DNA from: Methanocalculus chunghsingensis
GTDB lineage: Archaea > Halobacteriota > Methanomicrobia > Methanomicrobiales > Methanocorpusculaceae
Reading direction: 5' to 3'
Assembly: GCF_018132105.1 (NCBI RefSeq)
Contig: NZ_JWHL01000009.1
Location: 5,125-69,124 of the forward strand
Length of the DNA: 64,000 nucleotides
Shown here: one piece after another, positions 1 through 64,000 of the stretch
Layout of the letters: the number at the start of each line of letters is the position of its first letter
Numbering within the stretch: position 1 is the stretch's first letter
Translations under genes and position numbers: made by a program
The notes under the pieces: generated by a model
What the model was told of the DNA's origin: nothing
What the model saw: only the letters and a program-made list of their open reading frames with translations
Databases searched by the model: none

Positions 1-59
1 GGCTTACGACGATATCATCCCTGATACCGCCAGTACTTACGTACTTGCTTACTTTCGGA

Positions 60-490
60 ATCAGCGGTCACTCAATGAATGTCCGCATTACCACAGCCAA
101 CGTCAGAACCAACACCGGTCAAAGCCGGGTCGCATTGGTTCTCCACTGAGAATATCTCGGGTTTATTCTATACGCAGAACAGGTATTTAACCCCTGCGTT
201 CTGCATCCGGAGACTCTGTTTGAATCTCCTGCGCAGATTATACATGTTAGCGGGGAGAGGTTATATAGGTTCCTGCCAAAGCAGCTGAACCCATCGAATC
301 TCTTCACCACCCTGACGAGCCCCGGCATATACAGCACCGGGACCCGGTGGCGCAGGCCCCCTGCGAGGGAGTTGCGCCCGGTCGGAGGCAGGATGCCACA
401 ATCCCGGATATGCTCCGGGTTGCGGCTGATTCGGGCGCTGTTGCGCGGAGCAGTGCCCCGTCGCGGCGCCCTCCTGCCTCCTGCGACTCT
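60..490 (-). ncRNA. candidate long structured RNA (unknown family)
   Basis: No protein fits here, but many strong hairpins lie in a row. A 10-bp helix (384-393 with 472-481) encloses two hairpins (395-426 and 447-459) in a three-way junction. Others lie at 349-378, 267-292, 209-229, 174-204, 103-137 and 64-86. Six stems (A449/C457, A398/C423, C358/A370, A267/C292, C214/A224, C71/A79) have one A-C clash when read on the plus strand that becomes a G-U pair on the minus strand, so the RNA is probably made from the minus strand. A TATA box at 511-519 would place its start near 490. I see no signature of SRP RNA, RNase P RNA or tmRNA, and the 3' end is unknown. A long structured leader of a gene beyond the left edge is an alternative. 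Confidence 0.5.
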
Positions 491-510
491 ACATAGAATG
501 CTATTCGTAC

Positions 511-519
511 TTATAAAGG
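511..519 (-). promoter_or_regulatory. TATA box for the candidate RNA
   Basis: Read on the minus strand this is CCTTTATAA. It lies about 25 bases ahead of the first base-paired segment of the structured region, the spacing expected between an archaeal TATA box and its start site. The element is nearly palindromic, so it could also serve the plus strand. Confidence 0.35.
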
Positions 520-785
520 TTCGGATTTTCCAGAGATTTGGAGATGCCGGGACAGAAGACACATCAAAGAAACCCGGCAGACACACCCCGTTGAATCAGA
601 TTCAAAGAGGCCATGATGAAGACGCGCAGATACTCTGATCAAATAGCGAAGACCGAACCCTTCCCCGCCACATACAGACATTCCGGGAACACCAAAGAGA
701 TACCCCCAGAGACCTGTCAGTAGCCACCAGAGGAATAGAATAGGATAGATTAATCTCTCTTGCATCGCTGAAAAGAGTGGTATCC

Positions 786-1223
786 ATGACTGAAGGTTCA
801 AATCAAGGTCGGCGCCCCGCCATATCACTGTATGCCGTCACCGAATGGAACCCCGAAGAGATAGTCCTCCTCTACCGTGAGGCAGGATGGTGGGATGAGA
901 CCTATGACTCTGCCAATATACCCGCCCTCATCAAGGGGAGCCACCGGTTCGTCGTCGCCGTCGATGAAAGAACCGGCTCAGCTGTCGGCATGGGGAGGAC
1001 GATATCAGATGGCGTCTCGGATGCCTATATACAGGATCTCGTCGTCCTCAGACAGTACCGGAGATGCCGTATTGGAGTGGAGATCGTCAGGCATCTCCTT
1101 GATCTCTGCGCGGAAGATGGCATCGGCTGGATCGGACTCATTGCAGAACCTGGTTCAGACCCCTTCTATGAGAGGATAGGGTTCCGACCGATGATACAAT
1201 ATATCCCGATGCTGTATAAATGA
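786..1223 (+). CDS. GNAT-family N-acetyltransferase
   Basis: A 145-residue protein with the GNAT layout: a central strand (DAYIQDLVV) followed by the acetyl-CoA loop RRCRIG and a helix near residues 92-110, then a late strand and FYERIGFRP near the C-terminus, the usual end of the fold. The pyrophosphate loop is slightly unusual because Arg replaces its first glycine. The substrate cannot be inferred. A GTG at 777 would add three residues; the ATG at 786 is preferred. It is followed 10 bp later by a DUF2156 gene, and this pair of acyltransferase-fold genes is probably one operon. Confidence 0.75.
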   Translation: MTEGSNQGRRPAISLYAVTEWNPEEIVLLYREAGWWDETYDSANIPALIKGSHRFVVAVDERTGSAVGMGRTISDGVSDAYIQDLVVLRQYRRCRIGVEIVRHLLDLCAEDGIGWIGLIAEPGSDPFYERIGFRPMIQYIPMLYK

Positions 1224-1233
1224 AAGGAAGATA

Positions 1234-2163
1234 ATGCTCTCTTTAGATGATTTTTCACCGGTAACGCTGGAGAGCAGAGATGCAATCGAGCGATATCTGC
1301 AGTTATACCCCCAGACTCACAGCGATAATACCACCATCAATATGCTCTGCTGGAATCATTATGCCAATTATCATTATTCCATACAGAATGATTCACTCCT
1401 CATCATGACGATCGTCAATGGTGAGCGGACATTCCGCCTCCCTATCGGACCCAGGGATGATGGACTCATCACTGATCTCTTCTCTCTTGCATACCGGGAA
1501 GGGGGAGAGATCCCGATTCAGATGCTTGATGAGACAACCCGGCAGTGGACTGAGAACATCTACCCGGATCTCCCAATCCATGAGGATCGTGACTTTGCCG
1601 ATTATGTCTATCTCGCCTCAGATCTCGCCGACCTGCCAGGAAAGAAATATGTCACCATCCGGGGCCACATTAACAAATTTTTGAAATCCCGGAAATACTC
1701 AGTCGAGGCGATCACCAGGGATAAACTCGCCGAGATACGGATCTTCCTTGATGAATGGTGTGAATGGAAACATTGCGACGAGATACCAATTCTTGCCTAT
1801 GAGCGGGATGCAGTCATCTATGCGGTTGACAACTTCAACGACCTCCAGTGCCGCGGAATCCTCATCAGGACCGGAGAGGGGATAGGAGCAATTGCTATCT
1901 GGGGAGAACTGAACCCGGAGACGATTGTCGTTCACTTTGAAAAGGCCCTCCCCGGGTTTGACGGCACCTATAAGGTGATCAATATGAGGACAGCAAAGAC
2001 GGTGCAGGGTTCATACAGGTTCATCAACCGCGAGTCGGATATGGGAGCCCCAGGACTCCGCGAGGCAAAGAGCAGATACCATCCCGATCATATGGCACCA
2101 GTCTGGTACATCCGACGGAAGGAGATGGAGGCCAGAGCAGAGCTCTTCTTTGAGGATAAATAA
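1234..2163 (+). CDS. DUF2156 (phosphatidylglycerol lysyltransferase C-terminal domain) protein
   Basis: 309 residues resembling the soluble DUF2156 proteins, which share the double GNAT fold of the catalytic domain of lysyl-phosphatidylglycerol synthases but lack the membrane part. Supporting segments are the GHINKFLKS stretch near residue 145, GIGAIAIWGEL near 215, and the C-terminal INRESDMGAPGLREAKSRY, which matches the conserved NRExDxGxxGLRxxKxxY end of the family. The likely role is aminoacyl or acyl transfer, but the substrate is unknown. A ribosome binding site (GGAAG) precedes the ATG, and the gene follows the GNAT gene closely. Confidence 0.75.
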   Translation: MLSLDDFSPVTLESRDAIERYLQLYPQTHSDNTTINMLCWNHYANYHYSIQNDSLLIMTIVNGERTFRLPIGPRDDGLITDLFSLAYREGGEIPIQMLDETTRQWTENIYPDLPIHEDRDFADYVYLASDLADLPGKKYVTIRGHINKFLKSRKYSVEAITRDKLAEIRIFLDEWCEWKHCDEIPILAYERDAVIYAVDNFNDLQCRGILIRTGEGIGAIAIWGELNPETIVVHFEKALPGFDGTYKVINMRTAKTVQGSYRFINRESDMGAPGLREAKSRYHPDHMAPVWYIRRKEMEARAELFFEDK

Positions 2164-2367
2164 TCGAGACAGTAACTACCTCACACCCCCCATCCCCTTC
2201 TCTTTTCGGTGGATACAGTACGCAGAAATGCAACAGTCCGATAAGCCCGGCATAGCCTGTGTTAAAAAGATACATACCCAGGTACACCATGCACCAAATA
2301 CAACTGATCCCGGACGACCATCAGGAAGACTCAATAGACAACTATCATAATGCCGTCCGCATAAAAG

Positions 2368-3303
2368 ATGTATATGCAGTACCTCATCACCGGCGGCGCC
2401 GGATTTATCGGATCGAACCTTGCAGATCAGCTCGCAAAAGAGCATACAATAACCATCATCGACAACTTTGCCACAGGCAGGCGTGAGAATGTTCAGGATC
2501 TCATCGATCACCCGAATGTCACCTTCATCGAAGGGAGCATCACCGATGCCGATCTGATGCATGAGATCACAAAAGGGATCGATGGCATCTTTCACCAGGC
2601 AGCCATCCCATCCGTTCCCCGCTCAGTGAGAGATCCGATCACAACGAACGAGGCAAATATCACCGGCACATTGCAGGTACTTTTCGCCGCAAAAGAGAAT
2701 AATGTCCGCAAAGTCGTCACCGCTTCATCTTCCTCGGTCTATGGCGACACCCCGACCCTCCCAAAAGAAGAGGGAATGGCCGCCAACCCCCTCTCCCCTT
2801 ATGCAGTAACGAAGCTCACAGACGAGTACTATGGCAAGGTCTTCTCGGAACTCTATGGCATCCAGACCGTCTTCCTCAGGTACTTCAATGTCTTTGGGCC
2901 CCGGCAGGATCCCAATTCAGAATATGCTGCCGTCATCCCCAAGTTCATCACCCGGCTCCTTCAGAACGAATCCCCGATCATCTACGGTGATGGCGGCCAG
3001 ACACGCGACTTTACCTTCATCGCCGATGTTGTCCAGGCAAACCGGAAGGCGATGGAGAGCGATGCAATCGGCATCTATAATATCGCCTGTGGGAAGCGGA
3101 TCAGCCTCAATGATCTCGCAAAAACCCTCATGGAGATTACAGGCATACACCGCCCGTTAATATATGAAAACGAGCGGGAGGGAGATATCCGCGACTCGCT
3201 CGCCGATATTTCCAGAGCAGAGACAGCGTTTGGCTTTGATCCGGAATATACTCTTGAAGAGGGACTGAAAGAGACTGTCGCCTGGTTCCGGAAGAGGCTG
3301 TAA
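2368..3303 (+). CDS. NAD-dependent epimerase (UDP-glucose 4-epimerase-like)
   Basis: A 311-residue extended short-chain dehydrogenase. The NAD-binding GGAGFIGSN is near residues 9-17, the catalytic Ser lies in the TASSSSVYG segment, and the YxxxK pair is Tyr145/Lys149 (SPYAVTK). Length and motifs match archaeal GalE-like sugar-nucleotide epimerases that feed surface glycan synthesis; exact substrate is not readable. The ATG at 2374 (MQYLITGG) is an equally good start. It stands alone, with about 200 bp of non-coding sequence upstream. A second member of the family lies at 8876-9811. Confidence 0.85.
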   Translation: MYMQYLITGGAGFIGSNLADQLAKEHTITIIDNFATGRRENVQDLIDHPNVTFIEGSITDADLMHEITKGIDGIFHQAAIPSVPRSVRDPITTNEANITGTLQVLFAAKENNVRKVVTASSSSVYGDTPTLPKEEGMAANPLSPYAVTKLTDEYYGKVFSELYGIQTVFLRYFNVFGPRQDPNSEYAAVIPKFITRLLQNESPIIYGDGGQTRDFTFIADVVQANRKAMESDAIGIYNIACGKRISLNDLAKTLMEITGIHRPLIYENEREGDIRDSLADISRAETAFGFDPEYTLEEGLKETVAWFRKRL

Positions 3304-3407
3304 GGGCAGAAGGTAACAAAGAGAAGACACGATCTGAAGGAAGATCCCTCCCCCGGGCGTCCCCGTCCTAAAGTGGAAGAAGAGGGGAGACCTTCAGACA
3401 ACTTTAA

Positions 3408-3413
3408 TTTTTT
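3408..3413 (+). terminator. T-run downstream of the epimerase
   Basis: A run of six T on the coding strand about 105 bases after the stop codon, of the kind that ends archaeal transcription. No hairpin precedes it. Confidence 0.3.
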
Positions 3414-3511
3414 CGGTGCACCCCTCACAGCAGAGAGGAGTACGATCAATATCGATGAAAGAGACCATAAGAAGGTCACACGAAAATACAAATACTTCTG
3501 GAATATTTTGG

Positions 3512-3516
3512 AAAAA
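3512..3516 (-). terminator. T-run after tRNA-Val
   Basis: On the minus strand, five T follow the 3' end of the tRNA by about ten bases, a plausible oligo-T terminator. Confidence 0.4.
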
Positions 3517-3525
3517 GAAGGTGAA

Positions 3526-3599
3526 TGGGCCTGTCCGGATTCGAACCGGAGATCTTCGCCGTGTAAGGGCGACGTCATAACCAGCTAGACCACAAGCCC
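3526..3599 (-). tRNA. tRNA-Val (anticodon UAC)
   Basis: A 74-base cloverleaf on the minus strand. The acceptor arms GGGCTTG and CAGGCCC pair with one G-U, followed by discriminator A. The D-arm contains TAGCTGGTTATGA, the anticodon stem TCGCC/GGCGA encloses the loop CTTACAC with anticodon TAC, and the T-arm TCCGG-TTCGAAT-CCGGA is perfect. CCA is not encoded and no intron is present. UAC reads GUA and other valine codons. Confidence 0.96.
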
Positions 3600-3710
3600 G
3601 TTCTGCCTATACCTATTATCCTGCTGACAGTTAAAGACTGTCGTTCGTGTCCGTCCAAAATGAAGGAGAGAGTCCGTCTGAACCTCTCCTCCACCCAGGT
3701 CATTCACAGT

Positions 3711-4655
3711 TCAGATCAGGCCAAATGACTTCAGTGTCACTTCAGGGTTCACAGCACCGACATGGTAGACTGCGCCCTCTGAGAGCTCGTTGATGACAAC
3801 CTCTGCCGGGGAGAAGAGCGAAGTGTCGATCTGGTAGAAGTCATAGTTGGCTTCCTTGAAGATGTCATTGAAGGGCTTGCCATAGCCTTTCGAGGTGTTG
3901 CTTGGGATCTTCCCGAGATACTCCTTAATCTCAGGAGCATTCATCGTCAGGAAGATTCTGCCATAGTAGATGGTTGCATCGTTTGTAACACCCATCGCAA
4001 GCTTCGGGCCGCGGACCGGTGGAATCGGAGCAGTACCGATGGCTGCTGAGATCTTCTTTGTGTCAAAGCCAAGTTCGTTCAGTTTGTAGACAGCAGTCTC
4101 GACACAGCGGCCTGCCACCTGGATTGACCCGACGATCGAGGAGGTGGGTGCAACGACGGCACAGACATTCTCGACCTCGACGTTACATGCCTCTGCAATC
4201 TTCTCCATAACCTCGCCATTTGGCAGGGTGTCGGACTCAAGACAGATGACGGCTGAGTCAAACTCATCCTCGTACTCGATGACCTCGTAGGTGTGCTTCG
4301 GCTTCAGCGAGAGTGCACGGGCAGGACCGCTCCCCATCGCAAAGAAGTTCCCGGCCTTCACAGTCCATCCTGCCTTCTGAGCTCCAAGGCAGGAGATTGC
4401 CGGAAAGTCCGTGTTGATATCGATAAACGGCTGGGGGAACTGGTTGATCTCACCCATACGGTAGGTGACCTCGCCAAGGCCCCCCATGCAGATTCTGGTG
4501 AAGTACTCGCCCGCACCATAGCCGCCAGGCACACCAACACCACAGTCAACAATCCGTGAACCGTTATCAAGCTCATGGTAGGCGACATTGAGGAGATCGG
4601 AGATTTCTACAAGTTCTTCGAAGAGATTTAATCCAAGTTCATTTACACTGACCAT
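3711..4655 (-). CDS. mch: methenyltetrahydromethanopterin cyclohydrolase
   Basis: 314 residues, the normal size for Mch, the cytoplasmic enzyme interconverting N5-formyl- and N5,N10-methenyl-H4MPT in the C1 branch of methanogenesis. The N-terminal MVSVNELGLNLFEEL, the CGVGVPGGYGAGEYF segment near residue 38 and the ICMGGLGEVTY segment near 56 are typical of the archaeal enzyme. The ATG at 4655 is preceded by AGAGGGA, a fair ribosome binding site. The gene appears monocistronic: the next gene upstream (Orc1/Cdc6) ends 62 bp away and tRNA-Val lies downstream. Confidence 0.95.
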   Translation of the reverse strand: MVSVNELGLNLFEELVEISDLLNVAYHELDNGSRIVDCGVGVPGGYGAGEYFTRICMGGLGEVTYRMGEINQFPQPFIDINTDFPAISCLGAQKAGWTVKAGNFFAMGSGPARALSLKPKHTYEVIEYEDEFDSAVICLESDTLPNGEVMEKIAEACNVEVENVCAVVAPTSSIVGSIQVAGRCVETAVYKLNELGFDTKKISAAIGTAPIPPVRGPKLAMGVTNDATIYYGRIFLTMNAPEIKEYLGKIPSNTSKGYGKPFNDIFKEANYDFYQIDTSLFSPAEVVINELSEGAVYHVGAVNPEVTLKSFGLI

Positions 4656-4717
4656 ACAATCCCTCTAACATCACTAATGAGTAGTGGAGAATAGATAAGA
4701 GTTGCCAAATTGATTCA

Positions 4718-5839
4718 TCAAAGGAGATCGAGGACGATCCCCGGATCATACCGGAGAGAGATAACCCGCGTTCTTCCCCTCCCGATACGATAATCCAGAT
4801 TGATCAGACGGAGCATATCCAGTTTCCTGATTATCTCATAGTACCGGGTGTAGCTGAGCTTCATATCCTTCTTCAGAGCAGCATGCACCTCGCCAGCGGC
4901 AGTCCCGGCACCCTCACCACTCATCTCTGCTATAACCGCAAGGACGATCTTCTCCTCATCCCGCAGGCTCCTGATGATCGAGGTGAGATGATAGCGCTGG
5001 GAGATCTCGTATGCTTTACAGACATCGTCCCGTGTCACCGTCCTCCGCGCATCCCGCTCAGCCAGGAAACCGGCACGTTTGAGGAGATCGATCCCGGCAC
5101 GGAGATCACCGCCCCGCATCGTTCTGTCAACAACGAGCTGAAGAACATCCTCGGAGATGACATTGGGATAGAAGCCCTGAGCGACCCGCATCCTGAGGAT
5201 CTCCTCCACTTCAGCAGCAGTATATGGAGGAAAAAGAACCTCCGTCGTTCTGAGAACGGATGCTACCCTTGCATCAACCGCAGTCGCAATATCAATATCC
5301 ATATCCGAGAAGATGATGATCAACCCGACCCGGGCATCCCCATATGCCTCATGGGCACGAAGGAGTGGATAGAGAATATTATTGATCTCATTGTCATGGA
5401 GGAGATAATTCGCATCATCAAGACAGATGATAAGGACGATATCATCCTTCTGAATACGGCGGCAGACAGCCTCATACACCTGCTTGAAGCTCGTTCCCGA
5501 CGGTTGGGGGGGATGACCGGCGAGCTTTTTATAGACCTTTGCAATGATTGCATACCGGGTATTATCGATCTGGCAGTTGACATGTACCGGAACGAGCCTC
5601 TTCGTCGTCTCCTCGATCTCAGCAAAGAGTTTCTTCACCGTCGTCGTCTTCCCGGTTCCGGGAGGGCCACGGCAGAAGGAGTTCATGGGACGGGCCCCCC
5701 GAAGCCCCGGTTGCATCTGAAAGGCGAGATCCGCAGTCTGGGTCTCACGGAAAAGGAACTGATCAGGGACGAAATCCATCTCAAAGACCTCGGGGTCACG
5801 AAAGATTGTCTCATCCCACATCAGAAGCCTCTTTACCAC
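4718..5839 (-). CDS. cdc6: Orc1/Cdc6-type replication initiator
   Basis: A 373-residue AAA+ ATPase with a C-terminal winged helix, as in archaeal Orc1/Cdc6 proteins that bind origin repeats and load MCM. Walker A is GPPGTGKTT (58-66). The Walker B strand reads LIICLDDAN (about 136-144), with Asp instead of the usual Glu as second acid. GGDLRAGIDLL is the sensor 2 region. This departure suggests the second (Orc2-like) paralog group rather than the main initiator. A start at Met7 (5821) is possible. It follows a zinc-ribbon gene by 13 bp. I found no clear origin recognition boxes nearby. Confidence 0.88.
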   Translation of the reverse strand: MVKRLLMWDETIFRDPEVFEMDFVPDQFLFRETQTADLAFQMQPGLRGARPMNSFCRGPPGTGKTTTVKKLFAEIEETTKRLVPVHVNCQIDNTRYAIIAKVYKKLAGHPPQPSGTSFKQVYEAVCRRIQKDDIVLIICLDDANYLLHDNEINNILYPLLRAHEAYGDARVGLIIIFSDMDIDIATAVDARVASVLRTTEVLFPPYTAAEVEEILRMRVAQGFYPNVISEDVLQLVVDRTMRGGDLRAGIDLLKRAGFLAERDARRTVTRDDVCKAYEISQRYHLTSIIRSLRDEEKIVLAVIAEMSGEGAGTAAGEVHAALKKDMKLSYTRYYEIIRKLDMLRLINLDYRIGRGRTRVISLRYDPGIVLDLL

Positions 5840-5852
5840 AGCAGAATCCCCC

Positions 5853-6476
5853 TCAGGACTGGTTCATACACTTCTTACAGAGTGTCCGGTTCATGAAGAG
5901 GTGGCTTACATCATGCTGCACCTTATTCACCTCCATCCCACAGGCCTCACAGGTATAGACAGGTCCACCAGTCTGAGATTCCGTTGATGTCACCTCAGGA
6001 GCAATGTACCCGACATCAGGCCCGGCCATCCCCGGAGAGAGAACTTCAGGGCTCATAGCATCGACAGGAGGCCCTTCTTCAGCAGAAGCCACCAGATCAC
6101 CCTCAGGCCCGGATACCCCTTTCAGATCAGCATCCGCTTCCATCGGGATGGGATCTGGATAATCATCTCCGGAGAGGTCGCTGCCCGGCGCCTCCTCGTG
6201 GAGATCGTCGCTACCGGTAACCGGACAGGTTGCTAATGGCACCACATGCCCCTCAGGAGGATGGAAGGCCCCAAAGACACGGCGCCGGTAATGATCAACA
6301 CGTTCTGCCGTTGCCGGATCATCCCTCCCAATCCGGGAGAGAAGCGAGTCCATAAACCTGATGAGATCATCTGCCTCCTCATCCGATCCGATCTCTTCGC
6401 GTACATCGAGCCTGATATTCTCGTAATTGTCAAGATTAATCGTGATGCCGATCGTCATATCTCTGCGGGAACCCAT
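5853..6476 (-). CDS. uncharacterised protein with C-terminal zinc ribbon
   Basis: 207 residues and no recognised family. The N-terminal part (MTIGITINLDNYENIRLDV onward) is probably helical, with an RFMDSLLSRIG stretch. The middle is long, acidic and rich in Pro, Gly and Asp, so likely disordered. The C-terminus carries CEACGMEVNK, then a His-rich spacer, then CKKCMNQS, a zinc site of the CxxC-x18-CxxC type. An internal ATG at 6458 (MTIGITIN) is a likely alternative start. It lies 13 bp upstream of the Orc1/Cdc6 gene on the same strand and is probably cotranscribed, which hints at a link to replication or DNA binding. Confidence 0.6.
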   Translation of the reverse strand: MGSRRDMTIGITINLDNYENIRLDVREEIGSDEEADDLIRFMDSLLSRIGRDDPATAERVDHYRRRVFGAFHPPEGHVVPLATCPVTGSDDLHEEAPGSDLSGDDYPDPIPMEADADLKGVSGPEGDLVASAEEGPPVDAMSPEVLSPGMAGPDVGYIAPEVTSTESQTGGPVYTCEACGMEVNKVQHDVSHLFMNRTLCKKCMNQS

Positions 6477-6717
6477 ACTTCAATATCCCCTCATGAAAGA
6501 ATATGGTTTGCGGAAGAACCATACTTTGGGAGAGCGCATATAGAGGCAGGCAGATGATGAGAGTTACCCCCGCTGATACCAGATGATGACGCAGGGATCT
6601 GATGCCGCCTATCATACTCTCTTTTCAAAACCCTCCAATACCGGACAAAACGGTTGAGGGAGAGGAGACACACCATAACGGCCGGTTGAATCCTCGAAAC
6701 CCTTTACACAACTGTCT

Positions 6718-7938
6718 TTAGAAACGCAGCCAGTCCGAATCCTCCTCAAGGGTCTTCCGGGAGAAGAGGAGGGGGAGGAGATCCGGCCCGCGCATCAGAC
6801 CAAGTGAGCCTTTCTTCGCCTCCCGCTCTGAGTAACGCTCCGTTCTGTCCTTTCCTTTCCCAAGAATGGCAAACGGCACGGGATCTGCGGTATGAGTCCT
6901 CAGGTGAATCGGGGTAGGATGATCTGGCAGGAGGGCAATCGTTCCATCAAACTCGTCAAGAGCGATACCGATCACCTCATCAAGCCGCTCAATTGCCCGG
7001 ACCTTCTCTTCAATACTGCCGAGATGCCCTGCTTCATCCGGAGCCTCGACATGGACATAGACGAAATCGAGGCTTTTGAGCGCATCGAGGGCATAGCGGA
7101 TCTTTGCCTCATAGTCGGTATCAAGGAATCCGGTCGCACCAGGAACCCTGATCACCTCCATCTCTGCAAGACGCGCAATACCAAAGAGGAGATCGACAGC
7201 CGAGATGATGCCCCCTTTAAGGCCAAATTTCATGTAGAAGGGGAGAAGCGACGGAGTTTTGCCCCCGCTCCATGGCCAGATGGATGTTGCAGGACGAAGA
7301 CCACGTTCCAGACGTTTCTGATTCACCGGATGCCCTGCAAAGATCTCCCTGGAAACCTCCATACAGCGCCGTAAAAGCTCTGCATCAGGCCCTTTCGGGA
7401 GTGAGGAGGCCACATCCTCTCCAACGATGTCGTGGGGCGGAACGGTCGTTGCGCCTTCCGACCGATGAGCAATGAGGAGATTTCGGTAACTTACCCCGGG
7501 ATAGAGATCGATCTCGGGAAGCGCGTCTGCAAGTGCCTCAAAGAGTGCCCGCCCCTCCTCACTTGAGATATGGCCTGCTGAGAAATCCTCCATTATCCCG
7601 TCCTGAATCGTCACCAGATTACACCTGTATGCGATATCATCCGGTGCAAGCGTAACACCCATCGAGGCAGCCTCAAGGGGACCACGGCCGGTATAGCAGT
7701 TTACCGGATCATATCCGATAACCGAGAGGTTTGCCACATCAGACCCTGGCTCATAACCATGTGGGACGGTTCGGAGCGATCCCATCCGGCCTTCACGCGC
7801 TATTGCATCCATATTGGGAGTCTTGGCATACTCAAGGGGAGTCAGACCACCAAGTTCCCGGAGTGGTTCATCCGCCATACCATCCCCGAGGATGAGGAGA
7901 AATTTCCTCCTCTTTCCGTACTGATCAACCGGAAGCAT
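6718..7938 (-). CDS. apgM: 2,3-bisphosphoglycerate-independent phosphoglycerate mutase, archaeal type
   Basis: 406 residues from the ATG chosen here, the usual aPGAM length. It interconverts 2- and 3-phosphoglycerate in the cytoplasm (gluconeogenesis and glycolysis). The metal-binding ILGDGMADEP motif lies near the N-terminus, the segment SDVANLSVIGYDP holds the catalytic Ser, and the late metal ligands are in YVHVEAPDEAGHLG and LLPDHPTPIHLRTHT, all alkaline-phosphatase superfamily signatures. Longer starts exist at 7980 and 8025, but the longest overlaps the divergent DUF368 gene and lacks family similarity. Confidence 0.9.
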   Translation of the reverse strand: MLPVDQYGKRRKFLLILGDGMADEPLRELGGLTPLEYAKTPNMDAIAREGRMGSLRTVPHGYEPGSDVANLSVIGYDPVNCYTGRGPLEAASMGVTLAPDDIAYRCNLVTIQDGIMEDFSAGHISSEEGRALFEALADALPEIDLYPGVSYRNLLIAHRSEGATTVPPHDIVGEDVASSLPKGPDAELLRRCMEVSREIFAGHPVNQKRLERGLRPATSIWPWSGGKTPSLLPFYMKFGLKGGIISAVDLLFGIARLAEMEVIRVPGATGFLDTDYEAKIRYALDALKSLDFVYVHVEAPDEAGHLGSIEEKVRAIERLDEVIGIALDEFDGTIALLPDHPTPIHLRTHTADPVPFAILGKGKDRTERYSEREAKKGSLGLMRGPDLLPLLFSRKTLEEDSDWLRF

Positions 7939-8000
7939 CGTAGATCTACGTGTGCGTGTCGTATCATTAAAAGCCTCCATAGCACCAATCAGATACCACC

Positions 8001-8879
8001 TTGAAACCGAATACGAGAGATGCAATCGGGATCTTCCTTCGCGGCCTCCTGATGGGGGGGTCGGATATCATTCCCGGGGTATCGGGAGGAACGATGGCCT
8101 TCATCACCGGAATCTATGGCAGGCTCGTCAATGCAATCGCATCAGTCCGTCCCCGGTCACTCCTGCACATTCTGCGCGGAGACGTCAGCTCATTTAAAAA
8201 AGACGTGCTTGCAATTGATCCACTCTTTCTTATCACCCTGCTGGCAGGGATTGGGACCGCGGCACTCCTGATGTCACGGATGATCCTCCACATCCTGGAA
8301 GGATATCCTGCAGAGGCATTCGGCCTCTTCCTCGGGCTCATTGTTGCATCATCGGTACTGATTGCAGTGCAGGTAAAATCCAGAAATACTCTCGCCATCC
8401 TCTTCGTCGGGGGGGGATTTCTTATCGGATACCTGATCGGGGATCTCCCGACCGGCTCATTTGATCACTCCCTCCTGATGATCTTCATCACAGGCATGGT
8501 CGCCCTCTGTGCAATGATCCTCCCCGGCATCTCCGGCGCCTACCTCACCCTCATCCTTGGCCAGTATGAGTATCTCCTCCAGGCGATCCGCGATGTCTCA
8601 CTCCCGGAGATCCTCACTTTCATCGCCGGAGGGGTCGTCGGAATCCTCCTCTTCTCACGAATTCTCCGATATCTCCTTGATCGGTATACTGCCGCGGTCC
8701 TTGCCTTCCTCACCGGCCTGATGCTCGGCTCGACCCGGGTTCTCATCGAGCGGATAGAAGAAGCAGGAGGCTTTTCACCAGGTGCAGTCGCAGCCTGTGT
8801 CGCAGGTGTACTTCTCATCGGCGGGATCGAATATCTGAGAAAAGAGAAGAGGGAGCATCGTCTCAAAAAGAGAGATTAG
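8001..8879 (+). CDS. DUF368 membrane protein (polyprenyl-phosphate translocase family)
   Basis: 292 residues with about eight to nine hydrophobic segments. The two hallmark DUF368 repeats are visible: GGSDIIPGVSGGTMAFITG near residue 20 and MILPGISGAYLTLILGQYEY near 175. Bacterial DUF368 proteins (PopT) recycle undecaprenyl phosphate across the membrane, so an archaeal member may return dolichyl-phosphate-type carriers used in N-glycosylation; that substrate is inferred. The start is TTG at 8001. The gene diverges from apgM and converges with a sugar epimerase, overlapping its stop by 4 bp. Confidence 0.85.
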   Translation: MKPNTRDAIGIFLRGLLMGGSDIIPGVSGGTMAFITGIYGRLVNAIASVRPRSLLHILRGDVSSFKKDVLAIDPLFLITLLAGIGTAALLMSRMILHILEGYPAEAFGLFLGLIVASSVLIAVQVKSRNTLAILFVGGGFLIGYLIGDLPTGSFDHSLLMIFITGMVALCAMILPGISGAYLTLILGQYEYLLQAIRDVSLPEILTFIAGGVVGILLFSRILRYLLDRYTAAVLAFLTGLMLGSTRVLIERIEEAGGFSPGAVAACVAGVLLIGGIEYLRKEKREHRLKKRD

Positions 8880-9811
8880 ATCTCCAGGATCCCCGCCCGG
8901 ACCGCCTCGCGGACGCTCTCGGCAGATCCGATCGCAGGGCTCCACCCGATGCTCTTCATCTTCTCGATGGAGAGGAGCATCTTTGGGACATCCCCGGTCC
9001 ATCCCCGGTCGCCACCGGTGAATGAGAAGGTAACATCGGAGAGCCCCATCTCGTCAACCACGACCTCTGCTATGCTGACAACATCGATCCAGTCGGTCGA
9101 ACCGATGTTATAGAAGTTGTACTGATCCGGGCCATGCTCGGTTGCATAGACCATCGCCTCAACGCAGGCACCAACCGTAAGATATGATTTGGTCTGGGTA
9201 CCATCGCCAAGAATCTCAAGGTGCATGGGATCCCGCCGGAGCTTCCTGATGAAGTCGAAGATCACGCCATGGTTACTCCGGGGGCCGATGATATTGGCGA
9301 ACCGGAAGATCGATCCCCGCATCCCATAGGTATGACAATATGACGCGATCATCGCTTCTGATGCAAGTTTGCTCGCCCCATAGACCGATATCGGGATCAT
9401 GGGCGCATACTCCTCAGGTGTCGGGATGACCGAGGCCTCCCCATAGACCGTCGAGGTCGAAGTAAACGATATCTCGGGGACGCCATGTTCCCGCATCGCC
9501 TCAAGCACCTTCATCGTCGCAGTCACATTATTCTCATAGACTGACCAGGGAGTCTCTGCGCTCCCCCTGACATCAGGATCGGCGGCGAGGTGGAAGAGAC
9601 GATCGGCACCTGCGCATGCCCCCTGCCACCCATCGGAGAGGAGGTCGGCTTCTATCAGCTCCACTTCCCCACTTCCAAGATGAGCGCGGAGATGATCACG
9701 GCTCCCTGAAGAGAGAGAGTCGATGACACAGACCCGATCTCCCCGTCCGATGAGAAGATCAACGAGATGAGATCCAATGAATCCGGCACCACCGGTTACG
9801 ATACTGAACAT
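8876..9811 (-). CDS. NAD-dependent epimerase/dehydratase (sugar nucleotide)
   Basis: 311 residues, extended SDR fold. GGAGFIGSH lies at 7-15, the catalytic Ser in SFTSTSTVYG (116-125) and the YxxxK pair at Tyr144/Lys148 (YGASK). A GPRSNHGVIFDFI segment near 190 is typical of archaeal UDP-glucose 4-epimerase-like enzymes. It likely supplies a nucleotide sugar for surface glycans, consistent with the adjacent lipid-carrier translocase, but substrate is unproven. Its upstream end faces the marker 12 gene across 39 bp that must hold promoters for both directions. Confidence 0.85.
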   Translation of the reverse strand: MFSIVTGGAGFIGSHLVDLLIGRGDRVCVIDSLSSGSRDHLRAHLGSGEVELIEADLLSDGWQGACAGADRLFHLAADPDVRGSAETPWSVYENNVTATMKVLEAMREHGVPEISFTSTSTVYGEASVIPTPEEYAPMIPISVYGASKLASEAMIASYCHTYGMRGSIFRFANIIGPRSNHGVIFDFIRKLRRDPMHLEILGDGTQTKSYLTVGACVEAMVYATEHGPDQYNFYNIGSTDWIDVVSIAEVVVDEMGLSDVTFSFTGGDRGWTGDVPKMLLSIEKMKSIGWSPAIGSAESVREAVRAGILEI

Positions 9812-9850
9812 TATAGACTAATAGGGGAGATAGACCATAGAAGTACCGTT

Positions 9851-10723
9851 ATGTTCATCGGCATCGATCATGGGACGACAGCGATTCGCTTCGCCTCATC
9901 AACCGACGGCTTCAAGATGAGCCGAAGCGATGCGCGGGATTTTGTGATCGATGATCTCACCCGCCTCTGCCCGGTTGAAGAGATTGAAGGCATCGCTCTC
10001 TGTTACTCAATGGGCGATAACTTCACTGCCATCACCGATATACGAAGGCTGAAGAACCGGGGGGTTATCACACGCGAAGGTGCAGGAGAGCATGTCGGCG
10101 GAGGCACCCGGGTCTTTGATATGATCGCCGCCTCAGGCATCCCCGCCATCGCCATCCCCGGCATTCATCGGGGATCCGATACCGATCCAAGATTCAAGAT
10201 CTATTCACACCAGACAAGCCCTGAGAAGATCGGGATAGCTTATGCAGTCTCAAGGGATCTCGGAAATACCTTCATTGTCTCTGATACAAGCTCGAACACC
10301 GTCACCCTCCTCATCAGAGAGTCCCGGATCATTGGAGGATTCGATGCCTGCATCTTTGCCCCCGGTACACGGCACGGCGCACTTGATGTCGACGCAATCA
10401 GAAGAATAGATGATGGTGCAGAGACTGCAAACGAGGCGTTCATGCATGCGGGAGTGACCGATAATCTCCCGGAAGAGCTCCATCTCCCGACGATTGCGCT
10501 CTTCGCTGCGATGGAATGCGCATCCCTCCTTCTCCTTGCCCCGGAGGCGAAGGTGGCGCTCGCCGGATCGTGTGCGCCTGCCATTGCCAAAGAAGTGAGA
10601 CAGCTCCTCGACCGGGACATTGCAACCTATGATGAATGGTCCGCCTCACGTGGTCTTTCAATGATCGCAGAAGATATCGCCGCCGGTCGAAGGGAAATAC
10701 TAGGGATTCCTGTGGACGTGTAA
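9851..10723 (+). CDS. methanogenesis marker protein 12
   Basis: 290 residues matching methanogenesis marker 12 (TIGR03281), found almost only in methanogens and of unknown function. The N-terminal MFIGIDHGTTAIRFA is an ASKHA (actin/Hsp70/sugar kinase) phosphate-1 motif. GNTFIVSDTSSNTVTLLI resembles phosphate-2, and VALAGSCAPAIAKEV is the adenosine-like motif, so nucleotide binding is likely. The open frame extends upstream to 9767, but that extension overlaps the divergent epimerase and lacks similarity, so the ATG at 9851 was chosen. Confidence 0.88.
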   Translation: MFIGIDHGTTAIRFASSTDGFKMSRSDARDFVIDDLTRLCPVEEIEGIALCYSMGDNFTAITDIRRLKNRGVITREGAGEHVGGGTRVFDMIAASGIPAIAIPGIHRGSDTDPRFKIYSHQTSPEKIGIAYAVSRDLGNTFIVSDTSSNTVTLLIRESRIIGGFDACIFAPGTRHGALDVDAIRRIDDGAETANEAFMHAGVTDNLPEELHLPTIALFAAMECASLLLLAPEAKVALAGSCAPAIAKEVRQLLDRDIATYDEWSASRGLSMIAEDIAAGRREILGIPVDV

Positions 10724-10724
10724 A

Positions 10725-10732
10725 TTTATATG
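10725..10732 (+). promoter_or_regulatory. TATA box of the por operon
   Basis: TTTATATG immediately after the stop of marker 12. A start about 25 bases downstream, near 10753, leaves only about 11 bases before the TTG start of porC, so the mRNA would have a very short leader with no room for a good ribosome binding site. Confidence 0.6.
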
Positions 10733-10763
10733 ATTAATCGTGTAAGATTATACGGGGTTATTC

Positions 10764-11309
10764 TTGAGAGAGTTACGCATCCACGGAAGAGGGGGGCAGG
10801 GCTCTGTCACCGCGGCTGAACTGATTGCAGTTGCAGCATTTGCAGGTGGCGTGTATGCCCAGGCCTTCCCCGCTTTTGGTGTCGAACGGCGTGGTGCCCC
10901 GGTACAGGCGTTCGTCAGGCTTAGTGACGAGACGATCCGCCTCCGGAGCCAGGTTTATGAGCCGGACTACATCATCGTCCAGGACAGCACACTGATTCGG
11001 GACGTAAACGTCTTCGCCGGAATGAAGCCGGGAGGGATTGCAATCGTCAATACCGAGAAGTCAGGTGGCTACGAGGCACCCGAAGGTGTCCGGATCATCA
11101 CTATCGATGCCACAAAGATTGCGCTTGAAGAGATCGGCCTTCCGATCACAAACACCGCCCTGATGGGGGCTTTTGCCGCAGCAACCGGCGAAATAGATTT
11201 CTCTGCACTTGAAGACGCAATCCGCGGCAGATTCGAAGGTAAACTTGCGGATACGAACATACGATCCGCCCAGAGAGCCTTTGAGATGGTGAAGGGAGGA
11301 AATGCATAA
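10764..11309 (+). CDS. porC: pyruvate:ferredoxin oxidoreductase, gamma subunit
   Basis: 181 residues. First gene of porCDAB, whose product converts pyruvate, CoA and oxidised ferredoxin to acetyl-CoA and CO2, or runs in reverse for CO2 fixation in methanogens. The opening LRIHGRGGQGSVTAAELIA is the gamma-subunit signature, as is FPAFGVERRGAPVQAFVR near residue 37. The start is TTG. The stop overlaps the first base of porD. The four-gene order and the small separate delta subunit fit Por better than Kor or Vor, whose gene orders differ. Confidence 0.93.
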   Translation: MRELRIHGRGGQGSVTAAELIAVAAFAGGVYAQAFPAFGVERRGAPVQAFVRLSDETIRLRSQVYEPDYIIVQDSTLIRDVNVFAGMKPGGIAIVNTEKSGGYEAPEGVRIITIDATKIALEEIGLPITNTALMGAFAAATGEIDFSALEDAIRGRFEGKLADTNIRSAQRAFEMVKGGNA

Positions 11310-11569
11310 TGCCGCTGAATATCGGATGTACTGCCCGCCCCGGCCGGGGCAGGGATAATAAAACAGGTTCATGGCGGGTATTCTACCCAATCTTTACCGA
11401 AGAGACCTGTACCGGCTGTGAGATCTGTGTCCTGCTCTGTCCGGAGGGATGCATCGAGAAAAAGGGCGAGAAGAAGTATGTTCCGGATCTCGATTATTGC
11501 AAAGGCTGCGGACTCTGTGCAGAAGAGTGTCCCGGAGACGCGATCACCATGGAGAAGGAGGAGAAGTAG
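11309..11569 (+). CDS. porD: pyruvate:ferredoxin oxidoreductase, delta subunit
   Basis: 86-residue polyferredoxin-type subunit with two [4Fe-4S] sites: CTGCEICVLLCPEGC (about residues 31-45) and CKGCGLCAEECP (about 63-74). It passes electrons from the catalytic subunits to ferredoxin. It overlaps porC by one base and abuts porA, which starts at the base after its stop, so expression is probably coupled. Confidence 0.95.
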   Translation: MPLNIGCTARPGRGRDNKTGSWRVFYPIFTEETCTGCEICVLLCPEGCIEKKGEKKYVPDLDYCKGCGLCAEECPGDAITMEKEEK

Positions 11570-12724
11570 ATGAAAGAGATACTTGAAGGATCACACGCGG
11601 TCGCCGAGGCTGTCCGGCTCTGCCGGCCACAGGTCGTATCCGCATACCCGATCACTCCCCAGACCCATATCGTCGAGGCGCTCGCTTCGATGGTCGCAGA
11701 CTGCAAGCTTGATGCCGAGTATATCTGTGTCGAGAGCGAGTTTTCCGCACTCTCCGCATGTATCGGCGCTTCGACCGCCGGATCACGGACGTACTCAGCA
11801 ACCACATCACAGGGCCTTGCCCTGATGTATGAGGTCTGCTTTAATGCAGCAGGGATGCGCCTCCCGATCGTGATGACGATCGCAAACAGGGCAATGAGCG
11901 CACCACTCTCCATCTGGAACGATCAGCAGGACTCGATCTCGCTTCGTGACTCCGGCTGGATCCAGTTGTATGCGGAAGATAACCAGGAGGCACTTGATCT
12001 TCATCTCCTCGCTTATCGGGTCTGTGAAGATCATGACATCCTCCTGCCGGCATTCGTCTGTTTTGACGGCTTCATTTTATCACACACCTATGAGCCTGTT
12101 GATATGCCGACGCAGGAAGAGGTCGATGCATACCTGCCCGCATTCAACCCATACCAGCGGCTGGATGCAAAGGATCCCATCTCATTTGGGATGTATGCCA
12201 CCCCGGACTACTATATGGAGTTCCGCTACGAGAACCAGCGGGCAATGCTCCGGGCGAAAGAGGCTATTGTCAGGTATGGAACCCTCTTCAAAGAGCAGTT
12301 TGGCCGTGACTACAGCGGACTTATCGAAGGGTACGAACTTGAAGACGCAGAGATCGCCCTTGTCGCGATGGGTTCGATCTGTGGGACCGTGAAGGACGCA
12401 ATCGATGAGATGAGAAAAGACGGTATCAAGGTAGGTCTCCTGAAGATCCGGTGCTTCCGTCCATTCCCTGACGAGGAGATCGCCGCCGCACTTGCACATG
12501 TGAAGACAGTGGCAATCCTTGACAAGAACGTCTCACTCGGATCAAAAGGTGCAGTCGGCCTTGAGATCAAGGATGCACTCTATGGGTCATCGATTGCAGT
12601 CTATGACTATATCCTCGGTCTTGGTGGAAGAGATATCAGAAAGAAGGACATCAGAGCGATCACGAAACTCGCCGAACAGGGGAGTGGCGATATGTTCTAT
12701 GGACTGCGCGAGGAGTTGTTGTAA
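11570..12724 (+). CDS. porA: pyruvate:ferredoxin oxidoreductase, alpha subunit
   Basis: 384 residues. The N-terminal EGSHAVAEAVRLCRPQVVSAYPITPQ pattern and the VESEFSALSACIGAS segment are the thiamine-pyrimidine half of the 2-oxoacid oxidoreductase family. Domain II with GSICGTVKDAIDEMR follows near residue 268. Length equals PorA of methanogens. It starts directly after porD and ends directly before porB. Confidence 0.95.
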   Translation: MKEILEGSHAVAEAVRLCRPQVVSAYPITPQTHIVEALASMVADCKLDAEYICVESEFSALSACIGASTAGSRTYSATTSQGLALMYEVCFNAAGMRLPIVMTIANRAMSAPLSIWNDQQDSISLRDSGWIQLYAEDNQEALDLHLLAYRVCEDHDILLPAFVCFDGFILSHTYEPVDMPTQEEVDAYLPAFNPYQRLDAKDPISFGMYATPDYYMEFRYENQRAMLRAKEAIVRYGTLFKEQFGRDYSGLIEGYELEDAEIALVAMGSICGTVKDAIDEMRKDGIKVGLLKIRCFRPFPDEEIAAALAHVKTVAILDKNVSLGSKGAVGLEIKDALYGSSIAVYDYILGLGGRDIRKKDIRAITKLAEQGSGDMFYGLREELL

Positions 12725-13606
12725 ATGGTCGATAAAAGTATTGAAAACTTCGAGTGCGGTCACCGGGCGTGTGGCGGGTGCGGTGCGGCAACTGCTGTGC
12801 GGATGATCCTCAAAGGCGCCGGAGAGGATGTCATCGTCGTCTCCCCGACCGGATGTCTTGAGGTCTTCACGACACCCTACCCGGAGACTGCATGGAAGGT
12901 TCCCTGGATTCACTCACTCTTTGAAAATGCCGCAGCTGTTGCTTCAGGAATCGAGGCCTCACTCAAACGGCAGGGGCGCAGCGAGAAGGTTCTCGTCATC
13001 GGGGGTGACGGAGCTACGGTCGATATCGGGATGCTCTGCCTTTCAGGGGCCTTTGAGCGGAACCATGACATCACCTACATCTGCTATGACAATGAGGCGT
13101 ACATGAACACTGGGATCCAGCGATCCGGTGCAACCCCCTTCGACGCGAGCACCTCAACAAGCCCGGCAGGATCCTGCTCGATGGGGAATAAGCATGCAAA
13201 GAAGGATGTTCCAGCCATCCTTGCCGCCCATGGATCACCATATGTCGCAACGGCATCCCTCTCATACCCGACCGATCTCATGAAGAAGGTTGAGACAGCC
13301 GTCAACACCCCTGGAGCCACGTATATCCAGATTCATGCACCATGCTGTACAGGATGGGGCTTTGAGGGAGATCAGACGGTGGCTGTCGGAAAGCTTGCCA
13401 TCGAGACCGGACTCTGGGTAAACTATGAGATGGTCGATGGTGTCCTCAGGAAAGCGAAGAAGGTGAAGAGAAAACCGGTCGAGGAGTATCTCTCGGTGCA
13501 GAAGCGGTTCCGCCACCTCTTCAAGCCAAAGAGAAATGAAGAAGAGATCGCAAAGATTCAGGCGATCGCGGATGCAAATGCCGCAAAATTTGGGATCGAT
13601 ATTTAA
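12725..13606 (+). CDS. porB: pyruvate:ferredoxin oxidoreductase, beta subunit
   Basis: 293 residues. [12 protein letters not shown] near residue 11 provides two cluster ligands. The thiamine-diphosphate motif is [13 protein letters not shown], with the Asn/Asp end at [11 protein letters not shown] (about 97-127). [10 protein letters not shown] near 206 holds another conserved cysteine. It is the last por gene; the convergent neighbour stops only nine bases beyond. Confidence 0.95.
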
Positions 13607-13615
13607 CGATCCCAA

Positions 13616-14230
13616 CTACTCTTTTGTGCTCACCCTCATTGTGTAATAACCAAAGAGGAGAATAACCATCACCATTATCCAGATCATTCCGAATGCATGG
13701 AGGATGATCTCCCGGGTCTCATCATAGTACCTGAGATCAGCATATCGCGTCTTCTCCCAGGTGATCGCAAGGCCATCTTCAACGACCCCGGTCTTTCCAC
13801 CCTGGCTCACATACCCAAGGAACGGATTTCTGACATCATATGCTGCCGGAAGATAGACCGTGACATTATGAGGATCAGAAAAGACTGCGGCAAATGAGTT
13901 GCCGGAGAGCGTTCCTTCATAGAAGAGCTGGTAATCTCCTTTCGGGAAGGTGATCCTCGATTCGCCATCTCCAGAGAACACTATCTCTCCAGATCCGTCA
14001 ATAAGCCTGATATCACGGGCCTGTATCGGGACGGCCTCCCCAAGGAGACCGGGCTCTGTGAACCGGTACTCCTCGGCATCCACCACTTCAATGACTGCCG
14101 AGTACCCGGTCCCGTTCTCATATACCGTAAAGACGGCATCCAGGGCTGAGACCGGAGCTGCCAGTATCAGAGCTGCAAGGCAGAGAGCAATGCAGGCAAT
14201 GTAGCGTCGATCTCTATGGGGGGACTGCAT
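13616..14230 (-). CDS. uncharacterised secreted/membrane protein (possibly DUF5803)
   Basis: 204 residues. A signal peptide (RRYIACIALCLAALILAAPVSA) opens the protein, an extracytoplasmic beta-rich region follows, and one C-terminal membrane helix (IWIMVMVILLFGYYTM) ends in a short basic tail. It may belong to the DUF5803 family, though I cannot confirm this. The only sensible Met start (14230) lies 64 bp inside the 3' end of thrC, an unusually long overlap for this genome, but the signal peptide needs it. Confidence 0.7.
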   Translation of the reverse strand: MQSPHRDRRYIACIALCLAALILAAPVSALDAVFTVYENGTGYSAVIEVVDAEEYRFTEPGLLGEAVPIQARDIRLIDGSGEIVFSGDGESRITFPKGDYQLFYEGTLSGNSFAAVFSDPHNVTVYLPAAYDVRNPFLGYVSQGGKTGVVEDGLAITWEKTRYADLRYYDETREIILHAFGMIWIMVMVILLFGYYTMRVSTKE

Positions 14231-15372
14231 TGAGCTATCACCGTCTGGGGATCTTTGAGGAGGTGGCCAGTTACGACACAGACGATCTCTTCATCAGAAT
14301 CGATCATTCCTATCTCCTGTAATTTCTTAATTCCTGCAACCGATGCAGCCGAAGCCGGCTCAACACCGATTCCCTCAAGCCGGGCAAGATCCCGTTGCAT
14401 CGAGAGGATCTCTTCATCGGTCACCGATTCTGCGATACCGCCGGTCTTCCTGATGGCAATGAGTGCCTTCTCACCATTCACCGGGGCACCGATCCGTATT
14501 GCGGTCGCCACCGTCTCCGGTGAGGCGTCAGGGACTACTGAAGGGAGATCACCCTGGATCGCACGGACGACGGGGGCGGATCCGGCTGCCTGAATTCCGG
14601 TCATCTTCGGGATCGTATCGATCCAGCCGAGATCGAGCCATTCTGTGAGCCCTTTATAGACTGCGGAGATATTGCCGGCATTGCCAACGGGAAGGACGAT
14701 TCGATCAGGAACATATCCAAGCTGATCAATCACCTCGTATCCGATCGTCTTCTGCCCCTCCAGCCTGTACGGGTTCACCGAGTTGAGGAGGTAGATGCCA
14801 TGTGAGATACAGAGCTCGTGTACCATCTCAAGGGCGCGGTCGAAGTTGCCGTTGATCGAGATGACCCGCGCGCCATGCATCAGTGCCTGGGCAACCTTTC
14901 CGATGGCAACCTTCCCTGCCGGAAGGAGCACAACTGAAGGGATCCCGGCCCGTGCAGCATATGCAGCAAGGCTGGCCGAGGTATTCCCGGTACTGGCACA
15001 GGCGACCATCTTCATATTCAACTGGATGGCCATCGAGACACCAAGTGTCATCCCGCGATCCTTGAACGAACCGGTTGGGTTCATTCCCTCATGCTTTGCA
15101 TAGAGGTTTTTAAGGCCAATCTCTTCACCAATCCGCTTGAGGTGGTAGAGTGGGGTGCCTCCCTCCTGCAGTGTCACCGGCGGGATATCAACCGGAAGGA
15201 GTTCACGGTACCGCCAGACAGAGAGTGGTCTTGAGAGGAGATCAGAGCGTGAAACAGAGATGGTATCAATATCATACTCGACCGTTAGGAGGTGGCCACA
15301 TGCAGAACAGGTGTATATGACCGCATCCGGTGGATATTGGGTGTTACAATGGATGCAGACGAGACGATGCAT
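14167..15372 (-). CDS. thrC: threonine synthase
   Basis: 401 residues from the chosen ATG. It makes threonine from O-phosphohomoserine with PLP. An N-terminal zinc ribbon (CIHC and CSAC) is typical of archaeal ThrC. The PLP lysine lies in NPTGSFKDRGM and the PLP-phosphate loop in LPVGNAGNISAVY. The open frame runs upstream to 15546 but that part is antisense-like and overlaps the neighbour, so the ATG at 15372 (MHRLVCIHC) was used. Confidence 0.92.
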   Translation of the reverse strand: MHRLVCIHCNTQYPPDAVIYTCSACGHLLTVEYDIDTISVSRSDLLSRPLSVWRYRELLPVDIPPVTLQEGGTPLYHLKRIGEEIGLKNLYAKHEGMNPTGSFKDRGMTLGVSMAIQLNMKMVACASTGNTSASLAAYAARAGIPSVVLLPAGKVAIGKVAQALMHGARVISINGNFDRALEMVHELCISHGIYLLNSVNPYRLEGQKTIGYEVIDQLGYVPDRIVLPVGNAGNISAVYKGLTEWLDLGWIDTIPKMTGIQAAGSAPVVRAIQGDLPSVVPDASPETVATAIRIGAPVNGEKALIAIRKTGGIAESVTDEEILSMQRDLARLEGIGVEPASAASVAGIKKLQEIGMIDSDEEIVCVVTGHLLKDPQTVIAQCSPPIEIDATLPALLSALQL

Positions 15373-15412
15373 GCGTATAGATGTGATCCGATGGATAATA
15401 AGAGGAAGGGAT

Positions 15413-16102
15413 TCACCGGACATCCGCTGATATGAAGAAGATGAGCCAGAGGAGAGGGAGAAGAATGATCCCCGAGTATGGATAGATGTCATCAGCCACA
15501 ACCCCGTATACCGGCAGGAAAAGGATGAAGAGACCGGCAAGGCCAAGTGTGCAGAGATAGAGGAGAGGTCGGATATCCGTCTTCTCTCCGGTCCTGATGC
15601 TGCCGGAGAGTCGCCTGCGTGAGAGGGGGAAGAGCCATCCTATTCCGGTCAGTGTACAGGTGTCTGCGGCGAGATGAATGAGCGCACCACAAAAAAATGC
15701 CACAATAAAGATGAGGATCTGTTCGGTCAGGTAGATCTCACAATAGCCTGCACATGCGAGGAGGAAGAGGGCGATGATGACCGACATGATCGTTATGCCC
15801 GGGAGCGAATGCAGGAGACCCCGATGTCGTGGTGTACACCGCTTCCCATAGATGGCCATGAAGACGAGAGATGCGGGATAGTAGATCAGATATCTGATGG
15901 CATACATGAATATGGAGGTCAGAGGAGAGAAGCCGCCCTGATTATTCACGGGTGAACGTCTGATATCGGCATCCGGCGCCATTGATCCGATGAAAAGGCC
16001 CGAAAACAGAAGGATGTAGGTTCCAGGAGATGGTGGCAGAAGGGGGATGAAGAGCAGCCCACCAGAGAGAAGTGACAGGCCAAGATGCTCAGATCCTTTC
16101 AT
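15413..16102 (-). CDS. metal-dependent hydrolase of the YdjM/DUF457 family
   Basis: 229 residues with about five membrane helices. The family metal ligands are visible: GSMAPDADI near residue 40, HRGLLHSLP near 93, and HLAADTCTLTGIGWLFP near 145. Bacterial YdjM is an inner-membrane protein of the LexA regulon, and the archaeal role is unknown. The gene overlaps the nitrilase gene upstream by four bases (ATGA), so the two are probably translated together. Confidence 0.8.
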   Translation of the reverse strand: MKGSEHLGLSLLSGGLLFIPLLPPSPGTYILLFSGLFIGSMAPDADIRRSPVNNQGGFSPLTSIFMYAIRYLIYYPASLVFMAIYGKRCTPRHRGLLHSLPGITIMSVIIALFLLACAGYCEIYLTEQILIFIVAFFCGALIHLAADTCTLTGIGWLFPLSRRRLSGSIRTGEKTDIRPLLYLCTLGLAGLFILFLPVYGVVADDIYPYSGIILLPLLWLIFFISADVR

Positions 16103-16896
16103 TCTCTATTATAGGAGGTTAGATCCATGTAAATGTCACGCCGGAGGTCTCTTTGCATCGGAAACGCCTCCCTCACCTGCTGAATCTGATCTGAGGAGAT
16201 CGGTGCCGATATCAGAGCCTCACCATCACCCGCCCGGGAGATCACCTCCCCCGAAGGATCAACGATACATGAGCCGCCACAGTACGTATCGACAGGTGTT
16301 CTGCCTGTTGTACAGACAGCGGCAAGATAGAACTGGTTCTCAACCGCCCGCGCTCTGGCAAAGAGATGGAAGTGATCCAGTCGACTGCAGGGCCATGCAG
16401 CAGGAACGATCATACATTCCGCCCCACGATCGGCATATCGCCTGAAGAGTTCGGGGAACCGGAGATCATAACAGATGGCACATCCAACCCGTATACCCGC
16501 AATATCACAGATAACAAACGCATCCCCGGCTGTATACTGCTCACCCTCCCCCCCGGGGGTGAAGAGATGAATCTTTGCATACCGACCCTTCAGCGTGCCG
16601 TCGGGATCGATGAGGAGTGTTGTATTCCTGACACCCCCATCAGATATCTCGCGATGAGATCCCGCAATCCAGACACCATACTCCTCTGCGATCCGGCTCC
16701 ATCCTGAGATGATCGGACCCTCATCACCCTCGGCATGACGTGTCGATCCCGGATCCCAACCGGTGGCAAACTGTTCGGGAAAGACGATGAGATCTGCGCC
16801 CCGGCATACAGCCTCGGATACCGCATCATCTGCCTTCTGAAGACTGGCATCCGGATCATCGATCACTGATGCAAGCTGGGCTAAGCAGATCTCCAT
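16099..16896 (-). CDS. carbon-nitrogen hydrolase (nitrilase superfamily, omega-amidase-like)
   Basis: 265 residues with the complete catalytic triad: Glu41 (VFPEQFATG), Lys108 (GRYAKIHLF) and Cys142 (GCAICYDLRFPELFR). Length and motifs fit the single-domain Nit/omega-amidase branch, which hydrolyses amides of small carboxylates such as 2-oxoglutaramate; the true substrate is not readable. It directly follows a 69-residue membrane protein gene and overlaps the YdjM-like gene. Confidence 0.85.
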   Translation of the reverse strand: MEICLAQLASVIDDPDASLQKADDAVSEAVCRGADLIVFPEQFATGWDPGSTRHAEGDEGPIISGWSRIAEEYGVWIAGSHREISDGGVRNTTLLIDPDGTLKGRYAKIHLFTPGGEGEQYTAGDAFVICDIAGIRVGCAICYDLRFPELFRRYADRGAECMIVPAAWPCSRLDHFHLFARARAVENQFYLAAVCTTGRTPVDTYCGGSCIVDPSGEVISRAGDGEALISAPISSDQIQQVREAFPMQRDLRRDIYMDLTSYNRE

Positions 16897-17106
16897 CTAC
16901 TCACCCTGCCGCTCCTTTCCTGAAAAATATCCGGTGAGGATGACAACAACAGCTACCATGGCAATAAGCATCGCAATGGCGATGAGAACCATCGGGGTAT
17001 AGCTGACCTCATACCCAAGCGTCATCAACCCGACAAGTCCTGCTCCGATGATCATACACCCCCCGAGGAAGAGGAAAAAGAGATCAAATCCATTCACTTG
17101 CACCAT
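16897..17106 (-). CDS. small membrane protein, unknown function
   Basis: 69 residues with two predicted membrane helices (about 8-29 and 37-60) and a short charged C-terminus. No family recognised. It starts at the stop of the marC gene and ends one base before the start of the nitrilase gene, so it is part of a four-gene run and likely translated. Confidence 0.65.
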   Translation of the reverse strand: MVQVNGFDLFFLFLGGCMIIGAGLVGLMTLGYEVSYTPMVLIAIAMLIAMVAVVVILTGYFSGKERQGE

Positions 17107-17756
17107 TACAGACCTCCAATAAGAATCGGAAACGCCGTCCTGAGCCCGGTAATGACGAACTGGACCGCAATGGCGATCAACAGTATCCCCATCAGCCGCC
17201 CGATCACACGGTACTCCCTCGGGCCAATATATTTCGTTATTATATCAGCGTTCTTCATCATATAATAGTTAATCCCGATGACGAAGGGGCAGAGGAAGAA
17301 GACCAGTGCATATGCATAGATACCAAAATCCGTTGCCTCATTCATCAGGACAATGACTGTTGTGATCGTTCCAGGACCCGATATCATCGGAACCGCAAGC
17401 GGGACGATCGAGACGTCATCAGTATCGATCCCCTCATACTTCTCGGTTGCGGTCATCTTCGTCCGCGAGGTCTTTGCATAGACCATCTCCATCCCGATGC
17501 CGAAGAGGAGGATACCACCGGCAACACGGAACGCCTCAAGGGATATACCAAAGAGCTGCAGAATCAACCCTCCTGCAATCGCAAACGTCAGCATAACGAA
17601 AAGAGCAACACGGTTGGCATCATATGCAACCTTGAGCCGATCTGCCTTCTCCATCGTATCCGTCAGGCTGACGTAGATGAGCGCTACTGCCAGCGGATTG
17701 ACAATGATCAGGAGTGACGAGAGGGAGAGAAGCCCAAAGGTCAGGAGATCGGCCAT
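17106..17756 (-). CDS. MarC-family membrane protein
   Basis: 216 residues with six hydrophobic segments. Family features include the N-terminal half with IVNPLAVALIYVSLT (the conserved NPxxxxxxF/Y-type motif) and the central PLAVPMISGPGTITTVIVL typical of MarC/YhgN proteins. Their function is unclear; the old link to antibiotic resistance has been withdrawn. First gene of the run ending with the YdjM-like gene. Confidence 0.85.
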   Translation of the reverse strand: MADLLTFGLLSLSSLLIIVNPLAVALIYVSLTDTMEKADRLKVAYDANRVALFVMLTFAIAGGLILQLFGISLEAFRVAGGILLFGIGMEMVYAKTSRTKMTATEKYEGIDTDDVSIVPLAVPMISGPGTITTVIVLMNEATDFGIYAYALVFFLCPFVIGINYYMMKNADIITKYIGPREYRVIGRLMGILLIAIAVQFVITGLRTAFPILIGGL

Positions 17757-17803
17757 TGATCTACGATTGAACCTCTTTGTTTAAGGCATTTCTGGAAGCT
17801 GAT

Positions 17804-17809
17804 AAAAAA
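17804..17809 (-). terminator. T-run ending the rpl7ae-ndk operon
   Basis: Six T on the minus strand, 24 bases after the ndk stop codon, consistent with oligo-T termination. Confidence 0.5.
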
Positions 17810-17832
17810 GAAGAGTGTGGAGGTGATAGATC

Positions 17833-18282
17833 TTATTCGTACAGCATCGACTCAGCGATACCAGAATATGCAACGAGATCATCGCTTCCAAAATGGATGG
17901 CGATCTCGCGCTCTCCTGATGCCGGTGAATCAGAGGCATGAATGACGTTTCTGCCGATATCAACAGCAAAGTCACCACGGATGGTGCCTGGAACTGCTTC
18001 GACAGGATTGGTTGCACCAACAAGAGACCGGATGATGCCGACCGCATTCTTCCCTTCCCAGACCATCAGAAAGACTGGGCCGCTCATGATATAGGTCTTG
18101 AGACCGGGGAAGAAGGGCTTCTCAAGGTGCTCGTTGTACTGTGCTGCAACCCGATCCTCAGGGAGGCATTCGAATCGTGCAGCAAGCATCTTCAGGCCTT
18201 TTCTCTCAAACCGGGAGATGATCTCACCGATGAGTCCTCTCTGGACACCATCGGGTTTGATCATCACAAAGGAGCGTTCCAT
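17833..18282 (-). CDS. ndk: nucleoside diphosphate kinase
   Basis: 149 residues, the standard size. It equalises NTP pools by transferring the gamma phosphate through His115 in NVIHASDS. The N-terminal [20 protein letters not shown] is characteristic. It follows rpl24e by five bases at the end of the ribosomal operon. In many archaea infB comes next; here the next gene on this strand is marC, after a T-run. Confidence 0.96.
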
Positions 18283-18287
18283 CCGGA

Positions 18288-18479
18288 TTACTCCTTACCA
18301 AGGGCCTTACGGCCTGCTGCGGTCCATTCGACACGGCGCGGAACTCTCCGGAGCCGGTAGTTGCTCTGGCACTTTGAGGAGCAGAAATAGAAGATCGCAC
18401 CGTCCTTACGGACGAAGAGTTTGCCGGTCCCTGGTTCGAGCTGATCGCCACAGAAACTGCAGGTGTACTTCTCGACCAT
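18288..18479 (-). CDS. rpl24e: 50S ribosomal protein L24e
   Basis: 63 residues from Met at 18479. A four-cysteine zinc site is made by CSFC near the N-terminus and CSSKC near residue 31, as in L24e/eL24. The ATG chosen gives the conserved [11 protein letters not shown] opening; the longer frame to 18488 overlaps the stop of rps28e. Confidence 0.95.
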
Positions 18480-18484
18480 CCTGT

Positions 18485-18694
18485 TCACCGCCTCGAGAGC
18501 TTCTTCGCTTCACGTTCAGTCTCAAGGAGCATCAGGATATCTCCCTCCCGGATGGGACCGAAGGTATTGCGGGTGATGATCCGCCCCTTATTTGGGCCAT
18601 CAAGGATCCTGCACTTCACCTGGGATGCCTCACCGTGCATCCCGGTAAGCCCGATCACTTCGATGACTTCTGCCGGCGTTCCATTATCAGCCAT
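18485..18694 (-). CDS. rps28e: 30S ribosomal protein S28e
   Basis: 69 residues. [16 protein letters not shown] in the middle and the C-terminal [18 protein letters not shown] are the S28e (eS28) signatures. It sits between rpl7ae (7 bp away) and rpl24e in the conserved archaeal order. Confidence 0.96.
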
Positions 18695-18701
18695 AGAACA
18701 C

Positions 18702-19070
18702 TCAGCCTCTCAGTGCAGTAACTTTTGTTACAATCTCTTCAACGAGATCCTTGGCTTTTCCGGATTTAACGATTGCAACTGCTGCAGAACCGACATCGAG
18801 ACCACAAGCGGCACCGATCTCGGACTGTTTGGTAATGAAGATGAATGGAATCTCCTTCTCCATGCAGAGAGGGGGGAGGTGCATCACAATCTCTTCGGGC
18901 TCGACATCTCCGCCGACCAGAACAAGCTGGGCAATGCCACGTTCCACAGATTTTGTTGCCTCGTTTGATCCTTTCTTAATCTTTCCGGTATCCCGTGCAA
19001 GCTCAAGCGCTTCAAGCGCACTATTCTGAAGCTCTTCAGGAACCTCAAATTTCTGGTACATCTTTGACAT
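18702..19070 (-). CDS. rpl7ae: 50S ribosomal protein L7Ae
   Basis: 122 residues. This RNA-binding protein recognises kink-turns in 23S rRNA, box C/D and H/ACA guide RNAs, and RNase [26 protein letters not shown] (about residues 34-58) is the RNA-contact region. A strong ribosome binding site, GAGGTGA, precedes the ATG. The leader carries hairpins and box C/D-like bases that may allow autoregulation (see findings). Confidence 0.97.
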
Positions 19071-19082
19071 AACTCACCTCAT

Positions 19083-19129
19083 TCAGGAGGAATATCCTCC
19101 CTCATCACTCATCAGCGGTTCAGGAACCG
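19083..19129 (-). promoter_or_regulatory. structured leader of rpl7ae, possible L7Ae-binding element
   Basis: On the minus strand the leader holds a perfect hairpin, CGGTTCCTGAACCG (19129-19116), then GTGATGA (a box C match, 19108-19102), then a second perfect hairpin (19100-19086), then CTGA (a box D match, 19086-19083), shortly before the ribosome binding site. Box C and D bracketing a stem is the outline of a kink-turn, the target of L7Ae itself. The outer canonical stem is not obvious, so the call is tentative. Confidence 0.35.
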
Positions 19130-19165
19130 ATGCTGGCGTAACCATATTATTATGAAGAGAACGGG

Positions 19166-19173
19166 GATAAAGG
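19166..19173 (-). promoter_or_regulatory. possible TATA box of the rpl7ae operon
   Basis: CCTTTATC on the minus strand, about 95 bases ahead of the rpl7ae ATG, leaving a leader of roughly 70 bases. An AT-rich stretch at 19145-19154 is an alternative. Confidence 0.35.
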
Positions 19174-19187
19174 TTGTTCTCATACGA

Positions 19188-21197
19188 TCAGGTAACGACC
19201 TCATAGACAGATGTCCCATCCACTTCAAAGACGAGGATAAGCCCTTCATCGGGGAGATTAACCAGATAGCGTTCCATCTCCAGTGGCCCGACGATGATGT
19301 GGGTGATGCCGTATTCCTCAAGGAGAAGAAGGGATCTCTCCGAATCCTGATAGATGGAACGAACATCAGCGATTCGCCGGCCATACCAGCCATCTTCATT
19401 ACTCCGCCAGACAAGCTCATGGCCCTGCCACCCAAGGATCGTCGGAATACCTGTAAATGAAGAGATACGTCCTGCATAGGAGTATCCCTCCCCGACAGCC
19501 TCAACGATACGGAGGTCGCCATCAAGGGAACGGAGATACATAATCGCCGCCGCGTCACCCGGATGCGCTTCCTGAAGCCATGCTGATCCATCGAGGGTCT
19601 GGGTGGTATATCCATAGGTGAGCGGGGTAAACGGGGGGATCACAATCAGGAAGAGGATACCTGCTGTCAGAGCGGATCGGATCGCCCATGGCGGAAGAGC
19701 GCATGGCCAGGTCTGCCGGGAGAGCCATCTGCCGATGATGACGGTTGCCGAAATCCCCATCATCACCCATGCGGCCATTGAGAACTTAAAGACGGTATTC
19801 ATCCGGTAGTAGAACTCCCCCATGTTATCCTTCAGATAGATGAGCTCACAGAAGATGATGACAGCGAGGCCGGCTATACCGATGATCTCTTCCGGACGGG
19901 CGGATCGTTTTACTGCCATCAACAGCAGTGCAAGGACAGCAATGCCTGCTGCGCCATATCCGGTAAGAAAACCGATGAGCGGAAGTATCAGGAGCCAGGG
20001 ATACCGGTACAGCTCTTCCCATCCATACAGAAGGAAAACCGCCAGGAAGAATCCATGCACCAGGATGAATTCCACGAGGCTGCTCCCCTGTGGCACAATT
20101 CCTATTCCGAGGATCCCGGCCCCTTCAATCGAAGCCAGGAATGGCGAATACAGAAGGATCGAGAGGGGGGGAACGGCAAGGAGAGGCAACCACCCCCGGA
20201 TATCCCGTCCAGCATACCGGATACCGGTGAGTAGGGCTATCAGGCAGTAGAAAGGGGCGTACAGGAGGACATCCCAGGAATTCACCCCCGGCATAGTGCC
20301 AAGAGAGAGGGCGAGAATGCCAGCGAGAATGACGCAGGATCGAAAAGAGAGATCTCCATACCTGAGATAGAGAAGAGTACAGAGGGTGATGAAAAGAACC
20401 TGGTTGAAGATGCCGAGGATATGGGCATGCGGGTCCCCCCAGAAGAAGGAGAAGAGAGGGTATTCGGTGATCGTCCCGACGATGACCCGGGTGCTCTCCC
20501 AGGGTACTACATCTATGGGGGTGCCGGTGATCAGGTGCCATATCGCAGCAGGGTTTGGGATGAAGAGAAGAGCCGCAGGAAGAAGGAAGTACCGCGGGAT
20601 AAGGATATAGCCAAGAGCTGCTGCTGCTACCACTGCCATACCAGCGACGGTAGGGAGCATCAGGTTAAAGACAACGACGGACTCTCCGCCCGTTGTGATA
20701 CCAAGGGCCCCGGCCATCCAGTGCCCAAGATAATAGTAGATGGAGAGATCCCCTCCTGCAAACCAGGGATCGAGAGGGGGAACCACCGGATTTCTCATCA
20801 CCGAGGCGAGGAAGGCATGATCCATGAACTTCTCAGCGAACGATATCGATGGATTGAAGAACCGGATCTCAAGAAGATAGAGGAATCCGGCGAGAAACAC
20901 AGCATCCCATCTGAGATTTCGTTTCAAATCCCCCGGCTCATACTCCTTACGGACGAGCATGACGCACCCGAGAAGGAAAAAGATCAATGCCGCCGCCTGT
21001 ACAGGGAGATGAGCGGCTCCGGCATACCACGAGAAGAGAGTAAACAAGAGGAGAGAGAGGGGATATGAGAGTGGATAGGCGATCTCTGCAAGGGTGGTGC
21101 GGAGGAGAGGGTAGATTGAGATCTGTAGTATCTTCAGGGTGATGAGCCAGAAGATGACGGTCAGAATCTGGGCTTCAGCTCCGACCATCAATTTCAC
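19188..21197 (-). CDS. DUF2298 (YYY) polytopic membrane protein
   Basis: 669 residues with more than ten membrane helices. The stretch LSIYYYLGHWMAGALG near residue 150 is the hallmark of the YYY/DUF2298 family (TIGR03662), and DHAFLASVMRNPVVPP comes just before it. Family members are large integral membrane proteins related to GT-C glycosyltransferases; biochemical function is unproven. The C-terminal soluble part (from about residue 550) includes LGWQGHELVWR, also seen in the family. It is last in a four-gene overlapping operon with a GT2 enzyme and a UPF0104 protein, so a role in surface glycan assembly is likely. Confidence 0.85.
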   Translation of the reverse strand: MKLMVGAEAQILTVIFWLITLKILQISIYPLLRTTLAEIAYPLSYPLSLLLFTLFSWYAGAAHLPVQAAALIFFLLGCVMLVRKEYEPGDLKRNLRWDAVFLAGFLYLLEIRFFNPSISFAEKFMDHAFLASVMRNPVVPPLDPWFAGGDLSIYYYLGHWMAGALGITTGGESVVVFNLMLPTVAGMAVVAAAALGYILIPRYFLLPAALLFIPNPAAIWHLITGTPIDVVPWESTRVIVGTITEYPLFSFFWGDPHAHILGIFNQVLFITLCTLLYLRYGDLSFRSCVILAGILALSLGTMPGVNSWDVLLYAPFYCLIALLTGIRYAGRDIRGWLPLLAVPPLSILLYSPFLASIEGAGILGIGIVPQGSSLVEFILVHGFFLAVFLLYGWEELYRYPWLLILPLIGFLTGYGAAGIAVLALLLMAVKRSARPEEIIGIAGLAVIIFCELIYLKDNMGEFYYRMNTVFKFSMAAWVMMGISATVIIGRWLSRQTWPCALPPWAIRSALTAGILFLIVIPPFTPLTYGYTTQTLDGSAWLQEAHPGDAAAIMYLRSLDGDLRIVEAVGEGYSYAGRISSFTGIPTILGWQGHELVWRSNEDGWYGRRIADVRSIYQDSERSLLLLEEYGITHIIVGPLEMERYLVNLPDEGLILVFEVDGTSVYEVVT

Positions 21198-22146
21198 CCC
21201 TGATCTCCCCGGAGTATGCCCTCTTCAGGAGGGAAAGGGTCCATTCTCCAAAGTAGTAGATGGAAACGACCCCTCCTGCAAGTGTAACCATATTCTTGAT
21301 GAGATGGTCAATGATGGCAATGAGGACTGCAGTTCCCGGTGCAACGCCGGCCAGTTCAAATGTCAGGGCGAGAGCGAGCTCATAGGTACCAACTCCGCCC
21401 GGGGTGATCGGGACGGCCTTGACGAGATTGCCGATGACGATAGCAAGAACAATCACCTGGAAGGGAATCATCTCTCCAAACATCATCGCAACCATCGCAC
21501 AGATGATACAGTCGATGATCCAGATGGCGACAGAGGAGACTGAAAGGAGTGCGAGTGCCGATGTCGTCCCTGAAACAGAGCGAATCTCATCCAGGATCTT
21601 GAGGATCTTACCGAAGATCCGATTCTCTGAAGAGAGCCTCCCTGAGAAGAGGAGAATCAGAATGAAGAGGAGGCCCGCAAGGAGTGTGACACCGATGAGC
21701 GTCGAAAACCATGTCGCCTGGGTGACGACGAAAGGAAGCGCAATTGCACCAATGAGAGCGATGGTGATGATATCAAAGACACGCTCAACGATAAGGGAGG
21801 AGAGGCCGGTAGAGTACGTTGTCCCCTTTTCATGCCTGAGGATCAGAAGTCTGATAAGATCACCGAGTCGTGCCGGGATGATCAGGTTTGCCGTCTGAGA
21901 GACGAAGATACAGGCAGTCGAGAAGTTGATCCCCACTACTATCGAGAGGCGGGAGAGGATGAACAGGTACCGGTACCCCCGGAGGTACCAGGCTATGAGG
22001 CAGATGACGGTTGCAAGAAGGAGAAACCGGAGATCTGCTTCATGAAGTGTGATGAGAAGCTCATCCCATACACGAGAGAGGAGATATATGATTATAGCAG
22101 CTGCAAGGAGCGTCGAAAGGATGACGGTACTAATCTTTCGAAGCAT
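21175..22146 (-). CDS. UPF0104 / lysylphosphatidylglycerol synthase transmembrane-region protein
   Basis: 323 residues with about eight membrane helices. Conserved pieces are SQTANLIIPARLGDLIRLLIL near residue 90, LSSLIVERVFDIITI near 120, and VPITPGGVGTYELALAL near 255, the PxxPGGxGxxE signature of the UPF0104 (COG0392) family. Such proteins are often found beside glycosyltransferases and are thought to act as lipid or lipid-linked-sugar flippases; the function here is inferred. It overlaps the GT2 gene upstream by 17 bp and the DUF2298 gene downstream by 23 bp. Confidence 0.88.
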   Translation of the reverse strand: MLRKISTVILSTLLAAAIIIYLLSRVWDELLITLHEADLRFLLLATVICLIAWYLRGYRYLFILSRLSIVVGINFSTACIFVSQTANLIIPARLGDLIRLLILRHEKGTTYSTGLSSLIVERVFDIITIALIGAIALPFVVTQATWFSTLIGVTLLAGLLFILILLFSGRLSSENRIFGKILKILDEIRSVSGTTSALALLSVSSVAIWIIDCIICAMVAMMFGEMIPFQVIVLAIVIGNLVKAVPITPGGVGTYELALALTFELAGVAPGTAVLIAIIDHLIKNMVTLAGGVVSIYYFGEWTLSLLKRAYSGEIRGEIDGRS

Positions 22147-22840
22147 GAAGGCGCCACCAGAGCTTCAGAATGTCTGATCCCATCCCGGTTACATCGGAGA
22201 GTTTCACCGTCGTCTGTTCACCCTGCCTCCAGACGACAGGGAACTCACAGACGCGGTATCCTTCACGCTCTGCAAGCACAAGAATCTCGGTATCCCAGAA
22301 CCAGTGGGGTGCCCGGACGTTGGGAAGGAGGGAGGTGAGGAGATCCCGGGAGAATGCCTTGAACCCGCATTGATGATCGTAAAGCCGGCTCCCAAGGAAG
22401 AACCGGACAAGGGCGTTATACCCTCTGCTTGCAATCTCCCGTCCATGGCCCCGATCGATTGCAGAATCAGGCATCAATCGTGATCCGGTTGCGATAGCAC
22501 ATCCATCACGGACGGCACCGATGAGATCGGCAAGATGTACCATATCGGTTGCGAGATCAACATCATAATAACAGAAGATCGCCCCCCGGGATTCCATAAA
22601 CGCACGGTTCAGCGCACGGCCACGGCCAAGCCGTTCATCTGCATGAAGGAGGCGGACACGCGGATCGCGTTCTTCCCACGAACGGACATATTCAGCACTG
22701 CCGTCATTGGACCCATCTTCGGCGATGAGGAGTTCAAATGACCCGGTGATCTCCTCAAGCCGTGAGATCGATTCAGGGATCGCTTTTTCAAGCGCCTTTC
22801 GGTCATTATACACCGGGATGACCGCTGAGACCTCCATCAT
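22130..22840 (-). CDS. family 2 glycosyltransferase (dolichyl-phosphate sugar synthase-like)
   Basis: 236 residues, single GT-A domain. The nucleotide-sugar motif SAVIPVYNDRKALEKAI opens it, LLIAEDGSNDGS supplies the first acidic pair, and CYYDVDLATD is the DxD-like metal site. QCGFKAFSRDLL is typical of dolichyl-phosphate mannose/glucose synthases. No membrane anchor is present. I chose the ATG at 22840, which overlaps the stop of the upstream flavoprotein gene as ATGA. Confidence 0.88.
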   Translation of the reverse strand: MMEVSAVIPVYNDRKALEKAIPESISRLEEITGSFELLIAEDGSNDGSAEYVRSWEERDPRVRLLHADERLGRGRALNRAFMESRGAIFCYYDVDLATDMVHLADLIGAVRDGCAIATGSRLMPDSAIDRGHGREIASRGYNALVRFFLGSRLYDHQCGFKAFSRDLLTSLLPNVRAPHWFWDTEILVLAEREGYRVCEFPVVWRQGEQTTVKLSDVTGMGSDILKLWWRLHASKD

Positions 22841-24066
22841 GGCGACCACTCCATCACGGATTGCGCAATAGCTTCACCCGCTGCAACGGATCCGTCCATA
22901 CTCCGTTCCGGATAGTTTTCAGATGAGAACATTCCTGCAATGAAGAGACCCGGAGCAGGATGCGGGTCTGGTATCATCGATCGGTATCCGGTCAGATAGA
23001 CAGGACCTGCATACGGCTCGATACGGAGGCGGTGCCAGTGTATCGAGGATCTCGGGATGGAGAAACGGGAACAGAAATCAGAAATGAACAGCTCCTCACA
23101 ATCATCCGGAGGCGTCCCGGAGTAGTATGATGCAATATAGACGATATGCTCCCCATATCTCTCGAATGGCAACAGGTTTGTATGGGTGATCACCGCACCA
23201 TAAGGAGCAGAATCTCCGATATTCACCCAGTAAATCCCATCAGTCGGATCGGATGATGTGGCAAGGGTGAGGCAGGCAGACCCCTGGTACGGAAGGGATG
23301 GAAGGGGAAGGGAGGAGAGCCGCCCTGTCTCCTGCGGAGGAAGGGTTGATATGACACAGTCATACCTTTCGCCATCCACCATCCATCCATCCTCCACCGC
23401 CTGAAGAGAGGAGACACGATGGCCGGTCTCTACCCTGCAGCCCATCTCATCCAGCCTCAGGAGGAGAGCATCAATGAGCTCTACAAATCCCCCTTTGATA
23501 TAACCAAGCCGCTCACCCTCTGAACCCCGATCAGAACGGATTGCGATCCTGCTCATCAGCCAGGCTGCAGAGACTTCCGAACGCCTCTCTCCAAATTTTG
23601 ACTTGAGAAGCGGCTCAAAGAAGGACCGGTAGATCTGATCACCAAGTTCCTCCCGGATAAACCTCTCTGCCGGGATTTCATCAAGGGTTTCGTAATCGGC
23701 TTTTTTTGATCCAAGCACGAAGAGGCCAAGCCGAATCTTTTCAAGAAGGGAGAGATGAGGGTACCGGAGAATTTCTAACGGAGTGGTGAGCGGAGAGATG
23801 CTGCCCCCTACCATATACCCGGTACTTCCTTTCAGCCATTCAAGCCGTTCAGAAAGACCAAGCTCACTGATGAGTGCACGGAGGTGTACATCCCCGGAGA
23901 AGCAATGGTGGTAAAGCGACTCGATTGCGTAATCAGGAAGCCGATAGGATGAGAGGCACCCCCCCGGCTCAGCATCCATCTCAAGAACAGTCACCGTATG
24001 GGCTCCGGAGAGTCGGAGTGCCGCTGAAAGGCCGGTGAGTCCTCCACCGATTACGCAGATATGCAT
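22837..24066 (-). CDS. FAD-dependent oxidoreductase (NAD(P)-binding, protoporphyrinogen oxidase-like)
   Basis: 409 residues. The dinucleotide-binding motif GGGLTGLSAALRL sits at the N-terminus with the acidic residue of VLEMDAEPGG about 20 residues on. FVELIDALLLRLDEMGCRVETGHRVSSL and the C-terminal LFIAGMFSSENYPERSMDGSV-type segment are the FAD-contact parts of the amine-oxidase/protoporphyrinogen-oxidase superfamily. Members in glycan clusters often resemble UDP-galactopyranose mutases or desaturases. The first gene of the glycan operon; substrate unknown. Confidence 0.82.
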   Translation of the reverse strand: MHICVIGGGLTGLSAALRLSGAHTVTVLEMDAEPGGCLSSYRLPDYAIESLYHHCFSGDVHLRALISELGLSERLEWLKGSTGYMVGGSISPLTTPLEILRYPHLSLLEKIRLGLFVLGSKKADYETLDEIPAERFIREELGDQIYRSFFEPLLKSKFGERRSEVSAAWLMSRIAIRSDRGSEGERLGYIKGGFVELIDALLLRLDEMGCRVETGHRVSSLQAVEDGWMVDGERYDCVISTLPPQETGRLSSLPLPSLPYQGSACLTLATSSDPTDGIYWVNIGDSAPYGAVITHTNLLPFERYGEHIVYIASYYSGTPPDDCEELFISDFCSRFSIPRSSIHWHRLRIEPYAGPVYLTGYRSMIPDPHPAPGLFIAGMFSSENYPERSMDGSVAAGEAIAQSVMEWSP

Positions 24067-24133
24067 GCATTTATTGTGTTATCAGGGAGCATAAGAAAGT
24101 TTTTGAATCTTTCAGCCTAATTAACTAAGAAGT

Positions 24134-24142
24134 CATATATAC
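24134..24142 (+). promoter_or_regulatory. TATA box of the cetZ operon
   Basis: CATATATAC, 47 bases before the ATG of cetZ, so the expected leader is about 20-25 bases. GGTG at 24177-24180 lies eight bases before the start codon and can act as ribosome binding site. Confidence 0.6.
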
Positions 24143-24188
24143 TGAGGATACTAAAGGTAAAATCATTAGTATGGATGGTGTCACCTAA

Positions 24189-25349
24189 ATGCGAGTATTT
24201 TTCATCGGATTCGGACAGGCAGGGGGGAAGATCGTCGATATGTTCCTTGCCATGGATCGAAAACTCCAGTATGGTAGTTTTCGCGGTATCGCCGTGAATA
24301 CGGCACGTACCGATCTCATGGGACTGAAACATATCGAGATGAAAGATCGCCTCCTCATTGGCCAGACTGTGGTAAAAGGGCACGGTGTAGGAACCGATAA
24401 CGTTACCGGCGCAAAGATCGCAGCTGACGAGATCGACACCATCATTAATGCAATCGATACCAGAGGAACACATGATATCGATGCCTTCGTCGTCGTTGCC
24501 GGTCTTGGAGGAGGAACGGGATCCGGTGGAACCCCTGTACTTTGCCGCCATCTGAAACGAATCTACAGGGAGCCGGTCTATGCCCTCGGGATGATTCCCG
24601 CCCCCGAAGAAGGGAGACTCTATTCTTATAATGCCGCCCGCAGTCTGGCCACCCTTGTGAATGAAGCTGATAACACCTTCATCTTCGATAACAGTGCATG
24701 GAAGAACGAGGGAGAGAGTGTTAAAAGCGCATACGAGCGCCTCAACGAAGAGCTTGTCCGCCGGTTTGGCGTCCTCTTCCGCGCAGGAGAGGTTGGAAAA
24801 CTCGGCGTTGGTGAGATGGTCGTAGACTCATCCGAGATAATCAACACCCTCAGGGGCGGTGGAATCTCAACCATCGGGTATGCAATCTCTGATGTGATCA
24901 CAAAGAGCAAACCGAAGAAGAGTATCTTCTCAGGATTTGGACGGAAAGATAAGGGGGAGAACCTCCTTACCGGGGAGGATAAGTCCGCGAAGATCATCGG
25001 GCTTATCAGAAGGGCGATGCTCGGTCGCCTGACCCTTCCCTGCGACTACACGACCGCCGAACGTGCTCTGGTTCTGGTTGCAGGGCCTCCGGATGAGCTT
25101 GACCGAAAAGGTGTTGAAAAGTCCAAGTCATGGGTTGAAGAGAACATTGCAGGAGTTGAGGTAAGAGGTGGTGACTACCCTGTCGATTCAACATATATCG
25201 CTGCGGTCGTTGTCCTCGCCACGATCGGAAACGCACCCCGAATCACCGAACTTCTTGAAGTAGCAAAAGAGACAAAACAGGATGTCATCAGATCCAAGGA
25301 GCGGCAGTCAACGATGTTTGAAGATGCTATTGACCCGCTCTTTGAGTGA
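24189..25349 (+). CDS. cetZ: CetZ-type tubulin/FtsZ-superfamily GTPase
   Basis: 386 residues. GQAGGKIVDMF near residue 9, the tubulin signature GGGTGSG (107-113) and the nucleotide-contact segment NEADNTFIFDNSAW near 160 place it in the tubulin superfamily. The opening FIGFGQAGGKI and lack of the FtsZ-type C-terminal tail match CetZ rather than FtsZ. In haloarchaea CetZ proteins control cell shape rather than division. A Lys/Ser/Gly-rich insert near residues 240-262 (SKPKKSIFSGFGRKDKG) interrupts the core. It is cotranscribed with a secreted coiled-coil protein nine bases downstream. Confidence 0.87.
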   Translation: MRVFFIGFGQAGGKIVDMFLAMDRKLQYGSFRGIAVNTARTDLMGLKHIEMKDRLLIGQTVVKGHGVGTDNVTGAKIAADEIDTIINAIDTRGTHDIDAFVVVAGLGGGTGSGGTPVLCRHLKRIYREPVYALGMIPAPEEGRLYSYNAARSLATLVNEADNTFIFDNSAWKNEGESVKSAYERLNEELVRRFGVLFRAGEVGKLGVGEMVVDSSEIINTLRGGGISTIGYAISDVITKSKPKKSIFSGFGRKDKGENLLTGEDKSAKIIGLIRRAMLGRLTLPCDYTTAERALVLVAGPPDELDRKGVEKSKSWVEENIAGVEVRGGDYPVDSTYIAAVVVLATIGNAPRITELLEVAKETKQDVIRSKERQSTMFEDAIDPLFE

Positions 25350-25358
25350 GGAGAAGAT

Positions 25359-26468
25359 ATGATACAAGGACGGTTATTACTGATACTTATCGCCTGCCTG
25401 GCACTCTGTACCGTATCGGTTTCAGCCTTTACAGTACAGCCGCCATCAGGCATCCCAAGTGGAGACCTTGCACCCGGAACGAGAGTAAATATTGATACAA
25501 CAGTATCTTTTCCAACAACATCGGGAACAACCTTCCCCAGTTCAGATACGCTCCAGTTCTATACCGAACTCGAATCGGTACGATGGAACATAGTAATCGT
25601 TTTGAATGCGATAGAAAATCCACGTCCGCTTGACACCGGGAGAATCGTGCGTATCAGTGGTTTTGAGCTTGAGTATCCGGGATCAATGGATCTGAAAGTC
25701 CGGGTCAATCTCGAAGGGACCACGCCGGAAGTGACAACCACAGATGATAAAACGATCCTCCGTATCCGGCAACTTGGTCCAAATGACGTTGTCCGGGGAG
25801 GCGGAGAATATAGCATCACCAGGAAAGTCGTTAACCCTGCTGAAGTACAGTCATCGATAAATTCTGCAAAGGCAGATCTTCAGACGCTGAAGACTTCAAT
25901 TGATGCCGCTCAAAGTGACGGCGTCAACACAGCTGCCATCGAAGTCAAGTATAACGCAGCCCGGACGGCCCTTGAGAGTGCGAGTGCGGCAGGAACAAAT
26001 GTCGGTACCGCACAGACTCATTTGAGCACAGCACGGACAAACATCGATGAAGCAAAAATTCTCCTCGAACAGGCTGTCGTCCAGCATTCGATCAGTACAG
26101 CAGAAGGATATCTGGCTGAGATCGATAGTATCATCGACTATCTCTCAAATGAACAGGGGAGGGCAGGCGACTCGCGTGTCATCCTGCTCACCTCCAAACG
26201 TCAGAGTATCAAGAATCTCATAGATACGGCAAAAGACTCATTTGAGGTAGGAAACTATGCACGTGCCGAGACACAGGCACAGGATGCAGTAGAGGATGGA
26301 CAGAGAGTACTTCAGGAGGCACGGGATCTTAAGGAGGATATTGAGTCTCTCCCGACCGTCGTCGACCCCGACAAGCCGTTCCTCTGGATCATTATCGCAG
26401 GTATCATCATTGTAGTTATCGGCTTCGTTGTTGTGAAGAAACGACGTGCCTGGGATGAGCTGGGATAA
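25359..26468 (+). CDS. secreted, membrane-anchored coiled-coil protein next to cetZ
   Basis: 369 residues, no family recognised. A signal peptide ends near VSVSA (residue 23). Residues about 24-155 look beta-rich and begin with a Pro/Gly-rich segment. Residues about 165-330 are Ala/Gln/Lys-rich helices with heptad-like spacing, suggesting two or three long coiled coils. A single helix (about 341-360) follows, then the basic tail KKRRAWDELG. Predicted topology is a large outside domain, one membrane pass and a short inner tail. Nine bases separate it from cetZ and no promoter lies between, so a shared task at the cell envelope is likely. Confidence 0.7.
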   Translation: MIQGRLLLILIACLALCTVSVSAFTVQPPSGIPSGDLAPGTRVNIDTTVSFPTTSGTTFPSSDTLQFYTELESVRWNIVIVLNAIENPRPLDTGRIVRISGFELEYPGSMDLKVRVNLEGTTPEVTTTDDKTILRIRQLGPNDVVRGGGEYSITRKVVNPAEVQSSINSAKADLQTLKTSIDAAQSDGVNTAAIEVKYNAARTALESASAAGTNVGTAQTHLSTARTNIDEAKILLEQAVVQHSISTAEGYLAEIDSIIDYLSNEQGRAGDSRVILLTSKRQSIKNLIDTAKDSFEVGNYARAETQAQDAVEDGQRVLQEARDLKEDIESLPTVVDPDKPFLWIIIAGIIIVVIGFVVVKKRRAWDELG

Positions 26469-26485
26469 TATCATTACCCAACCAC

Positions 26486-26492
26486 TTTTTTT
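26486..26492 (+). terminator. T-run ending the cetZ operon
   Basis: Seven T starting 17 bases after the stop codon of the coiled-coil gene, a good archaeal oligo-T terminator. Confidence 0.55.
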
Positions 26493-26824
26493 ATTCGATC
26501 TATTCTTCACTTAATATTCCTGGGATAATCCTGTTTTGATAAAGGTAGTGTAGCGATACCGAATAATGGCAATTAAGGACACTTCTCTATTGAACTCTAC
26601 ACGATCCTTGAGAGCGGTATTGAAGGAGGCTTCAGCAGGAAGAGAAGTGGTGTCGCTGAATACCCCAGGGTAATCCGACCCATGACAATCAGGAAGCGGT
26701 TCCATCAGGCAGTAACAGAGAGATATCAGAGAGAATACTGCCGTACAGATCACACCGCCAGGAACCCGGGAGTCCTGTCTTGATCTAAATCAAAAACGAG
26801 GGAGAAGAGGAACAAACCTTTCTC
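26493..26824. other. non-coding gap between the cetZ operon and the agl23-like gene
   Basis: About 330 bases without a convincing gene. An 80-codon open frame on the minus strand (26511-26753) has an unusual composition, no recognisable motif and no good ribosome binding site. No tRNA or obvious repeat is present. Confidence 0.5.
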
Positions 26825-28432
26825 CTATGCTACTCGTCTGAAGACGTCGAAGTTCTGGCCACCAGTCGCCACCTGCCTCGTAAAGTAATACCAGACCAGG
26901 TTTCCTTTCACCTCATGATACGTCACCCAGTAGCTGTGACGCAACGTCACCTTCTCATAACCAGGAAGTGCATCAAAACTGTTCCGATCATGGGTGATGA
27001 TGAGATCATAATTCCCGGAGATGAGAGACCCTTCATTCGGTCTGTCTCCATAGAGGGTGAACGGCTCCCATCGCTCCCCCCGATAATACCATGGAAGCGG
27101 CCAGTAGATATCTGTTGCAATGGCGACACGGTCAGATTCATCGATCCATTTCATCAGAATACGGAGATCTTCTGAATTCTGAACCTGTACAATCGGCTCA
27201 GCGATATCGGCAGGAGTAAAGGCGATATGCATCGTCATCCCGAAGAGGAAGATGATGCCGAGGCCGATGATCACCACCTTGGCCCGATCCAGCATGAAGG
27301 TGGCAACGAAGATCATCGGAAGGAGCTGGTGGAGGATGAGCCAGGGGACCTTCTCGCCAATATATGCATAGACAACCAGGGAGGCGATCATCCACCAGAT
27401 TGAGAACCGGATGAACTCAAACTTTGGATCATAGGTGATACCGGGATCCGGACGGCAGAAGATGGCTCGAATCTCATCAGATATGCCTGATCGAGAGAGC
27501 AGCATGCGGTCAGACTTCCCGCTCTCCCCGAGAGACCGGATACTCCCGATGATCGTCCCCCCAAGAATAAAATGAATCATACCAAGTGCTGCCAGAATGA
27601 GAATCGGCACCTCATAGAGGACCAGGAAGACCAGATAAAAGTACCACGGACCTCCAAGCCGCTCAACCCCATGCATCTCCATCCAGTGAGAGATTGCCAT
27701 CTGTCCGGCCTGCAGGACAATCTCGGGATGTGAGCCAAAGGACGAATAGAAGAGGGCGATGATACCAGCACCAAGGATCGTTGCAGAGATGAGATCCCGT
27801 CGCCAGGTGATCGGAAAGACCAGACGCCTCGTCCAGATTGCAAAGAGGAGGTATGAGCCGAGGATCACAAGGACGATGGGCATATTCTCTTTACTCGTCA
27901 TCCCAAGTGCAGCCGCAACTGCAGCAACCAGTGCGTATCTGAGTTTTTCATACCTGAAGTATGCACACGCAGCGACGATGAGGAGGAGGGTAAAGAAAGC
28001 GATAAAGATATCATTTCTGAGGAACCGGGAGAAATAAACCATCTCCGGTGAAAACGCCAGAAGTACAGCAGCGACGAGCATCTGCCGTGCATCAAGGTAT
28101 CCCATCCGATAAAGCGGATAGACGAGCGCTATGAGGGCAGTTCCAAGGAATGCAGGCAACAGCCGGCCGACGAGATCAGAATCCCCAAAGAGGGAGAAGA
28201 TCCCGGCCGTCAGATAGAAGAGGAATGGCCCATGAAACTGTGGATCGTAGATATAGGTCCCTTTTGTCAGAAGTTCGTAGGCAAACCATGCGTGAACTAC
28301 CTCATCATGGTGATAGAGTTTCAGATCCAGAAAGGCAAACCGAAGAATAGCTGCCAGGAGAATGACGTAAAAGAGTAGTAACTCCGGTGAAAGGAGTCGC
28401 TGAAAAATTGATGTATCCGGTGCGGCTTTCAT
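26825..28432 (-). CDS. Agl23-like GT-C membrane protein (TIGR03663 family)
   Basis: 535 residues with about ten membrane helices. The first outside loop contains LKLYHHDEVVHAWFAYELL, with the acidic residues typical of GT-C glycosyltransferases, followed by YIYDPQFHGPFLFYLTAG and later FSRFLRNDIFIAFFT; together these are typical of TIGR03663 proteins. A haloarchaeal relative (Agl23) is associated with flipping of lipid-linked glycans in N-glycosylation. The C-terminal soluble tail holds RVAIATDIYWPLPWYYRG. It starts 18 bases after the S10 stop codon and may be read through from the EF-1alpha/S10 transcript. Confidence 0.83.
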   Translation of the reverse strand: MKAAPDTSIFQRLLSPELLLFYVILLAAILRFAFLDLKLYHHDEVVHAWFAYELLTKGTYIYDPQFHGPFLFYLTAGIFSLFGDSDLVGRLLPAFLGTALIALVYPLYRMGYLDARQMLVAAVLLAFSPEMVYFSRFLRNDIFIAFFTLLLIVAACAYFRYEKLRYALVAAVAAALGMTSKENMPIVLVILGSYLLFAIWTRRLVFPITWRRDLISATILGAGIIALFYSSFGSHPEIVLQAGQMAISHWMEMHGVERLGGPWYFYLVFLVLYEVPILILAALGMIHFILGGTIIGSIRSLGESGKSDRMLLSRSGISDEIRAIFCRPDPGITYDPKFEFIRFSIWWMIASLVVYAYIGEKVPWLILHQLLPMIFVATFMLDRAKVVIIGLGIIFLFGMTMHIAFTPADIAEPIVQVQNSEDLRILMKWIDESDRVAIATDIYWPLPWYYRGERWEPFTLYGDRPNEGSLISGNYDLIITHDRNSFDALPGYEKVTLRHSYWVTYHEVKGNLVWYYFTRQVATGGQNFDVFRRVA

Positions 28433-28450
28433 GCCGCTATCTCACGATGA

Positions 28451-28759
28451 TCATCCCTCAAGGACGATCTCAATGCCGATGTCCTTGGGCACCTGGATCC
28501 GCATCAGCTGGCGGAGTGCACGCTCGTCGGCATCGATATCGATGAGCCGCTTATGTACACGCATCTGCCAGCGATCCCACGTTGCCGTCCCTTCTCCATC
28601 CGGGCTTTTCCGGATGGGGACGATAAGACGCTTCGTCGGGAGTGATATCGGACCTGCTAAATTAACACCGGTTCGTTCAGCAATCTCACGGATGCGTGAG
28701 CAAACCGTCTCAATTTTTTCGTAGTCTGTCCCGGTAAGGCGTATTCTGGCTTTCTGCAT
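28451..28759 (-). CDS. rps10: 30S ribosomal protein S10
   Basis: 102 residues. [21 protein letters not shown] at the start, [20 protein letters not shown] in the middle, and the [16 protein letters not shown] segment are the uS10 signature. It follows the EF-1alpha gene by 27 bases, the conserved archaeal order. Confidence 0.97.
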
Positions 28760-28786
28760 AGAGGGTCACCGTAAAAGATGAGATAC

Positions 28787-30064
28787 TTATCTCATCTGCT
28801 TCGCTTTTATGTCAAGGACAATACCTGCAGCGATGGTGGATCCCATATCACGGACCGCAAAGCGGCCGAGCTGCGGAAGCTCTTTTGCCTTCTCGATGAC
28901 GAGGGGGCGGGTGGGAACAATCTTTACGATAGCAGCATCTCCGGCTTTAAGGAAGGCAGGGTTCTCCTCCTTGACCTGACCACTCCGTGGATCAAGCTTC
29001 TTCTGAAGCTCGAGGAAGGTGCAGGCAACCTGTGCTGTGTGACAGTGGAAGACCGGGGTGTACCCGACGGAGAGGACACTTGGGTGCTGAAGGACAACGA
29101 CCTGGGCGGTGAACTCCTCTGCAACGGTTGGTGGTGCATCGACCGGTCCACAGACATCTCCACGGCGGATATCGTTCTTTGCGATACCACGAACGTTGAA
29201 ACCAACATTGTCGCCGGGTCCTGCCTGTGCATGCTCTTCATGGTGCATCTCGATGGATTTTACCTCCCCCTCCTTGTTGGCAGGCATGAACGAAACCTTC
29301 ATACCCTTCTTCAGGAGACCGGTCTCAACACGTCCGACAGGAACGGTTCCGATACCGGAGATGGTATAGACATCCTGGATCGGGAGACGGAGTGGCTTGT
29401 CGGTGGGCTTCTCAGGCTCTTTGAGTGTGTCAAGTGCCTCAAGGAATGTCGGGCCGTTATACCATGGGGTCTCCGGGGACTTCTTTGAGACGTTGACACC
29501 GGTAAAGGAGCTTATCGGGATGAAAAGTGTCTCTTCAGGCTTAAATCCGACCATCTTGATCAGATCAGTGACCTGCTGCTTCACTTCATTGAACCGCTTC
29601 TCGCTGTACTGTACGGCGTCCATCTTGTTGACGGCGATGATCAGCTGGTTAATACCGAGTGTTCTTGAAAGGAAGACGTGCTCCTTGGTCTGCTCCATCG
29701 GGCCGTCAGGTGCAGCGACAACAAGGACTGCTGCATCTGCCTGGGAAGCACCGGTGATCATGTTCTTGACGAAGTCACGGTGGCCTGGACAGTCGACAAC
29801 GGTGAAGTAGTACTTCGCAGTGTCGAACCTCTTGTGGGCGATGTCGATGGTGATACCACGCTCACGCTCCTCTTTGAGATTGTCCATAACCCATGCAAAC
29901 TCGAAAGAGCCCTTTCCCTTCGATTCGGCCTCCTTCTTGTATGAATCAAGAACGTGCTGGGCTACAGCACCGGTCTCGAAAAGAAGGCGACCAACCGTAG
30001 TTGACTTTCCGTGGTCAATGTGGCCGATAACGGCTAAATTCATGTGTGGCTTATCTGCTGCCAT
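28787..30064 (-). CDS. tuf: translation elongation factor 1-alpha (aEF-1A)
   Basis: 425 residues from the ATG at 30064. It delivers aminoacyl-tRNA to the ribosome with GTP. G1 [10 protein letters not shown]2 [10 protein letters not shown]3 DCPGHRDF and G4 NKMD are all intact. The upstream frame to 30082 is rejected because GAGG sits eight bases before the 30064 ATG. EF-2, S7 and S12, which often precede it in archaea, are not present here. Confidence 0.97.
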
Positions 30065-30140
30065 TCTCAATCCTCCACTCATATAGAGACAGTCAAGCGT
30101 GCAGCCTGTCCAATGCGAGTATAATAGATTGGAAAGGCAA

Positions 30141-30150
30141 CTATATAAAA
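30141..30150 (-). promoter_or_regulatory. TATA box of the EF-1alpha operon
   Basis: TTTTATATAG on the minus strand within a very AT-rich stretch, about 80 bases before the ATG. It implies a leader of about 55 bases ending in a GGAGG ribosome binding site, as expected for a highly expressed gene. Confidence 0.65.
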
Positions 30151-30222
30151 TATTTCACTTTTCGCCGGAATTCCTCAAAAGAAACGATACAATGATGAAC
30201 TATCCGATCCTATCCTCCCGTC

Positions 30223-30528
30223 ATGAAGACGCTTCCATTTATTCGAGGACCAAACAACCGAATCACCGTCGAGTGCGCGACAGGGGAGGTCGCGATCCAT
30301 ATCCGGTGCGCCTACTGCAAGCACTGTGCAGGTATACGGATCGCCAAAAGGCTGACGCCATCTCCGCTTGTCCAGACCTATGAGAAGCTCCAGCGGGGCC
30401 GGGCATCGGATCAGGATCTTCTCACCGCAGCGATGATGTTCAACCAGCTGATCGAGGATCCCCGCGCAGAGGCGATCGAGTGTGCCGATGAGAAGGGGAC
30501 CGGTTTTTCCCACCTCTCAGCACGCTGA
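30223..30528 (+). CDS. small cysteine-rich protein, unknown function
   Basis: 101 residues. Three closely spaced cysteines (CAYCKHC, residues 29-35) and one nearer the C-terminus could bind a metal. The rest looks helical, with a basic patch RIAKRL after the cysteines. No family recognised. It runs towards cobS, whose stop lies four bases beyond its own. Coding potential is supported by normal codon use and the absence of a better frame. Confidence 0.55.
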   Translation: MKTLPFIRGPNNRITVECATGEVAIHIRCAYCKHCAGIRIAKRLTPSPLVQTYEKLQRGRASDQDLLTAAMMFNQLIEDPRAEAIECADEKGTGFSHLSAR

Positions 30529-30532
30529 TTTT

Positions 30533-31258
30533 TCAGGCAAGCATAATCACAAATGTGAGGAGCACAACAGCCCTCACAATCTCATTTGATGCTCCAACAA
30601 GATCACCGTTGATCCCACCAAAGAGCCGGCGGGCACCAACAAGCAGGATTCCTGTTGCCGATACTGCCGCTCCCAGTGCTACGGCAACAGCCATCCAGGG
30701 AAGGGAAAGCAGAAAGAGCGGCAGAGCGAGGAGCCATGCAGGAATCACGAACCACCATCGTGCGCGTTCGTACAAAAAACTGTGAATCCCATCACGAAAG
30801 GGCGCTCCAAGAGCCGTAAGGGTTGCCATGGATGCCTTTGATGCGACCTCGGCGATGAGCAGAACAGCCGGGATCGCAGCAAGTGCAGAGAGAGATCCAA
30901 ATGAGATGAGGGTGATGGTGACACCCATGGCAACACCGCCTGCCCCTATCTGGCGATCCGTCAGGGCTCTGATCCGAATCTCACGACTCCCGTGTGCCAT
31001 CAGCCCGTCTCCAAGATCAAGGAGGCCATCGAAATGGTTGCATCCTGAGAGGAAGAGGAGAAGACCGATCGAAAGAGCTGCTCCTGCCAGAGGATTCGGA
31101 ATGACGAAGAGTGGGAGGAGGGAAACGGCCCCGATCAGGTACCCTGCAAGCGGATAGAGATAGGATCGCTTCGCAAAGGCCTCAAAGTCTGCTGATCGCC
31201 CAGCAGGAAGTATTGTTGAGAACTGAAGAAGCGCCCGGACTCCCTCAAAGAGGCTCAT
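30533..31258 (-). CDS. cobS: cobalamin-5'-phosphate synthase (adenosylcobinamide-GDP ribazoletransferase)
   Basis: 241 residues with about six membrane helices. It joins adenosylcobinamide-GDP to alpha-ribazole (phosphate) in the membrane, the last assembly step of the lower loop of B12. The family signature NHFDGLLDLGDGLMA lies near residue 75, followed by RALTDRQIGAGGV. Its start overlaps the stop of cobZ by four bases. Corrinoids are needed by the methyltransferases of methanogenesis. Confidence 0.93.
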   Translation of the reverse strand: MSLFEGVRALLQFSTILPAGRSADFEAFAKRSYLYPLAGYLIGAVSLLPLFVIPNPLAGAALSIGLLLFLSGCNHFDGLLDLGDGLMAHGSREIRIRALTDRQIGAGGVAMGVTITLISFGSLSALAAIPAVLLIAEVASKASMATLTALGAPFRDGIHSFLYERARWWFVIPAWLLALPLFLLSLPWMAVAVALGAAVSATGILLVGARRLFGGINGDLVGASNEIVRAVVLLTFVIMLA

Positions 31259-31689
31259 TGACCTTCACTATAGAGTTTTGATGTGCACCCGGCAATAAGA
31301 CCGGCGACAGCATCATCCATGAAGGGTCCAAGCTGCGAGAGGATTCCCGGCTTCTTCTGATCATACCTGGTAAACTCAAACCTCGCATAGGTACCTGCGA
31401 TGATCTCCGCAATCGCCATCCCGATGATCTCATCTGCAAGGAGGAATACGGGATCATCTGCAATCTCTGAGTCCTTTCGTTTCGCATACAACTCCTCTTC
31501 AAGGAGAATTGCAGAGAGGAGCATCGCAGAGACATTTGGATCTCCAAGGGCACGCCGGATATTCCTCTCAAGAACCAGCCGTCCTTCATCTGCCGTCAGT
31601 CCATGGGGAACGTACAGCTCCATTCCGGCATTCAGTATCGCATCCATACCCACACCAAGGGCAAGGAGGCGCTCTTCTATCTCAAACAT
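31255..31689 (-). CDS. cobZ: alpha-ribazole phosphatase, archaeal type
   Basis: 144 residues from the ATG at 31689. It belongs to the PgpA-like family; a Methanosarcina member (CobZ) removes the phosphate from alpha-ribazole-5'-phosphate or its cobalamin form. DDPVFLLADEIIGMAIAEIIAG near residue 80 is the conserved acidic helix and GPFMDDAVAGLIAG closes the protein. Coupling to cobS and divergence from cobT support the cobalamin role over phosphatidylglycerophosphatase. Confidence 0.85.
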   Translation of the reverse strand: MFEIEERLLALGVGMDAILNAGMELYVPHGLTADEGRLVLERNIRRALGDPNVSAMLLSAILLEEELYAKRKDSEIADDPVFLLADEIIGMAIAEIIAGTYARFEFTRYDQKKPGILSQLGPFMDDAVAGLIAGCTSKLYSEGQ

Positions 31690-31728
31690 AATGACTATTA
31701 TCTGGGAAGCAGGCAATCATTAACCTAT

Positions 31729-32739
31729 ATGGCATTTTTATCTGAAGAGATCACATACCATCCGAAACGACCTGTTTTTGCGCCGATACTGGCAAACACA
31801 ATGCTCTCCAAGGTACCGGGAATATCCGGGGCAGGCCCTTCCCCTGAAAAGACCGTCTTTACACCCATTCTCGATGCCGAACTGATCGCAGACGGGAGGA
31901 TCACCAGTATGCCGATCCGACCGAATACACCGACCGGATGCCCGACACCCGCCACCATCACGCGGGCGATGATGCAGCTCTGCGGCCTCGCCCCCTTCTT
32001 CATCAACGCCGGTCTTGAACATCCGGCAACAACACCAACCTACCATCTTTGTGGAGAACCGGGGAGAGATCCACGGATCTCCGATGCCGTCCCGATGGCA
32101 GGGATGCTCTATCAGAGAGGCAGAGAACTCGGAGCGTTCCTCTCACGGCTCTCTGATATGCTCGTCATTGGAGAATGCGTTCCGGGCGGGACAACCACAT
32201 CCCTCTGCGTCCTGCGCGGCCTCGGGTATGATGCCCGCGTCTCAAGCAGTTTCATCGATAACCCGCATTCACTGAAAGAAGAGATTGCAGGGGCGGTTCT
32301 TCAGAGAATCCGGGACGAAGGCATCACCGAACCCCTCGATATTGTCGCTGCTGCCGGAGACCCGATGATCCCTGCCGCCGCCGGGATGGTTGAAGGCTTC
32401 TCCGGAGAGATTATACTTGCAGGAGGGACCCAGATGCTCTCTGTCGCCGCGCTTACGAAGGCGAGAGGTGTCCGGCTACCAAAGATAGCCACGACCATCT
32501 ATGTTCATGACGACCCGTCTGCAAACTTCAGGGAGATCGCAGGGGCAATCGGTCTCTCTCCCGTCTATGTTGATCCCGGATTTGGTGAAACCGGCCACTC
32601 CGGCCTTGCCCGGTACTGTATCGGAGAGGTGAAGGAGGGGATGGGGGCAGGTGGCGCGATGTATCTCGCCAGAGCGTTAGGGCACACCGGATCAATGATC
32701 CGTGATGCAATCATGAGAACAGTCGAAGCCTACTCCTGA
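31729..32739 (+). CDS. cobT: nicotinate-nucleotide-dimethylbenzimidazole phosphoribosyltransferase-related protein (CobT, TIGR00303)
   Basis: 336 residues from ATG 31729. It matches the archaeal CobT-like family (UPF0284), thought to activate the lower-ligand base to alpha-ribazole phosphate. Typical segments are RPNTPTGCPTPATITRAMM, FINAGLEHPA, and IGECVPGGTTTSLCVLRGLGYDA. GDPMIPAAAGM comes near residue 207. The frame remains open upstream into the divergent cobZ, but only the ATG at 31729 gives the conserved start. The gap between the two cob transcripts is only 39 bp. Confidence 0.85.
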   Translation: MAFLSEEITYHPKRPVFAPILANTMLSKVPGISGAGPSPEKTVFTPILDAELIADGRITSMPIRPNTPTGCPTPATITRAMMQLCGLAPFFINAGLEHPATTPTYHLCGEPGRDPRISDAVPMAGMLYQRGRELGAFLSRLSDMLVIGECVPGGTTTSLCVLRGLGYDARVSSSFIDNPHSLKEEIAGAVLQRIRDEGITEPLDIVAAAGDPMIPAAAGMVEGFSGEIILAGGTQMLSVAALTKARGVRLPKIATTIYVHDDPSANFREIAGAIGLSPVYVDPGFGETGHSGLARYCIGEVKEGMGAGGAMYLARALGHTGSMIRDAIMRTVEAYS

Positions 32740-32778
32740 AGAGATAAGAGGGACAAGCATCAATATTTTTACAGGAAT

Positions 32779-33333
32779 ATGCAACCAATCTTTGTTGTCA
32801 ATAACCATGGGCAGTTTAATCATCTCATTCACCGGATGCTCCGTGACCTTGAGATTGAGGTAAAGATGATCCCAAACACCACCCCCCCGGAAGAAGTGGC
32901 GGACGGATGCCGCGGGATCATCCTGGGAGGCGGGCCGAGTATCGAGAGAACCGGACGGTGTGCCGAGTATCTTGATCTCGATCTCCCCATCCTTGGTATA
33001 TGCCTTGGCCATCAGCTCATTGCACGATCCCTCGGCGGAGAGATAGGATCGGGTAGAAGCGGGGGATATGGCGGTGTTGATGTGATGATAGAAGAGCATG
33101 GAGCCATCCTTGCAGGGTATCCTGATGCCATCCATGTCTGGGCATCCCATACCGATGAGGTGAAGCGCGTACCTGAAGGATTTACCATCCTTGCCAGATC
33201 CCCAATCTGCGATATTGAAGCGATGGGATCTGAAGAGAGACGGATCTTTGGCCTCCAGTGGCACCCTGAAGTGAGTCATACAGAGAACGGCAGCCTCATC
33301 TACAGAAACTTCGACGAGATATGCAGAGAGTAA
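32779..33333 (+). CDS. guaAA: GMP synthase, glutamine amidotransferase subunit A
   Basis: 184 residues, the separate glutaminase subunit used by archaea, feeding ammonia to the ATP-pyrophosphatase subunit (not in this window) for XMP to GMP. The catalytic triad is Cys75 (GICLGHQL), His162 and Glu164 (QWHPEVSH). ILGGGPSIER is the typical substrate loop. AGGAAT precedes the ATG. It overlaps the YkgJ gene by 13 bp. Confidence 0.93.
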   Translation: MQPIFVVNNHGQFNHLIHRMLRDLEIEVKMIPNTTPPEEVADGCRGIILGGGPSIERTGRCAEYLDLDLPILGICLGHQLIARSLGGEIGSGRSGGYGGVDVMIEEHGAILAGYPDAIHVWASHTDEVKRVPEGFTILARSPICDIEAMGSEERRIFGLQWHPEVSHTENGSLIYRNFDEICRE

Positions 33334-33863
33334 GCGACCTTGCCGGAGCGATTAAAGAGATCGGGTTTGCCTGCACCGGATGCGGGGGCTGCTGCACTGG
33401 AGACGAGGAGCAGAGCAGGGTGATCATCTCCCCGGATGAGATCGGAGAGATACTCGAGGCAACAGCGATGGGGAGAAATGATATTGCAGCACCCTATCCC
33501 GAATTTATCGATGCAAATGACGGAAGACGGTTCACCTTTGCATGGTGTCTCCGGATGAAGGATGAGCGGTGCATCTTCCTCTCTCCAGATAAGCGATGTA
33601 GTATCTATCAGGTACGCCCCTGGATCTGCCGGACCTACCCCTTCATGCTTGAGGGGGGAGAGCTGGTCATCTCCGACTGCCCGGGCCTGGGGGGGGATAT
33701 AACAGAGGCAGACGCACGATCACTTGCAACGGCACTTCTTAAACGAGAGGAGGCTGAAGAGAGGGAAGAGCAGGTGATCCGAAAAATCTTTTCAGAATCA
33801 TCAATTCCGGCGGGTGAAACCGTCGTCTTTGACAGTCAGGGTATGTGGAGCATTCATGGGTGA
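33321..33863 (+). CDS. YkgJ-family cysteine-cluster protein
   Basis: 180 residues. Six clustered cysteines define the family: CTGCGGCC (residues 18-25), then CIFLSPDKRCSIY and RPWICRTYPF in the middle. The fold binds zinc or an iron-sulfur cluster and function is unknown. Residues after 130 form a helix rich in Glu. It overlaps guaAA upstream and TraB downstream, so all three are probably one transcript. Confidence 0.85.
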   Translation: MQRVSDLAGAIKEIGFACTGCGGCCTGDEEQSRVIISPDEIGEILEATAMGRNDIAAPYPEFIDANDGRRFTFAWCLRMKDERCIFLSPDKRCSIYQVRPWICRTYPFMLEGGELVISDCPGLGGDITEADARSLATALLKREEAEEREEQVIRKIFSESSIPAGETVVFDSQGMWSIHG

Positions 33864-35061
33864 ACTGAAGATAATCGGGACGGCGCATGTCTCACAGAAG
33901 AGTATCGACGAGGTCATTGCCGGAGTGGCAGAGTTTGAGCCCGATATCATCGCGGTTGAGCTCGATCCCCCCCGGTATGCCGCACTGAAACAACAGGATG
34001 CCGGGGGAGAGGCCCCGGGAGTCTCTGACATCCTGAAGGGGGGTAATTTCACACAGCTGCTCGTCCAGTGGCTTCTTGGCTATGTCCAGCGGAAGATCGG
34101 GATGAACGTCGGGATTGAACCGGGCGCAGAGATGAAAGAGGCAATCCGGCTTGCAGAAGAGCGTGGGATCAGAATAGCCCTCATCGACCGCGATATCAGG
34201 ATCACCCTCTCCCGTTTCTGGGATGGGATGACATTTCGTGAGAAGTTCAGGATGATCTATGCCCTTGCGATATCAGCAACAGGTGTCGGAGGAGAGGAGA
34301 TCGATATCGACGCCCTCACCGATCAGGATGTCGTCACCCTTGCACTTGAGGAATTCCGGAAGTTCTCGCCAAACGGAGCAAGGGCACTGATTGATGAACG
34401 GGACGCATATCTTGCCCACAACCTCATCCCACTCGTACGGGGAGACCAGAAGGTCCTCGCCGTCATCGGTGCCGGACATCTGAAGGGTGTCACACAGTAC
34501 CTGTCAGAACCTCAGACACTCCCCCCTCTCCGGGATCTCACCAAACAGACGAAACGCCTGCCATGGGGAAAGATCATCGGCGTCGGCGTCCTCGCCCTCT
34601 TCATCTCCCTCTTTATCATCATCGCATGCTCGGGAGTAGGCATGGATGTGCTCGCAACAGCGTTCCTCTGGTGGATTGCTATCAACGGTACACTGGCAGC
34701 CCTTGGAACCATTCTTGCACGAGGCCATCCAATCTCAGCAGGTGTCGCCTTTTCTGCCGCATGGCTCACCTCACTCAACCCCCTGATCGCGGCCGGCTGG
34801 TTTGCTGCAATCGTTGAGGCGAAGATCCGAAAACCTGCGTTCTCGGACTTCAAGGCCATCAGTAAAGCAGAGAGTATCACCGAGATGAGCACAATCCCGC
34901 TCTTCCGTGTCGTCCTTGTCGCAGCACTTGCCAACCTGGGGAGCACCCTTGGAACCGTCCTCTACTTCCTCTTTATCTTCCCGCTCCTTGGGATCGATCC
35001 GACGGTTCTCATCGGGGAAGGGGTGGCCAATATCTGGGAGATTATCTCGTCTTTCTGGTAA
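33856..35061 (+). CDS. TraB/PrgY-family membrane protein
   Basis: 401 residues from ATG 33856. The soluble N-terminal TraB/GumN domain is recognisable by LKIIGTAHVSQKSIDEV, the metal-ligand-like AVELDPPRYAAL and VIGAGHLKGV, and it is followed by about four membrane helices after residue 235. Archaeal members resemble PrgY/TraB, which reduce pheromone activity in enterococci and may be membrane proteases; that role is not established here. A start 14 codons upstream is possible but overlaps more of ykgJ. Confidence 0.88.
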   Translation: MGELKIIGTAHVSQKSIDEVIAGVAEFEPDIIAVELDPPRYAALKQQDAGGEAPGVSDILKGGNFTQLLVQWLLGYVQRKIGMNVGIEPGAEMKEAIRLAEERGIRIALIDRDIRITLSRFWDGMTFREKFRMIYALAISATGVGGEEIDIDALTDQDVVTLALEEFRKFSPNGARALIDERDAYLAHNLIPLVRGDQKVLAVIGAGHLKGVTQYLSEPQTLPPLRDLTKQTKRLPWGKIIGVGVLALFISLFIIIACSGVGMDVLATAFLWWIAINGTLAALGTILARGHPISAGVAFSAAWLTSLNPLIAAGWFAAIVEAKIRKPAFSDFKAISKAESITEMSTIPLFRVVLVAALANLGSTLGTVLYFLFIFPLLGIDPTVLIGEGVANIWEIISSFW

Positions 35062-35082
35062 AAAGAATCAGAATGATTCCTA

Positions 35083-35087
35083 TTTTT
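35083..35087 (+). terminator. T-run after traB
   Basis: Five T about 20 bases after the TraB stop codon, a weak oligo-T terminator separating it from the surface-protein gene. Confidence 0.3.
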
Positions 35088-35163
35088 CAAGAGGTGCCGT
35101 GAAGCAGGAGAATGAGCGGCAGCGGGAAAGACTCAAGTAGTGGAAAGGGTTCTAAAGAATAAT

Positions 35164-36129
35164 ATGAAAGGAATTAGAACCTATACACAGGTCATTATCA
35201 CCGGACTGGCCTGTATTCTGGCCATGCTCCTCATCAGCCCGGCGGCGGCGGCCATATCCGACATCCCTGCCGGAGGAACCGTCTTTATCGGGGAAGAGGG
35301 GGTTGATATTACTGCCTGCGGAGTCGCAGATGGTGATACTCTCGGCTGGTTTGCAGCGGGACGATCCCCGGCCACCGGGGATCCGGATACCACCGTCGTT
35401 GTCAGTGATGCAACCTCATTTTTCGTATCACCACAGATCTTCTCGGATCGGATCGGTGTCTGGTATAATCTTGCAACCGGGAATCCCGCATTCATGGTTG
35501 CCGATCCGTTTCTCCAGATCCGGGTATTTGATGTTGATTACGGAGCCATCGACCGGACAGGGCTCTGGGTCCCTATGGACTTTGAACTGCAGTTTCGGAT
35601 AACAACCAACCTTGATGCGATGGCACAGCGGCCAGGGGTTACCGGAGCTCCAATCGAGGTACGAGTCACAGGAGAAGAGGGGGTTGAGTATTCTGCACTG
35701 AGCAACAGAGCTGGTGTCAGTACCCCCCTCATCTTCGCCGTCGACCGGTCACCATTTATGACCGGGGGGATCTGGTATCCTGATGCCGGGTATAGCCGGG
35801 GAGTCTACGACTTCTATGCATTCTGTGACGCAAACAACATGAAGGATAATTATCATGTCGTCGGAAAGACGATCACCGCCCGCGATGAGTCGGTATCACT
35901 CTCCCGGACAACCATCCCGACAATCACCACGCCCCCGGTGACACCTCTTCCGACGGCACCCCCCACCCCGGAACCGACCACCCTCCCGGCAACACCAACG
36001 CCGGCAGAGACACCCCCTGTCACCGAGACTCCGGTAGTACCAACGCCAACCCCGGAGCCAGCCCCGGCGAGTGCTCTCATCGCCCTTGTCGCCCTGACGC
36101 TGGTGATATGCCTCTTGATACGAAAATAA
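35164..36129 (+). CDS. DUF3821 secreted surface protein
   Basis: 321 residues from ATG 35164. A signal peptide ends near AAAAISDI. The mature part begins IPAGGTVFIGEEGVDITACG, the mark of DUF3821 domains, found mainly in Methanomicrobiales; beta-rich residues follow to about 245. A Thr/Pro-rich stalk (about residues 250-300) and a C-terminal helix with LIRK tail anchor it to the membrane. The stalk is a likely O-glycosylation region. Function unknown; probably cell-surface. Confidence 0.82.
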   Translation: MKGIRTYTQVIITGLACILAMLLISPAAAAISDIPAGGTVFIGEEGVDITACGVADGDTLGWFAAGRSPATGDPDTTVVVSDATSFFVSPQIFSDRIGVWYNLATGNPAFMVADPFLQIRVFDVDYGAIDRTGLWVPMDFELQFRITTNLDAMAQRPGVTGAPIEVRVTGEEGVEYSALSNRAGVSTPLIFAVDRSPFMTGGIWYPDAGYSRGVYDFYAFCDANNMKDNYHVVGKTITARDESVSLSRTTIPTITTPPVTPLPTAPPTPEPTTLPATPTPAETPPVTETPVVPTPTPEPAPASALIALVALTLVICLLIRK

Positions 36130-36158
36130 TAACCATAAGAACAATACTCTGATGTACT

Positions 36159-36692
36159 ATGATCCAGAACAAGAACATCGCGAACTTCGGCGTGACCATC
36201 ATCCAGGCACGCCACAGTATCAGGAACTTTAAGGACACCCCGATCCCCGAGGAGATCATCAGAAAGGTCCTCGACTGTGCTAAATCTGCGCCATCAGCAC
36301 GAAATATCCAGCCCTGGATATTCGGGACGATCACTGACCAGACGCTCAGGAGTCAGATCGCTGACCTTACGACACACGGTAAGTTCATCGCCGAGGCTCC
36401 GGTCTGCTTTGCCGTCTTCGGTGAGCGCGACCAGGAGTATGTCCTTGAGGACTGTTGTGCGGCAACCGAGAATATCCTCATCGCCCTGACCGGATATGGG
36501 ATCGGCTCCTGCTGGGTTGCGGGCGAGGGGAAGGAGTATGCCGAGCCGATCAGAAAGCTCCTTGGCGTCCCTGAGAAGTACAAACTCATCTCTCTCATCG
36601 CTGCAGGCGAGGCAAAGACTGAAGGGTTTGTCCTTGCGAAGAAGAAGCTCCTCACTGATATCACCTTTAAGGACCGGTACTCAAACGAGTGA
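36159..36692 (+). CDS. nitroreductase-family FMN oxidoreductase
   Basis: 177 residues. IQARHSIRNFKDTPIPEE opens the FMN-binding core with the conserved R-S-x-R pattern, APSARNIQPWIFG follows near residue 45, and GIGSCWVAGE (about 110) is the second FMN-contact region. Substrate unknown; family members reduce nitro compounds, quinones or flavins. It stands alone between the DUF3821 and HPS-RraA genes. Confidence 0.87.
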   Translation: MIQNKNIANFGVTIIQARHSIRNFKDTPIPEEIIRKVLDCAKSAPSARNIQPWIFGTITDQTLRSQIADLTTHGKFIAEAPVCFAVFGERDQEYVLEDCCAATENILIALTGYGIGSCWVAGEGKEYAEPIRKLLGVPEKYKLISLIAAGEAKTEGFVLAKKKLLTDITFKDRYSNE

Positions 36693-36773
36693 CCCATCCA
36701 CCCCCCTTTTCTCTCTGGATGGTGGCCAATTCAGACCAGCATTTATGCCTGATGAAACACCCAAAAGATATCC

Positions 36774-38060
36774 ATGACACCACCGGTTCTTCAGGTTGCA
36801 CTTGATATCCTTGATCTTGCCCGTGCCTATGCGATCACAGAGGAGGCGATAGCAGGAGGTGCGGACTGGATTGAGATAGGCACCCCGCTCATCAAGAGCG
36901 AGGGGATGGGTGCTATCCGGGAGATCCGGCGACGCCACCCGAAGATTACCCTCATCGCTGATATGAAGGTGAGCGATACAGGAGCCCTCGAGGTCGAGAT
37001 GGCGGCAAAAGCAGGGGCAGATATCATCTGTATCCTCGCCGATGCAGACGACTCGGTCATCAGGGAGGCGGTCCGGGCAGCAGATCTCTATGGCGTCCGG
37101 TTGATGGGGGATATGATGACGGTCAGAGATCCCATCAGCCGGGCCCGGGAACTTGAGGAGATGGGCGTGCATATCATCAATGCCCATGTCGGCATTGATC
37201 AGCAGATGGTCGGAAAAAGTTCTCTTGAGCTTCTCGATCGCCTCGCCGGCGCGGTATCGATCCCGATTGCCGCTGCCGGCGGCCTTGATGCTGCGCGGGC
37301 GGCAGAGGCAGTGACACATGGGGCAGAGATCGTCATCATCGGTGGAGCAATCATCCGATCGAGCGATGTCACTGCGTCAACCGCCGCAATACGTTCTGCT
37401 ATCGATGCACCCGGGCCACGATCCCAACAGAAGCGGGATCAGACGGACGAGATCCGATCGATGCTGGAGGAGGCATCCTCATCAAACGTCTCCGATGCGA
37501 TGCATCGGAAAGGTGCGATGAACGGCCTGAAGCGGTACTCCGGAACCGGGAAGATGATCGGGCGTGCCGTCACCGTCCAGACCTTTGCCGGAGACTGGGC
37601 AAAACCCGTCGAGGCGATTGATCTCGCATCTCCCGGGGATGTGATCGTCATCAACAACAGCCGGGATACCACCATCGCTCCATGGGGAGAACTGGCAACA
37701 CTCTCCTGCCAGAACAAGGGCGTCGCCGGCGTCATCATCGACGGGGCGGTTCGTGACCTTGACGATATCCTCGAAATGACAATTCCACTCTATGCAACAG
37801 CAGCGGTCCCGAATGCCGGAGAGCCCAAAGGGTTTGGAGAGATCAATGCGGAGATTGTTTGCTGCGGTCAGCAGGTGCGGCCGGGCGACTGGATCATCGG
37901 GGATGCAAGCGGTGTTGTCGTCCTTCCCAAAGAGCGGGCATATGAGATCAGCCGCCGCGCAGTCCTTGTTGCGCGGACCGAGGAGCGACTTCGCGAAGAG
38001 ATCAGAAGGGGTTCCACCCTCTCGGTTGTGATGGAGCTCCTCCGCTGGGAGAAGCAGTAA
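36774..38060 (+). CDS. 3-hexulose-6-phosphate synthase / RraA-like fusion
   Basis: 428 residues with two domains. Residues 1-210 are HPS (ribulose-monophosphate TIM barrel): ALDILDLARA, DWIEIGTPLIKSEG, LIADMKVSDTG and IINAHVGIDQQ. Residues 215-428 are an RraA/HMG-aldolase domain, with SNVSDAMHRKGAM, the GRAVTVQTFAGDW segment and IIDGAVRDLDDI. In methanogens lacking the oxidative pentose phosphate path, HPS works backward to make ribulose-5-phosphate from hexulose phosphate. The RraA half has an unclear function; it may be an aldolase or decarboxylase. A T-rich stretch after the stop may be a terminator. Confidence 0.9.
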   Translation: MTPPVLQVALDILDLARAYAITEEAIAGGADWIEIGTPLIKSEGMGAIREIRRRHPKITLIADMKVSDTGALEVEMAAKAGADIICILADADDSVIREAVRAADLYGVRLMGDMMTVRDPISRARELEEMGVHIINAHVGIDQQMVGKSSLELLDRLAGAVSIPIAAAGGLDAARAAEAVTHGAEIVIIGGAIIRSSDVTASTAAIRSAIDAPGPRSQQKRDQTDEIRSMLEEASSSNVSDAMHRKGAMNGLKRYSGTGKMIGRAVTVQTFAGDWAKPVEAIDLASPGDVIVINNSRDTTIAPWGELATLSCQNKGVAGVIIDGAVRDLDDILEMTIPLYATAAVPNAGEPKGFGEINAEIVCCGQQVRPGDWIIGDASGVVVLPKERAYEISRRAVLVARTEERLREEIRRGSTLSVVMELLRWEKQ

Positions 38061-38102
38061 CCAGAGGAAACGGGGCTGCCGGGATAGTCCCGGAGCAATC
38101 AC

Positions 38103-38111
38103 TTTTCTTTT
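38103..38111 (+). terminator. T-rich stretch after the HPS-RraA gene
   Basis: TTTTCTTTT about 40 bases after the stop codon, consistent with transcription termination ahead of the DUF1538 operon. Confidence 0.4.
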
Positions 38112-38217
38112 ATCAGAACAATTAGTATCCAATCGAATCCGGATCACCATACCCAGGACGATCAGGGATTCGTCCTCTCCGGAAGAGAGAGATGACTGAA
38201 GGAACGGAGTCGCGCAG

Positions 38218-38910
38218 ATGTTACACGAGGCAAAAGAGACGCTGCGGGAAGTGATGCAGGCGGTCACCCCCATTGCTGTGATCGTATTTCTGGTATTACT
38301 CGTTCTGATCGGATCAGGCGCAGCAGAACTGATCGACTATATTCTCGGGGTCATGATGCTGACAACGGGAATCACGCTCTTCCTCATCGGGGTGAAGAGC
38401 GGGCTGCTCCCGATGGGCGAGGCGATCGGATCAGATCTCCCAAAACATGGATCGATCTATCTCGTCATCATCACCGCATTCCTGCTTGGATTCTTTGCAA
38501 CCGTCGCCGAGCCTGATGTCAGGGTGCTGACAAATATGGTCGATCTGGTATCCAACGGAGAGATTGCCCAGAACCCGCTTGTCCTCTCAATTGCGATCGG
38601 AGTCGGCTTCTTTGTCATGCTGGCGATGCTCCGTATCGTCCTTGGCGTCCCGATCACCTGGCTCTTTGCAGCAGGGTATATGGTTGTCATCATCCTCTCC
38701 TTCATCGCACCGGCTGATTACCTCCAGATCGCGTACGATGGCGGGGGCGTCACCACCGGGCCGCTGACCGTCCCATTCATCCTCGCCCTCGGTATAGGTC
38801 TCAGCTCGGTCCTTGCCGGAAGATCGACGCTCACTGATGGCTTTGGGCTGATAGGGCTTGCATCGATCGGCCCGATCATCGGAATCATGGTGCTGGGGAT
38901 ACTCCTATGA
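38218..38910 (+). CDS. DUF1538 membrane protein, first copy
   Basis: 230 residues with about seven membrane helices. Recognisable DUF1538 pieces are LFLIGVKSGLLPMGEAIGSDLP near residue 58, then GFFATVAEPDVRVL near 90, and the C-terminal YDGGGVTTGPLTVPFILALGIG with SVLAGRS and DGFGLIGLASIGPI. The function is unknown, probably transport. It overlaps the second copy by four bases. Bacterial DUF1538 proteins often have both halves in one chain; here they are split. Confidence 0.85.
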   Translation: MLHEAKETLREVMQAVTPIAVIVFLVLLVLIGSGAAELIDYILGVMMLTTGITLFLIGVKSGLLPMGEAIGSDLPKHGSIYLVIITAFLLGFFATVAEPDVRVLTNMVDLVSNGEIAQNPLVLSIAIGVGFFVMLAMLRIVLGVPITWLFAAGYMVVIILSFIAPADYLQIAYDGGGVTTGPLTVPFILALGIGLSSVLAGRSTLTDGFGLIGLASIGPIIGIMVLGILL

Positions 38911-39641
38911 TAGCAGAACTTGGAATCCTGACCGGTATCGACCATGTCATCCTCGAAGCGATCATCGCACTGATCCCGCTCTCGATCTTCTTCATCCTCT
39001 TTCAGATTACCTACCTGAAGCTCCCCATCGGGCATGTCATCAATCTCTTCAAAGGAATTGTCTTTACCCTGTTTGGGATGATCCTCTTCCTTCAGGGGGT
39101 GAAAGTCGCCTTTATCCCGGCAGGTGAGGCGATCGGATCCTTCTTCAGCGCAATCGGGAAACCCTGGATCCTCATCCCCTTCGGTTTTCTCCTCGGACTC
39201 CTTGCAACCTATGCAGAGCCTGCAGTCAGGATCCTCTGTTACGAGATCGAGAACTCGTCAAGCGGGTTCATCAGGGGAACACTTATCCTCTATACACTCT
39301 CCCTCGGAGTCGGGGTTGCCGTTGCACTCGGTATGGGGCGGATCGTCTATGGCTTTTCATTCCTCCCAATCATCATCACCGGATACGTCATCGCCATCAT
39401 CCTCCTCTGGTTTGCAGACCGCGACTTCGTCGGGATCGCCTTCGATTCAGGCGGGGTTGCAACAGGCCCGATGGCGGTCACCTTCTTAATGGCACTCGCC
39501 GTTGGGGCGGCAACGGGGATAGAAGGGCGCGATCCGGTGATCGACGGGTTCGGGCTGATCGCACTTATTGCTCTGGCACCGATCCTCTCAATTCTCATCC
39601 TTGGCATCTACTTCAAAAAGAAAAAGGTGAATACATCATGA
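38907..39641 (+). CDS. DUF1538 membrane protein, second copy
   Basis: 244 residues, clearly a paralog of the preceding gene. LFLQGVKVAFIPAGEAIG, GLLATYAEPAVRIL and FDSGGVATGPMAVTFLMALAVG repeat the same order of motifs. About seven membrane helices end in the basic tail KKKKVNTS. The conserved acid in the AEP motif and the GG-TGP loop in both copies suggest a pore or substrate site formed by the heterodimer. It overlaps the PII-like gene by four bases. Confidence 0.85.
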   Translation: MIAELGILTGIDHVILEAIIALIPLSIFFILFQITYLKLPIGHVINLFKGIVFTLFGMILFLQGVKVAFIPAGEAIGSFFSAIGKPWILIPFGFLLGLLATYAEPAVRILCYEIENSSSGFIRGTLILYTLSLGVGVAVALGMGRIVYGFSFLPIIITGYVIAIILLWFADRDFVGIAFDSGGVATGPMAVTFLMALAVGAATGIEGRDPVIDGFGLIALIALAPILSILILGIYFKKKKVNTS

Positions 39642-39982
39642 TCTGTGAAGGTTGTAAAGTACTGATTGTAACAATCGTCAAAAAAGGCTGGTCACAACAG
39701 GTGATCGAGGCATCCCGTCGGGCAGGTGCATCAGGTGGCACGATTATTCCCGGCCGTGGAACCGGCATCCATGAGATGCAGACACTCCTTGGGCTCCGAA
39801 TCGAACCTGAGAAGGAAATTATCCTCACCATTGTCAATCCTGAACAGACCGATATGATCCTCGAGGCCATCGTTTTGGGAGCAGAGCTTGAAAAGCCGGG
39901 CAATGGAATCGCCTTTGTCATCAGCCTCGATAAGGTTGCAGGCCGTGTCCATATGTTCACAAAAGAAGAAGAGGAAGAATAG
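39638..39982 (+). CDS. PII-like signalling protein coupled to DUF1538
   Basis: 114 residues, PII fold. VLIVTIVKKGWSQQVIEASRRAGASGGTIIPGRGTG resembles the first beta-alpha-beta half and the T-loop base, and EKEIILTIVNPEQTDMILEAIV the second half. The T-loop is short (about IHEMQTLLGLRIEPEKE) and lacks the usual uridylylated Tyr. Translational coupling to the transporter-like genes parallels GlnK-AmtB, so it probably gates the DUF1538 proteins in response to a nucleotide or metabolite. Confidence 0.82.
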   Translation: MICEGCKVLIVTIVKKGWSQQVIEASRRAGASGGTIIPGRGTGIHEMQTLLGLRIEPEKEIILTIVNPEQTDMILEAIVLGAELEKPGNGIAFVISLDKVAGRVHMFTKEEEEE

Positions 39983-39985
39983 GGT

Positions 39986-40417
39986 TCAACTAAGATCGCT
40001 CTCCCGAAGGAGAGAGCCGCCTGCTGCCCGAATCTTCGAGATCGCCTCTCCCGCCTGGCTCACCCTCAGGATGAGCACTGCAGCTTCCCTGCCGGAATAG
40101 GCGTACGCATACTCAATATTAATGCCGGCATCACCGAGAATCCGGGCAACCTGATGAAGACCACCCGGCTCATCCTTCATCCGGACCGCAATCACATCAG
40201 TGAACTGGACAGCAAACCCAAGCTTTTCAAGAACAGAACGCGCAGTCTCAGGTGTATCCACGAGTGCACGAACAACGCCGAAACTGCTCGCTTCTGCGAT
40301 TGAGAAGGCAAAGATATTCACATTGCTCTTCTGGAGGGCTTCTGCAATGGCAGCAAGCCTCCCCGGTTTATTCTCCGAGAAGACGGAGATCTGTTTGATG
40401 ATATACTCTTCCTGCAT
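39986..40417 (-). CDS. tandem ACT-domain protein
   Basis: 143 residues with two ACT modules: residues 1-70 (IKQISVFSENKPGRLAAIAEAL) and 70-140 (VIAVRMKDEPGGLHQVARIL). Such proteins bind amino acids and regulate biosynthesis. It is overlapped by one base with the last phenylacetate-CoA ligase gene, a pairing common in methanogens. It could sense phenylalanine or another aromatic amino acid; the ligand is inferred. Confidence 0.88.
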   Translation of the reverse strand: MQEEYIIKQISVFSENKPGRLAAIAEALQKSNVNIFAFSIAEASSFGVVRALVDTPETARSVLEKLGFAVQFTDVIAVRMKDEPGGLHQVARILGDAGINIEYAYAYSGREAAVLILRVSQAGEAISKIRAAGGSLLRESDLS

Positions 40418-41718
40418 CAGATAACCCTCCGGTCGATGACACGTTTCGCTTTTCCCTCAAACCGGGGGAGCGATCCCGGTTCTGCAAGCTCCACAACAAC
40501 AGCCACATTCAGGGCACTCTTGAGTGTATGTTCCACTTTCTTTTTGATGTTGATGAGATCATTGATTCGATCACTAAATGCTTCGGGGGCAACCTCAACC
40601 CTGACGATCATATCATCAAGCGAGCCTTTCCGGTCAACCTCGATGAGGAAATGACCTGCAAGTTCAGGAATCCCAAGGAGTGCATGTTCGACGGCTGAGG
40701 GGAAGACGTTGATACCACGGATAATCAGCATGTCATCGACACGGCCGGTAATCCGCTGAATACGTGGATGTGTCCTGCCACATGCACAGGGTTCGTCATC
40801 AATCCGGGTAATATCCCCTATACGGTACCGGATCATCGGAAGAGCCTCTTTCTGAAGGACGGTCATGACGAGCTCACCCGACTCTCCAGATTCAAGAACC
40901 TCACCGGTTACAGGATCAATAATCTCAGGATACGCGATATCCCCCCAGATATGGATACCCTGCTGGGCAGTGCATTCAGAGAACATCGGGCCGGATATCT
41001 CGCTTGTACCATAGATATTGTACGCTTTGACACCCATCGTCTCATAGATACGCGTCCTCATCGACTCGGACCATGGTTCCGCACCGATAATCGCTGACCG
41101 GAGATCGGTATCGTTTTTGATAGAGATACCCATCCGTTCTGCCGCTTCACCGATATGGATCAGGTATGATGGTGTGCATGCGATGGCGGTCGCCTTCAGA
41201 TCCTGCATCAGCTCGATCTGCCGTTCGGTATTGCCGACACTCGTCGGGAGGACGGCCGCACCGATCCGCTCTGCCCCGTAATGGAGGCCAAGGCCCCCGG
41301 TGAAGAGACCATACCCATACGAGACCTGGATGACATCCCCCCGCCCAAGACCACAGGAAGTGAGTGCACGTGCAAGCGATGTCGTCCAGAGATCGAGATC
41401 TTTGCGGGTGTACCCGACGACAGTCGGCTTCCCTGTCGTTCCGGAGGAGACATGGTAGCGGACGACTTCATCATGGGGTGCACAGAAGATCCGGTTTGGA
41501 TAGTTATCCCGGAGATCATGCTTATACATGAACGGGAGGAGGCGGATATCCGAGAGGGTCCGGATATCATCCGGATGCACACCCGCCTCCTTCATCCGCC
41601 GATGATAGAACTCGGAGAAACTGTACAACCGGTAGACGAGTGTCTTGAGGAGCCTGTACTGGAGCTTCTGGAGATCTTCCTTCGGCATCGTCTCAATCCG
41701 TGGATCCCAGCAGTGCAT
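40417..41718 (-). CDS. paaK: phenylacetate-CoA ligase, second copy
   Basis: 433 residues, AMP-forming acyl-CoA ligase. The P-loop-like motif YHVSSGTTGKPTVVGYT lies near residue 90, YNIYGTSEISGP near 235 and the C-terminal hinge and lysine in the EGKAKRVIDRR end. It activates aryl acetates such as phenylacetate or indoleacetate with CoA, which indolepyruvate oxidoreductase can reductively carboxylate to aryl pyruvates. It follows the first copy with a one-base overlap. Confidence 0.88.
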   Translation of the reverse strand: MHCWDPRIETMPKEDLQKLQYRLLKTLVYRLYSFSEFYHRRMKEAGVHPDDIRTLSDIRLLPFMYKHDLRDNYPNRIFCAPHDEVVRYHVSSGTTGKPTVVGYTRKDLDLWTTSLARALTSCGLGRGDVIQVSYGYGLFTGGLGLHYGAERIGAAVLPTSVGNTERQIELMQDLKATAIACTPSYLIHIGEAAERMGISIKNDTDLRSAIIGAEPWSESMRTRIYETMGVKAYNIYGTSEISGPMFSECTAQQGIHIWGDIAYPEIIDPVTGEVLESGESGELVMTVLQKEALPMIRYRIGDITRIDDEPCACGRTHPRIQRITGRVDDMLIIRGINVFPSAVEHALLGIPELAGHFLIEVDRKGSLDDMIVRVEVAPEAFSDRINDLINIKKKVEHTLKSALNVAVVVELAEPGSLPRFEGKAKRVIDRRVI

Positions 41719-43022
41719 CAGAGATCACCCCTCCGGTCAATAACACGCTTCGCCTTCCCCTCAAACCGTGGGAGTGAGCCGGGTTCAACAAGCCTGACGC
41801 TCGTCCTGAGGGAGAGGGCTTCCTGCAGCCTCTGCTGTATCTGCTTCTGAAGACCGACAAGGTCGCCGAGTTCGCCTGAGAAGGCAGAGCGGTTCATCTC
41901 AACATCAATCGTCATCTCATCAAGATGGTGTACCCGGTCGATATATACCATAAACTGATCGCCCACCTCCGGAATTCCGAGGAGAACATGCTCAATCTGC
42001 GAGGGGAAGACGTTGATCCCCCGGATAACAAGCATATCATCACTCCTCCCCATAATACGTGCGATCCGCAGCCCCCGCCCGCATGGGCATTCATCCTCGA
42101 TGAACATGGTGATATCACCTGTACGGTACCGGATCATCGGCATCGCCTCCTTTGACAGGGATGTGATGACCAGTTCACCCTTCTCGCCGGGGCCAAGCGT
42201 CTCACCGGTCGCAGGATCGATGATCTCCGGGAGATAGCAGTCCTCCCAGATATGCAGGCCATGCTTCTCGGTACATTCAAAAGCGACGCCGGGGCCGTAC
42301 ATCTCGCTCATCCCGTAGCTGTCATAGGCATCAATGGCGAGGCGGGTCTCAAGCTCATGCCGCATCGTTTCAGACCATGCTTCCGCTCCAAAACAGCCAA
42401 TCCTGAGTGAATCAAGCGTCACGCCCATCTCTTCAATGACTTCGGTGATATGGAGCGCGTATCCGGGGGTACAATGAAGAGCTGTCACCCCGAAGTCCTG
42501 GATCATCTCGATCTGGCGCTTTGTATTTCCTGTCGCGCTCGGAACGACCATCATCCCTGTACGTTCTGCTCCGTAATGGAATCCAAGGCCGCCGGTGAAG
42601 AGACCATAGTTCACTGCATTCTGGAATGTGTCGTCTGCGGTCAGGCCGACCATCGTCAGATTTCGTGCGATAAGATCCGACCAGGTATCAATATCGCGCT
42701 GTGTATAGCCGACAACCGTTGGCTTACCGGTCGTTCCGGAGGTCGTATGGACTCGTACGATCTCCCGGCGAGGAACCGCAAAGAAACCGAATGGATACCC
42801 TTCCCGGAGATCGGTCTTCTTTGTGAATGGAAGCCGCGAAAGATCATCGGTGCTTCTGATGTCATCAGCGGATATACCGGCTTCACGAAGCCTTTCCCGG
42901 TAAAAGGGGACGTTCTCTGCAAGCGATACCGTCCATCTCAGCTGCTTTGCCTGGAGTTCTTCAAGGCGCTTCCCCCGAAGAGTCTCTCTCTCTTTATCCC
43001 AGAACATGGCCATCCCTGTCAT
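41718..43022 (-). CDS. paaK: phenylacetate-CoA ligase, first copy
   Basis: 434 residues. VHTTSGTTGKPTVVGYT (about 92-108), YDSYGMSEMYGPG and GSLPRFEGKAKRVIDRR at the end mark it as a PaaK-type ligase. It shares gene order and C-terminus with the following copy but diverges in the substrate pocket region around residues 120-235, suggesting different aryl acids. A TATA box at 43043-43054 on the minus strand places the start of transcription next to the ATG, so the transcript is probably leaderless. Confidence 0.88.
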   Translation of the reverse strand: MTGMAMFWDKERETLRGKRLEELQAKQLRWTVSLAENVPFYRERLREAGISADDIRSTDDLSRLPFTKKTDLREGYPFGFFAVPRREIVRVHTTSGTTGKPTVVGYTQRDIDTWSDLIARNLTMVGLTADDTFQNAVNYGLFTGGLGFHYGAERTGMMVVPSATGNTKRQIEMIQDFGVTALHCTPGYALHITEVIEEMGVTLDSLRIGCFGAEAWSETMRHELETRLAIDAYDSYGMSEMYGPGVAFECTEKHGLHIWEDCYLPEIIDPATGETLGPGEKGELVITSLSKEAMPMIRYRTGDITMFIEDECPCGRGLRIARIMGRSDDMLVIRGINVFPSQIEHVLLGIPEVGDQFMVYIDRVHHLDEMTIDVEMNRSAFSGELGDLVGLQKQIQQRLQEALSLRTSVRLVEPGSLPRFEGKAKRVIDRRGDL

Positions 43023-43042
43023 TACCTCTTCTCATTTGTGTG

Positions 43043-43054
43043 TACTATAATGCA
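43043..43054 (-). promoter_or_regulatory. TATA box of the paaK-ACT operon
   Basis: GCATTATAGTAC on the minus strand, about 25 bases ahead of the ATG at 43022. Nearby, GTCAG-ATG-CTGAC at about 43063-43076 is a small inverted repeat that could be an operator. Confidence 0.45.
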
Positions 43055-43112
43055 ATAGACTTTGTCAGATGCTGACATGGCACACGGCAGGTACATTTCC
43101 CTGGCAATACTT

Positions 43113-43120
43113 GATATACA
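43113..43120 (+). promoter_or_regulatory. TATA box of the small membrane-protein gene
   Basis: GATATACA, 28 bases before the ATG at 43148, implying a very short or absent leader. Confidence 0.4.
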
Positions 43121-43147
43121 GGTTAGGAAAAAGAGAGTGTGATTACT

Positions 43148-43330
43148 ATGGTTGATAAAGCAGGATTCGGCAGTCTTATTGCAGGACTGGTTCTGATAGC
43201 ACTTGGAGCCTATGGTATCTTCATGTATTTCCCCGATGTTATCACCGTATTGAAGGGGTCACTTGGAATCATCGCCCTCCTTATTGGCATCTTCCTTGCC
43301 ATTATCGGGGTTTTAATCATGAAAGAGTGA
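43148..43330 (+). CDS. small two-helix membrane protein
   Basis: 60 residues from the ATG at 43148 (a GTG three codons upstream is an alternative). Two hydrophobic helices (about 8-27 and 35-56) with a short polar loop and the acidic end KE. No family recognised. It may be a small membrane subunit or stress protein; it converges on the neighbouring gene, whose stop lies four bases beyond its own. Confidence 0.6.
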   Translation: MVDKAGFGSLIAGLVLIALGAYGIFMYFPDVITVLKGSLGIIALLIGIFLAIIGVLIMKE

Positions 43331-43334
43331 GACG

Positions 43335-43931
43335 TTATCGTCTCACAGGCCAGATATACCACTCCTCTGCCTTAACGGAAGTCCCATCCGGGAACATGGC
43401 CTTGACATGAATCCTTCCGATACCGCGATCCTGTTCGTTGAAGGAGAGTTCATGGTAAGGAATCCAGATTCCCCGGAGTGGGAAATCCCCTTCAGGCAGA
43501 GAGCGGCTGATGGTCGCAAACCCCCGGTACAGAAGGCGTGGAGATATCCGGAAGCCGCGGCGATCGATATCCGGGGTGTACACGCTTACCTCCATCGAGA
43601 CGGAGGATCCATCAAAGGTGACATGGCGATTATTTCCGTCATAGAACCTGTATTTAACGACCAGGCCATCCAGATCACCAAACCCTCCAAGATCTGCAGG
43701 CTCTGCCCAGATCACCATGGCAGAGATGGTGCGTATTCCGCCAGGTGCAGAAACCGCAGCCGGCTCCGGAGTGTCATTCGGATCTGTATCAGCAGGTGTT
43801 GATGTGGAAGAGAGATCGGCCGCGGGATCTGTATCACGATCACCCGGGAGTGGTATCATCCCGGTATACACTGCCAGAGAGATCGCAAGAATGACCGCAA
43901 TGGCAACGACGACGATTGCACGAGTATCCAT
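43335..43931 (-). CDS. membrane-anchored secreted protein, unknown function
   Basis: 198 residues from ATG 43931. An N-terminal signal anchor (AIVVVAIAVILAISLAVY), a disordered Asp/Pro/Thr-rich linker (about residues 30-62), then a beta-rich domain with VIWAEPADLGGFGDLDGLVV, and IHVKAMFPDGTSVKAEEWYIWPV at the end. No family recognised. Its start is 41 bp from that of the divergent methylase-like gene. Confidence 0.65.
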   Translation of the reverse strand: MDTRAIVVVAIAVILAISLAVYTGMIPLPGDRDTDPAADLSSTSTPADTDPNDTPEPAAVSAPGGIRTISAMVIWAEPADLGGFGDLDGLVVKYRFYDGNNRHVTFDGSSVSMEVSVYTPDIDRRGFRISPRLLYRGFATISRSLPEGDFPLRGIWIPYHELSFNEQDRGIGRIHVKAMFPDGTSVKAEEWYIWPVRR

Positions 43932-43972
43932 GCCTGAACCTTCTGGCATATCAGCAGATAAGGATTCTTGTC

Positions 43973-46099
43973 ATGGAGAAAGGGGGTGATAGGATAAAAG
44001 AAGAGAGAGCTCAGCTCCCAGAGGCCATCAGAAGATTTATTGCACGATACACCCGATCCGGAGGATATCAATCAGTCCTCATACCATGGGTTGGGGATTT
44101 TGGGTCATATCTGCCACTCTTTGACGAGATAGGAGCGACCCGGCTGGTCGCGATCACAGAGCATGCCGGTCACCCGGAGAGGGAAGGCGTGCATCTCATC
44201 GAGGGTGGTACAGACGAGGTTCTCTCCGGCTGCAATGAGAGATTTGATCTCATCATTGCAGTTCCACCCATTGAAAGACCGGATCCAGCCATGGATGCCA
44301 GGGTTCAGGAGAAGCAGATCATCAACCCGGACAATGAGGAGAGAACGGCTATGCTGATCCGGGCAGGGGGACTCCTCTCCCATAACGGGGTGCTCTTCTG
44401 CATCACTGATCCAGATTTCTTTGCAGGCGGAAAGAATGCAGGCATCCTGAAAGAGCACGGACTCTTTCCACAGGCAGCATTCTCCCTTCCACGCGGAGTC
44501 TTCCCCCCCGTCGCCGGGAGGAGGCGTCTCCTCGTCATCATCCGGCAGGGAGAGGAGGGAAGGATGATGGCAGGAGAACTCTCCCCTGAAGACGGGCGGC
44601 AGGAGATCCTGATGCAGAATCTTCTGAATGGAACGGAGGGAAAGACGGCACAACATGGGAGATTCATCAGCCCGTTTGTGTTCCGGAGCCTTGGAGAGAT
44701 TCTCCTTGAGGACGAGGTACAGAAGCTTGCCGAGGAGCAGGGCACAGCAGCGGTTCCTTTCTCCGGCCTTGCCAGATCGATTACAATAGGGGCGTGCGGG
44801 CTGCCACAGGATGCAGGCAGGCGACTCTATCTCCCTTACTCTCCTGCAATCCCACCAGCTACCAGAGATGAGGATATCGCCATTGCACCCGGTGAAACCG
44901 CATGTATCCTCCTCAGGCCGGATGCCGTCGATCCCGGGTACCTCATCCTCTTCTTCACCACACCACTCGGCCATGCCATCCGGGAGCTGATAGCACGCAG
45001 GGCAGGAGATATCAGCCGGTTCCGTGAGACGCTCTCCCTTGCTACAATCTATCTTCCAGCCCCACAGGTGCAGGCTGAGGTGCTCAGAATCCATGGCGAG
45101 ATCGAATCACTGAAACAGAAGCTCGATTCTATCGGAGAAGATCTCCTCAACCATCCACATTCATCCCGTTCTGCTCTCGAAAGGATGAAAAACCTGATGG
45201 AAGGGGATGGACTCCATGAATGGACAGAGACCCTTCCATTTCCACTTGCTTCCATCATCTGGGCATACATTGCCGAAGATTCTCCTGAGAAGAAGCAGAA
45301 CCATCTCTTCCACCTCTTCGAAGCATCTGCTGAGTTCCTCTCTCTCATCCTCATATCAGGGATTGCTCCCCTCACAGAAACCGAAGAGATCGACCTTCTT
45401 GACGAGAACCCTGAGTTTCGTGATATCTATCGATATGCGACATTCCGGAGCTGGATCATCCTCTGCAGGAGGACGGGGAGATTCGTCAGAAAAAGGCTTG
45501 CATCACCGGAAGAGCGCGACGAGATAATGGCACTCTTCGGTAACCCGCCACGCGGCTTCATCGATCTTATCACCGATAAACGTCTCTTCACTCTCTTTGA
45601 CGAGGTTGCGGATCTCAGAAATGACTGGAAAGGCCATGGGGGCATCGTAAGTATTGCAGGATATGAAGAGCGACTGGCAACGCTTGAAGAGTATCTGAAG
45701 AGATACCAGCGGATTGTACGGGATCATTTTACCGATGTAACCCTTGTAATTCCCGGATCAGGAGAGTATCGTGATGGGATCTTCACCTACAAAGCTGATG
45801 CACTTATGGGATCCCGCTCCAGATTCCGGACGATTCATCTTCAGACACGTATCCCGCTTGATACCGGGAAGGTGTACCTCCATGCGCAGGGGAGTTCGGA
45901 GCCGCTCGAACTCCTCCCACTCTTCCGGCTGGAGAGACATCCAAAGACCGGAGCGCCTGCATGGTACTTCTATAACAGAATCGACGGAAGGAGCGTTCGC
46001 TGGATATCGTACCATTATGAGGCATCGCCGGAGTTTGAGGAGGAGAATGACGAGGTCTATCAGACAATGAAACGCCTTCTGCTCATCAGCGGTGAGTAA
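43973..46099 (+). CDS. degenerate N6-methylase/specificity protein with HEPN-like motif
   Basis: 708 residues from ATG 43973. Residues about 30-210 have the shape of an N6-adenine methylase: FDLIIAVPPI (94-100) stands where NPPF/Y should be, followed by the family-like AGGLLSHNGVLFCIT and VFPPVAGRRRLLVII. The SAM loop is not conserved, so it is probably inactive as a methylase. Residues about 225-410 resemble a type I specificity half-subunit, ending in IYLPAPQVQAEVLRIHGEIE. From about 430 it is helical and contains RNDWKGH (Arg549-His555), matching the Rx4-6H motif of HEPN ribonucleases. A beta-rich C-terminus follows. No separate HsdR or active HsdM lies nearby. A DNA glycosylase gene follows by two bases. 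Confidence 0.6.
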   Translation: MEKGGDRIKEERAQLPEAIRRFIARYTRSGGYQSVLIPWVGDFGSYLPLFDEIGATRLVAITEHAGHPEREGVHLIEGGTDEVLSGCNERFDLIIAVPPIERPDPAMDARVQEKQIINPDNEERTAMLIRAGGLLSHNGVLFCITDPDFFAGGKNAGILKEHGLFPQAAFSLPRGVFPPVAGRRRLLVIIRQGEEGRMMAGELSPEDGRQEILMQNLLNGTEGKTAQHGRFISPFVFRSLGEILLEDEVQKLAEEQGTAAVPFSGLARSITIGACGLPQDAGRRLYLPYSPAIPPATRDEDIAIAPGETACILLRPDAVDPGYLILFFTTPLGHAIRELIARRAGDISRFRETLSLATIYLPAPQVQAEVLRIHGEIESLKQKLDSIGEDLLNHPHSSRSALERMKNLMEGDGLHEWTETLPFPLASIIWAYIAEDSPEKKQNHLFHLFEASAEFLSLILISGIAPLTETEEIDLLDENPEFRDIYRYATFRSWIILCRRTGRFVRKRLASPEERDEIMALFGNPPRGFIDLITDKRLFTLFDEVADLRNDWKGHGGIVSIAGYEERLATLEEYLKRYQRIVRDHFTDVTLVIPGSGEYRDGIFTYKADALMGSRSRFRTIHLQTRIPLDTGKVYLHAQGSSEPLELLPLFRLERHPKTGAPAWYFYNRIDGRSVRWISYHYEASPEFEEENDEVYQTMKRLLLISGE

Positions 46100-46101
46100 C
46101 G

Positions 46102-46944
46102 ATGGAGCAATGCAGAATACTCACCCTTGAAGGATCGGCACTCCCCTTCGATCTCGATATAACACTTGGTTGCGGCCAGGTCTTCCGGTTCGAAAAGATC
46201 GGCCGCTGGTGGTGTGGCATCCTTGGAGACGAGGTGGTGAGGATACGGCAGGAGGGAAGAGATCTCCACTTTGCAGGTACCACTGAGGATCAGATCATCA
46301 GGTACTTTGATCTCGATCTGGATCTTGAGGCAATACTTGCAGGATTTCCTGATGAACCCCTTCTTGCTTCTGCAGTCGGGCATGCTTATGGTCTGAGGAT
46401 CGTCCGCCAGCCGGCCTGGGAGTGTACCGCGTCATATATCGTTGCAACATTTGCGAACATTCCCGGGATACGCACCCGGATACGCCTCCTCTGTGAACGG
46501 TTCGGCGAGGAGATCCGATCCGGACACTATACCTTCCCACAACCAGGTGTTCTTGCATCTTCTCCACTCTGTGACATCCGGAGCTGCCGTGTCGGGTACC
46601 GGGACCGCTTCCTTTGCGGGACGGCAGGGATGATCAGGGATGAGCCTGGCTGGGACCGAAAGATCGCCGATCTCGAATACAGGGATGCCAGAAAAGCGCT
46701 GATGAGGTATCCGGGTGTCGGGCGGAAGGTGGCCGACTGCATCCTCCTCTTCGCTTTTCACCGATTTGAAGCGGTTCCGGTTGACGTCTGGATCGATCGC
46801 ATCATGCGGACCCATTACCTTGAGGAGGGGAAGCGGTACAGCTATGACAGAATCGCAGATCAGGCACGGGCCATCTTTGGCCCCCATGCCGGATACGCAC
46901 AGGAGTATCTCTTCGCGGCACGGAGTCAGATGATAAAAAAGTGA
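46102..46944 (+). CDS. ogg: 8-oxoguanine DNA glycosylase, OGG1-like
   Basis: 280 residues. It excises oxidised guanine and, with lyase activity, nicks the abasic site. FDLDITLGCGQVFRFEK opens the N-terminal domain. The helix-hairpin-helix plus catalytic Lys is in YPGVGRKVADCILLF and the catalytic Asp in PVDVWIDRIM. QPAWECTASYIVATFANI is also typical of OGG1. It follows the methylase-like gene by two bases and is probably cotranscribed with it. Confidence 0.9.
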   Translation: MEQCRILTLEGSALPFDLDITLGCGQVFRFEKIGRWWCGILGDEVVRIRQEGRDLHFAGTTEDQIIRYFDLDLDLEAILAGFPDEPLLASAVGHAYGLRIVRQPAWECTASYIVATFANIPGIRTRIRLLCERFGEEIRSGHYTFPQPGVLASSPLCDIRSCRVGYRDRFLCGTAGMIRDEPGWDRKIADLEYRDARKALMRYPGVGRKVADCILLFAFHRFEAVPVDVWIDRIMRTHYLEEGKRYSYDRIADQARAIFGPHAGYAQEYLFAARSQMIKK

Positions 46945-46949
46945 GATGG

Positions 46950-48173
46950 TTATGTTCCGGCATCCCAGGAGGCCATATACTCCTCCTGCTCAGCGGTAGG
47001 GCTATCGATACTGCATCCAAGTGAAGCGAGCTTTAACCGGGCGATCTCCTCATCGATTGCTGTTGGGACATCATGAACACCAGGGATGAGGTTCTTTCCA
47101 TGTCTGACCATGTACTCCGTCGAAAGTGCCTGGACGGCAAAGGAGAGATCCATCACCTCGATCGGGTGACCCATCCCCTTTGGAACGGCAAGATTCACGA
47201 GCCGGCCTTCTGCAAGAACGTGGAGCGTCCGGTCACTGAAGGTATACGAATCGATCCCGTCCCGGCGGCTGATCGTATCGGCGTGCGTCTCAAGATACCC
47301 GATATCGATCTCGACATTGAAGTGGCCTGCATTACAGAGGATCGCACCATTACGCATCAGACCAAATTCCGCTTCTTTCAGGACACCAATATTTCCGGTT
47401 GTGGTGACGAAGAGCTCGCCGATACGGGATGCCTCCCTGATCGTCATCACCTCAAAGCCGTCAAAATGGGCCTGGAGGGCACGGCGGGGATCGATCTCGG
47501 TGATGATGACCCGTGCACCGAGTGCCCGTGCCTTCGTTGCGAGACCCCGGCCGCAGTACCCGTATCCGGCGACGACTATGTGCTTTCCTGCGATCAGAAT
47601 ATTCGTCGTCGCCATGATGGCAGTAAGCGCACTCTCACCGGTACCGTGGACATTATCGAAGAAGTGCTTCATCGGAGTATCATTAACGGCGATCACCGGG
47701 AACCGGAGTTTCCCCTCCGCTGCCATCGACTTGAGCCGGTGGATCCCGGTCGTCGTCTCTTCACACCCTCCGAGGACGCCGGGGAGGATATCCCGCCTGC
47801 CTGTATGGAGCCGGTGGATGAGATCCATCCCGTCATCGATGGTGATTGAAGGGCGCGCATCAAGGACCTTGTCGATTGCCTCATAATATTCCTCAAGCGA
47901 GCAGGCACGTTTCGCATAACAGTGGATCGTCCCTCCTGAGAGGGCTGATGCCACATCGTCCTGGGTCGAGAGCGGGTTGCAGCCGGTGATATGCACCTCT
48001 GCACCACCTGCTGCAAGTGTCCGGGCAAGGATGGCGGTCTTTGCCTCGACATGGAGTGCCATCCCGATGACGATCCCTTCGAATGGCTGTTCTCTGATAA
48101 AACGCTCCCGGATCTCCCTGAGAACCGGCATATACTGCTCCGCCCAGCGGATCTTCTCTTCACCTGTCTGCAT
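46950..48173 (-). CDS. ahcY: S-adenosylhomocysteine / S-inosylhomocysteine hydrolase
   Basis: 407 residues from ATG 48173. It recycles the product of SAM-dependent methylation. The NAD motif GYGYCGRGLATKARALGA lies near residue 206 and the C-terminal DLSFAVQALS is conserved. Methanogen homologs have been reported to prefer S-inosylhomocysteine after deamination of SAH; that activity is possible here. The frame open to 48194 gives a longer N-terminus that is not needed. Confidence 0.93.
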   Translation of the reverse strand: MQTGEEKIRWAEQYMPVLREIRERFIREQPFEGIVIGMALHVEAKTAILARTLAAGGAEVHITGCNPLSTQDDVASALSGGTIHCYAKRACSLEEYYEAIDKVLDARPSITIDDGMDLIHRLHTGRRDILPGVLGGCEETTTGIHRLKSMAAEGKLRFPVIAVNDTPMKHFFDNVHGTGESALTAIMATTNILIAGKHIVVAGYGYCGRGLATKARALGARVIITEIDPRRALQAHFDGFEVMTIREASRIGELFVTTTGNIGVLKEAEFGLMRNGAILCNAGHFNVEIDIGYLETHADTISRRDGIDSYTFSDRTLHVLAEGRLVNLAVPKGMGHPIEVMDLSFAVQALSTEYMVRHGKNLIPGVHDVPTAIDEEIARLKLASLGCSIDSPTAEQEEYMASWDAGT

Positions 48174-48269
48174 ACTGTACCCCTGTACTACCACTATGCA
48201 CGCAGGATCTCTTAATCAATCCCGATGGGAACAGACGCTTGATAAGAGGATGCGCCCTATGATCTGGTG

Positions 48270-49076
48270 ATGGCATTAACACGCAGAATTATCCCCTGCC
48301 TCGACCTGAAGAACGGACGGGTCGTGAAAGGGACACATTTTGAGGACCTCAGGGATGCGGGCGATCCGGTCGAACTGGCGGCACGATACAATGAACAGGG
48401 GGCAGACGAGGTGGTCTTCCTCGATATCACCGCATCGAAAGAGGCCCGGAAGACGATCATTGATCTCATCTCCAGGGCTGCGGACCAGCTCTTCCTCCCC
48501 CTCACCGTCGGGGGTGGTATCAGGACAAACGATGATATCACCGCCATCCTCAGGGCAGGTGCAGATAAGGTCTCCATCAATACTGCGGCGGTCCAGAATC
48601 CGGCGATCATCTCCGAGGGGGCGGCGGCATTTGGCACCCAGTGTATCGTCCTTGCGATGGATGTGAGGCGGAATTTTCAGGAGGCAGAAGGAACAAACCC
48701 GATCAGGCTCCCGGATGGGAGTACCTGCTGGTATGAGGTCGTCACCCATGGCGGGAGCAGACCGACAGGTATCGATGCGATACGTTGGGCAAAAGAGGGA
48801 GAAGAGCGGGGTGCCGGCGAGATTCTCCTGACATCGATGGAGACGGACGGGACAAAGGAGGGGTTTGATATCCCGATCACCGAGGCGATCGCGTCTGCAA
48901 CCAGTATTCCGGTCATCGCTTCCGGAGGGGTCGGTACACTCGGGCATTTTTATGACGGGTTTGTGTATGGCAAGGCAGATGCCTGCCTCGCCGCATCCGT
49001 CTTCCACTTCGGGGAATATACAATAAAAGATGTAAAAGAGTATCTTGCCGCAAAGGGCGTCCCTGTGCGGCTATAA
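48270..49076 (+). CDS. hisF: imidazole glycerol phosphate synthase, cyclase subunit
   Basis: 268 residues. TIM barrel that with HisH makes IGP and AICAR in histidine biosynthesis. Catalytic Asp residues are in [16 protein letters not shown] (near residue 12) and [31 protein letters not shown] is the phosphate site. A GTG three bases upstream could also be used. A solo gene; hisH is not in view. Confidence 0.95.
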
Positions 49077-49081
49077 AGATT

Positions 49082-50695
49082 TCAGAGGAATGACCGGAGA
49101 TCGAGCTCAAAGCCGATGACCGGGTGTTCCAGGTCGAAGGCGAGGATCACATCGGGGTGGAGTTCCCCAAATGATCCCACCACCTCTGATCCGATACATA
49201 TCGCTCCCTGCCGGCCGGGAAGGAAGGCGGGATCTTCAGAGGGGGCGATGCTCGTTTCTCTCGCACATTCACGCAGCAGGGCATCGATGGTTGCATACAC
49301 CTCCGAGAAGTCGGCACCCGGATGCGTTGCTGCGCCTGCCACCTTCTGATAGGTCAGTGTATGATCGTTTACATCTCCGACCGCGAAGATCCGCTGCGGC
49401 AGTTCACGGTGTTTGTTGGCTGAGAGGATCTCAAGGAGCGCGGGGAGGAGATCGGTCCTGAGCATGGTATTCTCAAGAGAGATCGGATGGAGAACCCTCA
49501 GGGCACGATCAGAAACCGGCCGCTGCATATACTCATAGCTGACCCGTTCATTCGTCAGGGTAAACGGCATCACCTCGGTGTAGCCAAGACCAATCGCAAC
49601 CTCTGAGACGATGCGGGCAAGCTCCATTGCGGGATCGGCCTTCCCTATCGTGAAGGTCGGGGGGAGGTCGCCGGAGAAGTGATTGAACCCCCATGCAATC
49701 GCCACATCCTCAAAGATATCCCAGTCATGCATGATATCTGCCCGGTAGCAGGGAACCGTCACACGGACAGACGACCCTTTCAGGGGCTCTGCACCAAACC
49801 GCATCTTCTCAAGGAGGGGGATGATCGAATCCCTCGTTACCGGAATGCCAAGCAGCCGGGCACAGGCATCTGCATCGATGGTCCGCTCAACAGGTGCAAG
49901 GGAGGGGCAACAAACCCCGTCGATCGTCACCGACTCTATCCTGCCGCCGGCCTCGGCAAGGGCCGTGCAGATGATGGAAACGGTCTTTTCAACCGCCCGC
50001 TCATCGGTTCCGGTGACATCAAGGAGGATGTCGGTCGTCTCTTCGGTGATCCGGGTCAGCTCACCATTGATGATCGGGGGGAACGAGAGGACGGCATCCT
50101 CCGCATCCACGATCAGGGGGAACCGGTCAAAGTCTGCAACAAGGCCCGCAAACATCCTTCCCTTCGGATGGTCGGTCAGCATCTCCTCCATCGTCATCTC
50201 ACGGGTCTCATCGAGGGGGACGAAACGGCGGTCGCGTGGAGAGGCGATGTACCGGAATGGCGGCGTGACCGTCGAGAGGTCATGCACCCCGATCGCCACC
50301 TTCGATCGTCCCCGTCCTATCGCCCAGTGGAGCGCCTCCTGAAGCGCCATGAGCGACTCGATCGATGCCTCATCGAAGGAGAGGCCACGGATAACTGCCG
50401 ATCCAAGGCAGGGACGGATCCCGACAAGACCGGGATCGATGGAGAAGGTGATCCCCGACTCGCCGACCGGGTAGTCGGGAAGGCCGGTCTCTATCCCGAG
50501 GAATCCACGCATTGCCCGGGCAACCCCCTCAACCGAGTAGAGATCAGTCCTGTCAGGGAAGAACTCGACATCGGCGTGATCTTCTTCGAGGCGCTCGATA
50601 TCCGATCCGATCATCGGGATTGCCGCAAGGATCGTTTCACGATCGGTCCGGCAGAGCCGTTCAAGATACTCATAGTTCAGTGTTATAATCGCCAT
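49082..50695 (-). CDS. pheT: phenylalanyl-tRNA synthetase, beta subunit
   Basis: 537 residues, the archaeal short form without the bacterial N-terminal tRNA-binding domain. It opens [13 protein letters not shown]. The B3/B4 editing region follows near residues 95-290, then B5 and the catalytic-like core domain. [11 protein letters not shown] closes the protein. It follows pheS by three bases at the end of the endA-trpS-pheS-pheT operon and converges with hisF. Confidence 0.95.
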
Positions 50696-50698
50696 GCT

Positions 50699-52135
50699 TC
50701 AGCTCCTCCTGTATGACGGGGTTGAACGCACCCAGTCGATATCGCTCTTATAGAGCTGGCGAAGATCAGAGAGTCCAAGCCTGAGCATTGCAACACGGGA
50801 GATACCAAGGCCCCATGCAAGGACCGGTTGTGTGATCCCAAACGGTGCGGTCACCTCTTCACGGAAGATACCGGCACCGCCAAGCTCAACCCATCCAAGT
50901 CCATCGACCCAGACCTCCGGCTCGACGGACGGTTCGGTATACGGGAAGTATGCGGGGCGGAACCGGACATCTGAAAAGCCCATCCGATGGTAAAACTCCT
51001 TCAAAAAGCCGAGGAGGTTATTAAAGGTGACATCATTATCCATCACAATTCCTTCAAGCTGTTCAAACTCGGCGAGATGTGTCGGATCGATCGACTCCCT
51101 CCGGTAGACCCGGGAGAGCGAGAAGGCCTTCACCGGCGGTTCCGGGTGCGCGGCGAGATACTGGATCGAGAGAGCCGTCGAATGGGTCCTGAGGACCGAG
51201 GCTCGTGCCTTCTCAGGGTTCCATCTTCCACCCCAGCCGGTCGATGAGGTTGCCCCGCCATGCTCATGCATATCGCGTATCTTCTCCCACCCATCCGGGA
51301 GCGGAGAGGTGACATCAAGATAGAAGGTATCCTGCATCTCTCGTGCCGGGTGATCCTGTGGCTGGAAGAGAGCGTCAAAGTTCCAGAACGCACTCTGGAC
51401 GATATCCCCTGAGAACTCCGAGAAGCCCATCTCAAGAAGAAGTGTCCGGACCTCGTCAAGAATCCTGCGGTATGGATGGATCTTGCCGGGATAGATCCGC
51501 CGTGGCGGGGTGGCAAGGCTGTAGCGGCGGAGGGACTCGTCTCTCCATGATCCGGAGAGGATCTGCTCACGGGTCAGTGTTCCGATCTCCGGGCGGAGAT
51601 CAAGGCCTTTCCTGACGATTTCATCTCCTTTCGGGGTGATGGAGATGTTCCACCGGACCTCCTCGGAGATGGCGACAAGGCCACGGGATTTCAGATCGCC
51701 AATGCCGGGGGTCTCATCTTCACCGGAGGCAATAGCCCGCAGCGCCCGTTCATCATCCGTCTCCGGGATGGAAGCGGCCTTCTTTGCGATCCCCCCCTCG
51801 ATCCGGATCCACCCGTACTTCCGCATCCACCCGATTGCCACCTTTGCAAGCGGATGGCGGGAGAGCTCTCCCATCGGAATCTCACCATCGATACTCTCTA
51901 TGACCTGCCGCTCAGGGAGGCCCTCCTGTGCATACAACTCCCCTTCTTCCGTCAGATGATATCTCTCACGGACATCACGCATGATCCGAACGAGATCCCT
52001 GCCTGCGGCGAGATGAGCCCACTGCACCACAGAACCGGGGTCTGCCGCAAGCTCATCCGCAAGCACCTCCGCATCAGCTGAAGTATGCTTCTGAAGGATG
52101 AGGAGGAGCCGTTTCTCATTTACCGTTAACTCCAT
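50699..52135 (-). CDS. pheS: phenylalanyl-tRNA synthetase, alpha subunit
   Basis: 478 residues. The N-terminal 190 residues are winged-helix DNA-binding-like domains as in archaeal and eukaryotic PheS. The class II core has motif 1 around HPYRRILDEVRTLLLEMGF, motif 2 FSLSRVYRRESIDPTHLAEF and motif 3 AWGLGISRVAMLRLGL. The Phe pocket includes GLGWVELGGAGI. It follows trpS by three bases. Confidence 0.96.
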   Translation of the reverse strand: MELTVNEKRLLLILQKHTSADAEVLADELAADPGSVVQWAHLAAGRDLVRIMRDVRERYHLTEEGELYAQEGLPERQVIESIDGEIPMGELSRHPLAKVAIGWMRKYGWIRIEGGIAKKAASIPETDDERALRAIASGEDETPGIGDLKSRGLVAISEEVRWNISITPKGDEIVRKGLDLRPEIGTLTREQILSGSWRDESLRRYSLATPPRRIYPGKIHPYRRILDEVRTLLLEMGFSEFSGDIVQSAFWNFDALFQPQDHPAREMQDTFYLDVTSPLPDGWEKIRDMHEHGGATSSTGWGGRWNPEKARASVLRTHSTALSIQYLAAHPEPPVKAFSLSRVYRRESIDPTHLAEFEQLEGIVMDNDVTFNNLLGFLKEFYHRMGFSDVRFRPAYFPYTEPSVEPEVWVDGLGWVELGGAGIFREEVTAPFGITQPVLAWGLGISRVAMLRLGLSDLRQLYKSDIDWVRSTPSYRRS

Positions 52136-52138
52136 AAT

Positions 52139-53392
52139 TCACTCCGTCACCATATGCCGGACAGACTCCCGCCGTTCCTTAAAGTCAGCAAGGAACTCCT
52201 TTACCCGCTCAAATGTTGCCTTCTTGCATGTACCACAGAGAAGTGAGCCTCCGAGGCATGCCGATCTGATCTCAAGCAGTTCATCATCGTCTGCGACCAT
52301 ATGGAAGAGATTGAGAAGATAGATCGGACAGCCATCCGGCTCACCCCCACATTTTACCTGCTCCTCTTTTGTCATCCTGCCACCGGTAAGGGATCCCATC
52401 ACCTTCTTTTTGACGTCAGGGATCGCTTCATCAAAGAAGAAGAGGCTGTCGGGGATGCTGCTTGACATCTTTCCACCCTGGAGGCCCTTCATGAAGCTAT
52501 GGTAGGTTGAGGAGGGGGAGATAAACCCATACCCTCCGTTTGCAGCCTCAATCTGCCGAACCTGCTCCGATACAAGGAAAATATCTGCTCCAGGTATATC
52601 GAGATGCCCTTCATACCGTTTCGATCCCGGAAATGCTTCTTCGACGGCATCCATGGCATGGAGAGGTGCATTCTTGGATCTGACACTGATATATTCCCCT
52701 TGATCCAGAACCGTGAACCATCGCATCTTATGGGCAATATCCCGGGTGAGCCTGATATGCGGATCCTGATCGATCCCGACGGGAACAACCGTCGGGGCAG
52801 GCCCTGAGACGACCTGGGGATAGAGGATGTCCGCAACCTGTGTCGCAACCGAGTCAGCATGCGCAAGGGAGGTCTCCTGCGTGAATCCATAGATCGCCTG
52901 AAGATCCGAGAAGTTGATCTTTATTGCAGCCTCAAAAGCGAGATCCTTAAGCACCTCATTCTCACTCTGGTAATAGGCGGTTCCCTCAAATCCAAGTGCA
53001 TAGAGGCATTCAAGATAGAGAGCGCCATATTTTTTGCAATCATCCCAGGAAAGACCCCGGACCGCATGCGCTTCCCGATCTGCGATGGATATAAAACCCG
53101 ATCCACCCTGTTCAACATGCCAGACGACCTCACGCATCACCATCAGGTGTCCAAGATGGGGATAGCCGGATGGCATAAATCCGGTCATCACATTGAAGCG
53201 TGATCCGGTAGTGATCGCCTCAATAATCGGAGCATAATCACGGTGGCCGACGACGATCTTTCGCCTGAAGAATGCAGGCGGTGAAGAGAGGGCAGATGCC
53301 TCAGCTTCAACAGGTTCGATACCAAACTCCGAGAAGAGGCGATCGATATCAACAGCAGGTGTGCTTGACCAGGGGTTGATCACAGAATCCAT
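52139..53392 (-). CDS. trpS: tryptophanyl-tRNA synthetase
   Basis: 417 residues from ATG 53392. Class I HIGH-type motif PSGYPHLGHLM lies near residue 74 and the KMSKS equivalent is KMSSSIPDS near residue 312. ALGFEGTAYYQSENE is typical of archaeal TrpRS. Its frame begins inside endA's 3' end at 53407; the shorter ATG fits better. Confidence 0.95.
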   Translation of the reverse strand: MDSVINPWSSTPAVDIDRLFSEFGIEPVEAEASALSSPPAFFRRKIVVGHRDYAPIIEAITTGSRFNVMTGFMPSGYPHLGHLMVMREVVWHVEQGGSGFISIADREAHAVRGLSWDDCKKYGALYLECLYALGFEGTAYYQSENEVLKDLAFEAAIKINFSDLQAIYGFTQETSLAHADSVATQVADILYPQVVSGPAPTVVPVGIDQDPHIRLTRDIAHKMRWFTVLDQGEYISVRSKNAPLHAMDAVEEAFPGSKRYEGHLDIPGADIFLVSEQVRQIEAANGGYGFISPSSTYHSFMKGLQGGKMSSSIPDSLFFFDEAIPDVKKKVMGSLTGGRMTKEEQVKCGGEPDGCPIYLLNLFHMVADDDELLEIRSACLGGSLLCGTCKKATFERVKEFLADFKERRESVRHMVTE

Positions 53393-53403
53393 AGGGGGTA
53401 CTC

Positions 53404-54405
53404 TCACAATTTTATCCGTGCAAATTCGATATACACGATCTCGTCACTTTGTACACAGGCAAACAACATCTTCTTTTTGACACTATGCGCCATCCTGACA
53501 GATCGTGAGATGGTACTTATTGCAAGCTCTGCGCCATCAGGGATCGCATGGACGAGCATCTCGGAGTGGCGGTCACTCTCTGTATAGACCCTGAAGTGGT
53601 GACCGAACTTGTATCCGGTACGCGGGGTGAAGCCGAGGTTCCGTAACATCGTATAGACAAGGAGCTTCTCAACAAGTTCGGTATCGCCGGAGAGGGCAGA
53701 GGCATAATATGTATCACGATCGGTTGAGCCGCCGTTGAAGAGGAGCACCCCGGTGTCGAGGAGATACAGGGCCTCAGGGGGCGAGAGAAGGAGGCGGCCC
53801 GGATCGAGCCGGGTTCCATACCACTGGGACTGTAGCTGATCGCCACCTTCACCATGAACGATCACCTGTGTTCCAAGAGGAATACCTTCAATACCTTCAG
53901 GGAGAGGCGTGGCATCCCTTGCTTTTGGGCGATGGAATCTGAGATCATAATAGGTCAGTTCCTCCTCATCATCGACGACGGCAAGGAGGTAATTCTTCCG
54001 CATATTCTCAGCCGTTGCCACCTCACGAAGGAGTGATGAGAAGATGATCGGATCGCGTTCCGAGAGGACACGGACGAGGTACTGGGTTGTCCCCTTCCCC
54101 GGCTTCTGGCCGCGCCGGAAGACCCTGAAGTCATGGGGACCGGCCTGTACTGCATACCCACGTTCACGGATATCGCGGTAGACGATAAATGAACGCAAAA
54201 AATTCTTCTTCTCTGCGGACTTCCGGAGAAGTGAGTCGAAATCAAACCCGACCGGGTCGATTTTGCCTCTCTGGAGGAGATAGAGCGCCTCTTCAGGAGA
54301 GAGGTCAAGCCCTGCCGCAGTCGGGCGCCCATACCCGCCCTGCTCATAGAGAGACTTCCCCTCAGCCCCAATATGAATCATTGTTCCATCGTATGTCGCC
54401 TTCAC
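53404..54405 (-). CDS. endA: tRNA-splicing endonuclease
   Basis: 333 residues, the two-repeat homodimeric type of many euryarchaea. Each half contains an endonuclease-like module; the active C-terminal copy has Tyr and His in RTGYKFGHHFRVYTE and Lys in SVKKKMLFACV. The N-terminal copy is inactive and structural. It cuts bulge-helix-bulge introns in tRNA. First gene of the operon with trpS, pheS and pheT. A shorter start (MIHIGAEGKSL) is possible eight codons in. Confidence 0.92.
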   Translation of the reverse strand: MKATYDGTMIHIGAEGKSLYEQGGYGRPTAAGLDLSPEEALYLLQRGKIDPVGFDFDSLLRKSAEKKNFLRSFIVYRDIRERGYAVQAGPHDFRVFRRGQKPGKGTTQYLVRVLSERDPIIFSSLLREVATAENMRKNYLLAVVDDEEELTYYDLRFHRPKARDATPLPEGIEGIPLGTQVIVHGEGGDQLQSQWYGTRLDPGRLLLSPPEALYLLDTGVLLFNGGSTDRDTYYASALSGDTELVEKLLVYTMLRNLGFTPRTGYKFGHHFRVYTESDRHSEMLVHAIPDGAELAISTISRSVRMAHSVKKKMLFACVQSDEIVYIEFARIKL

Positions 54406-54499
54406 TACCTCTGGTATAGGCGGTTATCCGAGATAAAAACACGGCAGATGAGAAATGCTTTCAAAGGAAAACACAATATTTACTCTGGATCGTGATACT

Positions 54500-55750
54500 A
54501 TGTACGCCAGATCGTCTCTACAGGGAATCGGATTGATTGCACTCCTTTCAGTGCTTCTCCTGGCACTGCCGGGACCGGTATCGGCCGGTGATCTCTTCAT
54601 CCATGAGAGAGAGAACCAGACCTACGCAATCGGGGTATATACTGATATCTTTGCCATTGAAGAGAGCAGGGATGGCACTCTCATCCTCGGAGGATACACA
54701 TCCGTCCAGAATACCGATGAGAACGCCTTCCTGATGCGAACTGGGACAGACCGTGAGATGCAATGGCATGAGCTCTATCCGGGCAGCCGGATCGTTGCAA
54801 TAAAGGCGCTTGATGACGGCCGTATCATCTCGGCATCACTGGATGAATGGGTGCATCCGGAAAGCCCGATTGCCGCAATAACCGGCTCCGGGTATCTTCA
54901 GATGACAGAGGATGACGGAGCCGTCATCTGGCGGGAAGAACTTCCCGGCGATGCCCCAGCCGCAATCCTCATTAACGATGATGCGATCATCCTCGTCGGA
55001 TGGACATGGCCGCCTGCCGGGGACCCTGAAGCGGTCAGCGGGTTCTTCTCCCGATATGATCTCACCGGGACACTCCTTGAGAGAACAGAGTACCCTGATG
55101 TTGCTGTTCATGATATTCTTGAGACAGGAGATGGAGGATACGTCATCGTCGGGAACACTGGCGATCCCGGCACAGCAGTATCTGTTCAGTATGGTCACTT
55201 CACAAAGATAAGAGCGGATGGAGAGGTCGAATGGAGAGAGACCTATGAAGATCGTTCTCTTTTTGCCATCACGCAGATGAGTGATGGCTATCTTCTTGCG
55301 GGAGGAACGATGCCATACGGATTCCAGGAGGGGCAGGCATGGGCTCTTGGTGTTTCTTCCGATGGAGACCTTCTCTGGGAGGAGAAGCTTCAGGGATATG
55401 CCGCGTACCGGGTTACACCCTATGGAGATGAGTTCCTTATCGCCGGGGCAACGGGACCGGGCAATCCTCTCATCCTTACAATCCAGGCCGATGGTTCGGT
55501 GACATCCTCTCACCGGCTCCTTAATGCTGACGGACGGTTCACAGCGATTGCACCGCTCTCGGATGGATCGGTTGCGGTCGGCGGCTGGTCCCGCCACACC
55601 GGCGGGGTGGATGGATGGCTCCTCGTCTTTGATCCCTCCCTTGTACCACAAGAGCCACAACCTGCCGGGGCGGCAGGATTCACCCTCATCACCGCCGCAC
55701 TCGGCCTCTCCGGTGCAGCAGTATGGCTCCGGAGAAGAGAAGGGCGTTAG
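54500..55750 (+). CDS. secreted repeat protein with C-terminal membrane anchor
   Basis: 416 residues from ATG 54500. A signal peptide ends near GPVSAGD. The bulk is a series of about 40-residue beta repeats, each with a pattern like DGGYVIVGNT or DGYLLAGG, suggesting a beta-propeller of the delta-60/PQQ-like type. A short Pro-rich linker (PQEPQPAG) and one helix with the tail RRREGR anchor it. Likely surface-exposed; ligand unknown. Its 3' end overlaps the convergent nfo by four bases. Confidence 0.72.
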   Translation: MYARSSLQGIGLIALLSVLLLALPGPVSAGDLFIHERENQTYAIGVYTDIFAIEESRDGTLILGGYTSVQNTDENAFLMRTGTDREMQWHELYPGSRIVAIKALDDGRIISASLDEWVHPESPIAAITGSGYLQMTEDDGAVIWREELPGDAPAAILINDDAIILVGWTWPPAGDPEAVSGFFSRYDLTGTLLERTEYPDVAVHDILETGDGGYVIVGNTGDPGTAVSVQYGHFTKIRADGEVEWRETYEDRSLFAITQMSDGYLLAGGTMPYGFQEGQAWALGVSSDGDLLWEEKLQGYAAYRVTPYGDEFLIAGATGPGNPLILTIQADGSVTSSHRLLNADGRFTAIAPLSDGSVAVGGWSRHTGGVDGWLLVFDPSLVPQEPQPAGAAGFTLITAALGLSGAAVWLRRREGR

Positions 55751-56589
55751 GCTGCGAGCCTCCGGACCTCTGCAATATTACCAACATCATCCCGGCGATC
55801 ATCCTCCGGCGTCTCCATGATGAAGAGGAGATGCCGGAGCCGGGGGTGGTGGAGGATGGCCCGGAACCCCTCTTCCCCGATGGCACCAAGACCGATATGC
55901 TCGTGCCGGTCAAGCCCGGACCCGAGCAGCCCTTTTGCATCATTAAGATGGATGATGGAGAGGAGATCGAGGCCGACAACCTCATCGAAGAGCTCGAAGG
56001 TTGCCCCGACCGCTTCCTCTGATCTGAGATCGTACCCTGCCGCATGGGCATGGCAGGTATCAAAACAGACGGCTATCCTCTTCTGATCCTCGATCTCTCC
56101 AATGATCGCTGCAAGCCCTTCGAGATCACTCCCGACTGAGTTCTTCTCTCCGGCAGTGTTCTCAAGGACAAGGGCAACACCGGGATCAGTCGCATGAAGA
56201 GCGGTATTGATCGCATCAACAACCCTCTTCTGCCCAACCCGTTTTCCGGATATACCATGATGGCCAAGATGGGTTACCAGGTAGGGAATCCCAAGCTGCG
56301 AACACCGCAAGAGCTCCACCCCCAGACTTTCGACGGATTTCCTGTAGATCTCATCCTTTTCTGAGGAGAGATTCGGGAGGTACGGCATATGAACAACAGG
56401 AGAGGAGATGCCTGCCGTTACACATGCCTCCCGAAAGCCGGTTGCCAGGTCGTCTGTAAGAGGTTTATACTGCCATCCACGCGGATTTCGGGAGAAGATC
56501 TGAAAGGTATCGCATCCCTTCCCAACAGCACGCGAGACGGCACGATCGATCGATCCGGCGATCGAGACATGGACACCGACACATACCAT
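55747..56589 (-). CDS. nfo: endonuclease IV (AP endonuclease)
   Basis: 280 residues from the ATG at 56589. It cleaves abasic sites 5' to the lesion with a trinuclear zinc centre. Zinc ligands are in VHVSIAG, THLGHHG, VCFDTCHAHAAGY and IIHLNDAKG. FQIFSRNPRGWQ is the usual family segment. The frame open to 56637 extends past conserved sequence. Confidence 0.92.
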   Translation of the reverse strand: MVCVGVHVSIAGSIDRAVSRAVGKGCDTFQIFSRNPRGWQYKPLTDDLATGFREACVTAGISSPVVHMPYLPNLSSEKDEIYRKSVESLGVELLRCSQLGIPYLVTHLGHHGISGKRVGQKRVVDAINTALHATDPGVALVLENTAGEKNSVGSDLEGLAAIIGEIEDQKRIAVCFDTCHAHAAGYDLRSEEAVGATFELFDEVVGLDLLSIIHLNDAKGLLGSGLDRHEHIGLGAIGEEGFRAILHHPRLRHLLFIMETPEDDRRDDVGNIAEVRRLAA

Positions 56590-56645
56590 GCAGAAGGTGT
56601 TCTCCTGAAAGAGATGAAAGGATATTGGTGCGGGCAATCGGGAGG

Positions 56646-57608
56646 TCAGAATCCGAGGGCCAGAAGAAGCGCGGCTCCAAACTCCTCTGTCGTTGCCTCT
56701 CCACCAAGATCAGGGGTTTTAATCCCCGAATGGAGAAGAGACTGTATCGCCTCCTCAATCCTCTCTGCCTCGCCTGCATAGCCGAGATGATCAAGGAGCA
56801 TCGCCGCACTCCTGACAGCGGCGATCGGGTTTGCGATCCCCTGGCCTGCAATATCAGGTGCCGAACCATGGACAGGTTCAAAGAGGGCAAGCTGATCCCC
56901 GATATTTGCTGACGGGAGCATCCCGAGCCCTCCGACGAGATACCCTGCCACATCAGAGAGGATATCCCCGAAGATGTTCGTGGTGACGATGACATGGTAG
57001 CGGTCCGGATGCATCAGGATGTCAAGGGCGAGGGCATCGATGTACCTTGCCTCATAAGATACACCTGCCCGGGATGCCTCGGCAGAGCAGATCTCCCGGA
57101 AAAGGATATCTGATTTGAGGACATTTGCCTTATTTCCGATGGTGAGGGGAACCCCTCGTGCAGCTGCCAGGCGGGAGGCGTACCGCCCGATACGCGTACT
57201 CCCGGCAACCGAGACGACACGGACCGTGCAGGCGCGATCCCGCTCACGCCACTCGATCCCGGAGTAGAGACCCTCGGAATTCTCACGCACCACCATGATA
57301 TCAAAGCCTTCACCTTTCACAGGCCGGAGGTTGGCGTAGAGATCGAGTTCCTGCCTGATCCTCAGGATGACGGAGTCATAGCAGGGATCAGGGGGTGTCG
57401 TCACCGCACCAAAGAGGATTGCATCCGCACTCTTCAACGCGCTGATATCATCATCCGTACATGCTGTTTTTGTCCTCTGCCATCTGGCATATCCGACCTC
57501 GACGTCAAAGAAGTCCCAGTCAGGGTGAAGGGAGGCAAGCACTGCCTCTGCAACCGGGATCACCTCACGGCCAATGCCGTCGCCGGGAACAACAGCTATT
57601 CTAACCAT
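56646..57608 (-). CDS. aksF: homoisocitrate dehydrogenase-type enzyme (AksF)
   Basis: 320 residues of the isocitrate/isopropylmalate dehydrogenase family, which oxidatively decarboxylate hydroxy-tricarboxylates. GDGIGREVIP near residue 10, VVRENSEGLYSG near 105 and HGSAPDIAGQGIANPIA near 258 are signatures. Last gene of the coenzyme B operon; context favours homoisocitrate (and longer homologs) over 3-isopropylmalate, though the sequence alone does not exclude LeuB. It overlaps the upstream gene by eight bases. Confidence 0.82.
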   Translation of the reverse strand: MVRIAVVPGDGIGREVIPVAEAVLASLHPDWDFFDVEVGYARWQRTKTACTDDDISALKSADAILFGAVTTPPDPCYDSVILRIRQELDLYANLRPVKGEGFDIMVVRENSEGLYSGIEWRERDRACTVRVVSVAGSTRIGRYASRLAAARGVPLTIGNKANVLKSDILFREICSAEASRAGVSYEARYIDALALDILMHPDRYHVIVTTNIFGDILSDVAGYLVGGLGMLPSANIGDQLALFEPVHGSAPDIAGQGIANPIAAVRSAAMLLDHLGYAGEAERIEEAIQSLLHSGIKTPDLGGEATTEEFGAALLLALGF

Positions 57609-58407
57609 GTCGTTCCCTCCATGCCGCCATCATTGCATAGACCGCATCAAGGACGGTCTTTGGAGAGGCGCCCCAGTGAACGACTGCACCAAAATACCCG
57701 TTATACTCTCCGATACCACCCCTCTCTTTTCTACAGCACCTGGCAATGAACGGCTCTTCAGTGACCTGCGAGAGGGGGCAGATATCAATACGGGAGTAGT
57801 TGGTGCCATAGCACTCTTCATATAACTGCTTCCCGGTCAGGCATCCGGCGACCCGCTCACCCCCCGTCATCCGATCCATATCGAGTGTTCTGGTGAAACC
57901 GCCTGCCCGGCAGGGGAAGACATCGGCATTGATCGTTGAGATATCCCGGATATGATGGGAGAAGGTGCAGTTGAGTTCTCCAAGAAGCCCGGCCTCTTCA
58001 AGCTCCTCGATCGTCACCGAGAGGTTCGCCCTGGGTGGGCGGATATCATAGACATGTACTGTCTGAAAGAGGGAGAGATCAGGATCGAGGACGAAATTCA
58101 TATGCTCATCCATCGCCCCGAAGATGGTACACCGTTTCCCGGTTGAGAGAGCCCGACGGACCATGCCTGCCCGGTCATGCTGATTGACCCTTTCAGAATA
58201 GAGGATCGTCTCACCCACGGTGGCAAGCACCTCTTCATGAAGAATATCACGCATCATCCCGATCCCATCCGGATCCGGGGTGACTTTCAGGAGTTCAAAT
58301 CCCTCTTCCACCCTCCTGACGAGGTATTGAGAGAGAAAGTAGACCCGATCCCCGACCGGCTTCTCAAAGGCATGGCCAACAACCTTGCATTCAGGAGGAA
58401 AGATCAT
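57601..58407 (-). CDS. uncharacterised cysteine-rich protein in the coenzyme B operon
   Basis: 268 residues, no family whose function I know (possibly DUF7714). No signal or membrane segment, so cytoplasmic. Cysteines cluster in the C-terminal half, in FPCRAGGF, VAGCLTG, EECYG, DICPLSQ and ARCCRKER. Seven or so cysteines in 80 residues suggest metal or sulfur chemistry. N-terminal HAFEKPVGDRVYFLSQYLVRR is positively charged. It overlaps aksE by four bases and aksF by eight, so it is firmly part of the operon and a candidate for a missing coenzyme B step. Confidence 0.75.
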   Translation of the reverse strand: MIFPPECKVVGHAFEKPVGDRVYFLSQYLVRRVEEGFELLKVTPDPDGIGMMRDILHEEVLATVGETILYSERVNQHDRAGMVRRALSTGKRCTIFGAMDEHMNFVLDPDLSLFQTVHVYDIRPPRANLSVTIEELEEAGLLGELNCTFSHHIRDISTINADVFPCRAGGFTRTLDMDRMTGGERVAGCLTGKQLYEECYGTNYSRIDICPLSQVTEEPFIARCCRKERGGIGEYNGYFGAVVHWGASPKTVLDAVYAMMAAWRERHG

Positions 58408-58874
58408 GCCTTCCCCCTCCAGTAATTGACGAGGCCTCCGGCAGTGAGGATCTCACGCATCCGGGGGGAGAGTGGGGTGAATGGATACGTCGTTCCACAA
58501 AGCTCAAACGACCCGGCTTCGAGATCAATCCTGATCTCATCACCATCGCTGCATGACGGGATATCGGCCTCAAGAACCGGCAAACCGACGTTGATTGCGT
58601 TTCTGAAGAATATCCGGGCAAAGAGGGGGGAGATGACGGCAACCACCCCGGCCTCCTTCAGGGCAATCGGTGCCTGTTCCCGTGATGAGCCGCAACCGAA
58701 GTTCCGGCCGGCGACGATAACAGCGCCTGAGAGCCGGGGGGCGAGTGTCGGATCGAGATCTTCAAAGACATGGGCGGCCCAGACAGCTCTCTCCTTCGTC
58801 CTGAGATACCGGCCTGCAATGACAAGATCGGTATCGATGTCGGATCCAAGGCAGATTACCTCTCCTTTAAGCAT
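58404..58874 (-). CDS. aksE: homoaconitase small subunit (AksE)
   Basis: 156 residues, swivel domain of the aconitase family. LGSDIDTDLVIAGRYLRT opens it; the YLRT loop (residues 23-26) is the published feature that marks methanogen homoaconitase as against isopropylmalate isomerase. NFGCGSSREQAPIALKEAGV follows near residue 60. It pairs with the large subunit, which it overlaps by eight bases, to isomerise homocitrate and its longer homologs. Confidence 0.9.
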   Translation of the reverse strand: MLKGEVICLGSDIDTDLVIAGRYLRTKERAVWAAHVFEDLDPTLAPRLSGAVIVAGRNFGCGSSREQAPIALKEAGVVAVISPLFARIFFRNAINVGLPVLEADIPSCSDGDEIRIDLEAGSFELCGTTYPFTPLSPRMREILTAGGLVNYWRGKA

Positions 58875-60087
58875 GGAAGACCTCCGGTTCGGTGATAGAG
58901 CCTGTCAGAGCAGTCGCCGCAGCGGTCGCGGGAGATGCAAGGTAGATCTCTCCACCGACGCCCATCCGGTTTTTAAAGTTACGGTTTGCCGTTGAGAGGC
59001 AGACCTCGCCTTCACCGAGGACACCGCTATGAATGCCAAGACAGGGACCGCACCCCGGTGTCACCACCATGCAGCCTGCAGCGATGAGATCGGCAATGAT
59101 CCCATCCTCTGTGGCACGGAGGAGGACTGAAGCGGATGCCGGGACGACGATCGTCCGGACCTTCACCTTTGATCCCCGGACCATCTCCGCAAACCGTTTG
59201 AGATCTGTATACCTGCCGTTTGTGCAGGTTCCAAGGAGAACCTGGTCCACCTCTGTACCTGCAAGATCAGCGACCGGACGGGTCGAATCGACACGGTGGG
59301 GAAGCGCAACGAGCGGGACGATATCATCGAGATCGATAATACACTCTTCGCGATAGGAACAGTCTTCCGGTACCTGCGTCTCTACATGATGACCATATCC
59401 TGCAAGGTACTCACGACAGACCGGATCTGCATAAAAAAGTGCATTTTTTGCCCCGGTCTCAACACCCATGTTGCAGATACAGAGTCTCCCCTCCATATCG
59501 ATCGTTTCTGCACCCGGACCGGTATATTCGAGTGCCGCATATGTGGCACCCTCCATTCCGAGGCGGGAGACGACGTTTAAGGCGACATCTTTTGCTTCTG
59601 CACCTCCGGAGAGGGTGCCTTCCAGTGAGATCCCGATCGTCTCGGGCACCCGGAACCATGTCTCTCCCGAAGCCCAGATTGCTGCCATATCGGTGGCACC
59701 GACACCGGTCGCAAACGCCCCGAATGCACCGCCTGTACAGGAATGTGAGTCTGCACCAACCACCACCTCACCAGGGAGGATACACCCTTCGCTCATAATC
59801 TGGTGGCAGATGCCCCCCCCACAATCTGAGAAGAGGACGCCTGCTGATGAGGCGTACTGGCGAAGTTCCCGCTGGAGATCTGCGGTCGTTCCATTGTTGG
59901 CCGGACATATATGGTCAAAGAGGACGGAGATCCGTGCCGGGTCGATTCCTATCGGCACCCCCATCTCACGGAAAGAGGCGAGGGTAAGGACACCGGTTCC
60001 ATCATGGACATATGCCCGATCCACGCGGGCATCGACATACTCACCGGCATTCCCATGAAGTATCCGTTCTGTAAGGGTTCTGCTCAT
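58867..60087 (-). CDS. aksD: homoaconitase large subunit (AksD)
   Basis: 406 residues with the [4Fe-4S] cluster cysteines in LLGTCTNGRYTDL and VTPGCGPCLGIHSGVLGEGE. The N-terminal LTERILHGNAGEYVDARVD is characteristic, and DSHSCTGGAFGAFATGVG holds part of the active site. The IPM isomerase/homoaconitase family is large; the small-subunit YLRT loop and operon context identify the homoaconitase. It overlaps aksA by four bases. Confidence 0.88.
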   Translation of the reverse strand: MSRTLTERILHGNAGEYVDARVDRAYVHDGTGVLTLASFREMGVPIGIDPARISVLFDHICPANNGTTADLQRELRQYASSAGVLFSDCGGGICHQIMSEGCILPGEVVVGADSHSCTGGAFGAFATGVGATDMAAIWASGETWFRVPETIGISLEGTLSGGAEAKDVALNVVSRLGMEGATYAALEYTGPGAETIDMEGRLCICNMGVETGAKNALFYADPVCREYLAGYGHHVETQVPEDCSYREECIIDLDDIVPLVALPHRVDSTRPVADLAGTEVDQVLLGTCTNGRYTDLKRFAEMVRGSKVKVRTIVVPASASVLLRATEDGIIADLIAAGCMVVTPGCGPCLGIHSGVLGEGEVCLSTANRNFKNRMGVGGEIYLASPATAAATALTGSITEPEVFHA

Positions 60088-61214
60088 TGTGCCACCTCAC
60101 TATCAGCCTGATGAATGAGCGAGAGGAGGAGGTCATGGGTGATGCTGCATTTGTTCTCCCCCCTCGACTTGACCTGATCCAGGATCCAGCAGATCTGTGC
60201 TTCGGAGATGTCATGGCCCATCGACCTGAGGATATGGGCGATCGCCTTCTTTCCGGTATGTTTTCCAAGGATGTAGTGGCGTTGGCCCCCGACAAGTGCG
60301 GGATGGATATACTCATAGGTCGAGGAATCCTCGATGAGTGCCGCAATATGTATCCCGGACTCATGTGCAAAGGCATGCTCTCCGACGATAGCCTTCGTCT
60401 TTGATATGGGGATCCCTGATGCCTCCGAGACGGCGTGGCTCAATGTCAGAAGGTGGGAGAGATCATACCGGTCAACACCCCCTTTGAAACGGATTGCGGT
60501 CAGCACCTCCTCAAGCGATGCGTTTCCTGCACGTTCACCGATCCCGTTGACGGTGGTATGAAGCTGGTATGCACCCCGTTCTGCTGCGGTGATGGTATTT
60601 GCGGTTGCACATCCCATATCATCGTGACAATGAATACAGAGCGGAATACTGAGATCGGTGAGGAGATCATCGACGATCCGGCTCATCTCAAGGGGAGTCA
60701 GGCACCCGACGGTGTCAGCATATGAGACGTAATTGGCACCGTATTCAGCACCTTGTGCGTACATCTCGCGAAGGAAAGCAAGGTCCGTCCGTGATGCATC
60801 TTCTGCGGCAAAACGAACCTGGAGGCCGTGATCATGGGCATACTCGATCATCTCAAGCGCTCCTGCAAGGACCTCTTCCCGCGGCTTTTTGTATTTGATC
60901 TTCATATGCAGATCCGATGTCGCGATGAAGATACTGACCATATCAATGTCGCAGCGGATCGCACAGTCGATATCATCCTTCAATGCGCGTGAGAGGCAGC
61001 AGATGCGTGCATCAAGATCCAGATCAACGATCTTCTGCACACAGGCAGCCTCATTCTTTGAGACGACAGGAAAACCTGCCTCGATGACATCAACACCGAC
61101 GCTGTCAAGCAATCCTGCAATCCGGCACTTCTCCTCAGCGGAGAAGGATACACCAGGAGTCTGTTCACCATCCCGGAGCGTTACATCACATATCTCAACA
61201 TTCCACTTTTTCAT
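60084..61214 (-). CDS. aksA: (homo)n-citrate synthase (AksA)
   Basis: 376 residues from ATG 61214. It condenses acetyl-CoA with 2-oxoglutarate and then 2-oxoadipate and 2-oxopimelate, the repeated chain extension leading to the seven-carbon arm of coenzyme B. DVTLRDGEQTPGVSFS (near residue 9) and the metal/His motif in LCIHCHDDMGCATANT mark the HMG-CoA lyase/homocitrate synthase family. VNGIGERAGNASLEE is the signature toward its C-terminal half. The long frame upstream overlaps the IorA-like gene. Confidence 0.9.
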   Translation of the reverse strand: MKKWNVEICDVTLRDGEQTPGVSFSAEEKCRIAGLLDSVGVDVIEAGFPVVSKNEAACVQKIVDLDLDARICCLSRALKDDIDCAIRCDIDMVSIFIATSDLHMKIKYKKPREEVLAGALEMIEYAHDHGLQVRFAAEDASRTDLAFLREMYAQGAEYGANYVSYADTVGCLTPLEMSRIVDDLLTDLSIPLCIHCHDDMGCATANTITAAERGAYQLHTTVNGIGERAGNASLEEVLTAIRFKGGVDRYDLSHLLTLSHAVSEASGIPISKTKAIVGEHAFAHESGIHIAALIEDSSTYEYIHPALVGGQRHYILGKHTGKKAIAHILRSMGHDISEAQICWILDQVKSRGENKCSITHDLLLSLIHQADSEVAQ

Positions 61215-62466
61215 AACAGGCACCCTCCGGGCATGAACCTTCAACGATGACGATCTTTGGACCTTCCAATGGAAGGGAGAGGATTGTTTCAAGGGCATCG
61301 GTATCTTCGGCAGGGATGATGACCGGATCTGCCCATGCCAGGTACCGGCGGATATCATATGATCTCTGGCCGCCGGTCATGGCCATACAATGATTTTCAA
61401 GGACGATACAGAGGAGCGGATTGCCCTTCTCAAAGGAGTCGATGAGGGCATTCAGCCCTGAATGAAGGAAAGCTCCATCACCGATAACCGCAACACGGGT
61501 GCTCTTCGCCGCGACTGCAACCGACGAGCCGAGACCATAACTTGCAATACCCGCCTGATAAGGAGGATTCATCAGGAGGAGCGAACAGCCGATATCGGGG
61601 ATGACTTTCATACCCCGCTTCACCAGAATCGAGAAGAGCGGGCGGTACGGACAGGCTGTGCAGAATGTCCGGAAATACCCGCGATCTGAGAAGCGTTCTG
61701 AGTTTCTGGAGACCGGCGGGGGGAGGAGCGCCTGGTGTTCCCGCACAAATGGTCTTCCTATCTCAAGGATCTTTGATCCGGGAGGCAGTCTGGGTGGAGG
61801 ATAGGAGATGGTGACATGAGAGGGTGCCAATACAGCACCAACACCGGTATCACCCTCTCTGATCCTGTTCAGACCAGACCCTGCAGCCCATGCGAAGAGT
61901 CCGCCGGTTCCCTTCTCAGCACGGGTCATCCTGCCTGCTATCGTCAGATCAGCCTCTGCCAAACGTCCTTTTCGTATCATCTGGATGGTATCGCCACATT
62001 CGGTCTCGGCATCAAGGAGTTTTGGGGTGAGCCGAAGGATTGTAATCCTTGAGAAGCGTTCTGATACTTCAAATGCGGTCGCCACGGCCTCGTTCACCGT
62101 CTCTTCACCAGGCTCGATCACCGGGCATTGTGCAATCTCACCATAATACCGTGAATCCTGGGCATTCTGTGAATAGGCTGCAAGAGGATCATCACCGACG
62201 ATGATGACAACACCCGCGATGAGCCCCTGGGTTGTTGCATTGATGAGGGGATCAGCGAGGGCATTCATCCCGACATGTTTGACGATGACCGCAGATCGCC
62301 GTCCTGAAAGGGAATCGCCCAGGGCATACTCAAGGGCGACCTTCTCGTTGATGACCGTCTCTGCGGATACCACAGTTCCAATCTCCGTTACCGGGTAGCC
62401 GGGGACGGTATAGATCGCCTCGGCACATTCTTTCAGATGGTGAGCAATTACCTCATGCCCTTTCAT
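61195..62466 (-). CDS. IorA-like thiamine-diphosphate enzyme in the coenzyme B operon
   Basis: 423 residues, much shorter than IorA (about 600): the C-terminal ferredoxin domain is absent. The N-terminal half (GHEVIAHHLKECAEAIYTVPG) is the pyrimidine-type domain; FCTACPYRPLF parallels the IorA CxxCPH site; the TPP loop GDGAFLHSGLNALIDSF ending ENHCMAMTGGQ is complete. No IorB gene is adjacent. It sits between a radical SAM gene (four-base overlap) and aksA (20-base overlap). A decarboxylase or oxidoreductase acting on 2-oxosuberate is a reasonable guess; ordinary indolepyruvate oxidation is possible but less fitting. Confidence 0.8.
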   Translation of the reverse strand: MKGHEVIAHHLKECAEAIYTVPGYPVTEIGTVVSAETVINEKVALEYALGDSLSGRRSAVIVKHVGMNALADPLINATTQGLIAGVVIIVGDDPLAAYSQNAQDSRYYGEIAQCPVIEPGEETVNEAVATAFEVSERFSRITILRLTPKLLDAETECGDTIQMIRKGRLAEADLTIAGRMTRAEKGTGGLFAWAAGSGLNRIREGDTGVGAVLAPSHVTISYPPPRLPPGSKILEIGRPFVREHQALLPPPVSRNSERFSDRGYFRTFCTACPYRPLFSILVKRGMKVIPDIGCSLLLMNPPYQAGIASYGLGSSVAVAAKSTRVAVIGDGAFLHSGLNALIDSFEKGNPLLCIVLENHCMAMTGGQRSYDIRRYLAWADPVIIPAEDTDALETILSLPLEGPKIVIVEGSCPEGACYEKVEC

Positions 62467-63434
62467 GGACGATCCCTCCCAGGGACGATGTCGCATCCTG
62501 TGCAAAGGGTACACATCGTCTCTGCAGTCCGTGTATCAAGCCCCGCCTTCTTCAGCCATCGGGCATGGAGAGCTGCGGTTCTGAGCAGACGATCTCTTCC
62601 CGGCCGCGTAAAGGACTGCAGGGCAGCGGCGGGGGTGAGAGGGCGGAGTACCGGGATCACTCCCCGCCCGGTGAGAAGTTCGATGCATGCCTCCATCTCC
62701 TCATCGCTCTCTCCAAGGCCGATGATCACATTTGAGAAGACATGCCCTTCCCCAAAGAGTTCGACAGAGCGATCGAGTGCCCGGATAACACCATCCCAGG
62801 AGAGACCCGGGCACATCTCATCAAAAAGGGTGGGTGTTGCCGCCTCCAGGTTGAACTTCACCTCTGAAACACCGTCTGCATAGAGATTATCCGGCGTATC
62901 CCGGCCCGGATAGATGGAGACACCGACCGGTATCTCCTGCTCCCCGATCCTTTTCAGAACGGCACGCACCCGCCGCTCCTCATCATCGATCGATTCGAAG
63001 ACGCCGCTTGTCAGGGATATTGCATCGATCCTCTCCCGGACACCGGCGATCATCGCTGCAATCTCATCCGGTGTTTTGATCCTCCCATCAGTTCCAGGGA
63101 CAGGACAGTATTTACAAGAGAAGATACACCTCCCGGTAATAGTGATATATGCCTGGCGGGGGCAGTGAAGACCGACCTGCTCAAGGATTCCTGTGCACTC
63201 GGCTGATCCGTGCCGAATGATCGCCTGACCATCGCCAAGATGCCGGATCTCTATTGGAGAGTGAGGAGATACGGAGAGCCGGATCCTTCTGCCACCTGTC
63301 GAGAAGAAGACTGAGCCGGAACCGCCTGCGCCCGGGCCGGCAGCGGACCGCTCAATATAGGATGATGCATCGGCACCGGTGATTCTGCATGATCCGGTTG
63401 CAAGGAGCTCTGCCTTTAGTTCGTGCCATCGCAT
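62463..63434 (-). CDS. radical SAM protein in the coenzyme B operon
   Basis: 323 residues. CIFSCKYCPVPG near residue 108 is the CxxxCxxC cluster of radical SAM enzymes. The barrel includes FNLEAATPTLFDE and NVIIGLGESDEEME. A second Cys group at the C-terminus, CTLCTGC, could bind an auxiliary iron-sulfur cluster, as in sulfur-inserting enzymes. The first 100 residues lack similarity I recognise. It overlaps marker 11 by 19 bases and the IorA-like gene by four. Substrate unknown; a role in coenzyme B synthesis or in a methanogenesis-specific modification are both plausible. Confidence 0.82.
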   Translation of the reverse strand: MRWHELKAELLATGSCRITGADASSYIERSAAGPGAGGSGSVFFSTGGRRIRLSVSPHSPIEIRHLGDGQAIIRHGSAECTGILEQVGLHCPRQAYITITGRCIFSCKYCPVPGTDGRIKTPDEIAAMIAGVRERIDAISLTSGVFESIDDEERRVRAVLKRIGEQEIPVGVSIYPGRDTPDNLYADGVSEVKFNLEAATPTLFDEMCPGLSWDGVIRALDRSVELFGEGHVFSNVIIGLGESDEEMEACIELLTGRGVIPVLRPLTPAAALQSFTRPGRDRLLRTAALHARWLKKAGLDTRTAETMCTLCTGCDIVPGRDRP

Positions 63435-64000
63435 AAGAGGAGTGCCTCGTCAAACCGTGTTGCAAACGGAATCGCTGCAACTGCACCGATCAGTCCCCGC
63501 CCGGCGGATCTGACATCGAGAAGCGGGAGGAGGTCATCCATCTCTGACCGGGTGATCTCACCACGTTTCACCTTCCATCCGTATTCAAGAAGAGGGGAGG
63601 GATCAAAACCGCTATATGCCGCCATCCCCGTCTCATCGGAGAGGGTATGCTCCATGAGGAGTTTCTCAAACCGATCGATACATCCCAAAGGATCAGTCGT
63701 TGCAAATTCACATGCAACCGCGACACAGTTCTTTGTCCTGTAGGCGACCGGGTAAAGCTGGGTGATGGTATGGGAGAGGTACCGGGTTGCGTTATCCTCA
63801 ACTGCCTCTGCGATATTATGGCAGAGGGTCCAGGTTGCCCCTGCATCCGGGGTATCGGTATCGTCAACACCGATGATCAGCCGCTGACGGCGTGGAAGGA
63901 CGATCCGTGAACCGGCAATCTTTCCGCCACCACAGGGATCCGACTCTGAGCGGATCACTCCGGTTGCACCGGCCCGGCAGATGGAGGCCCCGACGCCTCC
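63416..64000 (-). CDS. methanogenesis marker protein 11 (5' end outside the window)
   Basis: 195 residues visible, reading in frame from the window edge; the N-terminal portion is missing. IIGVDDTDTPDAG (the GxDDTD motif also found in TiaS) and WTLCHNIAEAV are typical of marker 11 (TIGR03280), which is restricted to methanogens and has no known function. The GTG at 63958 is an internal Val, not the start, because the frame stays open and GGGKIAGSRIVLP upstream of the motif is in keeping with the family. It heads the visible coenzyme B operon. Confidence 0.85.
   Translation of the reverse strand, partial: GGVGASICRAGATGVIRSESDPCGGGKIAGSRIVLPRRQRLIIGVDDTDTPDAGATWTLCHNIAEAVEDNATRYLSHTITQLYPVAYRTKNCVAVACEFATTDPLGCIDRFEKLLMEHTLSDETGMAAYSGFDPSPLLEYGWKVKRGEITRSEMDDLLPLLDVRSAGRGLIGAVAAIPFATRFDEALLLCDGTN

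Follow-up and report, generated by a model that had tools for sequence, protein, structure and literature searches.

Positions 490 to 1 on the minus strand of the window, the 64,000-nt stretch of the Methanocalculus chunghsingensis genome (G000) that was analysed here (bases 5125-69124 of contig C43), are almost certainly the 5' leader of an rRNA operon (16S-tRNA-23S-tRNA-5S) of Methanocalculus, with probable transcript starts at three tandem promoters (P1-P3), a chain of hairpins, and predicted processing through a bulge-helix-bulge (BHB). The leader is an ordinary, important, and known kind of object, namely an archaeal rRNA leader. The original prediction, made from the sequence of the window, had described positions 60-490 as a single hairpin-rich transcript of unknown family. 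Its assignment of the region to the minus strand as a structured non-coding RNA was borne out, while the idea of an unknown family has to be given up, as the 16S rRNA gene starts just outside the window. The coordinates of the leader features are given in Table 1.

An rRNA operon beyond the window edge

Matches to Rfam covariance models on the minus strand of C43:1-5124 gave, in transcription order, the 16S rRNA, a tRNA, the 23S rRNA (372-3311), a tRNA, and the 5S rRNA. As these genes follow immediately downstream on the same strand, with the 16S gene first, positions 60-490 can be identified as the 5' leader of the operon. The 16S match is fragmentary because part of the 5' region of the gene is a run of N, and we therefore placed the mature 5' end using the covariance model together with a relative. 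Position 98 of RF01959 falls at C43:5000 and the first base of the window at C43:5125, which extrapolates the mature end to ~C43:5097, ~27 nt past the left edge of the window, and in the relative (G007) there are 28 nt from the base equivalent to window base 1 to ATTCTGG. Contigs C20 and C49 of the genome each end in a further copy of the leader, ~98% identical, and the homology of these copies reaches up to window position 526, just above the TATA box of P1, beyond which the sequences are unrelated. The run of N in the 16S gene and the presence of these leaders at contig ends point to an assembly in which rRNA repeats have collapsed, and this is part of the reason why the operon is invisible from the window.

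Searching window positions 1-900 against 4227 Rfam families gave no match at the gathering score, and at a relaxed threshold there were only chance matches with E above 4. The leader itself is not among the Rfam families, though the adjoining mature rRNAs are matched.

Table 1. Features of the rRNA leader in the window, in order of transcription
Feature	Positions	Strand	Description and basis
P1, probable outermost promoter	510..523	-	TATA box CTTTATAAG (518-510), upstream CCGAA
Branched leader domain	384..481	-	Outer helix 481-472/393-384 around two hairpins; minimum free energy (MFE) fold and six-copy alignment
Two more leader hairpins	312..380 (~380-347, 348-312)	-	MFE fold, comparison with relatives
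P2, probable second promoter	260..271 (box 269-260)	-	GAACCTATATAAC; position conservation
P3, probable 16S-proximal promoter	183..195 (box 192-183)	-	AGGGGTTAAATAC; inside inverted repeat
Conserved leader hairpin	101..145	-	TGGAG...CTGACGTTG; stem AGAACCAA/TTGGTTCT (142-135 / 112-105)
16S processing stem, 5' strand	59..102	-	Pairs with G000:C43 ~3570-3612, in the spacer that follows the 16S 3' end, beyond the window edge
Bulge-helix-bulge core	80..86	-	4-bp helix GCGG (86-83) with CCGU; ACA 3-nt bulges on both strands (82-80 here)
Remainder of pre-16S leader, from processing stem to mature 16S 5' end	1..58	-	RF01959 placement and G007

The 16S processing stem

The part of the leader nearest to the 16S gene is complementary to the spacer on the far side of that gene. 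Window positions 59-79 form a 21-nt inverted repeat (95% complementary) with C43:3592-3612, just past the 3' end of 16S, and the whole leader-spacer duplex has an energy of -73.8 kcal/mol. Within it lies a canonical BHB, with a 3-nt bulge, a 4-bp helix, and a 3-nt bulge, which is present in M. chunghsingensis and in most of its relatives, and the splicing endonuclease would be expected to cut inside the bulge, between positions 81 and 80. The pairing is compensated by changes on both strands. Across 35 sequences of the order, RNAalifold recovered 37 pairs, 30 of them long-range, with 98.7% of cells paired and two-sided changes in 17 of the 37, while slid controls reached only 22-44% paired and two-sided changes in 2-3 pairs. 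Covariation, which the original prediction had put forward as a check, is therefore present in relatives for the 16S processing stem. The small hairpin that had been described at 71/79 is a real local fold, but the same bases pair over a far longer stretch with the spacer after 16S; base 71 takes part in a G-U pair in the long processing stem too, and the hairpin is an alternative local fold.

By analogy with published work on haloarchaea, we propose the following route for this leader. Transcription would start from P1 near position 490, with P2 and P3 as probable further starts inside the leader, and the nascent leader would fold as a chain of hairpins. Once the 16S has been made, positions 102-59 would pair with the spacer that follows it, giving the processing stem, both bulges of the BHB would be cut by the splicing endonuclease (EndA), and the pre-16S would be ligated into a circle and trimmed later, with the hairpin-rich leader removed and joined to the downstream spacer as described for Haloferax. 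In Haloferax, the BHB and the processing stem are needed for circular pre-rRNA (pre-16S) and for normal rRNA levels (PMC7038931), and recombinant EndA has been observed to cut a truncated pre-16S substrate in vitro (PMC7714728). The rRNA leaders of Haloferax volcanii and Sulfolobus (PMC7038931, PMC8339473) resemble the one described here in position, strand, leader-spacer stem, 3-4-3 BHB, and the 16S-tRNA-23S-5S order; the Methanocalculus leader, which is known from sequence, differs in that its outermost and next promoters are separated by a branched, GC-rich domain of hairpins. A likeness can also be drawn to the leader-trailer helix and antitermination leader of the E. coli rrn operons (PMC10250234), in which the leader pairs with a trailer behind 16S and signals lie upstream of the helix. 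However, the bacterial stem is an RNase III stem, whereas a BHB is found here, and homology to boxA or boxB is no part of the likeness.

Probable tandem promoters and the upstream hairpin domain

The TATA box that had been noted at 511-519 corresponds to a TATA-like box on the minus strand (518-510), and the transcript would be expected to start 22-27 nt downstream of it at ~490, so that the proposed 5' end near 490 is plausible given a promoter near 515. This box probably marks the outermost promoter in a tandem series of three, an arrangement known from the rRNA operons of haloarchaea. TATA-like boxes matching all three promoters are found at corresponding positions in the Methanocalculus species whose sequenced leader reaches that far: the P1 box lies at ~-411 to -415 from a CTGACG motif in further members of the genus, and every Methanocalculus leader that extends across P2 retains both its sequence and its position. 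At the position of P3, many Methanomicrobiales share TATA-like boxes at ~-76 to -86 relative to the motif, and many other members of this order have two to four TATA-like boxes in series before CTGACG, those of Methanoculleus being at about -487, -357, -213, and -78. With a crude matrix derived from tRNA promoters, P2 scored 8.2 bits. A stricter matrix built from tRNA genes and restricted to -56..-28, which is usable but weak, gave 5.6, 4.2, and 8.7 bits for P1, P2, and P3, respectively; P3 was the best tRNA-promoter-like site of the region, sites of at least 8 bits occurring at ~0.16 per kb per strand. Because of the weakness of this matrix, the case for the promoters comes mainly from conservation, and for P2, with its low score under the stricter matrix, mainly from conservation of its position.

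Three transcript starts have been reported in Haloferax, at 185, 293, and 444 nt upstream of 16S (PMC4983044). For H. cutirubrum, the same article gives five promoters and a growth-rate-regulated rRNA promoter, and as outlined there (citing Dennis 1985), the operons of H. cutirubrum and Hfx. volcanii have several TATA-type promoters over ~400 nt before 16S. The arrangement proposed for Methanocalculus would be alike in this, its promoters being predicted from sequence motifs and their conservation. An inverted repeat at 199-162 (GCAGAACGCAGG...CCTGTTCTGCG) holds the P3 TATA in its loop, and this repeat could serve both as a DNA operator and as an RNA hairpin.

This raises the question of whether the inverted repeats are mainly DNA operators at P1-P3 for growth-rate control of rRNA, with the RNA fold being incidental. 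The P3 repeat, the location of P2 beside another inverted repeat, the recurrence of tandem TATA boxes across the order, and the regulated promoter of H. cutirubrum are all in keeping with such a role, but the folding favours selection on the RNA for the domain between P1 and P2. All six positions at which the original prediction had noted an A-C clash on the plus strand (449/457, 398/423, 358/370, 267/292, 214/224, and 71/79) are indeed A/C or C/A there and G/U on the minus strand. For positions 40-490, the MFE of the minus strand is -210.2 kcal/mol (z -7.76), compared to -185.8 kcal/mol (z -5.20) for the plus strand, which confirms that the fold is better on the minus strand; none of 100 shuffled controls was as good on either strand, and a significant plus-strand fold is to be expected wherever DNA has many inverted repeats. 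The minus-strand structure has ten hairpin loops, where at least eight had been claimed. Together with changes between copies that tolerate G-U pairs in the domain between P1 and P2, this strand bias makes a purely operator-based account unlikely, and operators would in any case be compatible with a leader RNA rather than exclusive of it.

The segment between P1 (518-510) and P2 (269-260) comprises ~240 GC-rich bases. Across six leader copies from two species, its consensus structure has 98.1% of cells paired; several changes are one-sided (G-C/G-U), a few are two-sided, and there are a few breaks. The outer stem with its two hairpins is also predicted in two further Methanocalculus species in which the sequence has diverged, and a CCGGY...GCCGG hairpin in the 312..380 region is recognisable in G003, G005, and G007. 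According to these predictions, the upstream domain keeps its broad layout, and not its sequence, in related species. In the corresponding region of other genera, z on the transcribed strand ranges from +0.7 to -6.5, meaning that strong folding is common and not universal. The absence of a coding frame that had been claimed for the region does not hold in the mechanical sense, as a 155-aa frame runs from 586 to 119 on the minus strand, but 1-nt gaps in the alignment of the leader with relatives argue against protein coding for this frame, and we take the region to be non-coding.

The very stable fold, and a similar broad layout that four species of the genus share although their sequences have diverged, could also suggest that the leader, once cut off, persists as a stable small RNA and has a function of its own beyond that of a spacer. 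We consider this quite improbable, as the upstream domain loses its sequence conservation outside the genus, where only the region near 16S has matches, several other genera lack strong folding (z about -2 or weaker), and there is no Rfam family. An independent non-coding RNA gene that merely adjoins the operon is scarcely credible and already contradicted: it would account for a TATA box of its own, a long structured region, and the Rfam result, but not for three leader copies whose homology starts at P1, nor for the fact that the 3' part supplies one strand of the 16S processing stem.

A conserved hairpin before the processing stem

Within the rRNA leader, a hairpin lies directly 5' of the processing stem, between the flanks UGGAG and CUGACGUUG. 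A 27-nt pattern made up of its 3' flank and the BHB strand was found at 75 loci in 84,980 genomes; a 16S 5' end lies 46-103 nt downstream at 68 of these, and the other seven run off the available sequence. Two contigs binned as bacterial, from the Deltaproteobacteria JPNA_maxbin.145 (L103) and Methyloversatilis C5_maxbin.029 (L066), carry a Methanomicrobiales rRNA leader, probably through contamination of these MAGs. A covariance model of the hairpin region has matches across the order and weak ones in one family outside it (f8). Among 16 genomes representing other families of the phylum, 13 have the hairpin or a close variant of it no more than 260 nt from 16S, where shuffled sequences would be expected to give 0.08, a comparison that is partly circular since the search rule was written after viewing the same sequences. 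Eight of the 13 have the TGGAG flank, one has TGGGG...CCGAC, with the matching C, and four have TGAGG...CTGAT. The same rule missed 17 of 59 Methanomicrobiales leaders, and those of them in the alignment have a third-pair mismatch that it disallowed. Fixed flanks around a swapped stem were observed upstream of 16S in L173, L178, and L181-L187. As covariation in the 8-bp stem is modest within the order (a two-sided change in one pair), the case for the hairpin rests on the replacement of the stem between families, where it has been wholly exchanged (for example, ACGTGA/TCACGT, ACCGG/CCGGT, TTGTAAG/CTTGCAA).

The hairpin, which sits next to 16S in most of the archaeal families that were sampled, has no Rfam match in the window, and the literature that we searched names no such leader hairpin. 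Outside of that literature, Dennis, Russell and Moniz de Sa reportedly proposed in 1997 (cited in PMC3608112 as ref 114) that U3-like sequences occur in prokaryotic 16S leaders; these would be alike in being conserved short leader sequences that might aid 16S folding, and we take them as a lead. A box C/D kink-turn at 145-101 was considered and rejected for this genome, as the flanks UGG-A / U-GA give G.A beside G.G and not A.G, while the TGAG...TGAT variant (families f13, f15, and f17) would fit such a motif better. Many Methanomicrobiales, together with several other families, also have a GTGTGC motif ~10-50 nt ahead of the mature 16S 5' end (L028, L045-L055, L173, L176, L181, and L182), and this motif may pair with 16S.

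It is possible, if somewhat doubtful, that the hairpin with flanks UGGAG...CUGACGU (variant UGAGG...CUGAUGU) and a freely swapped stem is an undescribed, phylum-wide element of archaeal pre-rRNA. A processing or assembly factor that sets up the processing stem might bind to it, or it might be the archaeal counterpart of a bacterial leader signal. With the identification of the leader, an apparent orphan RNA becomes a well-understood object, and it is worth considering that silence in Rfam beside an assembly gap can conceal an rRNA operon. The hairpin, in turn, offers a concrete target for finding what recognises the archaeal pre-16S leader before EndA cuts.

Follow-up and report, generated by a model that had tools for sequence, protein, structure and literature searches.

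Of the described systems, PrrC, the anticodon nuclease of the type I system EcoprrI and a protein with an ATPase part, is among the closest to the locus discussed here. It is a suicide effector that cuts RNA through a HEPN-type active site, and its gene stands beside type I R-M genes (PMC3710099, PMC3874165); the protein is sequestered by EcoprrI and released upon T4 infection (PMC3874165). HEPN domains are described as carrying an Rx4-6H motif at the end of helix 3, with a polar residue after the arginine, and an acidic residue in helix 2 (PMC3710099). According to the 2013 survey of these domains, those that are linked to R-M genes are fused to restriction enzymes, helicases and ATPases and not to methylases, although a table in the same paper nonetheless contains occasional DUF86-methylase fusions (PMC3710099). 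Fused MTase~TRD proteins are known as well, and some of them are thought to be homodimeric (PMC3874165). In the literature that we searched, which lay largely outside the subscription journals, no paper on a fusion of methylase, HsdS and HEPN-like parts was found.

In this report, we examine a gene that appears to join these parts in one chain. It lies in a 64,000-nucleotide stretch of Methanocalculus chunghsingensis DNA (the window), and it is compared here with about 25 relatives from the Methanomicrobiales, Bacteroidota, Bacillota, Actinomycetota and Planctomycetota and from one viral contig. We will argue that the family represents a PrrC-like sentinel derived from R-M systems, in which a DNA-recognition platform would restrain a HEPN-like RNase, and we assign a probability of roughly 0.55 to this reading.

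The open reading frame extends over 43916-46099 on the forward strand, and the ATG at 43973 gives a protein of 708 residues. Its parts and the genes that follow it are listed here, with the evidence for each in brackets.

43973..46099, forward strand: whole gene, with a pseudo-methylase, an HsdS-like segment, a HEPN-like domain and a C-terminal beta domain (ORF, archaeal members, bacterial homologs)
44012..44557, forward strand: degenerate gamma-class N6-methylase (Rossmann) fold, residues 14-195 (HsdM profile matches, Foldseek matches to M.TaqI and CamA)
44075..44104, forward strand: motif I position, VLIPWVGDFG, with the canonical DPxxGxG gone (motif table)
44246..44269, forward strand: motif IV position, DLIIAVPP in place of (N/D/S)PP(Y/F/W) (alignment, motif table)
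44558..44926, forward strand: putative single TRD-like region, residues 196-318, with approximate boundaries (position between methylase fold and HsdS-type segment)
44927..45157, forward strand: HsdS-type segment, IYLPAPQ and a long coiled helix, residues 319-395 (HsdS structure and PADLOC Specificity_I matches, model)
45158..45736, forward strand: HEPN-like helical domain, residues 396-588 (AlphaFold model of residues 396-708, slow evolution)
45320..45322, forward strand: Glu450, invariant acidic residue in an early long helix (alignments, helix 43-76 of the domain model)
45617..45643, forward strand: RNDWKGHGG, Rx5H motif, residues 549-557 (invariant R, N, H and G, domain model)
45737..46096, forward strand: C-terminal beta-rich domain with a conserved YFYNR, residues 589-708 (domain model, conservation in all members)
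46102..46944, forward strand: ogg-type DNA glycosylase, 2 bp 3' of the target gene (TIGR00588 at 7e-46, which is below the cut-off; PF07934 at 7e-16)
46950..48194, reverse strand: adenosylhomocysteinase-like gene, belonging to the ancestral ogg-ahcY-hisF block (assigned by sequence and gene order)
48267..49076, forward strand: hisF-like gene of the same ogg-ahcY-hisF block (named from sequence, conserved gene order)

On its own, the 708-residue protein gives no match in scans of Pfam, NCBIfam and PADLOC, and a phmmer search of the PDB returns only a chance coiled-coil match. Its last ~120 residues, which the sequence-only reading had not set apart, constitute a separate beta-rich domain in the structure model, for which Foldseek finds no structural match. 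At the other end, a strong Shine-Dalgarno-like GGGGGTGAT is present at window positions 43979-43990, just within the reading-frame side of the assumed start codon, and the 13 N-terminal residues are poorly predicted; the true start may differ from the ATG at 43973. A small secreted or lipoprotein-like protein is encoded divergently from the target gene at 43335-43949 on the reverse strand. A similar ORF occupies the same place in other Methanocalculus genomes, and the protein has no NCBIfam or PADLOC match.

For the comparison with the PDB, a profile was built from 18 relatives. Its first ~240 columns match the HsdM structures 7eew (2e-8), 2f8l and 7vru_A (2e-8 to 3e-7), while columns ~340-457 match the HsdS chains 7vru_C (7e-7), 8w0p_C (S.BsaXI) and 2y7c (EcoKI). 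The latter matches cover IYLPAPQ and the region of the long helix, which spans residues 364-393 in the model of the window protein, and over this helix region PADLOC Specificity_I models match at most 11 of the 18 family members. A Foldseek search with the full-length model (pLDDT 81) has M.TaqI as its best match (1e-7), followed by CamA. The N6-methylase fold carrying AVPP and the type I specificity-like segment with its coiled helix, both first recognized from the letters of the sequence, are thus borne out. Model and alignment agree on one HsdS-type segment per chain, and the two TRDs and two conserved regions of HsdS were not found. The TRD of the window protein was assigned from its position between the methylase fold and the HsdS-type segment, and this TRD-like region is poorly conserved across genera.

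The motif IV position of the window protein reads FDLIIAVPPIE (D92..P99), with no NPPY/F. The pattern (N/D/S)PP(Y/F/W) is absent from every family member with a readable motif IV, the replacements being AVPP, LFPP, SFPP, STPP, FSPF, LSPL and DLPF, together with EIPY in Streptomyces and DAPW in Gordonia; the viral-contig fragment does not extend to this region and is therefore not part of the motif IV reading. With the canonical motif missing in every member read, the earlier proposal of a non-methylating module is supported across the whole family. The methylase fold with its HsdS-type half looks like a dead M~half-S subunit, and from homology we infer that this platform would bind DNA.

The RNDWKGH of the helical domain had been taken as the Rx4-6H motif of HEPN ribonucleases, and the analysis confirms it, at residues 549-557. 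It is important to realize that such a motif by itself is weak evidence, because the loose pattern R[NDH]x3-5H is present in 14 of the 71 long ORFs of the window; what counts is its invariance. In an alignment of 22 rows, whose identities go down to about 25-26%, R549, N550, H555 and G557 do not vary, and the same holds in a 10-row check that adds a plasmid and a viral-contig member. The poor conservation of Arg549 and His555 that the sequence-only reading named as grounds for abandoning the idea is thus not what is found. Glu450 is also unchanged across the family alignments. The motif reads RNxWxxH (Rx5H) in 25 members, the one from the viral contig has RNDIGH (Rx4H), and the family conforms to the HEPN pattern of Rx4-6H with N, D or H following the arginine.

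An AlphaFold model of residues 396-708, made with 22 sequences, has a pLDDT of 89.5 and a pTM of 0.89 and shows a helical domain with a beta domain C-terminal to it. As read from the secondary-structure string, and in the numbering of the domain model, R154 lies in helix 141-159, H160 in a loop, and E55 in helix 43-76, the next helix after the loop being 166-187. In other words, a helix ends shortly after R549, H555 falls in the loop that leads into the last long helix, and Glu450 belongs to a long helix further towards the N-terminus; this predicted placement matches the description of HEPN domains in PMC3710099. Of four species pairs compared, three have their lowest dN/dS in the HEPN-like part (0.07-0.11); in the fourth, very close pair, with few changes, the value is 0.28.

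We have also compared the domain with known folds and families. The model of the HEPN-like and beta domains gives no significant Foldseek match in the PDB and BFVD and no HEPN among them, a HEPN model is absent from the Pfam matches of 22 domain slices at E<=10, and a PDB profile search with the helical domain yields no HEPN match. The hhalign comparisons with Abi_C, DUF4145 and PF05168 gave no signal, and neither did known HEPN families when compared with one another; this result was counted neither for nor against HEPN. Motif, modelled helix placement and conservation make a HEPN identity likely, and we regard membership of the helical domain in the HEPN superfamily as distinctly probable.

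If a true member is defined by E below 1e-70, the gene occurs in 13 of 232 Methanomicrobiales genomes, namely in seven of the eight Methanocalculus genomes, in all those seen of the Methanomicrobiaceae genera g14 and g24, and in one of a third genus (G033). The eighth Methanocalculus genome is fragmented and has no ogg match either, and the absence there may be an assembly gap. Weaker profile matches in the order (E > 1e-11) were excluded as members; they cover the methylase or the HsdS part only and resemble ordinary HsdM or HsdS. The bacterial survey comprised one genome-contig scan and samples of a few bacterial families. The scan gave members in Psychroflexus, Rufibacter, Salinibacillus, Sinobaca, Flavobacterium, Bacillus, Alkalibacterium and Marinilactibacillus, and also in a Lachnospiraceae strain and a Planctomycetales MAG; plasmid searches added members from Streptomyces and Gordonia, which are annotated as 'N-6 DNA methylase', and the genome samples further ones from Flavobacteriaceae and Lachnospiraceae. 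In the Flavobacteriaceae sample of 301 genomes and the Lachnospiraceae sample of 299, full copies are rare, with two genomes each, one of which is the query genome. A scan of viral contigs gave one family fragment, and tblastn of phage records gave no family member. The viral-contig fragment (L113:2-1099, IMGVR_UViG_3300020120_000245) is cut off at the contig start and has a serine-recombinase-like ORF downstream. On the Gordonia plasmid pJH63-1 (L066:7522-10041), the member consists of two adjacent 'N-6 DNA methylase' ORFs, through either a frameshift or a real split.

Thirteen bacterial loci were counted, with the near-identical Alkalibacterium and Marinilactibacillus loci taken as one. In eight of them, type I R-M genes adjoin the family gene or stand within a few genes of it:

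Rufibacter: HsdS, HsdR, family gene
Salinibacillus: HsdR upstream of the family gene
Flavobacterium: HsdM, HsdS and HsdR, divergent from the family gene
Alkalibacterium: HsdR upstream of the family gene
Lachnospiraceae, first locus: HsdR, HsdM, HsdS, another gene, family gene
Lachnospiraceae, second locus (G745, L115:4860-17841): HsdM, HsdS, another gene, HsdR, family gene, another gene, McrB-like gene, McrC-like gene, in one run that forms a compact restriction island
Planctomycetales: family gene, HsdR
Gordonia: HsdM, HsdS, HsdR, family gene, the last split in two ORFs

Assuming that hsdR occurs in 2% of 14-kb stretches, the chance of eight such loci in thirteen is ~3e-11, and the association of the bacterial relatives with R-M genes is strong. 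This linkage supports the defence role that the sequence had suggested. The Psychroflexus member has Gabija-like neighbours, an OLD-TOPRIM ATPase gene and a UvrD helicase gene, and the Sinobaca member is near a PDDEXK_7 gene; no R-M genes are present in the DNA inspected for Bacillus, the second Flavobacteriaceae genome and Streptomyces. A protein of ~458 residues is encoded directly 3' of the family member in both Salinibacillus (L017:10090-11466) and Bacillus (L020:10087-11463). It has no Pfam match (L017 copy), and it is possibly a partner of the family member.

In the window, no HsdM, HsdS or HsdR is found near the gene, just as had been stated at the outset. The HSDR_N and N6_Mtase matches of this genome lie on other contigs, so that the protein might have type I partners in trans. 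In the archaeal G033 genome, the family gene overlaps an ORF on its upstream side, putatively the end of an HsdS, although Pfam gives no match for this short ORF. In Methanocalculus, g14 and g24, which belong to two families, the gene stands directly upstream of ogg, with a spacing of -4 to +6 bp. Other family members have no ogg link. The ogg gene itself belongs to the core of the order, with a copy in 132 of 135 good Methanomicrobiales genomes, and none of the 24 ogg loci inspected from other genera carries the family gene, for which reason we rejected the idea that it belongs to the ogg operon throughout the order. At 22 of these 24 loci, ogg is followed by ahcY and often then by hisF; of the remaining two, one lies at a contig end and the other, a Methanocorpusculum-family locus, has another neighbour. 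A comparison of ogg-ahcY loci with and without the family gene thus indicates that it came to lie next to a block that is older than the insertion. The ogg-linked members group in a single clade (99/98), divided along family lines, in agreement with a gene that was inserted once and then inherited and lost in places; the family gene and ogg may also have been transferred as a pair. As to the suggested link with the neighbouring glycosylase, the gene order stands, being conserved in three genera, whereas a functional link would be no more than possible, given that nearly every good genome of the order has ogg. Where the flank is readable, the Methanocalculus copies are at one locus, and retention in seven of eight genomes at one locus, with no linked hsd genes, is unlike the behaviour of a mobile defence gene.

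In the mechanism that we propose, the methylase fold and the HsdS-type half would form a non-methylating DNA-recognition platform, and this dead M~half-S subunit may dimerise via its coiled helix. The platform would keep the HEPN-like RNase domain in check. Its engagement by foreign or mis-modified DNA, or disturbance of a partner type I complex, would free the RNase, which would then cut cellular or viral RNA and bring growth to a stop, as PrrC does for EcoprrI. In bacteria, the protein would mostly work alongside type I R-M genes, while in Methanocalculus and its relatives it would have settled upstream of ogg and might act by itself or together with type I enzymes whose genes lie elsewhere. 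Seen this way, the family protein is probably a back-up antiviral trap with a putative RNA-cutting activity.

A further observation bears on the modular nature of the protein. A Flavobacteriaceae protein (L068:1006-2736, which is the same as L116:3675-5405 of G250) aligns with the platform over columns 132-461 (2e-53), and it ends in an SLFN_AlbA_2 domain (3e-17), the HEPN-like domain not being there. Its gene adjoins an HSDR_N_2-N6_Mtase gene and an HsdS gene. This single case supports a reading as platform plus effector. It is conceivable, if rather doubtful, that the dead M~half-S is a general DNA-sensing chassis with swapped RNA-attacking effectors ('pseudo-restriction' guards), one lineage of which became fixed in methanogens and tied to an 8-oxoguanine repair gene as a DNA-status-gated RNase.

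The M and S homology and the frequent hsd linkage could also speak for a variant subunit of type I R-M enzymes, i.e. a non-catalytic HsdMSR partner that alters specificity or limits methylation or restriction, and the lack of a fold-level HEPN match would suit a helical domain that is a docking module with structural invariant residues. We consider this unlikely, since R, N, H and Glu are strictly invariant in a HEPN arrangement, a Schlafen AlbA_2 domain stands at the same place in one relative, and Methanocalculus retains the gene with no linked hsd genes. Another option is that the methanogen gene has become a housekeeping member of the ogg operon, for example as a nuclease that responds to damage or as a partner of the glycosylase, and at present plays no part in defence. 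Most of the order lacks the gene although ogg is nearly universal there, other members have no link to ogg, and the conserved motif is common to the hsd-linked members, which makes this option quite unlikely, even though the position directly upstream of ogg in three genera and two families, the splitting of the ogg-linked clade by family as descent predicts, and the purifying selection all agree with it.

Two explanations start from the methylase itself. In the g14 and g24 relatives, a motif I of the DPxAGxG type is retained, and the Streptomyces member matches Pfam N6_Mtase at 9e-30, as might be the case if the protein were a working DNA methyltransferase with an atypical motif IV, fused to an accessory domain. 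The catalytic Asn/Asp/Ser of motif IV is, however, missing in every member read, the window protein has also lost motif I (IPWVGDFG), and the methylase part is the fastest-evolving one (dN/dS 0.29-0.49), so that we find this highly improbable. A decaying relic of an R-M gene, for which one could cite the degenerate methylase motifs and the Gordonia copy in two ORFs, is harder still to credit. Apart from the Gordonia copy and those at contig ends, the frames are full-length, and dN/dS is well below 1, with 0.15-0.29 over the whole gene in four pairs, indicating purifying selection, and the lowest values in the HEPN-like part of three pairs; a decaying pseudogene was rejected on these dN/dS values.

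The reading as a PrrC-like sentinel has consequences for how such genes are viewed. With the methylase partner dead, DNA recognition has seemingly been reused for sensing, and the annotation of bacterial copies as 'N-6 DNA methylase' masks a likely defence effector. The ogg-linked archaeal clade offers a testable case of an R-M guard turned into a DNA-damage-linked gene.

Compared with PrrC, many bacterial relatives of the window protein have the same type I R-M gene context, but where PrrC has an N-terminal ATPase domain, the window protein has a methylase fold and an HsdS part, that is, a putative DNA-recognition platform of its own, and its gene is not in an hsd operon. With fused gamma-MTase~TRD proteins such as M.TaqI, its best structural match, and with homodimeric M~S enzymes of the M.DrdI and HaeIV type it shares a methylase fold followed by one recognition segment in a single chain; it differs from them in having no catalytic motif and no restriction domain and in the added HEPN-like and beta domains. 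The DUF4145 helicase-REase proteins and the HEPN-DUF499 ATPases likewise have a HEPN-type motif joined to an R-M component, although the partners there are nucleases, helicases and ATPases and here a methylase. Abi_C (PF14355), which is HEPN-like by motif, has a similar RN....HG, and hhalign places the two in register at no significance, but the spacing is Rx6H in the two Abi_C sequences seen and there is no detectable overall sequence similarity. The family thus appears to be an exception, on a dead methylase, to the rule that R-M-linked HEPN domains are not fused to methylases, and it extends the known theme of such domains as a new variant.
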